Origin: Rhizobiaceae bacterium
GTDB lineage: Bacteria > Pseudomonadota > Alphaproteobacteria > Rhizobiales > Rhizobiaceae
Direction: 5' to 3'
Length of the DNA stretch: 35,121 nucleotides
Assembly: GCA_027000565.1 (NCBI GenBank)
Contig: JALTNS010000438.1
Span: 1-35,121 of the forward strand
The translations under genes were made by a program, and so were the position numbers. The notes beneath the pieces were generated by a model. It was given only the letters and a program-made list of their open reading frames with translations, was not told the origin of the DNA and did not search any database. This document shows, one piece after another, positions 1 through 35,121 of this stretch (the first letter of the stretch is position 1; every line of letters begins with the position of its first letter).

Positions 1-460
1 GGTCTATATCGTGGGCATAAAGGATATCAATGCGGTCAATGCCAAGCCGTTCCAGTGAAAATTCGACCGAGCGCAGCACCCCGTCATACCCATAATCATA
101 GACTTCCTTGCGGTTGGGCACATCAAACCACTTGCCAACCCCGTCTCGGGTATCAACAGATGCCGCTTTCAGCAGGCGACCAACCTTGGTTGATAGCACA
201 TATTCATCGCGTGGCTTGTCACGTAAAAACCGGTTGAGACGGGTTTCTGACAAGCCAAAACCATAAAGTGGTGCCGTATCATAATATCGAACCCCGGCAT
301 CCCACGCCATGGTCAACACCTGATGGGCTTCTTCGTCGCTGACAGGCTTGTAAAGATTGCCAAGCGGAGCCGTTCCCATGCCAAGTTCAGTGAATGTCAG
401 ACCACCGTTGTTGAGCCGGTCCCAATGTCTGGTTTTCAGGGTCATATTACGCTCTTTCAT
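1..460 (-). CDS. Aldo/keto reductase, sugar dehydrogenase-like (partial, C-terminus beyond window)
   Basis: Reading the minus strand from the ATG at 460 (or an in-frame ATG at 445) gives an open frame to the window edge, about 153 residues. It has the N-terminal hallmarks of the aldo/keto reductase TIM barrel: an early LGMGTAPLGN strand, then GVRYYDTAPLYGFGLSE with the catalytic Asp and Tyr of the family, then a STKVGR strand with the catalytic Lys, and RLGIDRIDILYAHD. The LTFTELGMG start and the DVPNRKEVYDYGYDGV stretch resemble L-fucose / D-threo-aldose 1-dehydrogenases (from memory, not searched). The ATG at 460 overlaps the TAA of the kinase gene (TAATG), so the two are probably translationally coupled. 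I infer a role in oxidising or reducing the sugar imported by the neighbouring ABC system. The substrate cannot be fixed from sequence. Confidence 0.85.
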   Translation of the reverse strand, partial: MKERNMTLKTRHWDRLNNGGLTFTELGMGTAPLGNLYKPVSDEEAHQVLTMAWDAGVRYYDTAPLYGFGLSETRLNRFLRDKPRDEYVLSTKVGRLLKAASVDTRDGVGKWFDVPNRKEVYDYGYDGVLRSVEFSLERLGIDRIDILYAHDID

Positions 461-1386
461 TACGTGTTGGCGGCAAGCAGACTTTCGATTTCCACCAATG
501 TCGGCATAGAAGGTGCGGTTCCTGGTCTCGTGACCGAAATTCCAGCCGTTGCACTGCCAAATCTCACCGCGTCAACCGGCTCGAAGCCGCGCACCAAGGC
601 CGCGGCAAACCCGCCGTTGAAAGCATCGCCCGCACCGGTTGTTTCAACCACCGGACCTGCATTAAATGCCGGAACGTGGATTGATTGGCGGGCGTCATGA
701 TAAAGCGCACCATTTTCTCCAAGAGTGATGATTGCTGCACCAACACCGGCATCCAGCAGCGCGGTCGCAGCTTTTTTGGCATCATCAACAGATTTGACTG
801 TAATGCCGGTAATGCCTTCGGCTTCGGTTTCATTTGGTGTTACAAAATCGCATAGCGCCAACATACCGTCAGGCAGATCGGCGGCAGGCGCCGGGTTGAG
901 TACCGTTTTTGCACCACCATCTCTTGCAAGCTTCAGTCCATGCATGGCCGCATCCATTGGCTGCTCAAGCTGCGTTACAAATACAGCAGAACCGGCAATC
1001 AGATTGGCGCAATTGTCGATATCCGCCGGTGAAATTGTTCCAGCCACGCCAGGGCAAACGATGATGGCATTATTGCCGGTTGCCTCTTCGACAAAAATAT
1101 AGGCCGCACCGGTATAGCTGTCCTCGTGCTGGCTCACTTGCGGTGTAACTCCGGCCTTGGCCCAAATGTCGAGCGCCATATCTGCAAACGGATCTTTGCC
1201 AAGTTTGGTCAGAAAATGAACTTTACCGCCAGCCATGGCGGCTGCCACTGCCTGATTGGAGCCTTTGCCGCCGGGCCCAAGGGCAAAGCTGTTGCCAAGG
1301 ATGGTTTCACCCATGCGCGGTGCGCGCTCTGCCCGATAGGTAGTATCGGCGACAAATACACCCAATATTACAATATCTTCCCGCAT
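460..1386 (-). CDS. rbsK: Ribokinase-family (PfkB) sugar kinase
   Basis: About 308 residues, the usual ribokinase length. The N-terminus IVILGVFVADTT is the first beta strand and substrate site of PfkB kinases. Signature 1 is GPGGKGSNQAVAAA and signature 2 is ETTGAGDAFNGGF, whose GAGD Asp is the catalytic base. The enzyme should phosphorylate a free sugar or sugar-like alcohol with ATP in the cytosol. I chose the ATG at 1386, four bases after the mutarotase stop, because the sequence from there matches the family start. A longer start at 1404 would overlap the upstream gene by 14 bases and has no clear ribosome binding site. It lies between an RbsD/FucU mutarotase and an aldo/keto reductase in one minus-strand operon with the transporter ATPase. 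The sugar could be ribose, but other PfkB substrates are equally open. Confidence 0.88.
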   Translation of the reverse strand: MREDIVILGVFVADTTYRAERAPRMGETILGNSFALGPGGKGSNQAVAAAMAGGKVHFLTKLGKDPFADMALDIWAKAGVTPQVSQHEDSYTGAAYIFVEEATGNNAIIVCPGVAGTISPADIDNCANLIAGSAVFVTQLEQPMDAAMHGLKLARDGGAKTVLNPAPAADLPDGMLALCDFVTPNETEAEGITGITVKSVDDAKKAATALLDAGVGAAIITLGENGALYHDARQSIHVPAFNAGPVVETTGAGDAFNGGFAAALVRGFEPVDAVRFGSATAGISVTRPGTAPSMPTLVEIESLLAANT

Positions 1387-1390
1387 TACT

Positions 1391-1849
1391 CTAACCCATT
1401 CCATCAGGTGGAATTACGCCCTTGCGCAACAGGAAACAACCGTAAAAACGCCGTTCTCCAGTCTGGATTACCGCAAAAGCCTTTTTTGCCTGATCGTAGA
1501 AATCAAACCGTTCAATGCTTATCATTGTGCGTGGTGTGCCCTCAGCTGCATCAATGATGTTCTGTACTTCGCTTTGCACCGGGGGCACTTCGTCGGGGGC
1601 ATCAACCACCTCCATGCGTCCGGCAAAATCGTCAACAAATGTATCAAGCGGCATCACCGATAGTACAGCCTCAACCGCCTCGGCACAGGTGAGATTCTCC
1701 ATCCGCAGCAATTCGCCAAATGTGGTTTCGCTGGCAACAGAATAGGATGGAAAATTGGTGTCGGCAATAATCAGCGCATCGCCGTGCCCCATTGAGCGCA
1801 AGGCATATAAAACATCTGCATTCAGTCGTGGATCAATTCCTTTTAACAT
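1391..1849 (-). CDS. RbsD/FucU-family sugar mutarotase
   Basis: About 152 residues. The start MLKGIDPRLNADVLYAL, the MGHGDALIIADTNFPS block with the conserved His and Asp, and the end GERRFYGCFLLRKGVI are typical of FucU/RbsD proteins, which interconvert pyranose/furanose or alpha/beta anomers before phosphorylation or oxidation. The FucU branch (L-fucose mutarotase) fits the motif spacing better than the shorter RbsD type, but this is judged by eye. The ATG at 1849 is preceded by GGGAG at good spacing; a TTG directly before it is unlikely to be used. The neighbouring kinase and aldo/keto reductase suggest it feeds a free imported sugar into both enzymes. Confidence 0.88.
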   Translation of the reverse strand: MLKGIDPRLNADVLYALRSMGHGDALIIADTNFPSYSVASETTFGELLRMENLTCAEAVEAVLSVMPLDTFVDDFAGRMEVVDAPDEVPPVQSEVQNIIDAAEGTPRTMISIERFDFYDQAKKAFAVIQTGERRFYGCFLLRKGVIPPDGMG

Positions 1850-1894
1850 CAATTTCTCCCACCGCGTGATCAGCGGTTCTGTTTAGTTTACTCG

Positions 1895-2956
1895 TCAGGA
1901 TAGTCGTTTGCCGGACGCCGGGTCAAAAACATGAATGTAACTCACATCCGGTTTCAGATGAACCTTTTGACCTGGCTCAAACTTATGTCGTTCCCTAAAT
2001 ACCGCAACAATATCCTGATCGCCAAAGGTCAATATCACATGGGTTTCCGCCCCGGTCGGTTCAACCAGAGAAACGGTGCAGGGAATACCCTTATCAGCCA
2101 ATTCAAGATGCTCGGGGCGAATGCCAAAAACAATTTCCTGCCCATCTGCCAATCTATCAATAGCAGGGCAGGGCAGCCGCGTACCATGAGATTCAATCTC
2201 AACGTTTGTTCCGGTTTTTATAACGCCGTTGATCAGGTTCATCGAGGGGGAGCCGATAAATCCGGCAACGAATATATTGTCAGGATGGTCATAGAGATCA
2301 AGCGGAGAGCCGATTTGTTCAATATTGCCATCGTGCATGACAACGATCTGGTCGGCCATTGTCATAGCTTCAACCTGATCGTGGGTCACATAAACCATGG
2401 TGGTGCGTAGCCTCTGGTGTAATGCCCGGATTTCGCTGCGCATTTGCACCCGCAACTTGGCGTCAAGATTGGACAGTGGCTCATCGAACAGAAAAACCTG
2501 CGGATCGCGCACGATTGCCCGCCCCATTGCCACCCTTTGCCGCTGGCCACCGGACAAAGCCCGCGGATAACGGTCAAGATAGGGTTCAAGCCCTAAAATT
2601 CCGGCAGCATTGTCCACCCGGCTCTTGATTTCCGCCTTGTCCATGCCACGCATCTTGAGTGAAAAGGCCATATTGGCCGCAACAGTTTTATGGGGGTAGA
2701 GCGCATAATTCTGGAACACCATGGCGATGTCACGCTCCGCCGGTGGCAGGTTGTTGACGACCGTGTTGCCGAGTTGAATTGTGCCTGAAGTGATGCCCTC
2801 AAGTCCGGCAATCATTCGCAACAGTGTTGATTTTCCGCAACCGGAAGGCCCGACCAGAACGACAAATTCGCCATCGGCAATGTCTATGTCGACGCCGTGC
2901 AGCACCTCAAGATTACCGTAGTTCTTGCGGACGTCGCGTATGGTTACCTCGGCCAT
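1895..2956 (-). CDS. Sugar ABC transporter ATP-binding protein (MalK/UgpC type, CUT1)
   Basis: 353 residues. Walker A is [10 protein letters not shown]-loop [10 protein letters not shown], signature [15 protein letters not shown], Walker [13 protein letters not shown], and the H-loop is in [10 protein letters not shown]. After about residue 235 comes a MalK/UgpC-type C-terminal regulatory region with the GIRPEHL motif (TOBE/MOP-like). It would energise the two permeases encoded on the opposite strand at 4953-7246. The start has GGGGAATGC before the ATG. The gene opens the minus-strand arm of the divergon and is followed 45 bases later by the mutarotase gene. Only one ATPase is seen, so it is expected to act as a homodimer. 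Confidence 0.95.
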
Positions 2957-3028
2957 GCATTCCCCGTTTCACTAGGACATCATCAACGACTAGCCGAGAT
3001 TAGACGGCCTGTCGAGCGAGTGAACATA

Positions 3029-3040
3029 CTAACATGTTAG
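3029..3040. promoter_or_regulatory. Perfect 12-bp palindrome, candidate operator of the sugar divergon
   Basis: CTAACATGTTAG is a perfect palindrome in the 262-base region between the divergent ATPase and binding protein genes, five bases upstream of a TTGACA box. Its shape resembles operators of FCD-type GntR regulators or of other dimeric sugar repressors, but no regulator gene is visible nearby, so the cognate protein is unknown. Confidence 0.5.
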
Positions 3041-3044
3041 ATGC

Positions 3045-3073
3045 TTGACAAGCTGCATTAACACTGAAACTAT
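3045..3073 (+). promoter_or_regulatory. Candidate sigma-70 promoter for the binding protein-permease operon
   Basis: A perfect -35 box TTGACA (3045-3050) is followed after 17 bases by AACTAT (3068-3073), a poor match to TATAAT. The adjoining palindrome at 3029-3040 would place a regulator just upstream of the -35 box. The predicted leader to the binding protein start is about 140 bases. Confidence 0.4.
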
Positions 3074-3218
3074 CGCCTTGTTGATCTGGCACTGTCCTTT
3101 GTGAGTGGAGGATAAGACGTGCTGCAAAACACACCCAAACCGTAAAAGTCAGAGATTTTTTCGGCCAGTTTGCAGCAGATGACCGGGTTGAAACAGATTT
3201 TAACAGGGAGGAATTACG

Positions 3219-4892
3219 ATGAAGGTAAAGCTGTATAATAGCCTGATGGAGGCTCAAATGAACCGGCGCAATATGTTGAAGGGTGCTGCAAGCGCCACCG
3301 CGATTGCAGCTGTTGGTGGAGTAGGTTCAGCCATTACAACACGCCCGGCATGGGCATCTTCTGATTTGCGTGCCGCAATGTTGAAAATTCCCGGTGTTGG
3401 CAAGGGTTCGCCTTCCGATGCCGATTGGCAAAAAGTCGGCGCAATGACCCTTGGACCAACAAAAGAAGTGGTCAAGGAGGGTGAATTTGCCGGTGTTGAA
3501 CTGACTTTCATGGGCCTTAACAACCAGAACTTGCACAATTTCCTGTTTCGCGGATTTTTGAAACCCTGGGAAAAATACACCGGTGCCAAAATCAATTGGG
3601 TAGATCTGGCACAGGCCGATTACAATGCCCGTTTGCAACAGTCGATTGCAACCCAGACCGTTGATTTCGACATCATCGAAATGGGTGCACCATTTGAAGG
3701 AGATGTTACCGGCCGTGGTCTTGCTTCCGAAATGCCGGACTGGGTGAAATCGGTTATCGATATGGACGATTATGTCGATTACCTTAAGGCACCCGTTGGT
3801 ACTTGGGGCGGCAAAACCTATCGCGTATCCATTGATGGCGATTGTCATAACTTCAACTACCGCACGGACTATTTCTCCGATGCTGGATTTGCCGCTGCAT
3901 GGAAAGCGGAAGGTCACAAAGGTGAATGGGAAGTACCAACCACCTGGCAAAAGGTTCAGGAGGTCACCAAATTCCTCAAAGGCAAAAAAGATCCGCTTTC
4001 CGGTCTTGCAGCCCATGGCTATCTCGATCCGCTGAAGGGCTGGGGCGGATTTGGTTTCTACTTTCTTGCTTCACGTGCAACCGCCTATGCCAAACATCCA
4101 GACGATCCGGCCTGGCTGTTTAACCCCGAAGATATGTCGCCACGGGTCAACAATGCGGCCTGGGTGCGGGCCATTCAAGACGTGCTTGACGTGCTTGATG
4201 CCCAGCCAACCGACCAGATCAATGCAGATCCCGGCACTACCGGGTTCCAGCAATTCCTTGCCGGAACCGGCTCAATGTTAAGCTGGTGGGGTGATATTGG
4301 CTCCAATGCCAAAACCTCTGACACCTCGGTGGTTGGCGATGTCACCGGTTTCTCGATCCTGCCGGGTTCTGACGATGTCTGGAACCATAAGGAAGGCAAG
4401 TGGGAAACCTTGGCATCCGGTCCAAACTATGCGCCCAACATGGCCTATATCGGCTGGGGCGTTTATGTCATGGCCCGGGTTGATTCCGACAGCAAGAAAC
4501 ACAAGGCCGCATGGTCTGCTGCAGCTCATTTGGGGGGCAAGGATATATCACTTTGGGCCGCTGCCTATCCATCCGGCTTTCAGCCCTATCGGAATTCGCA
4601 TTTTAATATCCCGGAATGGGTCGGAGCCGGTTACGACGAGGCGTTTATCAAGGATTACCTTGCCTCGGAAGCCGACAGCTATAATCATCCGAACGCGGCG
4701 ATTGAGCCGCGAATTCCCGGCATCTTCCAGTATTATTCGGTTGCCGAGGATGAACTGGCTAAAATCTATGCTGGTCAATATAAATCAGCCCAGGAAGGGG
4801 CCGATGCGATTGCAGCTGCATGGGATAAAATTACCGACCAGATCGGTCGGGAAAGCCAGACGAAACTTTATAAATCGTCGCTCGGCATATAA
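3219..4892 (+). CDS. Sugar ABC transporter substrate-binding protein, Tat-type signal
   Basis: 557 residues from the ATG at 3219, which has a strong GGGAGG site seven bases upstream. A second start at 3258 (544 residues) has its own GGAGG five bases upstream and would begin MNRRNMLKGAAS, a clean twin-arginine signal followed by a hydrophobic stretch and an Ala-x-Ala-like site near ARPAWA. The mature part is rich in aromatic residues and has the open two-lobe pattern of large CUT1 binding proteins (FDIIEMGAPFEGDV, GKTYRVSIDGDCHNFNYR, GSMLSWWGDIG). At over 540 residues it belongs with the long periplasmic binding proteins, not the 400-residue MalE type. It should bind a sugar or polyol in the periplasm and pass it to the permeases downstream. 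Confidence 0.9.
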   Translation: MKVKLYNSLMEAQMNRRNMLKGAASATAIAAVGGVGSAITTRPAWASSDLRAAMLKIPGVGKGSPSDADWQKVGAMTLGPTKEVVKEGEFAGVELTFMGLNNQNLHNFLFRGFLKPWEKYTGAKINWVDLAQADYNARLQQSIATQTVDFDIIEMGAPFEGDVTGRGLASEMPDWVKSVIDMDDYVDYLKAPVGTWGGKTYRVSIDGDCHNFNYRTDYFSDAGFAAAWKAEGHKGEWEVPTTWQKVQEVTKFLKGKKDPLSGLAAHGYLDPLKGWGGFGFYFLASRATAYAKHPDDPAWLFNPEDMSPRVNNAAWVRAIQDVLDVLDAQPTDQINADPGTTGFQQFLAGTGSMLSWWGDIGSNAKTSDTSVVGDVTGFSILPGSDDVWNHKEGKWETLASGPNYAPNMAYIGWGVYVMARVDSDSKKHKAAWSAAAHLGGKDISLWAAAYPSGFQPYRNSHFNIPEWVGAGYDEAFIKDYLASEADSYNHPNAAIEPRIPGIFQYYSVAEDELAKIYAGQYKSAQEGADAIAAAWDKITDQIGRESQTKLYKSSLGI

Positions 4893-4899
4893 TCCCAAC

Positions 4900-4927
4900 G
4901 AGGGTTGGCGGGTGACCGCCAACCCTC
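4900..4927 (+). other. Strong stem-loop between binding protein and permease genes
   Basis: A perfect 12-bp inverted repeat, GAGGGTTGGCGG and its complement, with a GTGA loop, lies 8 bases after the binding protein stop and 25 bases before the permease ATG. No T tract follows, so it is not a standard terminator. Known ABC operons such as malEFG use hairpins here to stabilise the binding-protein mRNA segment and lower permease expression, and I infer the same role. Confidence 0.75.
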
Positions 4928-4952
4928 TGCAATTCAAGTTTTATCGAGCAAC

Positions 4953-6059
4953 ATGTCCACTCAGGCCGACCTCTTACATGTGGTAACTTCGGACCATATC
5001 ACGCCCAGGCGCGCTGCGTTTGGTCGTTTTCTTGTCTGGGGCTCTGCCGGGCTGTTTGGCTTGAGTGTGCTATGGCAGGTGTTGTTCGAATTCGATGTCA
5101 CCGCGTTTGGTTTTGATAACTGGCGGCCGGTTCTTTATGCCTATGTCTTTTGGGCAATCTGCCTTTGCGTATCACAGGTGATCATTCGTGGCGAACAGGG
5201 CAAGCGGGCGCTGTTTGTTTTACCGGCTGTGTTGTTTGTCGTCTCGATGGTGGTATTTCCGCTGTTGTTTGGTCTTTCCATTTCATTTTCAGACTGGAAC
5301 CTTGCGTCTCTTGACGGGCGAAAATTCAACGGTTTTGATAATTTCCGCCAGATGTGGGCAGATCCGTTTTACTGGAACGCACTAAAAAACATGGTCTACT
5401 ACACGTTGGCCATTTCTGTTGAATATGCCATTGCCTTTGGATTGGCGCTGTTGCTCAACTCGCAAATACGCGGACAGAAATTTTTCCGCGTTGCATTTTT
5501 AATGCCGTTGATGTTGTCGCCGGTGGCGGTATCGTGGATGGTTGGCAAGTCGATGCTGGAAGTGCGCTTTGGCCCACTGGCGCGGTTGGCGCGGTGGATT
5601 GGTTGGGAAAACCCTTCGTTTTTTGGTACAGCCGAGTTTGCCCGTGCAACCATTATGATCATGGATGCCTGGACCTTCATTCCCTTTATGATGATTATGA
5701 TTTTGGCGGGCTTGCAGGCAATTCCGAAAGAGGTGCAAGAAGCCGCCATTGTTGATGGCGCATCGCCCTGGCAATCGTTCTGGCAAGTGACTTTCCCGCT
5801 GATGCTGCCAATTTCGATTACGGCAATTCTTATTCGCATCATATTCAAGCTGAAACTTGCCGACATCATTATCAATGTGACCTCCGGTGGACCCGGCGGG
5901 GCGACAGATTCTGTTACCAGTTTTATATTCCGTGAATACCGCGACCGCTCGAATGTTGGTTACGGCACCCTGCTGGCGATGGTTTATCTGGTGCTGATTG
6001 TGGTCGCGATCACCATTTTCATGAAGTTGGTCGATCGCTGGATGAACCCGAGGTATTAG
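4953..6059 (+). CDS. Sugar ABC transporter permease (MalF-like)
   Basis: About 368 residues from the ATG at 4953; an earlier TTG falls inside the stem-loop and is unlikely to be used. Two hydrophobic segments near the N-terminus precede the binding-protein-dependent permease domain, beginning around LFVLPAVLFVVSMVVFPLL. The EAA loop that docks on the ATPase reads EAAIVDGASPWQSFWQ followed by FPLMLP, a good match to the family pattern. It is an inner membrane subunit. The stop codon TAG at 6057-6059 is formed at the junction with an inserted element: without the insertion it would read TAA directly followed by the next ATG. Confidence 0.93.
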   Translation: MSTQADLLHVVTSDHITPRRAAFGRFLVWGSAGLFGLSVLWQVLFEFDVTAFGFDNWRPVLYAYVFWAICLCVSQVIIRGEQGKRALFVLPAVLFVVSMVVFPLLFGLSISFSDWNLASLDGRKFNGFDNFRQMWADPFYWNALKNMVYYTLAISVEYAIAFGLALLLNSQIRGQKFFRVAFLMPLMLSPVAVSWMVGKSMLEVRFGPLARLARWIGWENPSFFGTAEFARATIMIMDAWTFIPFMMIMILAGLQAIPKEVQEAAIVDGASPWQSFWQVTFPLMLPISITAILIRIIFKLKLADIIINVTSGGPGGATDSVTSFIFREYRDRSNVGYGTLLAMVYLVLIVVAITIFMKLVDRWMNPRY

Positions 6060-6077
6060 GGCATGTGGGCAATTAGG
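6059..6077 (+). repeat. Left terminal inverted repeat of the MITE-like element
   Basis: GGGCATGTGGGCAATTAGG, preceded by TA. It pairs with 6304-6322 with two mismatches in 19. Confidence 0.75.
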
Positions 6078-6303
6078 ATTTGGAAGACGGCATGAGGCAA
6101 AATTGTTCAAAATCAAGAGAAAAACCTCTGACACGGCGATCCCTTTCAAGGTTTTTAGATGAAACAATGGGCGAATTTGCTCGTATCCCGAGGAGGCGGG
6201 CAATTTCATACCTGAATACGTTGGAAATCTCTTGTAGTGGGGTGCGCCACGGCGAGCTTTCCACCTGTTCAAAACTGAAATTGTACTCGCGCCGCGACCG
6301 AAA

Positions 6304-6322
6304 CCTAATTGTCCACAGGCCC
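6304..6322 (-). repeat. Right terminal inverted repeat of the MITE-like element
   Basis: CCTAATTGTCCACAGGCCC on the plus strand, followed by TA and then the permease start. Its internal AGG, six bases before the downstream ATG, may now serve as a weak ribosome binding site. Confidence 0.75.
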
Positions 6323-6325
6323 TAA

Positions 6326-7246
6326 ATGTCAAACGCCCAGATATTCCACGACACCGAACAGGACTTAAGCCACAAAGCAAGGTGGTTGAGCAAACGGGTC
6401 ATGGTCTATGGAATATTGATATTCTGGGCAATCATTTGCCTGTTCCCGATCTATTGGACAATCACCACATCATTCAAAATTGCACCCGACGTGATGCGTG
6501 GTAATATGGTTCCGTGGTGGGATTACACGCCAAAATGGCTTGGCTGGAAATCGCTTGGAATGTCACCAGCGACGATATTTGATGAATCAACTGTGCGTGA
6601 GGAATTTATCAAACGCATCGTCAATTCGGCCTATGCAGCGATAGGCTCTTCCAGTCTGGCGCTGGTACTGGGCAGTCTCGCGGCTTACGGTCTTTCGCGT
6701 TTTAATTATAAATTCGGTTTCATGCGCAATCCGGATATTTCGTTTTTCTTTTTAAGCCAGCTTATCCTGCCTCCGGTGGTTCTGGCCCTGCCATTTTTGG
6801 TGCTTTACAAGGAACTGGCACTGCTCGACACCCGTATCGGGCTGATCCTGCTTTATGCGTTGACGGTATTACCGATTGTCATCTGGATCATGCGCGATCA
6901 GTTCGCTTCGATTCCGGTAGAAATAGAGGAAGCCGCTTTGGTCGATGGCATGTCCGTGTGGGGCTCTTTTTTTACAATCGTATTACCGATAGCCCTGCCG
7001 GGGCTGGTTGCGGCCTTTATATTGTCACTTGTTTTAACATGGAATGAGTATTTTTTTGCAGCCCTTTTGACCAGCACAGATGCTAAAACCCTGCCCGTAA
7101 TGGTCGCCAGCCAGACCGGCAGTCAGGGTATCAACTGGTGGTCGATGGCAGCACTTTCCGGGGCCGCGATTTTTCCGCTGGTGGTGATCGGTATTGTGCT
7201 GGAACGATATATCATCAAAGGCATGGCCTCGGGTGCCGGTAAATAA
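6326..7246 (+). CDS. Sugar ABC transporter permease (MalG-like)
   Basis: 306 residues with six expected membrane segments, the first around GILIFWAIICLFPIYWTITTSF. The periplasmic loop after segment one is followed by the permease domain. The EAA loop reads EEAALVDGMSVWGSFFTIVLPIALP and the end carries the WNEYFFAALLTS segment typical of MalG-type subunits. It would pair with the permease encoded just upstream and with the ATPase encoded on the other strand. Its original ribosome binding site (GAGG at 6050-6053, inside the upstream gene) is now about 270 bases away because of the inserted element; only AGG from the element end remains at proper spacing. Expression may therefore be reduced or uncoupled. 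Confidence 0.93.
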   Translation: MSNAQIFHDTEQDLSHKARWLSKRVMVYGILIFWAIICLFPIYWTITTSFKIAPDVMRGNMVPWWDYTPKWLGWKSLGMSPATIFDESTVREEFIKRIVNSAYAAIGSSSLALVLGSLAAYGLSRFNYKFGFMRNPDISFFFLSQLILPPVVLALPFLVLYKELALLDTRIGLILLYALTVLPIVIWIMRDQFASIPVEIEEAALVDGMSVWGSFFTIVLPIALPGLVAAFILSLVLTWNEYFFAALLTSTDAKTLPVMVASQTGSQGINWWSMAALSGAAIFPLVVIGIVLERYIIKGMASGAGK

Positions 7247-7366
7247 TAGCCTAACCACGGACCAACCACTACAATGTCGCATATGGATTGCTGTACGGCG
7301 CCCGCGTGATCAGACGTTTGTATGGTTTTGATAGATATCGCTCTTTCTTTGTGGCAGAGAGACAAA

Positions 7367-8758
7367 ATGTTTCTATCGGTATTTGACCTTTTCAAGATTG
7401 GCATCGGTCCGTCATCATCCCATACCATGGGGCCGATGGTGGCAGCCGGTATGTTTTTAGACGAGGTCGAAAACGGCGACTGGCCAAGGCCGCCCCTGGC
7501 GGAAGTTGTTCGCATTGGTGCTTCCCTGCATGGATCGCTGGCATTCACCGGCAAGGGTCATGGCAGCGACCGGGCCGTAATTTTGGGGTTGATGGGTGAA
7601 GACCCGAAAAATATCGACCCTGATACGGTCGATGCGATCCTGCAACAAGCACACAAATCCAAAAAAATTCCAGGTTCCCCTGGCTATCAGTTTGATCCTG
7701 AAAAAGATCTGGTGTTCGACTACGATACAAAACTTCAGGGCCATTCCAATGGGCTGGTGTTTTACGCCTATAACGACCTTGATATCGTGCTTTTGCGCAA
7801 AGTCTATTATTCGATTGGCGGCGGTTTTGTCGTCGAAGAAAGCGATCTTGAGCAGGCGCAATCCTTGCCCGGAGAAGCGCCGGCCAATGTGCCGTTTCCC
7901 TTTGCCAATGCGCAGTCCATGTTAAAAATGGCAAAAATATCGGGCCAGTCAATTGCTGAAATGAAACGCGCCAACGAGGAAGCTGCTATCGGCCATCAGG
8001 CTCTCGATCAGGGTCTGCACAATACATGGGCTGCGATGAATGCCTGTGTGGAGCGCGGACTTGTACAGGAAGGTGAATTACCCGGAGGGCTCAAGGTTAA
8101 GCGGCGGGCGAAATGCCTGCATCAGCGATTGAATGAGCAATGGAAATCAAATCACACCAACCCGCTTGCTGCCAATGACTGGCTGAGCCTTTTTGCGATG
8201 GCGGTGAACGAAGAAAATGCTGCCGGCGGCAAGGTTGTTACAGCGCCGACCAACGGTGCAGCAGGCGTTATCCCGGCGGTCATTCGCTATTACCTCGGGT
8301 TCAGTGATGGTGCCGACAAAAAGGGCATTGAAGAATTTTTGTTGACTGCCGCCGCCATTGGTGGACTGATCAAGCATAATGCGTCCATTTCAGGTGCTGA
8401 GGTTGGCTGTCAGGGGGAGGTGGGTTCTGCCTCCGCTATGGCTGCTGCCGGTCTTGCAGCCGTCATGGGCGGCACGCCGGAGCAGGTGGAAAATGCCGCG
8501 GAAATCGCATTGGAGCACCATTTGGGTATGACTTGCGATCCGGTTGGCGGGTTGGTTCAGGTGCCATGTATCGAACGCAATGCGCTGGGCGCGGTGAAAG
8601 CAGTGACGGCGGCATCACTGGCGCTGCACGGCGATGGCCAGCATTTTGTTTCACTCGACAGCTGCGTTGAGACCATGCGTCAGACCGGGCTTGATATGAA
8701 CGAGCGCTACAAGGAAACCAGCCAGGGTGGCCTTGCCGTCAACACAGTTGAATGTTGA
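7367..8758 (+). CDS. sdaA: L-serine ammonia-lyase, iron-sulfur type, single chain
   Basis: 463 residues from the ATG at 7367; an upstream ATG at 7322 would add 15 residues unlike the family. [24 protein letters not shown] is the classic SdaA/SdaB start. The alpha domain holds [10 protein letters not shown] and three conserved cysteines that bind the 4Fe-4S cluster, in [22 protein letters not shown] and QVPCIERNA. The enzyme converts L-serine to pyruvate and ammonia in the cytosol. It follows the sugar permease gene by 120 bases and may be independently transcribed. The last 30 bases of the gene recur 570 bp downstream with only synonymous differences, so the 3' end has a recombination history. 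Confidence 0.96.
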
Positions 8759-8759
8759 G
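8730..8759 (+). repeat. Direct repeat copy 1: 3' end of the serine deaminase gene
   Basis: 30 bases ending at the stop codon plus one base. They match 9300-9329 at 28 of 30 positions, with the core GTCAACACAGTTGAATG identical. In the coding frame the two differences (GCC/GCG for Ala, TGT/TGC for Cys) are silent. Confidence 0.85.
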
Positions 8760-8793
8760 AGAGGCTGGTCCTAATGAGAAATCGGAAAGAAGA

Positions 8794-9273
8794 ATGAATC
8801 GATTTTTTGGGTTTGCCGTGACAGTATTGATTTCAGTGCCAATTCTCTACTGGGTTTCGGGTATTTGGGGGGTGGGCTGGAAAGAACGGCACATGACTCA
8901 AATCCTTGAATCCGTTGGTGTTAAGAATGAACAGAGTATAAAAGTAGTTTTTTCAAAATATGAAGAATTCTTATTTATGAATGACTATTCCGCCTCATAT
9001 TGTTTCGATTTGGATGGTGTTCAGCTATCGGCAGAGGTAACGAACTGGACATTGAAAAATACTGACAACGAAAGAGATTCAATAATTCGCAAACGGGCAT
9101 TTACATCCAATTTCAATCAACCGATTTGCGTGGAAAAGAATTCAGGAAATTATGAGGATATTAAAATGCTTGTGTTGGATGCGCGCTGGTCTAAATCACA
9201 ATTAGTAGGTTGGGAAGTACTGTTTTTTGACCCATCGAGTAACCGGCTTCTTTTTTCAGGGTCGCAGATTTAG
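8794..9273 (+). CDS. Unrecognised membrane-anchored protein in an AT-rich segment
   Basis: 159 residues from the ATG at 8794, preceded by GGAAAGAAG; an in-frame upstream ATG at 8752 overlaps the serine deaminase tail and has no such site. An N-terminal hydrophobic helix (FGFAVTVLISVPILYWVSGIWG) suggests a signal anchor with the rest in the periplasm. The body is polar, with two cysteines (SYCFDLDG and QPICVEKN) that could form a disulfide. The DNA is clearly more AT-rich than its neighbours and the gene is bracketed by direct repeats of the serine deaminase tail, so it looks acquired. I recognise no family and assign no function. Confidence 0.65.
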   Translation: MNRFFGFAVTVLISVPILYWVSGIWGVGWKERHMTQILESVGVKNEQSIKVVFSKYEEFLFMNDYSASYCFDLDGVQLSAEVTNWTLKNTDNERDSIIRKRAFTSNFNQPICVEKNSGNYEDIKMLVLDARWSKSQLVGWEVLFFDPSSNRLLFSGSQI

Positions 9274-9299
9274 CGGGCCTGGAAACCGCAGTCACAGCT

Positions 9300-9329
9300 G
9301 CCTTGCGGTCAACACAGTTGAATGCTGAG
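9300..9329 (+). repeat. Direct repeat copy 2: serine deaminase tail remnant
   Basis: Repeats 8730-8759 with two silent differences and in the same frame reads LAVNTVEC then stop. Weaker likeness continues upstream to GGAAACC at 9281 with a 2-base length change, as expected for a decaying gene end. No upstream coding part of a second deaminase is present. Confidence 0.85.
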
Positions 9330-9396
9330 TTTTCTTATGGTCGACAATGTGCCAGATTATACATCGCGCGACCATTGATAGTGTTTACGTCCCTTT

Positions 9397-10677
9397 ATGC
9401 CTTCATCTGACAAAGAATCCGGATTTTTCTCGACTTTTCGCCCGGACAATGAACGGCCGAAAAAATCGACCGGAAACGTTGTTCGCCGCTATTTAGACTG
9501 GGCGATGCGTATTGGCATTTCCGGCTATGATCGGGATACCAGAAGGCGGCTCTCGATTGTCAATATGGCCGGCTATCTCTCAGCCCTGTCATCAATTTCC
9601 TATGCAGCAAACTTTGCAATGTACGATTATTCGGCACTTAAATGGCTGGTATTCGGTAATCTGTTGTCAGCAGTATTGACCGCTACTGCGCCTTTCTGGC
9701 ATCGCTATAATTCGATTGCCGCCGCTGCGGTGATGACGACAACGGTCGCCGTGACCCTGTTCTTTTTCGTGTCCATTCTGGGGCGCGATTCCGGCATTCA
9801 GCTCAACTATATCGGTTCGGTTGCGATTGCCTTTGTGATATTCGGGTTGAAACATTTGCGCATCATTGCCCTGGTCACGGTGGTTTGTATTGTCGGCAAT
9901 ATTTCGAGCGTTTTCCTGTTTGAAACCGGCAGCGCTCAATGGGCAGTCGATGATGGTTTCATGGCGCAACTCTACATCATGTCTGCGACCTCGATAATGT
10001 TGATTCTGGCACTTGTGGTTTGGTATGCATTTAGCATTGCTGCAGATGCGGAAGCCCGTTCCGAACGGTTGCTGATGAACATATTTCCGGAAAAAATCGC
10101 GAATCAGTTGCGGCTTTTTCCTGATGAACCGATTGCCGATCGCTTTGACGAGGCAACCGTTTTATTCGCCGATCTGGTCGGATTCACAAGTCTTTCCAAT
10201 CGATTGGGGCCGGAGCAACTGGTATTTCTGCTAAATGAGATTTTTTCAAAGTTTGACGCTGTCGGTGCGGGTCTCAACACTGAAAAAATCAAAACCATTG
10301 GTGATGCCTATATGGCGGTCAGCGGCGCGCCCGAACCGGCAGAGGACCACGCTGAGCGTATATTGCTTTTAGCTATCGGTATTCGCAATGCGATTGTCGA
10401 AATTGCCGATATGCATCAAACTGACCTCAATGTGAGAATAGGAATTGCCACCGGGCCAATTACCGCTGGCGTCATTGGCAAAGCCAAATTTGCCTATGAT
10501 GTATGGGCACCGACGGTTAATCTGGCATCAAGGCTTGAATCAAACGGCGAGGCCGGTCGCATCCATGTTTCGCATGAAGTTTATCAGGCATTAAAGGGCA
10601 AGTATAAATTTGAAAAAGCCACGACCAGAACTCTTAAGGGAATTGGCCGGTTGCAAACATGGTTTTATGTGAGTTAA
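9397..10677 (+). CDS. Membrane-bound class III adenylate cyclase
   Basis: 426 residues. A cytosolic N-terminus of about 50 residues is followed by six predicted membrane helices (residues about 55-215), then a class III nucleotide cyclase domain (about 250-426). The metal-binding Asp residues are D259 (LFADLVGFTS) and D303 (KTIGDAYMAVSG). The adenine-selecting pair is K299 and D368 (YDVWAP), and the transition-state residues N375 and R379 lie in VNLASRLE. All six canonical residues are present, so ATP cyclisation to cAMP is expected. The membrane part resembles a small sensor domain of unknown ligand. The ATG at 9397 lacks a strong ribosome binding site. It stands alone between the orphan gene and the PLP-lyase operon. 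Confidence 0.93.
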   Translation: MPSSDKESGFFSTFRPDNERPKKSTGNVVRRYLDWAMRIGISGYDRDTRRRLSIVNMAGYLSALSSISYAANFAMYDYSALKWLVFGNLLSAVLTATAPFWHRYNSIAAAAVMTTTVAVTLFFFVSILGRDSGIQLNYIGSVAIAFVIFGLKHLRIIALVTVVCIVGNISSVFLFETGSAQWAVDDGFMAQLYIMSATSIMLILALVVWYAFSIAADAEARSERLLMNIFPEKIANQLRLFPDEPIADRFDEATVLFADLVGFTSLSNRLGPEQLVFLLNEIFSKFDAVGAGLNTEKIKTIGDAYMAVSGAPEPAEDHAERILLLAIGIRNAIVEIADMHQTDLNVRIGIATGPITAGVIGKAKFAYDVWAPTVNLASRLESNGEAGRIHVSHEVYQALKGKYKFEKATTRTLKGIGRLQTWFYVS

Positions 10678-10713
10678 TACCGGTAAATTCCTGTAATTAG
10701 TTTGGAATTCCAA

Positions 10714-11055
10714 ATGGAATTGATCTCAACCGCGATACTTGAATACCCCTACGAGCTTCATTGGGCTTTGACTGTTATTGCGGCGTTGATCTGGTGTTTC
10801 CGGCAAACTAAACCGGGTAAAACACGTGTTATTGCAGATATCCTGAGTGCTGCGTCAATCGTCGCTGTTTGGGCGATTTATGTGTTGTTCTCAATTGAGC
10901 AGCAAGAAGAATCACCATTTTCGCAGCGTGGATGGTTTATCTTTTTCAGCATGGTAACAACGGGCCTATTGCCAGTTTTAACGGCAACAGCCCATTGGTT
11001 TTTTGGACGTGGTATTGGTCGAATTGTCAGAATAATCTACAAAAAATGGAGTTGA
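10714..11055 (+). CDS. Small membrane protein, three predicted helices
   Basis: 113 residues from the ATG at 10714 (a TTG four codons earlier is also open). Three hydrophobic stretches are visible: HWALTVIAALIWCF, a long one around ILSAASIVAVWAIYVLF, and FFSMVTTGLLPVLTATAHWFF, ending in a basic tail (RIVRIIYKKWS) that should be cytosolic. Its stop is one base from the ATG of the PLP lyase, so the two are probably cotranscribed and coupled. The start codon overlaps a perfect 14-base palindrome (10701-10714). I recognise no family. Confidence 0.7.
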   Translation: MELISTAILEYPYELHWALTVIAALIWCFRQTKPGKTRVIADILSAASIVAVWAIYVLFSIEQQEESPFSQRGWFIFFSMVTTGLLPVLTATAHWFFGRGIGRIVRIIYKKWS

Positions 11056-11056
11056 A

Positions 11057-12139
11057 ATGCGTTTACTAAAAAACCCGTTTCGCAGTACTGGACTACCATC
11101 CCTCGCAGGGTTGGCGAAGGGCGAGATTTGTGTTGATCCTACGAATGCAACCAAATTGTTCAACCGCTGCCCGCTCGCGATACAAACACCGCTTCTTGAA
11201 GTTTCCGAACTGGCTAAGTCGCTCGGTGTTGCCAGCGTTCACCTCAAGGACGAACGCACGCGCATGGGGCTTGGCAGTTTCAAAGCACTTGGCGCTGCCC
11301 ATGCAATTGCCAAAATGGCGGCAGACAGGGAGGAAACCGGTAGTGCTGCAACCATAGACAAAGCCCTTGAAGGCACCACATTTGTTTGTGCCAGTGCGGG
11401 TAATCACGGACTGTCGATGGCCGCAGGTGCCGCACTGTTTGGCGCAAATGCGGTTGTTTATTTGTCCCGTTCGGTACCTGGTAAATTTGCACAAAAACTA
11501 AAGGACAAAAAAGCCAGCGTGGTGGTCGAGGGCGATAACTACGAAGCCAGTATGGCGGCCGCGATGGCCGCTGCTGATCAAAATGGCTGGATATTGCTAT
11601 CGGACAGTTCGTGGCCGGGTTACAGTGATCGCGCGCGCGATGTAATGGAAGGTTATCTCATTATGGGTGCCGAAGTGGCAAACCAGATCAATCAACCGCC
11701 AACCCACATATTTCTGCAGGCGGGTGTTGGTGGGCTGGCTGCCGCCGCGACAGCGTCTGCTCGAAAAGTTTGGGGCGGGGGTCCGGTTGTGGTTATCGTG
11801 GAACCAGAATTTGCGCCCGCTTTGATTGAGAGCATAGAGGCCGGCGGTCCGGAATCAACCGAAGGTCCGGTATCAAATATGGGGCGGCTTGATTGCAAAG
11901 AACCCTCGCATCTGGCGCTGAAATATCTGGCCAATGAGGCTGATTATTTTATGACAATCAGCGAGAACGACGCGCAGAATGCGGTTGATAGCCTCGCTGA
12001 GCATGATATCGAAACCTCACCATCAGGCGGCGCGGGAGTGGCTGGTCTTGTAACTTTGAGCAAGGCTGGTGGTCTGCCCGATCTTAATGAAAATTCACAG
12101 GTATTGGCTTTTATTACCGAGGGGGCAGAAGGTGCCTGA
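11057..12139 (+). CDS. PLP-dependent lyase, diaminopropionate ammonia-lyase-like
   Basis: 360 residues. Fold type II PLP enzyme: the Schiff-base lysine is K76 in GLGSFKALGA, the substrate loop is SAGNHGLSMA, and the phosphate-binding Gly-rich turn is QAGVGGLAAA. The segment GRLDCKEPSHLAL and the acidic SDSSWPGYSD are features I associate with diaminopropionate ammonia-lyase, rather than threonine dehydratase or EutB. At 360 residues it is shorter than typical DAPAL (about 400). It would remove ammonia from a 2,3-diamino or similar amino acid, but the substrate is not proven. A GGAG precedes the ATG. The stop overlaps the GTG start of the M24 gene by 8 bases, indicating translational coupling. 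Confidence 0.8.
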   Translation: MRLLKNPFRSTGLPSLAGLAKGEICVDPTNATKLFNRCPLAIQTPLLEVSELAKSLGVASVHLKDERTRMGLGSFKALGAAHAIAKMAADREETGSAATIDKALEGTTFVCASAGNHGLSMAAGAALFGANAVVYLSRSVPGKFAQKLKDKKASVVVEGDNYEASMAAAMAAADQNGWILLSDSSWPGYSDRARDVMEGYLIMGAEVANQINQPPTHIFLQAGVGGLAAAATASARKVWGGGPVVVIVEPEFAPALIESIEAGGPESTEGPVSNMGRLDCKEPSHLALKYLANEADYFMTISENDAQNAVDSLAEHDIETSPSGGAGVAGLVTLSKAGGLPDLNENSQVLAFITEGAEGA

Positions 12140-13271
12140 TCAGGACTTCCCGGTCAGCGAGTTTGAAGCGCGTATGGAAAACGCGCAAATTGCCATGCGC
12201 CGCGAAAATCTTGACGCCCTGTTATTCACCAGCGAAGCGGAAATACGCTACTTCACCGGATTCCGAACCCTGTTCTGGTTAAGTCCGACCCGCCCGTGGT
12301 TTTTAGTTCTTCCACGCAATGGCAAGCCAGTTGCGATTATCCCCGAAATCGGCGCAGAACTTATGCGCAAGACCTGGGTTGATGATATCCGCACATGGTC
12401 GTCGCCTGCTCAAGATGATGATGGTATTTCACTGCTTGCTGAAGCGCTCAATGGCTTTAATCACATCGGTATGCCAATGGGGCGGGAAAGCTCCCTACGA
12501 ATGCCATTGACCGATTTTGAAAGCCTGTGTGACCGGTTGCGAAACTCATCATTTATGGATTGCACGGAACTTGTAGGTTCCCTCAGAATGGTGAAATCAG
12601 CGGCAGAAATTGCCATCATTTCGGATATTTGCTCCATTGCGTCGCGAAGTTTTGCCAACGCGTCCAACTTGTTTTTCGAAGGTCAGCCCTTGAGCGAGGC
12701 CTTTCGGGCCTTTCGAACTGACTTGCTGGCGGAAGGGGCTGATGATGTGCCCTATCTGGTCGGCGGGGCGGGGCTGGATGGATATGCTGACGTCATTTCT
12801 CCACCTAATGAAATGCCGCTTAAAACCGGTGATGTTTTAATGCTCGATACCGGCGCAACTCTAAAAGGCTATTTTTGCGATTTTGATCGCAATTTTGCCA
12901 TTGGTCATGCCGGAGATGCGGCCGTCCGCGCATATTTAACGTTGCACGCGGCAATAGATGCAGGATTGGATCATGCACGGCCGGGCATAACCTGTAATGC
13001 GTTATTTTCGGCTATGGCCAGCAAACTCGGCCGCGTTTCAGGCGGCAATGTCGGCCGATTTGGCCACGGTCTTGGCATGCAATTGACAGAAGCACCATCA
13101 CTGGTTTCTTTCGATGAAACGGTGTTGAGGGAGGGCATGGTTATTACTCTTGAACCGAGCATGACGGTCCGCGATGGCAGGATCATGGTGCATGAGGAAA
13201 ACATCGTTATTCAGGATGGGCCGCCACGCTTGCTCTCTCAACGTGCCGCGCCAGAATTGCCGGTGATTTAA
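12132..13271 (+). CDS. M24 (creatinase/Xaa-Pro peptidase) family metallohydrolase
   Basis: 379 residues from a GTG at 12132 with GAGGGGG seven bases upstream; it overlaps the lyase gene by 8 bases. The N-terminal creatinase-type domain (about 1-155) is followed by the pita-bread catalytic domain. The five metal ligands are visible: D239 (MLDTGA), D250 (FCDFDRNF), H312 (FGHGLGMQ), E341 (TLEPSM) and E355 (VHEENIV). The family includes Xaa-Pro peptidases, creatinase, the DMSP lyase DddP and ectoine hydrolase DoeA/EutD. The last is suggested by the racemase-family neighbour, but the gene order and missing partners do not confirm it. It likely hydrolyses a small C-N bonded substrate in the cytosol. 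Confidence 0.9.
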   Translation: MPDQDFPVSEFEARMENAQIAMRRENLDALLFTSEAEIRYFTGFRTLFWLSPTRPWFLVLPRNGKPVAIIPEIGAELMRKTWVDDIRTWSSPAQDDDGISLLAEALNGFNHIGMPMGRESSLRMPLTDFESLCDRLRNSSFMDCTELVGSLRMVKSAAEIAIISDICSIASRSFANASNLFFEGQPLSEAFRAFRTDLLAEGADDVPYLVGGAGLDGYADVISPPNEMPLKTGDVLMLDTGATLKGYFCDFDRNFAIGHAGDAAVRAYLTLHAAIDAGLDHARPGITCNALFSAMASKLGRVSGGNVGRFGHGLGMQLTEAPSLVSFDETVLREGMVITLEPSMTVRDGRIMVHEENIVIQDGPPRLLSQRAAPELPVI

Positions 13272-13272
13272 A

Positions 13273-14019
13273 ATGAAAACAGAACAATTGAGTTTTGAAC
13301 TGGATGGCGGTGCTGCCGCAAAAGCGGCCCTGGGCCTGATTGTGCTGCAAAGTGATCTGACGCTGGAGGCGGAGTTTCGTACGCTTTTTGATGTTGAAGG
13401 TATTGCGCTTTATCACAGCCGCATTCCAAGTGCAGCTGAGGTGACTCCAGAAACCCTGGCGCAAATGGAGCGAGATCTGCCGCGCACAACGTCTCTTTTG
13501 CCTTCTCCTCTTGATGTTGTCGGCTATGGCTGTACATCGGGGGCGACTATTATCGGTACTCAAAAAGTTGCTGAAATCGTTCAACAATCTCACCCGGATG
13601 CCAAAGTCACCAATCCAATAAGTGCAGTAATCGCAGCATTGCACAAATTGAATGCCCGAAATATCGGGCTGATCACGCCCTACATTGCCCCGGTTTCGAA
13701 TGCCATGCGGCAGTATCTTGAGAAGTCTGGAATCAATATCTGCGAATTTGCGTCGTTTGAACAGGTTGAGGAGGAAATTGTTGCGCGGATATCGCCGCTG
13801 TCATTATTTGATGCAATTTGTCAGGTAGGCGAGCACAAGAACGTTGATGCGGTTTTTGCATCCTGCACCAATTTGCAGAGTTTCTCGATTATTGCAGATG
13901 CGGAAGCGATTATCGGCAAGCCGGTTATTACCAGTAATCAGGCGCTGGCCTGGCACATGATCAAACTTGCCGGCCTGTCAGATGAAATCTTTGGGCCGGG
14001 CAAACTGTTCAACGGCTAA
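13273..14019 (+). CDS. Asp/Glu racemase superfamily enzyme, EutA/maleate isomerase-like
   Basis: 248 residues starting one base after the M24 stop. The two nucleophilic cysteines of the aspartate racemase/arylmalonate decarboxylase fold are visible: C87 in YGCTSGAT and C198 in FASCTNLQSF. The start (ALGLIVLQSDLTLEAEF) and the end SNQALAWHMIKLAG are like EutA and maleate cis-trans isomerase. In ectoine gene sets EutA is linked to hydroxyectoine use. Here the expected partners EutC and DoeB/EutE are missing from the operon, so the true substrate may differ. It is probably cytosolic. Confidence 0.88.
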   Translation: MKTEQLSFELDGGAAAKAALGLIVLQSDLTLEAEFRTLFDVEGIALYHSRIPSAAEVTPETLAQMERDLPRTTSLLPSPLDVVGYGCTSGATIIGTQKVAEIVQQSHPDAKVTNPISAVIAALHKLNARNIGLITPYIAPVSNAMRQYLEKSGINICEFASFEQVEEEIVARISPLSLFDAICQVGEHKNVDAVFASCTNLQSFSIIADAEAIIGKPVITSNQALAWHMIKLAGLSDEIFGPGKLFNG

Positions 14020-14065
14020 AATAGGCGAGACAGAACCTTAGCTTGAATATTTTGCTTGCTGGCAA

Positions 14066-14188
14066 TCAGGCTTTGTCCGGGTATTTTTTCTTGAGAATCC
14101 ATCTGGATACGAAGACGATGGCTGTTACAAACAGAACCAGCCCGACAAGTGCAAGCAATGGGCCGGTCATTGGCACTTTTGTATTCAT
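14066..14188 (-). CDS. Very small single-helix membrane protein
   Basis: 40 residues from the ATG at 14188, with GGGAG eight bases before it. The sequence is a short polar start, one hydrophobic helix (LLALVGLVLFVTAIVFVSRWIL) and a Lys-rich cytosolic tail (KKKYPDKA). A longer open frame starts at 14293 but its extra residues look non-coding. Convergent to the EutA-like gene and divergent from the carboxylase gene. Function unknown. Confidence 0.5.
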   Translation of the reverse strand: MNTKVPMTGPLLALVGLVLFVTAIVFVSRWILKKKYPDKA

Positions 14189-14261
14189 TACCATTTCTCC
14201 CGCATTACCATTTGGCGGAAATCCATTTTGCATTGCTATCCTCACTGCTTGGGTTGACTTC

Positions 14262-14284
14262 AAACTCCTGCCTGATTGGAGTTT
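14262..14284. promoter_or_regulatory. Inverted repeat in a divergent intergenic region
   Basis: AAACTCC and GGAGTTT form a perfect 7-bp inverted repeat with a 9-base spacer, about 106 bases upstream of the carboxylase ATG and 74 bases upstream of the small membrane gene. It could be an operator for either gene; no regulator is known. Confidence 0.3.
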
Positions 14285-14390
14285 CCAGCACATGTAATGT
14301 CAAGTCGAATTGAAATAATGTATCGGATTGTCGCAGGTCGGGTGTGATTTTCTCTGGCGTCCGCGGCAAAACCCGCTAAAACCTGTATCC

Positions 14391-16331
14391 ATGATAAAGT
14401 CCCTGTTGATCGCCAATCGTGGTGAAATTGCCTGCCGTATCATACGCACTGCCCGCGCCATGGGCCTGCGCACCATTGCGGTATATTCTGATGCAGATGC
14501 CAATGCACTACACGTGCGTGAAGCTGATGAGGCATTTCGACTTGGTCCGGCGCCGGTCGCAGAATCCTATCTTCGCACCGGGCGTATTTTGAAAATAGCC
14601 AAAGATGCCGGTGCGGATGCTATTCACCCGGGTTACGGTTTCCTTTCCGAAAATGCCGATTTTGCTGAATTATGCGCGGAAGCCGGAATGATTTTCGTCG
14701 GCCCGCCAGGCGATGCCATTCGGGCTATGGGGTTGAAAGACAAAGCCAAAGAAATCATGCAACAGGCTGGTGTGCCTGTCGTGCCGGGCTATCATGGCCA
14801 AAAACAGGACGATGAATTTCTGAAACGCAAAGCCTATGAAACTGGTTACCCGGTGCTGATCAAGGCGGTGGCGGGCGGTGGCGGCAAGGGCATGCGCCGG
14901 GTCAACAAGGCTATTGAATTTGATGCTGCCCTTGATGCGGCACGTCGCGAGGCTCAATCATCCTTTGGCAATGATCGGATGCTGATTGAGAAATTTATTG
15001 CCAGCCCGCGCCATATCGAAATTCAGGTGTTTGCTGACAACCACAAAAATGTGGTGCATCTGTTTGAACGCGACTGTTCACTGCAGCGCCGCCATCAAAA
15101 GGTCATTGAGGAAGCGCCGGCACCGGGCATGAGTGAAGAACTGCGTGCCATAATGGGTAAGGCCGCCTGTGATGCGGCCCGCGCAGTCGGCTATCAGGGC
15201 GCTGGAACCGTTGAATTTATTGTTGATGGCGAAGGTGGGCTTTCTGCTGACGGATTTTATTTTATGGAAATGAACACAAGGCTGCAGGTCGAACACCCGG
15301 TCAGTGAGTTGATTTCCGGCACTGATCTGGTCGAATGGCAATTGCAGGTCGCCAATGGTGAAGAACTGCCAAAAACCCAAAGTGAATTGGAAATCAATGG
15401 CCACGCGGTTGAAGCGCGGGTTTATGCCGAAGACCCTGCAACCGAATTTCTACCTTCCACCGGTAGCCTCGCGCTGGTCGATTTTCCTGATGGTGTTCGT
15501 GTTGATACTGGCGTTGAAACCGGCGATGAGATCAGCCCGTTTTACGATCCGATGATTGCCAAACTGATTGCCCATAGTGATACCCGCAAGGGTGCGCTGG
15601 ACGCCTTGAAGAAGGCACTCGATGAAACCACCATCGCCGGGCCAAAAACCAATATCAGCTTTCTCGCTAACCTGTGTGAACACCCGCAGTTTCGCGCCGG
15701 TAAGTTTGATACAGGATTGATTGATGAAAATCTCGATGTCCTGACCAATGCCGGTGGGGATTCCGCCGCATTGATCGCCTGCGGCACTATTGCCATGGTT
15801 AAAAAAGAGCAAGAGCGATTGGCGCGGAAGGTTCAGCCTGGTTCTCCCTGGGCGATTAACGATTCTTTTGGTGGTGTTCGCACGTTAACTTACAAATATC
15901 TCGTAGATGGCGAGGCCTGTTCTTCTGTTGTGCGGTTTGATGGTGAAAACATCGGGGTTCTCGATGTACAAGGTAAGTTAATTACACCCGCCGGTGGCGC
16001 TAAAATTGTTGATGCGAATTCGCATATCTTCGTCATTTTGCGCGGCAGGCAAATCAAGATCGAACCCTATGTTGCCAGCAGCGCCGCCTCATCCAATGGT
16101 GCCAGCGATGGCATGGTTCGGGTGCCGATGCATGGCAAAATCATCAGCCTGTCGGTTGAAGAGGGTGATGAAGTGGATGAAGGTGATTTGCTGTTTGCTG
16201 TTGAAGCGATGAAGATGGAACACGCAGTTATCGCTCCCATCGCCGGAATTGTTTCGGAACTGGCAATCGCCATTGGCGATCAAATGGGTGAAGGGACAAT
16301 AGGCCTGAAGATTGAGGCAGGCGAGAGTTGA
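14391..16331 (+). CDS. Biotin-dependent acyl-CoA carboxylase alpha subunit (biotin carboxylase + biotin carrier)
   Basis: 646 residues from the ATG at 14391; an earlier TTG at 14328 adds residues unlike the family. The biotin carboxylase part (about 1-450) starts IKSLLIANRGEIACRI, has the Gly-rich ATP loop KAVAGGGGKGMR, FERDCSLQRRHQKVIEEAP, and the MEMNTRLQVEHPV active-site motif. A linker domain follows, and the biotinyl domain at the C-terminus has the biotin-accepting lysine in VEAMKMEHAV. Size and layout fit methylcrotonyl-CoA or propionyl/acetyl-CoA carboxylase alpha chains. No beta (carboxyltransferase) subunit lies in the window, so the acyl-CoA substrate cannot be told. It would carboxylate biotin with ATP and bicarbonate in the cytosol. 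Confidence 0.95.
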   Translation: MIKSLLIANRGEIACRIIRTARAMGLRTIAVYSDADANALHVREADEAFRLGPAPVAESYLRTGRILKIAKDAGADAIHPGYGFLSENADFAELCAEAGMIFVGPPGDAIRAMGLKDKAKEIMQQAGVPVVPGYHGQKQDDEFLKRKAYETGYPVLIKAVAGGGGKGMRRVNKAIEFDAALDAARREAQSSFGNDRMLIEKFIASPRHIEIQVFADNHKNVVHLFERDCSLQRRHQKVIEEAPAPGMSEELRAIMGKAACDAARAVGYQGAGTVEFIVDGEGGLSADGFYFMEMNTRLQVEHPVSELISGTDLVEWQLQVANGEELPKTQSELEINGHAVEARVYAEDPATEFLPSTGSLALVDFPDGVRVDTGVETGDEISPFYDPMIAKLIAHSDTRKGALDALKKALDETTIAGPKTNISFLANLCEHPQFRAGKFDTGLIDENLDVLTNAGGDSAALIACGTIAMVKKEQERLARKVQPGSPWAINDSFGGVRTLTYKYLVDGEACSSVVRFDGENIGVLDVQGKLITPAGGAKIVDANSHIFVILRGRQIKIEPYVASSAASSNGASDGMVRVPMHGKIISLSVEEGDEVDEGDLLFAVEAMKMEHAVIAPIAGIVSELAIAIGDQMGEGTIGLKIEAGES

Positions 16332-16394
16332 TTATCCACAGCCAGCACGGCCAAAGACATTGGCTTTCACCAATTGCCCAACTACAACAAGTGG

Positions 16395-16826
16395 ATGACT
16401 TTGAATCTGGTGAAATTATGTGTCGGGGTGTCAGCGATAGAAGAATTGCAGGCGTTCATTGATAACCGGATTGAACAACGTCGCGCTACGGGCAAATCTC
16501 AATATTCATGGCACATCACCCGTATGGTGCCCAAACGCCGGGATGAACTGCTTGATGGCGGATCGCTGTACTGGGTGATCAAGGGCAATGTGCAGGCGCG
16601 GCAGATTTTGACCGATATTGAGATTTTTACCGATAATGAGGGCATTCGCCGCTGCAAATTGTGGCTAGAATCGCGACTGATCCTCACCCAGTGGCAGCCG
16701 CGCCGCGCCTTTCAGGGTTGGCGTTATCTTCAACTAAAAGATGCGCCGTCAGATATAAACGCCAATGAAGCCGATGCAGTGCCACCGGAATTGCGCCGCG
16801 ATCTGGCCGAGCTTGGGCTGTTATAA
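16395..16826 (+). CDS. DUF1489 family protein
   Basis: 143 residues from the ATG at 16395. LNLVKLCVGVSAIEEL, HITRMVPKRRDELLDGGSLYWVIKG, GIRRCKLWL, QPRRAFQGWRYL and the end PPELRRDLAELGL match what I remember of DUF1489, a conserved cytosolic alphaproteobacterial family without known function. It follows the carboxylase gene by 63 bases; a lone perfect DnaA box-like TTATCCACA (16332-16340) lies between. No catalytic residues can be named. Confidence 0.88.
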   Translation: MTLNLVKLCVGVSAIEELQAFIDNRIEQRRATGKSQYSWHITRMVPKRRDELLDGGSLYWVIKGNVQARQILTDIEIFTDNEGIRRCKLWLESRLILTQWQPRRAFQGWRYLQLKDAPSDINANEADAVPPELRRDLAELGLL

Positions 16827-16886
16827 ATTTCAAATTAAGCCATTCAGCCATAGGGCAAATTTCTTTTCGCACAGGTGAAAATACTT

Positions 16887-16917
16887 ATTGCAATTAAGAA
16901 TGGTTTGCATTAGCAAC
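16887..16917. promoter_or_regulatory. Candidate Fur/Mur-type metal-responsive operator upstream of the Nramp gene
   Basis: An AT-rich stretch with TTGCAATTA followed by TTTGCATTAGCA lies 63-93 bases before the Nramp start. TGCAA/TTGCA half-sites are typical of manganese-responsive Mur boxes before mntH and sit genes in alphaproteobacteria (from memory). The match is imperfect, so this is a suggestion. Confidence 0.35.
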
Positions 16918-16979
16918 AGCCGTGAAGCTGCAATTGCGATGGATCATCAGCGTGCAGGCAAATATTTCGGAGAGAAAAT

Positions 16980-18329
16980 TTGAGCGGGGAAACCCTCACA
17001 CCCGGTAAGATCGATGACGGCTTCAAAATGGAGCTCGAAACACCATCACTGGTCGAGTCCTACCGTTCAGTTGCTGTCCCAGCCAATGGCAGGTTTGCGG
17101 CTCGTTTCTTCGCGTTTCTCGGCCCTGGCTTTCTCGTATCTGTCGGTTATATGGACCCGGGCAACTGGGCAACATCCATCGCTGGTGGTTCGCAATTTGG
17201 TTATACGCTTTTAGCCGCAGTTCTGGTTTCCTCGCTTATGGCGATATTGCTGCAGGCGCTGTGCGCAAGGTTTGCCATTGCGACCGGGCGTGATCTGGCT
17301 CAGGCGTGCCGGGATCATTATTCAAAACCGGTCGGGTTTGTTCTGTGGGTTTTGGCGGAGCTGGCAATCATCGCCACCGATCTGGCTGAAGTAATTGGTA
17401 CAGCCATCGGGCTTCAATTGTTATTTGGCCTGCCCTTGATCTGGGGCGTAGCGATTACCGCGCTTGATGTATTTTTGATCCTCTACTTGCAATCAAAAGG
17501 TTTTCGTTGGATCGAGGCCTTTGTTGTCACAATGATTCTGGTCATTGCGGTGTGTTTTGTCGGGCAATTAATTTTGGCCCAGCCCTCATTCTCCGGAATA
17601 TTATCAGGTTTTATCCCATCATCGGAAATTGTTACCGATAACCGGATGCTGTATCTGGCGCTTGGAATTCTCGGCGCAACAGTGATGCCGCATAATTTGT
17701 ACCTGCATACCGGCATTGTTCAAACCAGAGCGTACAAACTTGATGATGCAGGCAAAAAAGATGCCATCCGATATGCAACCATTGATTCAACCGTGGCACT
17801 TGGATTTGCACTTTTTGTCAATGCGTCAATTCTGGTATTGGCTGCCGCTGCGTTTTATGATCGCGGGCAGGGGGTGGTTGAAGACCTTGGAGAGGCCCAT
17901 GCGCTGCTGGCACCACTGCTGGGTGCCGCAATTGCGCCGATACTGTTTGCGGTCGCACTGATTGCATCCGGCCTTTCATCAACGGTAACCGCAACCATGG
18001 CCGGCCAAATCATCATGGAGGGTTTTTTGCGCATTCGGCTGCCACTGGCGGCCCGCAGATTGATTACCCGCGGTGTTGCAATAATTCCCGCAGTAGCGAT
18101 GATCTGGGCATTTGGAGAGCGTGGAGCAACCGAATTGCTGATACTAAGTCAGGTGGTTTTGTCTCTTCAATTGCCTTTTGCTGTAGTGCCGCTGGTGATG
18201 TTTTCAGCCGACCGGCGCAAGATGAAAGATTTTCGCGCACCAATATGGATGCTGGTTCTTGCAGCTCTGATCGCGGTTCTGGTCATCGCTTTGAACATCA
18301 AGCTGGTGTTTGATTTTCTTGCTACCTGA
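16980..18329 (+). CDS. mntH: Nramp-family divalent metal transporter (MntH-like)
   Basis: 449 residues from a TTG at 16980, supported by GGAG seven bases upstream. Membrane helix 1 holds the metal-binding motif [10 protein letters not shown] and helix 6 holds [19 protein letters not shown], with the Met-Pro-His motif that selects transition metals over calcium. About eleven membrane helices are expected. It imports Mn2+ (or Fe2+) with protons across the inner membrane. A Mur/Fur-like AT-rich box upstream fits metal-dependent control. It appears to be a single-gene unit, followed by about 140 bases without a clear terminator. Confidence 0.95.
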
Positions 18330-18469
18330 TAGTTGCTGACCACCTGTGCAAGAGTGCCGATTTGCATTTTACGTAAACTGCGCTAAAAGCTATTCCTGAT
18401 AGTGAATCGTCCGCAAATTTGCCGTTCGTTTCAACCCGCTTACTCTAGACCCCTGAAGGAAAATTGATC

Positions 18470-18772
18470 ATGTCACTTGCGGAACTGACTGAAGGAATGA
18501 AAAAAAGCGTCGCTGAAAAAGGCGCCATCGACGGAAAAGTCGTATTGTTTGATTTTGGTGATGATGGCGCAATCCGCATTGATGGCACGGGTGATGATGC
18601 TGTTGTTGACAATGAAACTGGCGAGGCTGATTGCACCATTGGAGTTTCGATGGAAGATTTTGCTGAAATTGCCGCCGGTGATTTGAATGCCCAAATGGCA
18701 TTTATGTCCGGCAAACTGAAAATCGATGGTGACATGGGTATTGCCATGCAGCTTGGCTCTTTGCTCGGATAA
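18470..18772 (+). CDS. SCP2 sterol-binding-domain protein
   Basis: 100 residues from the ATG at 18470, with AAGGA nine bases upstream. An N-terminal helix (LAELTEGMKKSVAEKG) is followed by a beta-rich core ending in the AGDLNAQMAFMSGKLKIDGDMGIAMQL block, which is characteristic of the SCP2 family and lines its lipid pocket. The protein is small, acidic and without a signal peptide, so it should be a cytosolic lipid or acyl-CoA binding protein. It is a monocistronic unit closed by a clear terminator. Confidence 0.85.
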   Translation: MSLAELTEGMKKSVAEKGAIDGKVVLFDFGDDGAIRIDGTGDDAVVDNETGEADCTIGVSMEDFAEIAAGDLNAQMAFMSGKLKIDGDMGIAMQLGSLLG

Positions 18773-18800
18773 CCGAAGCCATCGAGACTAGAATAATATC

Positions 18801-18830
18801 GCCCGCTGCTCAAAATGCAGCGGGCTTTTT
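18801..18830 (+). terminator. Rho-independent terminator after the SCP2 gene
   Basis: GCCCGCTGC (18801-18809) pairs perfectly with GCAGCGGGC (18817-18825) over a 7-base loop, followed by TTTTT. It begins 28 bases after the stop codon. Confidence 0.92.
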
Positions 18831-19048
18831 GTTGGTTATTTATTAAGCTGCAATATATCAGGCGGGTAATTTTTCTGTGTAAATGGCGCTGTGAGACCAG
18901 TACAGCAGCGGTAGATATTTACCTTGATTGACGAATGATGTTGTTTTTTCCGACAATTCTATGCAAATTTGAAAGAAATGCGGCCTGCTGGCATCTGTCA
19001 GCAAACTTATGAATTCCAACTTCACGCCATTTGGCGGAAAGGATCATT

Positions 19049-19390
19049 ATGTTGCGCATTTTAAGCCGTTCACTCACTGTTTTGGCGCTTGCAGGCGTTG
19101 TATTGCCGGCAGCAAATTATGCGGCAGAAGCAGGCCAGCGCTATAAAAAATCATACGGTAAAAGCTGGACCGGCAATGGTTCCAGAACGCGGGGATATCA
19201 TCGTAATAACGGGTTGATCTTGCGTATTCCTCAGGCCTATCTTGATGGCCGCGCATATCAGAACTATCGACCAAAAAGAAAAGCTGGCGAATATGGCATT
19301 GATGCCAAACCCTGGCGCAGCGGACCGAAGATCATTGTGGTTGAAGAAGCGCTGCGCGAAAGACGGCGGCTGGAAAATCAAAACCAGTAA
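19049..19390 (+). CDS. Small secreted basic protein with signal peptide
   Basis: 113 residues from the ATG at 19049, preceded by GGAAAGGA. The first 28 residues form a classic signal peptide (MLRILSRSLTVLALAGVVLPA, then NYAAEA as likely cleavage region). The mature part is Arg/Lys/Tyr/Gly-rich, with RTRGYHRNNGLILRIP and a conserved-looking KPWRSGPKIIVVEE end. No family is recognised; it is probably a periplasmic protein. It converges on rlmB with only 15 bases between stops and no terminator visible between them. Confidence 0.7.
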   Translation: MLRILSRSLTVLALAGVVLPAANYAAEAGQRYKKSYGKSWTGNGSRTRGYHRNNGLILRIPQAYLDGRAYQNYRPKRKAGEYGIDAKPWRSGPKIIVVEEALRERRRLENQNQ

Positions 19391-19405
19391 CATGACGGGT
19401 ATTCA

Positions 19406-20272
19406 TCAATTGTCGAGATGTTGTCGCGCCGCATATAGCGCGATTGCAGTAGCATTGGACACGTTGAGCGATTTTATCGCCCCGGGCATATCAAGTCGTG
19501 CCAGCGCATCACAGGTTTCACGGGTTTTCTTGCGCAAGCCCTGACCTTCGGCTCCCAATACCAGTGCAATATGTTTCCCCTGGTTGGGTGTAAGTTCAAA
19601 TGTCTGTTCAAGCGGCAAAGGACCCTCGCTATCTAGGCCGATACAGAAATATCCCTGATCAGAAAGCTGACTGATTGCATTGGCCAGATTGCCAACCTGG
19701 ATATGGTCAATCATGTCAACTGCACCGGAAGCAGATTTTGCCAAAACGCCGGTTTCCTGAGCACTGTGCCGTGATGTGGAGATCACTGCACCGGCATTCA
19801 TCGCAACAGCTGTGCGCAATATTGCACCGACATTATGGGGGTCGGTTATCTGGTCAAGAACCAGTAATAGCCGGTTTTGAACAAGGTCTTCCAGATGGGT
19901 CGCTGCCAAAGGTGCAACCTCAAGCACAACTCCCTGATGAACTGCCTCGGCTCCAACCATGCGGTTAAGTGCTGCGGATTCAACCACTTCCACCTGTCTT
20001 GGAGCATGGGTTTCAAGATCAACATTGATGCGTTCAAGAGCGTTTTCAGTGGCAAAAAGACGTTTTTTTTCACGTTGAGGATTCATCAAAGCAGCCCGCA
20101 CCGTATGCATGCCGTAAATATATAAGCGTTCCGGTTGTTTTTTTGCCCGGGAACCACGACGCTGGTGTTGCGCTGATTTATTTTTGTTGAAATGCCTGTC
20201 TGAATGCTCGCCGGAAGGCGCACGACTTTCATTCAACCGGCGGGGCTTGTGAGGCGGGCGTTTGTTTTTCAT
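19406..20272 (-). CDS. rlmB: 23S rRNA (guanosine-2'-O)-methyltransferase, TrmH/SpoU family
   Basis: 288 residues. A basic, disordered N-terminus of about 45 residues precedes the substrate-binding domain (RLYIYGMHTVRAALMNP) and then the SPOUT catalytic domain. Motif 1 is DPHNVGAILRTA, motif 2 LVLGAEGQGLR and motif 3 MPGAIKSLNVSNATAIALY, which make the SAM-binding trefoil knot. It should methylate the 2'-hydroxyl of the conserved G in the 23S peptidyl-transferase loop. It is divergent from the two tRNA genes that usually neighbour rlmB in this class. Confidence 0.92.
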   Translation of the reverse strand: MKNKRPPHKPRRLNESRAPSGEHSDRHFNKNKSAQHQRRGSRAKKQPERLYIYGMHTVRAALMNPQREKKRLFATENALERINVDLETHAPRQVEVVESAALNRMVGAEAVHQGVVLEVAPLAATHLEDLVQNRLLLVLDQITDPHNVGAILRTAVAMNAGAVISTSRHSAQETGVLAKSASGAVDMIDHIQVGNLANAISQLSDQGYFCIGLDSEGPLPLEQTFELTPNQGKHIALVLGAEGQGLRKKTRETCDALARLDMPGAIKSLNVSNATAIALYAARQHLDN

Positions 20273-20437
20273 AAATCCTGTAGTCTCTTGATTTACGGCT
20301 CAATTCACCGAGCGCCATTTCAACTTTTGTCGATAATCGTCATGAAGCCAGATAGCCAATTTGATCTTCTATCGACTTGTAATCGGTTCGTACACCAGAA
20401 TCATGCAATATTGATTGTCGTGGTTGTGAAGTTTCGC

Positions 20438-20465
20438 TTGAAATTGACTTCAAACCATTTATAGA
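20438..20465 (+). promoter_or_regulatory. Candidate promoter for the tRNA-Tyr/tRNA-Gly pair
   Basis: TTGAAA (20438-20443), a 16-base spacer and TATAGA (20460-20465). It lies about 80 bases upstream of tRNA-Tyr in the otherwise empty 274-base region after rlmB. Confidence 0.4.
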
Positions 20466-20546
20466 GGCGGTGGTTCCCGTGGCGGTTTGTTCGCCAGGCG
20501 GAACAGGCATTGGAGACAATTTCTCCAGTGTTGCTGAAATGGCTGT

Positions 20547-20631
20547 GGAGGAGTGTCCGAGTGGTTAAAGGAGACGGACTGTAAATCCGTTCGCTTAGCG
20601 TACGCTGGTTCGAATCCAGCCTCCTCCACCA
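20547..20631 (+). tRNA. tRNA-Tyr (GTA)
   Basis: 85 bases including an encoded CCA. The 7-bp acceptor stem GGAGGAG pairs with CTCCTCC, the anticodon GTA lies at 20581-20583, a long variable arm (CGCTTAGCGTACG region) is present as expected for type II tRNA, and the T loop is GGTTCGAATCC. It is followed by tRNA-Gly after 19 bases. Confidence 0.97.
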
Positions 20632-20650
20632 CAGTCATACAGTGCCTTTA

Positions 20651-20724
20651 GCGGGTGTAGCTCAATGGTAGAGCAGCAGCCTTCCAAGCTGAATACGAGG
20701 GTTCGATTCCCTTCACCCGCTCCA
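20651..20724 (+). tRNA. tRNA-Gly (TCC)
   Basis: 74 bases including CCA. GCGGGTG pairs with CACCCGC, the D arm is GCTCAATGGTAGAGC, the anticodon loop CTTCCAA has TCC at 20683-20685, and the T arm is GGGTTCGATTCCC. No terminator follows; a convergent gene ends 10 bases downstream. Confidence 0.97.
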
Positions 20725-20734
20725 ATTTGCCCTG

Positions 20735-21943
20735 TCATGCAGACGATTTTTCAAGGTTTCTACTGTCCAAATCCAGCCGTGGTTTCCATGCCTCAAGCAG
20801 GATCATGGCAAAAGCGATGACAAAAACAAAATAGGTTCGATCATCGGGCAGGGGGAACGTTACAAATTTACCACCAAATGCCAGAATGATTGCAACCAGC
20901 ATTGCTGTTGCATTTCGGTCCGGGGCTTTCCCGGCTTTTGCCAGCAAAGCCCAGCCAAACAATAATATAATCATCAGCTTGGGCCAATTATTGTTTTGCA
21001 GTGCCACGGATATTCCCCGGGCAAAACCCTTGAAATAATCGGCTATGTCAAATGCCGGGCGAAAGCCCGTCATGGTATTTTGAATTTCCACATTGGAAAA
21101 ATAAAAATGCGCCCACCAACCAGGGTGGTTGCCACCGGATGTGATCCAGAAATAGGTGGCAAATGCGCCGGCGAACAGCGCAAATATACCAATCTTTCGC
21201 TGAGAGAACACTATGGCCGCGAGACACAGCGCAAATAAAAATATGATATTGTCGGGCCGTACCAGAAACGCCATGAACAACAGCGGAAGCGCAAGTTTTT
21301 CATTGCTCTGCAGCAGCAGATATATCCCGCCAAGGCAAAAGGTTGCAAACATCATGTCGGGTGTTGCGATGCGCGGCATATAGAAAAACCCGGCCAACAA
21401 TAACAACGAGATTGTCAGCGGTGCGGCTTGCAAAAACCCGCCCTGGCGCATCCACCACAGGCAAATGGCACCGAACAACAATGAAAATACCACACTGACC
21501 AATATTGTTGCATCAACCGGATCAAAAAATTTTCCAAGCCCCTTGAGTGTCGCAATATAGGCGACCTTCACCTGATACATTGGCAACATCGAGATGAATG
21601 CATCGGGGTTTTCGTATTGATAAAGGTTGTAGGGGTTGCCGGCCCGCAATTTGTAAAATTGCTGTTTCGAGGCGCGTTCTTCAATCATGCCCCAGGCTTT
21701 TTTGTGCAGTTCAGCTGCCGTCGAATTGTCGTCTTGAATCGATGCTGCGATATAGGGAGCCATATCCCAGTTGTATTCGGGCTTTTTCAGGCCGATTGCT
21801 GCAATCACCAGTAGGAACAGTACAAACAGCCCCAAGGCTGTCCGGTCTAGCACTGATCTTGATAATGCAGGCCGCAGGGCCGCAAGCAATCGCTCTGGAG
21901 ACCAGAACAGTTCACTTTTCGAACTTTCGTTAGCGATGCTCAT
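20735..21943 (-). CDS. Multi-pass membrane protein, GT-C type glycosyltransferase-like
   Basis: 402 residues with about ten hydrophobic segments. After the first helix (LGLFVLFLLVIAAIG) comes a large periplasmic loop starting EYNWDMAPYIAASIQDD; an acidic residue at this place is the usual catalytic Asp of GT-C enzymes, which use polyprenyl-phosphate sugars on the outer side of the inner membrane. Later segments include FMAFLVRPDNIIFLFAL, where the Arg-Pro-Asp pattern is common in the family. It is the last gene of a minus-strand run with an aminotransferase, an SDR and a small flippase-like carrier. Acceptor and donor are unknown. The call rests on topology and context, not on a firm family match. 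Confidence 0.65.
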   Translation of the reverse strand: MSIANESSKSELFWSPERLLAALRPALSRSVLDRTALGLFVLFLLVIAAIGLKKPEYNWDMAPYIAASIQDDNSTAAELHKKAWGMIEERASKQQFYKLRAGNPYNLYQYENPDAFISMLPMYQVKVAYIATLKGLGKFFDPVDATILVSVVFSLLFGAICLWWMRQGGFLQAAPLTISLLLLAGFFYMPRIATPDMMFATFCLGGIYLLLQSNEKLALPLLFMAFLVRPDNIIFLFALCLAAIVFSQRKIGIFALFAGAFATYFWITSGGNHPGWWAHFYFSNVEIQNTMTGFRPAFDIADYFKGFARGISVALQNNNWPKLMIILLFGWALLAKAGKAPDRNATAMLVAIILAFGGKFVTFPLPDDRTYFVFVIAFAMILLEAWKPRLDLDSRNLEKSSA

Positions 21944-21979
21944 TGCAGTTACCTGTTTTCAGTACTTTCGGGCCTGACG

Positions 21980-23455
21980 TTATCCGACCTGTGATTTCAA
22001 GAACTTGGTTACGATCTTGACCACACCTTCATCAAGCACGCTGTCAAGCGCATCGACAAATTGATCCACATGTTCCCGGCTCGCTATCAATGGTGGCTCC
22101 AGACGCAATACATTTCGGTTATATTCAGTAAACGCCACCAGCACATCATGATCACGCAGCAGTGCTGCGCCGATGAATCCTGAAAGAGAACCTTTCAGCT
22201 TGCTGTCGAGAACCGAAACCGCAGTTCGAACAGCAAATGGCAGGGTTTGTGAAAAGTCCTGAAGTTCCAGCCCGATCATCAGGCCCTGACCGCGGACATC
22301 CTTGATAATCTTGGGATATTTTTCTTTAAGCGCGTTCAGCTGTTGCAGCATATAATCACCAGTGCGCGCTGCATTGCCAATCAGGTCCTCGTCATAAAGA
22401 ACGTTCAGCCCTTCAATCGAGGTAACGCAGGCTTCACCAATACCGCCAAATGTGGCGGCCGCATGGATCATCGCGTTGGCCGGTTTGCCATAGGCTTTCA
22501 TATAAATTTCAGTGGTGGTGATCATCGCAGCCATAGCGCATTTGCCACCACCCAGTGATTTTGCCAATGCTGTGACGTCCGGCACTACACCGGCATGCTC
22601 AAAAGCATAAAAGCGCCCGGAGCGACCAAGCCCGCATTGCACTTCATCGGCAATCCACAAGACGCCTTTTTCATCGCAAAGTTCCCGCAGCTGTTGCCAG
22701 AATTCCACCGGTGCCTGAATGATGCCGCCGCCGCCCTGAATGGTTTCAAGGCAAACAATACCAATTGCGGGATCGTTCTCAAGTGCAGTGCGAATGGCAT
22801 CAATATCGCCGAATGGTACTTTGACCGTATCATTGACCAGTTTGAATTCTGACCGGTACAGCGGGCTGTCGGTCAAGGACAAAACACCCTTGGTTTTGCC
22901 ATGGAACGAGTTTTCGGCATAAAGCACTTTCGAACGCTGCGGTCCCTGAGCCTGTTCGGCAACCTTGATCGCAGCTTCCATGGCTTCAGACCCGGACGAA
23001 CCGAGGAATACCATGTTTAATTCACCCGGTGATATTGCTGCCAGATCGTAGGCGAGGGTAGACGCATATTGTGAAAGAAAAGCCATGGCAATTTCATGCC
23101 GGTTTTCATCCTGAAACTTTTTGCGGGCAGCCAGAATGCGCGGATGGTTATGGCCAAATGCAAGGGAGCCAAAGCCACCAAAAAAGTCGAGAATTTTTCG
23201 ACCATCCTGATCCGTATAATACATGCCTTCAGCGGTTTCGATCTTCACCTTGTGAAAACCCAGCAGCTTCATAAAGTGATACTGCCCCGGATTAAGATGT
23301 GCCTTGAATAGATCGGTCGTCTTTTCGAGGCTCATTGATTTGGCATCGTCAACACTCAATAGAACGGGTTTATCCGGACCGGCAAGGTTCGGTGTTTTTG
23401 AAGTTACACGGGTTGCTTCTTCAGCTTTGGCAATTGTCGGTGTATCGAGCATCAT
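21980..23455 (-). CDS. Class III PLP-dependent aminotransferase
   Basis: 491 residues, longer than most class III enzymes because of an N-terminal extension of about 45 residues. Typical blocks are FFGGFGSLAFGHNHPRI, FLGSSGSEAMEAAIKVA, ENSFHGKTKG, and the PLP-binding Asp in IADEVQCGLGRSG (D270). The Schiff-base lysine is K299 in TALAKSLGGG. The enzyme should transfer an amino group between an omega-amino or amino-sugar type donor and a keto acid in the cytosol. AGGA stands seven bases before the ATG pair. It sits between the SDR and the GT-C gene, with 32 bases to the former, so it is probably part of the lipid-linked sugar locus. An acetylornithine or GABA-type substrate is also possible. 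Confidence 0.92.
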   Translation of the reverse strand: MMLDTPTIAKAEEATRVTSKTPNLAGPDKPVLLSVDDAKSMSLEKTTDLFKAHLNPGQYHFMKLLGFHKVKIETAEGMYYTDQDGRKILDFFGGFGSLAFGHNHPRILAARKKFQDENRHEIAMAFLSQYASTLAYDLAAISPGELNMVFLGSSGSEAMEAAIKVAEQAQGPQRSKVLYAENSFHGKTKGVLSLTDSPLYRSEFKLVNDTVKVPFGDIDAIRTALENDPAIGIVCLETIQGGGGIIQAPVEFWQQLRELCDEKGVLWIADEVQCGLGRSGRFYAFEHAGVVPDVTALAKSLGGGKCAMAAMITTTEIYMKAYGKPANAMIHAAATFGGIGEACVTSIEGLNVLYDEDLIGNAARTGDYMLQQLNALKEKYPKIIKDVRGQGLMIGLELQDFSQTLPFAVRTAVSVLDSKLKGSLSGFIGAALLRDHDVLVAFTEYNRNVLRLEPPLIASREHVDQFVDALDSVLDEGVVKIVTKFLKSQVG

Positions 23456-23487
23456 TCAAATTCCTGTTTTAAAAAGCGGGCAAACAA

Positions 23488-24519
23488 TCAGGTTGCAGCG
23501 GCTGTTGGCGTTGCACTGCGCGCGTCGCCTTTTTTGGCATCCATATTGGCGCGATATTCGCGGTAGGCAGATACCAGCATGTCTTCATCGCGGTATTGTG
23601 GTGTCCAGTTCAGTTCGCGCTCCCCCTTCGAGCAATCGAGTATGCACACCTCATCGGCGATCATGTATTGTTCAGGGTCCATGATCGGAATATTCAGCCA
23701 ATCCAGCGTGTTCAACGCAAACTTGACCAGCGGGGCGGGGGTCGGCAGCAATATGGAATAGCTGTTGGCTTCCCTGATCAGACCGCCAAGAAGCTTTTTA
23801 ACCGGTGGCGGGTTTGCTGAACCCAAATTGTAGGCTTCATTGGGAAAGCCCGCTTTCCAGGCCAGCCTAGCAGCTTCGGCGCAATCGAATACCGATATAA
23901 ACTGATATGGATTATTACCCGATCCGATCATCGGCACCGGCAGATTGTAATCAATCAGTTTGAACAGCTTTTCCAATATGCCAAGTCGGCCCGGACCAAT
24001 AATCAACCGTGGACGAAACAGCGATATGTTGAATCCCTTTTTGCGCCAATCTTCAGCCAGAACTTCGGTTGCCAGCTTGGATTCACCATATTCGCCAATT
24101 GGCGCAACCGGGTGTTCCTCGGTCATTGGATTGTGGACCGTATGGCCGTAAATCATGTCGGTGGTAAAATGCACAAGGTTTTTGGCCCCCGCTTTTTCCA
24201 TCGCATTGAGGATATTTACAGTGCCGTGATAATTGACCGGCCAGAAAAAATCATAACGTTCAGCACGGGTTACAATCGGGCTGAGCATCATCGCAGACAT
24301 GTTGTATATTGCGTCTTGAGGATTGATCTCAACCTTGGCGAAATCTTCGGGCTTGGTCACGTCAAGGGTAACGAACTCAACCGAATTGTTTTTTGCGTGA
24401 TAGTGAGCGTGATCGCTTTTCGTAATATCGGCAACCACAACGGTTTCACCGTCTTTTTTCAGTTGTTCAGCCAAATGGCTGCCAACAAATCCATCACCGC
24501 CATAAATTATATGTTTCAT
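23488..24519 (-). CDS. NAD-dependent epimerase/dehydratase (extended SDR)
   Basis: 343 residues. The nucleotide-binding motif is GGDGFVGSHLA (residues 7-17). The catalytic set is T119/T120 in HFTTDMIYG, Y144 and K148 in EYGESK. The C-terminal part has FRPRLIIGPGRLG and SVFDCAEAARLA, which form the sugar nucleotide pocket of the extended SDR family. It would epimerise, reduce or dehydrate a sugar, probably nucleotide- or lipid-linked. GGAG precedes the ATG, and only four bases separate it from the carrier gene upstream, so they share an operon. It is larger than the classical SDR DprE2 that partners DprE1 in mycobacteria, so equivalence with DprE2 is not implied. Confidence 0.9.
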   Translation of the reverse strand: MKHIIYGGDGFVGSHLAEQLKKDGETVVVADITKSDHAHYHAKNNSVEFVTLDVTKPEDFAKVEINPQDAIYNMSAMMLSPIVTRAERYDFFWPVNYHGTVNILNAMEKAGAKNLVHFTTDMIYGHTVHNPMTEEHPVAPIGEYGESKLATEVLAEDWRKKGFNISLFRPRLIIGPGRLGILEKLFKLIDYNLPVPMIGSGNNPYQFISVFDCAEAARLAWKAGFPNEAYNLGSANPPPVKKLLGGLIREANSYSILLPTPAPLVKFALNTLDWLNIPIMDPEQYMIADEVCILDCSKGERELNWTPQYRDEDMLVSAYREYRANMDAKKGDARSATPTAAAT

Positions 24520-24523
24520 ATGT

Positions 24524-25018
24524 TTATTCTCCGGCCAAACTTGCTACTTGCTGTGGCTTTTCGTTTGAATGGGTGGTTCCGGGCTCATCGCGGTGTGTGC
24601 TCGCCGGGCCTTGGGCAATAAAAATTGTGCCGACCACAATCAGGCCAATTCCAAATATACGCCAGCTGTTGAGATCTTCCTTGAAGACCAGCCAGGTGAA
24701 TACGGCGATCACCACATAAGCGAGGCTCAAAAACGGAAATGCAAAGCTTAAGTCAACTTTGGTCAGCACATATAGGTGTGATGCCATTGAGACGACAAAC
24801 AGCAGGAAACCGGTAAAAATCCACGGATTAAAAAGAACCTTGAACACGGTCATGACAATTGCTGAAAAGGTGACTGGAGACGCCATTTCCAATTGCACAT
24901 GCGTACTCATGCCGTATTTCAGCATAATTTGAGCGGCTGCGTTTGAAAGCACCGTGAACAAGATAAAATGGATATAATTCAATTCAATTCCCCTTGAATT
25001 GTGGCCTTGTCCGACCAT
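24524..25018 (-). CDS. Small EamA/SMR-type membrane carrier, possible lipid-sugar flippase
   Basis: 164 residues with four predicted helices: FILFTVLSNAAAQIMLKYG, a central WIFTGFLLFVVSMASHLYVL, FPFLSLAYVVIAVFTWLVF and FGIGLIVVGTIFIAQ. The pattern NAAAQIMLKYG, KVDLSFAFPFLSLAYV and FKEDLNSWRIFGIGLIVVG is that of small multidrug resistance / ArnE-ArnF-like proteins, some of which flip undecaprenyl-phosphate sugars. A polar C-terminal tail of about 25 residues is unusual. The ATG at 25018 has a weak site; a TTG at 24982 following AGGGGAATTGAA is a plausible alternative start. Cotranscribed with the SDR gene. Confidence 0.82.
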   Translation of the reverse strand: MVGQGHNSRGIELNYIHFILFTVLSNAAAQIMLKYGMSTHVQLEMASPVTFSAIVMTVFKVLFNPWIFTGFLLFVVSMASHLYVLTKVDLSFAFPFLSLAYVVIAVFTWLVFKEDLNSWRIFGIGLIVVGTIFIAQGPASTHRDEPGTTHSNEKPQQVASLAGE

Positions 25019-25306
25019 CGTCCCATTAGCTTCGAAAGCTATCTGAAACCCGTTACTTTCCTGTGTAAAAAGCTGGTTAAGGATTGATGGAATGTATTGA
25101 TAAAATTCGAGAGAAACTTATAACGGATTGAAATAATGTAAGAAAACAAGGCATCCTGTAAAAAATATCAGCAATTGCAATCTGTCTTTTTTGTAATAAT
25201 TCGCCGAACCGCTGTTGAGGTGCGCCCGCTTATTGAACAGCACAAAATGGTAATGCTGCCAGCGATTTCGTTTGCGCGATTAACGCTGTACCAATAGGTT
25301 TGCGCG

Positions 25307-26215
25307 ATGACCGTAGATCGTCCTCTTTTTGGTATCCTGCTTATGACCGGGTTTTGTGTGCTGGCACCGCTTGGTGATGCAATCGCCAAGGTTCTTGGTG
25401 GTACCATTCCTTTGATTGAGTTGTTGCTGGTGCGATTTGCCGCTCAGGCATTGCTGCTTATACCATTTGTATTGAAAAGCGGGCAGGGGTTTGCAATGCC
25501 ATCACGGGTGGCGAAACTGATGGCCATTCGCACGATTTTACACATATTGGGAATAGGTGGCATGTTCACCGCCCTTCGATATTTGCCACTTGCCGATGCG
25601 CTGGCAATAGCATTTGTCATGCCGTTTATCATGCTGCTGCTTGGACGTTTTGTTCTGGGAGAAGAAGTTGGCATGCGGCGCATTGTAGCCTGCACCATCG
25701 GCTTTGTTGGCACGTTATTGGTCATTCAACCGAGTTTTTTGCTGGTTGGCGCACCTGCCCTTTGGCCATTGTTTGTTGCGGTTATATTTGCCTTGTTCAT
25801 GCTGGTGACAAGGCAGGTGGCCAAGGAGATCGATCCTGTAAAATTGCAATGCACCAGCGGGTTTCTTGCAACTGCAATATTGGGTGCAATCTATTTCGCC
25901 GGACGATTTGCCGAAATCCCAGCAATCAAGATTGTGATGCCTGATACTCAGGAAGCCATTTTGCTGATATCAATCGGCATCATTGGCACTCTTGCCCATT
26001 TGCTGATGACATGGTCACTGCGGTTTGCACCTTCCGCAACTCTTGCGCCTATGCAATATCTGGAAATTCCCGTGGCAACCTTGTTTGGCTGGTTGATATT
26101 TAACGACCTGCCAAACGGGCTGGCGGCGATTGGTATTACAATTACCATGGCAGCGGGGCTTTATATCGTATTGCGAGAACGTGCGATAGCGCAGATGGTT
26201 CCTGCTGAAACTTGA
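25307..26215 (+). CDS. EamA-family (DMT superfamily) ten-helix transporter
   Basis: 302 residues with two EamA repeats. The first spans about 5-135 (LPLADALAIAFVMPFIMLLLGRFVLGEEVGMRRI), the second about 150-290 (FAPSATLAPMQYLEIPVATLFGWLIFNDLPNG). These are the usual marks of ten-helix inner membrane metabolite exporters; the substrate is unknown. It lies on the plus strand between the two minus-strand arms of the lipid-linked sugar locus and converges on the FAD oxidase gene with 7 bases between stops. It could belong to the locus or be a bystander. Confidence 0.88.
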   Translation: MTVDRPLFGILLMTGFCVLAPLGDAIAKVLGGTIPLIELLLVRFAAQALLLIPFVLKSGQGFAMPSRVAKLMAIRTILHILGIGGMFTALRYLPLADALAIAFVMPFIMLLLGRFVLGEEVGMRRIVACTIGFVGTLLVIQPSFLLVGAPALWPLFVAVIFALFMLVTRQVAKEIDPVKLQCTSGFLATAILGAIYFAGRFAEIPAIKIVMPDTQEAILLISIGIIGTLAHLLMTWSLRFAPSATLAPMQYLEIPVATLFGWLIFNDLPNGLAAIGITITMAAGLYIVLRERAIAQMVPAET

Positions 26216-26222
26216 GGTGGTG

Positions 26223-27521
26223 TCAGCTGGCAACCCGTCGCCAGAAATCCGACATGATCACCGGGTCGCGTAACTCTTCCAGTTTTTTCCATTGCGGAAA
26301 CGAGGCTTTGAATGCATCTGCAGACATGCGTGCATCTTTGTATGGATTAATTGCACCACCGGCCTGAATTGTTATCTCGTCAAGTCGGTCAAGCAGCGCC
26401 AGTGTTTTATTGCCCGAATTGGGAAAATCGAGAGTGAGCGTGAAACCTTCTCGTGGAAACGACATGAAGCCAGGAGAGGGAACGTCGCCAAAACGTTTGA
26501 GCACGGTCAAAAACGAACCGTGTCCGGCATTCTGGGTGGTCTCAATCAACCTGGCAACAATGCTTTCAGCATTATCAACCGGCACCACCGATTGATGTTG
26601 GAAAAGACCTTTTGGCCCGTAAAGACGATTCCAGTGCCGAATTCCGTCGAGTGGATAAAAATATCCACCATAGGCAACCCGGCTTCGAGCCTCGCGTTTT
26701 TGCTGTTTGTGATAATAAAGCTGGTTAAACGTCTTCAGTGCCAGGCCATTTATCAGTGAAAAAGGTGGTGTGAATGGCACTGACAACCGCGCTTTGGCTG
26801 AATTGTACTGAAAGTTGCCATTGTCAGCATGGTTGCCATTGAGCAGCAGGCCACGGCCCAGGTTTTTACCGCGGGCTAGTGAATCGATCCACGCCACGCT
26901 ATATTCGTTGGTGCGATCGGCCTCCCCGGCAAGCGAGAAATAGTCCTGCAATCGGTCAAATTTAACCGAATACTGATTAATATCAGCCGAAGCAATTTTC
27001 ATAAGCTGGATGGTTGCCCGGGTGATATTGCCGGTCAATCCGAGACCGCCAATCGTTGCGTTGAACAATTCCGCATTTTTGGTTGGTGAGCAAATCCGGG
27101 CACCCCGGTTGGAACGTATCAGTTCAAAACTTTGCACATGGCGGCCAAATGTGCCGGCCCGGTGATGGTTCTTGCCATGGACATCATTGGCGATAGCCCC
27201 TCCGAGGGTAACAAATTGGGTTCCTGGAGTTACAGGTAAAAACCAGCCTTCGGGTAAAACATGGCGCAATATTTCACTCAATAATATGCCGCTTTCGCAG
27301 TAAATTTCGCCTTTTGTAGAATCAAATGACAAAACCCGGGCAGAACCCCGGTTGTCGAGTAGCACACCCTTGTCATTATGGCAGCTGTCGCCATAGGAAC
27401 GGCCGTTTCCGAAAGGCAATAAAGAGGATTTGGGTGCATCCATCGCCTGTGATTGCCAGTCCATTGCTAATCGTTTGCAATGGATATTTCGACCCCAACT
27501 CTGATAGTCTTGTGTGGCCAT
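26223..27521 (-). CDS. DprE1-like FAD-dependent oxidase/epimerase subunit
   Basis: 432 residues. The FAD-binding part includes GNGRSYGDSCHND, TPGTQFVTLGGAIANDVHGKNHHRAGTFGRHV (matching the DprE1 HGKNHH motif) and IGGLGLTGNITRAT. The catalytic lysine equivalent to DprE1 K418 is K395 in NPYKDARMS. The residue equal to the cysteine targeted by benzothiazinones (C387 in M. tuberculosis) is T363 in FTLTLDF. In mycobacteria DprE1 oxidises the C2' hydroxyl of decaprenyl-phosphoryl-ribose; here the prenyl sugar is inferred from the UbiA-HAD gene 5 bases upstream in the same operon. An aldonolactone oxidase function is the alternative. Confidence 0.88.
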   Translation of the reverse strand: MATQDYQSWGRNIHCKRLAMDWQSQAMDAPKSSLLPFGNGRSYGDSCHNDKGVLLDNRGSARVLSFDSTKGEIYCESGILLSEILRHVLPEGWFLPVTPGTQFVTLGGAIANDVHGKNHHRAGTFGRHVQSFELIRSNRGARICSPTKNAELFNATIGGLGLTGNITRATIQLMKIASADINQYSVKFDRLQDYFSLAGEADRTNEYSVAWIDSLARGKNLGRGLLLNGNHADNGNFQYNSAKARLSVPFTPPFSLINGLALKTFNQLYYHKQQKREARSRVAYGGYFYPLDGIRHWNRLYGPKGLFQHQSVVPVDNAESIVARLIETTQNAGHGSFLTVLKRFGDVPSPGFMSFPREGFTLTLDFPNSGNKTLALLDRLDEITIQAGGAINPYKDARMSADAFKASFPQWKKLEELRDPVIMSDFWRRVAS

Positions 27522-27526
27522 TTTCT

Positions 27527-28999
27527 TTAGACCAATGCAGCGGTAATCATAACAGCTGCGCCAGCCACAACCATGATCTGGCTGCGCCAGTCGCTCATGA
27601 TAAAGACAACCGGGTCATCGTCCATTTCGCCGCGACGGGCCAAAATCCAGATGCGCACAATGATATAAAGCACCAGCGGAAGCAGCAGCCAGATTATTCG
27701 TGGCTGCGAATAGAGCGCCCGCACTTCAGCAGAATCAATATAAAGCGCCAGAACCAGAACAGAAGCAAATGCAGAAGCCACACCACTTTGTCCAAGTGTT
27801 TCCAGGTCGACCTTTCGATACCCGCGCCCGGTGGTGGCACGATTGGCACTTTCATCCAGATCACTCAGCTCAACGAACCGTTTGACCAGCGCCAGCGAGA
27901 AGAAGAAAAACACTGAAAATGCCAGTAACCACGATGAAATATTGGTAGCGGTAGCCGCCCCGCCGGCAATAATCCGGATCGTATATAACCCGGCAAGGGT
28001 CATCGTATCGATCAGCAACATGCTCTTCAAATAAAGAGAATAGGTTAGTGTAACGGTGTAATAGAGCGCCAGCGTTACCGTGAACCAAAACGGCATGATG
28101 AATGAAATTGCGAAGGCGGTGAACAAAAAAGCCACCATCATCATCACGCCATGCTGGATTGGTACCGTTCCGGCAGCCAGAGGGCGTGAACTCTTTTTTG
28201 CATGTTTGCGGTCAAGCGGCAGATCAATCAAATCATTGAGCAGATACACGCTTGAGGCGCAAAGCCCGAAAGCCAGAAAACCTAACAGGGCATAGGTTAA
28301 ATTGGCCAGCTCCATCATTCGGTGGTCAAGCACCAAAGGCACAAACAAAAGGGTGTTTTTCAGCCACTGGTGAATGCGAATGGCTTTGAGATAAGTTTTT
28401 AATCCAGGCTTTTGGCCATCTATTAACCGGCTTCTGGAGGAATGGCTTGCTTGCCAAGCTCTGGCCTTTGCATCAGGGCGAACAACGATTGCGCGGCGTG
28501 CTTTTTTCCAGACTTTGATGTCGCTGCCATCATTTCCCGCATAGTCGAATCCGTTTTCGTCAAATCGTGCAACCAGCGCCTCGAGCTTTGCAGCGCCGCG
28601 CAAGTTAGTATTAGCATCGCTGGCGACGACCTCATCAAACAGTTCAAGATGGTCTGCTACCGCATTGGCAAACTTTTCATTGGTAGCCGTAACCAGAACA
28701 AGTTTTCTTCCCCCCGCTTTTTCTGTCTTCAACAGATCAATCACCTGTTGATTATAGGGCAGGGTGGTTGCATCCAATTCCACTCTCTTGGCTATCTGCG
28801 CCTTGAGGTGCGATTTACCGCTCATTAGCCACATTGGCAGAAAGAATATCCACAATGGAGAAATTTTGATCAGCGCAAAAACAGATTCATACAACGTATC
28901 CGAATTGATCAAGGTACCATCAAGATCAACGCAAAGTGGCACTTGCGACTTGGTTTTGTGCGGTTTCCCTGCGGTGTTGTAGGTTGGATTTGTGTCCAT
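27527..28999 (-). CDS. HAD phosphatase-UbiA prenyltransferase fusion (polyprenyl-phosphate phosphoribosyltransferase-like)
   Basis: 490 residues from the ATG at 28999; an upstream GTG at 29095 would add 32 residues without clear support. Residues about 20-190 form a HAD domain: nucleophile motif CVDLDGTLINSD (D25, D27), ATNEKF, and GNDGSDIKVWKKA as the last motif. Residues about 205-490 are a UbiA prenyltransferase with RIHQWLKN, the NDLIDLPLD motif (D256, D259, D263) and a second Asp motif in LKSMLLIDTM. In mycobacteria separate Rv3806c (UbiA) and Rv3807c (phosphatase) make decaprenyl-phosphoryl-ribose; here the two activities may be fused. It is followed directly by the DprE1-like gene. Prenyl donor and sugar are not provable from sequence. 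Confidence 0.9.
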   Translation of the reverse strand: MDTNPTYNTAGKPHKTKSQVPLCVDLDGTLINSDTLYESVFALIKISPLWIFFLPMWLMSGKSHLKAQIAKRVELDATTLPYNQQVIDLLKTEKAGGRKLVLVTATNEKFANAVADHLELFDEVVASDANTNLRGAAKLEALVARFDENGFDYAGNDGSDIKVWKKARRAIVVRPDAKARAWQASHSSRSRLIDGQKPGLKTYLKAIRIHQWLKNTLLFVPLVLDHRMMELANLTYALLGFLAFGLCASSVYLLNDLIDLPLDRKHAKKSSRPLAAGTVPIQHGVMMMVAFLFTAFAISFIMPFWFTVTLALYYTVTLTYSLYLKSMLLIDTMTLAGLYTIRIIAGGAATATNISSWLLAFSVFFFFSLALVKRFVELSDLDESANRATTGRGYRKVDLETLGQSGVASAFASVLVLALYIDSAEVRALYSQPRIIWLLLPLVLYIIVRIWILARRGEMDDDPVVFIMSDWRSQIMVVAGAAVMITAALV

Positions 29000-29233
29000 T
29001 GTGCAATTTCTGCGCGTTTGTTTCGATCTTTTGTCACGGAAGATGCTAAGCGAAATTGTTTGGATTTCAGTTAATTCCCGTGCAAAATCAGCCACACCAA
29101 CGAACTACAGGAGGTGTTTGTGCAAAGTCGGAAATTAATGTCGCAAACAGATAAGCCAACAGGCTGGCCGGTGACTGATATGAACCAGGTGCAAATTGCG
29201 TGATTTACGCGACAAATAGATAGGAAAGCTGGT

Positions 29234-31744
29234 ATGAAAACCCATGCGCGGGCAGTCGTTATTGGCGGTGGTGTTGTTGGTGTTTCAACACTGTATCATC
29301 TGGCCAAAAAAGGCTGGACAGACAGCATATTGATCGAACGCAAGGAGCTGACATCGGGTTCCACCTGGCATGCGGCCGGTCTGCTGCCTTTGTTTAATCT
29401 TTCCTACTCGGTCGGGCAGATCCACAAATATTCGGTCAAATTCTATGGTGAACTGGAGGCAGAAACCGGCCAGACTGCCGGTCTTTCAGTTGTATCCAAT
29501 ATCCGTCTGGCCCGCACCAAAGAGCGGATGGATGAATATCATTATTACGCCGGTGTGGCTGAAACCATCGGCATTGATGTAAAGTTCCTGACACCGGATG
29601 AATTGAAGGAAATCTGGCCGCTGGCAAATATGGACGGTATTATCGGCGCAATCCAGCACCCGGAAGATGGTTATATTCAACCCGCCGATCTGACCCAGGC
29701 AATGGCCACTGGCGCGCGCGCCATGGGCTCCGAGATCAACCGGTATACGACGGTGCTTGCGATTGAAATGCAGGAAAATGGCGAATGGCTGGTCAAGACC
29801 GACAAGGGTAATATCACCTGCGAACACGTAATTTCCTGCACCGGTAATTTTGTTCGAAAAACCGGTGCAATGGTCGGCCTGGATATTCCGGTTATTCCGG
29901 TTCAACATCAGTTTATAGTCACCGAGCCGCATCCTGAAATTATTGCCCGTCATGAGGCGGGATTGCCGGAAATGGGAGTTTTGCGCGAAAGCGATTCATC
30001 CTGGTATATGCGCGAGGAAAATGGCGGCCTGCTGCTTGGCCCATATGAAAAAGGCGCGCCGTGTTGTTATGTGGATTCACCCACAGATGATTCAGAATAT
30101 GAATTGTTTCAGGAAGACCTAGACCGGCTGATGCCCCACATCGAGACCGCTATTGAGCGGGTTCCGGCCTTTGGCGAGGTCGGCATCAAAAAAGTCTATA
30201 ACGGTGCGATATGTTATACGCCAGATGGCTCGCCTATCATTGGCCCGGCCTGGGATTTGCCCAACTTCTGGCTCAATGAAGGCCATTCCTTTGGCATAAC
30301 CGCGGCAGGCGGCGCCGGTTGGCAATTGGCGGAATGGATTGTCGAGGGAGAACCAACCATAGATATGATGGGCGTTGATCCGCGCCGATTCGGCCCCTAT
30401 GCCAGCAAGGGTTATTTGCTCGAAAAGAACGAGGAAGCCTATGCCAAGGTTTTTACCATTCACTATCCCGATGAGGAGCGCGAGGCGGGCCGCCCGCTAA
30501 AACGTGCACCCTGTTACGAGCGGATGAAGGCGCTGGGTGCGGTATTCGGTACGGTTTACGGTTGGGAGCGGCCCAACTGGTTTGCGCCGGAAGGCTATGG
30601 CCTGAAAGTTTCAGAACTCAATCGCCCGGATGTGCTGCTCAACGAGAACTACGCAACACCTGATGAAAACAGTGAGGTGAAAGAACTTTGGTCGTTCCGC
30701 CGTTCCAACTATTTTGAACATGTGGGCAATGAGGTTAAAAACGTCACCGAAAATGTCGGCCTGCTGGATATGTCGGCCTTTGCCAAATGTGAAATTTCGG
30801 GCCCCAACGCCCGTGACTGGCTGGAAAGTATATTTTCCAACAAGGTGCCCAAAAAGCGCGGCCGGGTGGGGCTGACTTATCTGCTCACCTCCACAGGCGG
30901 GGTGCGTTCGGAATTCACCGTTTATGAATGGAAACCGGGCAGGTTCTATCTGGTATCTGCTGGTGCGCTGGAGCGTCATGACCATGACGTCTTGCAAAAA
31001 CTTCTACCAGCGGATGGCTCTGTGCAGTTTCGCGCAATCACCGAAACCTATGGTGTGCTTGTGCTGGCCGGACCGCGCTCGCGCGATGTGCTGCAGAAAC
31101 TCACCACCACCGATCTCTCCAACGACAGCTTCAAGTGGCTGAGCGGACAGGAAATTTCGGTTGGTCTGGCCGGATGTCATGCGCTTCGGGTTAATTTTGT
31201 CGGTGAACTTGGTTTTGAACTGCATCACCCGATTGACATGCAAAACACCATCTTTGACGCGGTTATGCAGGCGGGAGCTGAATTCGGCATCAAGCCGTTT
31301 GGCATCCGTGCGATGGATTCAATGCGACTTGAAAAATCCTATCGGTTGGTGCCGCGCGAATTGTCGATCGAATATTCGGCTTTCGAATCCTGCCTTGATC
31401 GGTTCGTTCACCCGGACAAGGGCGACTTTTTGGGGCGCGATGCGCTGCTTCAACGCCACGAGGCGGGCGATAACTGGCAATTGGTGACGATGGAAGTGCA
31501 TGGCATACAAGACGCCGATGCGCGTGGGTCGGAGCCGATTTATCAGGGTAATGAACTGGTGGGCCGTGCCACCTCCGGCGGTTACGGCTGGCGGGTGGAA
31601 AAATCACTGGCACTGGCGATGGTGCCGCCAAAACTGGCGGCAATCGGCACCCAACTCGAAATCCTCATTTTGGGCGAGCGTCACAAAGTGACGGTCATCG
31701 AAGAAAGCCCGTTTGACCCGATGAATGAAAGATTACGAGGGTAG
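29234..31744 (+). CDS. Dimethylglycine/sarcosine dehydrogenase-like FAD-GcvT fusion protein
   Basis: 836 residues. An N-terminal FAD domain (VVIGGGVVGVSTLYHLA) carries the TSGSTWHAAGL motif whose His covalently binds FAD in this family. The middle and C-terminal parts are FAO and GcvT aminomethyltransferase-like domains (about 430-830), with VGLLDMSAFAKCEISGP, AGPRSRDVLQKL and FVGELGFELHHP, which bind tetrahydrofolate. The enzyme should oxidatively demethylate dimethylglycine or sarcosine and pass the one-carbon unit to folate. AGGA precedes the ATG. It lies in the same region as a GbdR-like regulator and a corrinoid activator, fitting betaine-derived methyl metabolism, but which N-methyl compound is used is not shown. 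Confidence 0.93.
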   Translation: MKTHARAVVIGGGVVGVSTLYHLAKKGWTDSILIERKELTSGSTWHAAGLLPLFNLSYSVGQIHKYSVKFYGELEAETGQTAGLSVVSNIRLARTKERMDEYHYYAGVAETIGIDVKFLTPDELKEIWPLANMDGIIGAIQHPEDGYIQPADLTQAMATGARAMGSEINRYTTVLAIEMQENGEWLVKTDKGNITCEHVISCTGNFVRKTGAMVGLDIPVIPVQHQFIVTEPHPEIIARHEAGLPEMGVLRESDSSWYMREENGGLLLGPYEKGAPCCYVDSPTDDSEYELFQEDLDRLMPHIETAIERVPAFGEVGIKKVYNGAICYTPDGSPIIGPAWDLPNFWLNEGHSFGITAAGGAGWQLAEWIVEGEPTIDMMGVDPRRFGPYASKGYLLEKNEEAYAKVFTIHYPDEEREAGRPLKRAPCYERMKALGAVFGTVYGWERPNWFAPEGYGLKVSELNRPDVLLNENYATPDENSEVKELWSFRRSNYFEHVGNEVKNVTENVGLLDMSAFAKCEISGPNARDWLESIFSNKVPKKRGRVGLTYLLTSTGGVRSEFTVYEWKPGRFYLVSAGALERHDHDVLQKLLPADGSVQFRAITETYGVLVLAGPRSRDVLQKLTTTDLSNDSFKWLSGQEISVGLAGCHALRVNFVGELGFELHHPIDMQNTIFDAVMQAGAEFGIKPFGIRAMDSMRLEKSYRLVPRELSIEYSAFESCLDRFVHPDKGDFLGRDALLQRHEAGDNWQLVTMEVHGIQDADARGSEPIYQGNELVGRATSGGYGWRVEKSLALAMVPPKLAAIGTQLEILILGERHKVTVIEESPFDPMNERLRG

Positions 31745-31792
31745 GGCGGGTGAGTGTGGATTGCACTAAAAATTAGACGCCGTGAACTTTAT

Positions 31793-31809
31793 ATAACCTT
31801 AAAGGTTAT
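31793..31809. repeat. Perfect 8-bp inverted repeat between convergent genes
   Basis: ATAACCTT and AAGGTTAT separated by one A. It lies 48 bases after the DMGDH-like stop and 6 bases after the stop of the minus-strand orphan gene. No T tract follows, so a simple terminator role is uncertain; an operator or a relic of an insertion is possible. Confidence 0.5.
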
Positions 31810-31815
31810 GCTCAT

Positions 31816-32574
31816 CTACGAATCCGAATGCAGAAGCGGCGCCTTCTCATAAACCGTCTTCAATTCGCAAATCAGTTTATCCAGATTTGATTGGCATCTC
31901 TCAGGAAGGGTATTATCTTTCCAACAACTCAAGAATTTCATTGATCTACATCGTGCCTTGTCATCCTGGCCGACCAGAAACAGATATTTGTCTATGATTT
32001 TACTGGCGGGAATATCGACGCATTTGGGAGTATCAATAGATTCTATTTTTTCACATACCTTCGTGAATTTTCGTAAACAAAGCTGATTGTAATATGCATT
32101 GAATTTTTCTATCCCTTTAAAGGTAGTTTTAGGAACTAAAGCCGCTGATGCATACTTGTCATACATTGTCCAGCGGTTGGGAAATCTGAACCACAAAAAT
32201 TTTGATGCAGCGGAGAGTGGTATGGATTTGTTATTGTTATTGGCTGTGAGATTTTTCTCTTTGAATTTTTTGGCCAATATCATACATGCGGAACTTGATT
32301 TTTTTAGATCATTTGTCAATTCAACGAGATTTACGATATTGGCAATTTTTTGGGAATCTACGCCTTTTTGGAAATTGCGCGCAATACCATACCCGCTTAA
32401 GATGCTTGCGATGTCCCACGCGTCGAGTTTTCCGTCCTTTTTTTTCAAGAGCATACCATCAATATATAATTTCCAGCGAAATGCATCTACTACGGCAGCC
32501 TCCAGAAGATTGGGCACCTGATCATTTGCTACTGCATCTATTTTAGGCTGACCACGCTTCTTTTTAATGTTCAT
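31816..32574 (-). CDS. AT-rich orphan protein of unknown function
   Basis: 252 residues with a strong GGAG eight bases before the ATG. The protein is Lys- and Asn-rich (KKKRGQPKIDAV at the start, KEKNLTANNNNKS in the middle) and contains a notable block SAASKFLWFRFPNRWTMYDKYAS near the middle; similar FLWF...MYD blocks occur in accessory phage-defence-like proteins I have seen, but I cannot name a family. Several cysteines are spread through the C-terminal half. No membrane segment or signal peptide is evident. The DNA is much more AT-rich than the flanking genes and the gene splits the methyl-metabolism neighbourhood, so it is probably acquired. No function is assigned. Confidence 0.8.
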   Translation of the reverse strand: MNIKKKRGQPKIDAVANDQVPNLLEAAVVDAFRWKLYIDGMLLKKKDGKLDAWDIASILSGYGIARNFQKGVDSQKIANIVNLVELTNDLKKSSSACMILAKKFKEKNLTANNNNKSIPLSAASKFLWFRFPNRWTMYDKYASAALVPKTTFKGIEKFNAYYNQLCLRKFTKVCEKIESIDTPKCVDIPASKIIDKYLFLVGQDDKARCRSMKFLSCWKDNTLPERCQSNLDKLICELKTVYEKAPLLHSDS

Positions 32575-32736
32575 GTTTTCTCCAAATACAAAACCTTGAT
32601 CAATTTGTTTTATTCTTATTCAGAAATAGTCTGACTGCAAATAGTGGTCTGCTGCATGCGCGCCTCGCCATTGATTTTATCATCGTAGCCCACGTGCAGC
32701 GCGAAATATCGGTGAGCAAATCATAGCGAGGTTGAT

Positions 32737-32752
32737 TTCATCAAAAGATGAA
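32737..32752 (-). terminator. Weak stem-loop after the methyltransferase gene
   Basis: TTCATC pairs with GATGAA over an AAAA loop (plus strand), about 22 bases beyond the methyltransferase stop on the minus strand. There is no long T tract, so termination is uncertain. Confidence 0.3.
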
Positions 32753-32774
32753 GCGCTCTGCCAATTTGCTCAAG

Positions 32775-33458
32775 TCAAAGGAATACATCACAGCGATACC
32801 AGCTCTCAAGGTAGGCTCCGGTGTCATCGTGTTTGAGTGCCTGGTCGAAAATGTTCGAAAATTTCACCATGTCGTCGTTGGTTATAGTTCGTGATGCATC
32901 AATTGCCTGCATTTCGGCTATGAGTGCAGCAGCGGAATCTACCCGGTATTTTTCGGCAAAAAAAGTAGTAGACAGGCGCTTTAGCTCTCCAAAATCCACA
33001 ATATTGGCCAGAGTATCTTGCGCCTGTTGGTAAACCTCTTTTTCATCGTCAATCAGGCGAAAAACCGGAAAGGCCGGATCGTCTGCCTCGGGTTCAAGCA
33101 CCACGATTTTGCCGGTCGTTTTTGCAATCCGCCTGGCTTCGTTTATTGCCGCCGCCATGTCGGGAATATGATGCAGGCTTTTTGAAAATATAACATAATC
33201 CGCCGAACCATCATCCAGCCCGGTATTTTCTCCGTCGGCATTAATGTATCGCGGGCCACCGCCCTTCGATTTTGCGATTTTGAACAATTCACCACCGGGT
33301 TCGATGCCCGTGATCATTCCGCCCTTGCCAGCCAGATGGCGACCAAGTTCGCCGCTACCGCAGCCGATATCGACGATATGTTGGCCTTTCAGGTTTTCTC
33401 CGCAAATTTCGGTAATGACGTCGATAGAGGATTTGAAGGGCCGATTGGTATTTCCCAT
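32775..33458 (-). CDS. SAM-dependent class I methyltransferase
   Basis: 227 residues. Motif I is VDIGCGSGELGRHLAGKGG, then GIEPGGELF as the acidic loop for the SAM ribose, INADGENTGLDDGSADYVIFSKSLHHI as motif II, and KIVVLEPEADDP. These mark a class I methyltransferase of the Methyltransf_11 type; the acceptor substrate is unknown. It starts 3 bases after the stop of the GbdR-like regulator gene and would be cotranscribed. The C-terminal 90 residues, with FGELKRLSTTFFAEKYRVD, are not recognised and may bind the substrate. Confidence 0.88.
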   Translation of the reverse strand: MGNTNRPFKSSIDVITEICGENLKGQHIVDIGCGSGELGRHLAGKGGMITGIEPGGELFKIAKSKGGGPRYINADGENTGLDDGSADYVIFSKSLHHIPDMAAAINEARRIAKTTGKIVVLEPEADDPAFPVFRLIDDEKEVYQQAQDTLANIVDFGELKRLSTTFFAEKYRVDSAAALIAEMQAIDASRTITNDDMVKFSNIFDQALKHDDTGAYLESWYRCDVFL

Positions 33459-33461
33459 TAA

Positions 33462-34505
33462 TTATTCCACCGCCGCCAGTGCTTTGTGATCAACCCGTTC
33501 CTGTTGCGGCGAGCGGGCGTACAACTCGCGGTAACACTTGGAAAAATGTGAAGCGGAGACAAATCCACATGCAATTGCCACTTCGACAATCGGCAGCGAT
33601 GACTGGACCAGCAGGTGCCGCGCCCGATCGAGCCGGATTTCGAGATAATAGCGTGCCGGAGAACGGCCCAGATGCTGGCGGAAAAGCCGTTCGATTTGAC
33701 GCCGTGAAAGCCCGGCAAAGTCGGCAATTTCCGGCAGGCTCAAAGGTTCCGACAGATTTGCTTCCATCACTTCGATGATTGACAGTATCTTGGTGTTTTG
33801 CACCCCGAGCCTTGCACGAAGCGGTAACCGTTGGCGGTCGTGGTGGCTGCGCACCCGGTCGGTCAGCGCCTGTTCGCAAATCGAGTTGATCATCGCATCG
33901 TCGTGGTCTTCACCGATTAAAGATAACATCATATCGAGTGCTGCCGTTCCCCCGGCACAGGTGTAGATGTTGCCATCAGCTTCAAAAAGATCAGCATAAA
34001 CTTCAGCCTTGGGAAATTCCTCTGAGAAACCGGGAAGATTTTCCCAGTGGATGGCGCAGCGTTTGCCGGCAAGCAAACCTGCCCTCGCTAATATATAGGC
34101 GCCGGTGCACAAGCCGCCGACGGAAACACCGCGGTTGTGTTCTTCACGAAGCCAGGCAAAAACTGATTTATTGGAGAACTTCTCGACATTCACACCGGCA
34201 CATACAAACACCATTGAAGGGCGATCCTTGCCAGAAAGCAGTTTTCGTTCCTGATCAAGACTGGTGTTGATGTCGACGGTTACCCCATTGGATGCCGTTA
34301 CCGGCGCACCATCATAAGAAGCCAGCCGCCAGCGATAGGTTTCATATCCGGCCATGCGGTTGGCCAGACGCAGGGGTTCGACCGCTGTGGCAAATGCCAG
34401 CATCGAAAAATCAGGCACCATAAAAAACACAATCGAGCGTTTGACTTCATCAATGTTCTGGTTATTGCGGGGAGCCTTGTGGCCCCTTTGGCTGGTTTCA
34501 TGCAT
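33462..34505 (-). CDS. GlxA/GbdR-type transcriptional regulator (DJ-1/PfpI domain + AraC HTH)
   Basis: 347 residues from the ATG at 34505, supported by GAGG six bases upstream; starts at 34517 or 34532 lack that spacing. The N-terminal domain (about 20-190) is a DJ-1/PfpI-like fold with FFMVPDFSMLAFATAVEPLRLANR and GLCTGAYILARAGLL around the conserved nucleophile-elbow cysteine. The C-terminal AraC domain has two helix-turn-helix units (LPEIADFAGLSRRQIERLFRQHLG and IVEVAIACGFVSASHFSKCYRELY). GbdR of Pseudomonas, which controls choline/betaine catabolism, has this architecture. The DMGDH-like and RACo-like neighbours favour a similar role here. Confidence 0.9.
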   Translation of the reverse strand: MHETSQRGHKAPRNNQNIDEVKRSIVFFMVPDFSMLAFATAVEPLRLANRMAGYETYRWRLASYDGAPVTASNGVTVDINTSLDQERKLLSGKDRPSMVFVCAGVNVEKFSNKSVFAWLREEHNRGVSVGGLCTGAYILARAGLLAGKRCAIHWENLPGFSEEFPKAEVYADLFEADGNIYTCAGGTAALDMMLSLIGEDHDDAMINSICEQALTDRVRSHHDRQRLPLRARLGVQNTKILSIIEVMEANLSEPLSLPEIADFAGLSRRQIERLFRQHLGRSPARYYLEIRLDRARHLLVQSSLPIVEVAIACGFVSASHFSKCYRELYARSPQQERVDHKALAAVE

Positions 34506-34627
34506 GACTGGCCTCATCAAACCGGCAAACAAATTGCCTGATTTGAAACCATGGCAGAACTCTCAAAATTGCGAAAGCAAAAATTTTAGTTACACTGTTC
34601 CCGCATGTATGAAAACAGTCAGGTGAT

Positions 34628-34659
34628 GAGCCAGATATCCGACTAACGCGTTCTGGCTC
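34628..34659. other. Stem-loop over the stop codon of the corrinoid activator gene
   Basis: GAGCCAGA (34628-34635) pairs perfectly with TCTGGCTC (34652-34659) over a 16-base loop that contains the stop codon. There is no T tract. It might stabilise the 3' end of the message. Confidence 0.3.
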
Positions 34660-35121
34660 GCCTGCGCCTGCGGCCACCGTCGCTGCCGTTTGGACCACTG
34701 GCATCACCACTACCCGAATTCCTTGCAGGCAAAGTAACGATGCTTTCCAGCTTGGGAAAGGTTTCCACCTTGTTGGGAAAGGCCATGGCATTGACAAAGT
34801 GTTCCTGAAACTTTGGTTCAAGAGCTGTTTCTATCTTCTCGATATTCCTGACAGTTTGCTCAATTTCGCGGCGGTAATCACGGTTTAGCAGCGCCATGCG
34901 CGCGCCGGTGCCGGCTGCATTGCCAACCGCCTTGACCTTGTCAATTTCGCAATCGGGAATAAGACCGAGAACCAGCGCATATTTAGGATCAATGAACGAA
35001 CCGAACGCGCCTGCAAGGCGGATGCAATCGACCTCGGTAATTTCAAGCTTGTCCATCAACAGGCGAACACCGGCATAAAGGGCGGCTTTTGCCAGTTGAA
35101 TGGCCCGCACATCGTTTTGGG
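34643..35121 (-). CDS. RACo-type corrinoid activation protein / DUF4445 (partial, N-terminus beyond window)
   Basis: The open frame enters from the right edge (QNDVRAIQLAKAAL) and ends at the TAG at 34645-34643; about 158 residues of the C-terminus are seen. YAGVRLLMDKLEI, VDCIRLAGAFGSFIDPKYALVLGLIPDCE and VGNAAGTGARMALLNRDYR are typical of the ASKHA-type C-terminal domain of DUF4445/RACo proteins, which use ATP to re-reduce the cobalamin of corrinoid methyltransferase proteins. The very basic tail (GGRRRRRARTR) is odd. The expected N-terminal 2Fe-2S ferredoxin domain would lie outside. With the GbdR-like regulator downstream, this suggests a cobalamin-dependent demethylation locus. Confidence 0.85.
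   Translation of the reverse strand, partial: QNDVRAIQLAKAALYAGVRLLMDKLEITEVDCIRLAGAFGSFIDPKYALVLGLIPDCEIDKVKAVGNAAGTGARMALLNRDYRREIEQTVRNIEKIETALEPKFQEHFVNAMAFPNKVETFPKLESIVTLPARNSGSGDASGPNGSDGGRRRRRARTR

Follow-up and report, generated by a model that had tools for sequence, protein, structure and literature searches.

The described systems closest to the element reported here include other small bacterial repeats. The Chunjie MITE of Geobacter uraniireducens likewise has terminal repeats and intergenic copies; it is 235 bp long and, as a review words it, disrupts one of two phosphate uptake operons. Bru-RS and RIME, found in Brucella and rhizobia, are likewise intergenic palindromic or mosaic repeats of the Hyphomicrobiales, and Bru-RS measures 103-105 bp, unlike the 264-267 bp of our element. 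Chunjie, Bru-RS and RIME are compared here by description only. The Rickettsia palindromic elements (RPE) and the enterobacterial RU elements are likewise small, mobile and equipped with open frames. As these elements are described, their frames merge with genes and the encoded peptide is retained, whereas the frame of our element starts and stops within the insertion and its peptide is unconstrained. Among insertion sequences, the IS427 group of the IS5 family (for example IS1248, ISPpa2 and ISPaes1, Paracoccus) likewise has, in Alphaproteobacteria, short terminal repeats and mostly 2-bp duplications (PMC3281130). The IS427-group elements of Paracoccus in Table 2 of that paper measure 832-865 bp, nearly all with 2-bp duplications and one with 4 bp.

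The stretch of DNA analysed here (the window) is 35,121 nucleotides from a Rhizobiaceae bacterium. At positions 6059-6322, between two permease genes, it contains an element that is very probably a non-autonomous MITE found across the Hyphomicrobiales, which targets YTAR, duplicates TA, is most likely moved by IS427-group transposases and has entered the stop codon of permease 1. A literature search, mostly among papers accessible without subscription, returned no description of this element family. The features of the site are as follows.

4953-6059, plus strand: permease 1 of a sugar-type ABC transporter (BPD_transp_1 Pfam E 3.6e-17; ORF list)
6050-6053, plus strand: GAGG, presumed pre-insertion Shine-Dalgarno sequence of permease 2, inside the end of permease 1
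6057-6058, no strand: left TA of the target-site duplication (sequence; empty sites at other copies)
6059-6322, plus strand: MITE, 264 bp (congener copies, alignments, fold)
6059-6077, plus strand: left terminal inverted repeat GGGCATGTGGGCAATTAGG (17/19 against the right end)
6082-6084, plus strand: GGA, weak Shine-Dalgarno-like sequence 7 nt before the element ATG (-4.4 kcal/mol)
6091-6185, plus strand: fold arm 1, approximate, alignment columns 35-131 (consensus fold)
6092-6325, plus strand: 77-codon element ORF (sequence; its stop TAA at 6323-6325 abuts the permease 2 ATG)
6195-6291, plus strand: fold arm 2, approximate, alignment columns 143-241 (consensus fold)
6304-6322, minus strand: right terminal inverted repeat (exact match to the shared end pattern)
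6317-6319, plus strand: AGG from the element end, sole Shine-Dalgarno remnant for permease 2 (-2.5 kcal/mol)
6323-6324, no strand: right TA of the target-site duplication (sequence)
6326-7246, plus strand: ABC transporter permease 2 (BPD_transp_1 Pfam E 9.1e-15)

The element at the permease junction

Both neighbours of the element match BPD_transp_1, in agreement with the pair of permease genes proposed by an earlier, sequence-only reading of this DNA. By direct reading, the C-terminal end of permease 1 is CCCGAGGTAT, followed by a TAG stop at 6057-6059, and its end residues are the same as in many relatives' proteins. The ORF list also offers a longer form of this gene with a TTG start at 4905. 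The ORF that follows permease 2 (7322-8758) is presumably L-serine dehydratase-like, judged by a motif; in the congeners, a presumably sugar kinase-like ORF adjoins the permease.

Direct reading confirmed the terminal inverted repeats and the TA on both sides that had been claimed for the element. The two 19-bp ends agree at 17 positions, and the arms reach 28 nt at 86% complementarity. The permease 1 stop consists of TA and the first G of the element, which therefore supplies the last base of the codon, as had been noted. Excising the 264 bp together with one TA gives GAGGTATTAAATG, in which GAGG is followed by 6 nt and an ATG. This reconstruction agrees with the claim that the original junction had a TAA stop, an ATG directly after it and a properly spaced GAGG.

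The MITE very probably inserted into the TA of the permease 1 stop codon. Because the element begins with G, TA and G again form a stop and no protein was broken. On its other side the element ends at a TA directly before the permease 2 ATG. The insertion shifted the GAGG Shine-Dalgarno sequence 266 nt away from permease 2, so that this gene would now be started via the weak AGG or by ribosomes arriving in the element frame (TAA ATG).

Dispersed copies and empty sites

Counting the window's own genome, three of the genus's four genomes contain the element. Nine dispersed matches were found in the congener G002 and ten in G003, with identities of 67-83%; most of these copies are TA-flanked and have matching ends of the form TAGGNCNTGTTGACA (the partial copies L029-L031 were left out of the genus-copy counts). 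The congener G001, which is 72% complete, gave no element match. In the window's own draft assembly (3.7 Mb in 525 contigs) the single match was the element itself, with no second copy. A search of this genome for the end pattern, allowing up to 2 mismatches, yielded 5 forward and 6 reverse matches versus 1 and 3 for the reversed control, and the matches were exact only at the two ends of this element. The expectation that the same and related genomes would hold further copies was therefore borne out in G002, G003 and other Hyphomicrobiales but not in the own draft genome.

On a broader scale, a family-level search located the element in 9 of 394 genomes (6 of 109 genera) and an order-level search in 15 of 397 genomes (12 of 142 genera); the two samples overlap, and scoring covered two candidates per genome. 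The order-level search added 25 new loci (L282-L306), 15 of which were taken into the later alignment while partial matches were dropped. L290, L299 and L281 were dropped because they had no anchors, and the degenerate L291 was left out of the stop-depletion analysis described below. With queries from two other lineages, plasmids of Rhizobium sp. SSA_523, Terrarubrum flagellatum and Roseibium aggregatum were found to carry the element; the window element as query gave no match against plasmids. The outermost ~14 bases vary by lineage, both ends changing together, and the interior is conserved. Genome G152 contains 31 matching pieces of the element, and one further copy there is 99% identical to the query copy of that genome, suggesting recent activity in G152. 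The same genome has internally shortened elements with both ends kept (L210, L204, L206, L208 and L162), which measure 143-218 bp, both TA positions included.

For ten copies the flanks were joined with the element removed, and the resulting sequences were sought across all four genomes from the genus. Empty orthologous sites with a clean junction and one TA were found for L023 (against L218) and L020 (against L250), the alignment of the latter spanning only 29 nt beyond the junction. The orthologues of L019, L013, L017, L015 and L026 also lack the element but show small indels or changes close to the junction. L018 aligned on its right side alone, and L016 had no junction-spanning match outside its own genome among the four. 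Taken together, the dispersed copies and the empty sites with one TA indicate that the family moves and duplicates TA. The element is short, has inverted terminal repeats, a TA duplication and several dispersed copies, and has no transposase of its own; its only long sense frame, 77 codons from its ATG, is without a Pfam match. On these data the insertion is a genuine MITE, an element type that is already known. The MITE claim of the sequence-only reading is borne out by the congener copies with matching ends and by the element-free orthologous sites; the genus holds both other copies and empty sites, whose joint absence had been named as one argument against a MITE.

Two observations concern the flanks of individual copies. 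In the orthologue of L028 (L248, G002:C111, between locus positions 500 and 585), the flanks are separated by 84 other nucleotides, which may be a remnant or a different insertion. The L020 copy adjoins, in its right flank (query 1368-1440), a second dispersed repeat of ~50-73 bp. G002 and G003 contain dozens of copies of this repeat, in places as tandem runs ~56-59 bp apart; its sites include G002:C75:25699-25924, G002:C133:24801-25025 and G002:C71:73455-73680.

The permease junction in relatives

The permease junction was located in 78 of the 88 scanned loci, two places being present twice. In the congener loci L041 and L042 the permease genes are separated by 16 and 33 nt, respectively, with no element. 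Among the 74 other distinct loci, the genes overlap or lie at most 4 nt apart in 55, 5-20 nt apart in 17 and 21-60 nt apart in 2. The element is absent from the junction in both congeners and in all 74 (gap of at most 60 nt). The comparison with permease orthologues therefore confirmed the absence of the element but did not recover the exact empty junction, whose form is reconstructed, the congeners differing at their 16- and 33-nt spacers. A further reading to consider is that the sequence does not move and is a conserved part of the permease operon, serving as its leader or coupling element. The element folds well, as such a leader might, but it is missing from all of these junctions, it sits at unrelated loci, and empty sites exist. 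This reading is hardly credible and we regard it as refuted.

Target site and stop codons

The target was analysed in 38 rejoined sites, which include two orthologous pairs (L014/L021 and L022/L025). Copies that do not show both ends clearly, among them L175, L158, L200, L202, L203 and L205, and also L207 and L211-L217, were excluded from the counts. In five of the 38 sites CA or AA replaces the left TA, and these were counted unchanged. A pyrimidine (Y) precedes the TA position in 37/38 sites and a purine (R) follows it in 37/38, with both in 36/38. The full YTAR is present in 31/38, against a background in which 431 of 3802 TAs are YTAR. The flanking TAs reported earlier fit the duplication seen at the empty sites of other loci, but the target is YTAR and not any TA.

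In 16 of the 38 cases the element sits in a stop codon native to a called gene, compared with 19 of 132 non-genic YTAR sites in the null (binomial p=3e-5). The remaining sites lie outside (13) or inside (9) mechanically called ORFs. The counts use the rejoined flanks, where any stop must be native. With a looser criterion, any open frame of at least 100 codons, 18/38 sites are stops. The empty orthologues L218, L250 and L232 have a stop at the same place. Stop codons offer YTAR sites, and both element ends begin with G, so that TA and G regenerate a stop as TAG; this accounts for the recurrence of insertions at stop codons. In-frame insertion into genes of the RPE type was considered and rejected, since neither 264 nor 267 plus 2 bp is divisible by three and the rejoined sites are mostly stops or outside ORFs, in the numbers given above.

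Lone ends resembling TAGGCTGTATCGACAT were also observed at L254, L255, L259-L264 and L269, where the TAG is the stop of a long open frame. Isolated ends at stops (G152/G269) were kept out of the counts because a gene-truncating insertion would look identical. At L157 and L177 the insertion TA terminates frames of at least 100 codons in both directions, as is the case for convergent genes with a common stop.

A candidate mobilising transposase

A search of 9 genomes for DDE_Tnp_1_2 (PF13586) gave matches in 5. Locus L276 of G073 is an IS427-type insertion sequence of 847 bp between two TAs, with the target CTAG; its two frames encode PF13340 and PF01609/PF13586 domains. Its left end, GGCGGTGTGGACAAACAGGATT, is identical at 19/22 bases to the end of the MITE copy L015 of G002, a match that joins an insertion sequence and a MITE of different genera. 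Three contigs of G115 end inside an element showing one insertion sequence end, CTAGGTCCTGTTGACAAAG, which has 14/16 bases of the A-type end; the adjoining transposase fragments are below the family cut-off. The MITE copies of G073 and G115 have ends unlike the insertion sequence ends seen in those genomes. In G000, G002 and G003 the PF13586 search found no insertion sequence sharing the ends of the element, and the orphan ends in these three genomes gave no paired insertion sequence. The G003 element L272 has other ends, and L274, found by the same search, has no paired ends.

The shared ends, the TA duplication and the target suggest that the element was most likely moved in trans by transposases of the IS427 group (IS5 family), which fits the IS5 group named among the candidates at the outset. 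The likeness lies in L276, with its L015-like end, its TA flanks and its CTAG target. The transposase of L276 is a candidate for the mobilising enzyme, expected to be of the DUF4096 plus DDE type. Unlike members of the IS427 group, the MITE is 264-267 bp long and has no transposase, and no partner was found in the window's genus.

The open frame of the element

A frame begins at an ATG 33 nt inside the element, and the TAR of the target provides its stop at the right end; in the window this stop, TAA, is made of the right TA and the next base. In 23 of the 27 copies aligned the frame runs uninterrupted, the exceptions being L024, L020, L177 and L199, which contain stops. In L164 and L165, which are among the open copies, AGG replaces the start codon. 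Overall, the codon at this place is ATG in 36/41 copies and GTG in 1.

Stop depletion was tested with 21 of 27 representatives (<90% identity), divided into a 267-nt class (15) and a 264-nt class (6). Compared with the expectation under column independence, frame 0 has 2 stops vs 9.9 in the 267-nt class (P=0.001) and 0 vs 2.9 in the 264-nt class (P=0.027). The corresponding values are 51 vs 56.0 (P=0.022) and 31 vs 31.8 for frame +1, and 13 vs 15.2 and 8 vs 7.3 for frame +2. Both length classes stay in frame despite internal +1 and +2 differences between them. A milder column-independence null gives a chance of openness of 0.51-0.61 per copy (12/12 open), so that inherited constraint may explain much of the openness. 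Our first simulation of openness (0.05-0.36 per lineage) ignored column constraint, and the later nulls are preferred.

The open frame and its conserved start could mark a small protein gene between inverted repeats, with a functional 77-aa product. However, pN/pS in the open frame is ~1 (1.02 within the genus, 0.95 and 1.04 across lineages), the mark of unconstrained amino acids. Neither the window at 6080-6325 nor two lineage consensus peptides matched Pfam, and tblastn of one consensus peptide against plasmids gave no match. A functional product is therefore very improbable. A protein-coding element was rejected on the pN/pS values, by which at most openness is selected.

Translation of permease 2

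Anti-Shine-Dalgarno energies were computed just upstream of the starts. For permease 2 the energy is -7.3 kcal/mol without the element, which equals the value in L043 and L044, and -2.5 kcal/mol with it, bearing out the claim that the insertion leaves only AGG as a ribosome binding site. The congeners L041 and L042 have -6.2 and -5.1 kcal/mol at this gene. At the element's own start, four other forms that were tried gave -3.6, -6.1, -6.2 and -6.5 kcal/mol. The broader claim that the insertion rewires translation is right as to the loss of the native Shine-Dalgarno sequence but incomplete, as the element frame may pass ribosomes on. Termination-reinitiation is described as needing overlaps or very short distances and as dropping steeply with distance (PMC10666635). 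Given this fall with distance, inserting 266 bp between coupled genes is expected to be harmful in the absence of a bridge. From the sequence we infer that permease 2 is either made less or served by ribosomes from the element frame.

A tentative explanation for the second outcome is that the MITE has been selected for a frame from ATG to TAR that carries ribosomes to the next start, the peptide being irrelevant. In full, ribosomes would cross the element, terminate on the start of the next gene and so preserve operon expression, a scheme that we put forward with reserve. The retained start codon is consistent with it, as is the depletion of frame 0 stops in both length classes with the frame kept across internal shifts. 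ORFs of at least 100 codons begin no more than 15 nt from the right end in 14/53 copies and from the left end in 2/53 (p=0.004). The frame is intact in 13/14 start-adjacent copies vs 19/34 other full-length copies (p=0.018). On the Terrarubrum plasmid, the soxB stop TAG consists of TA and G, followed by the element and then by TAATG at the annotated soxD start.

Several points weigh against this translational bridge. The pN/pS of ~1 and the milder null both weaken the case from openness, frame +1 is likewise slightly stop-poor in the 267-nt class, and the frame is broken in 16/48 full-length copies. Only in the window's genus do the copies tend to follow the orientation of the genes (14:2 upstream, 12:2 downstream); elsewhere they do not (10:8 upstream, 6:12 downstream), and a general orientation rule was dropped for this reason. 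The tests were chosen once the data had been inspected, and the copies are related. The start-adjacent set holds the hand-added L280, whose soxD has <100 codons, and two second orthologous copies: the test gives p=0.035 without the duplicates, p=0.036 without L280, and 10/11 vs 20/35 (p=0.068) without both. The downstream ORF of L013 is ambiguous, since an opposite-strand gene is called there. Of the two left-end ORFs, the one at L280 runs antisense to soxB and is unlikely to be a gene. The frame counts exclude the shortened copies L162, L204, L206, L208 and L210.

Two features of this family were unexpected: its preference for inserting at stop codons, and a frame that has almost no stops and is otherwise unconstrained. 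The family shows how a TA-duplicating mobile element can take up residence in an operon and leave the proteins intact, and lets one ask whether selfish DNA evolves host-sparing features. The candidates for such features are the stop-regenerating insertion at stop codons and a frame that is largely stop-free yet free in its amino acids. It is conceivable, though doubtful, that the element has evolved to be harmless in operons, YTAR targeting, the restored stop and the sequence-free frame together making a portable bridge for translational coupling. The target would then supply the frame stop at the next start, and ribosomes, perhaps also transcription, might be carried across; we hold this extension to be equally doubtful.

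Fold of the element

The single-stranded DNA of the element folds at -52.5 kcal/mol, compared with a shuffled mean of -33.5 (z -5.3; 0/200 shuffles as good). The consensus fold of 27 copies is Y-shaped, with an outer stem formed by the two ends and two long arms. It has 94 pairs, and 60/94 show double-sided changes. In this consensus, 94.6% of 2531 cells are paired vs 81.2% after shuffling and 36.7-45.6% after sliding, figures that the relatedness of the copies inflates, controls included. The consensus fold is stronger on the plus strand (-109.1 kcal/mol) than on the minus strand (-93.7). Among pairs common to both strand folds, arm 1 has 30 G.U vs 8 A.C cells. The G.U:A.C counts are 9:12 in the outer stem and 7:11 in arm 2, where the plus strand is not favoured; the asymmetry belongs to arm 1 alone.

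Selection could in principle act on a folded transcript, as an mRNA processing or stabilising site or as an sRNA, in which case insertions in operons would alter stability and not initiation. The high proportion of paired cells, the double-sided changes, the stronger plus-strand fold and the G.U excess of arm 1 point in this direction. So does a likeness to BSR1073 (Rfam RF02614), an sRNA of Brucella melitensis: all seven searched copies of G019 match this family, across the full length of the family and mostly with the left part of the element, at 25.7-33.3 bits. However, these scores are far below the gathering score of 241 bits, and the 13 other sources searched gave no BSR1073 match. The outer stem and arm 2 lack a plus-strand preference, and palindromes kept for transposition would yield paired columns too, with relatedness inflating the controls. 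We consider selection on a transcript unlikely. Near two of the G019 copies, matches to the Rfam family BASRCI27, a Brucella sRNA family with a palindromic core, were also observed (L172:1731-1867 and L175:2988-3064), at 57.0 and 45.1 bits against a gathering score of 59.8.
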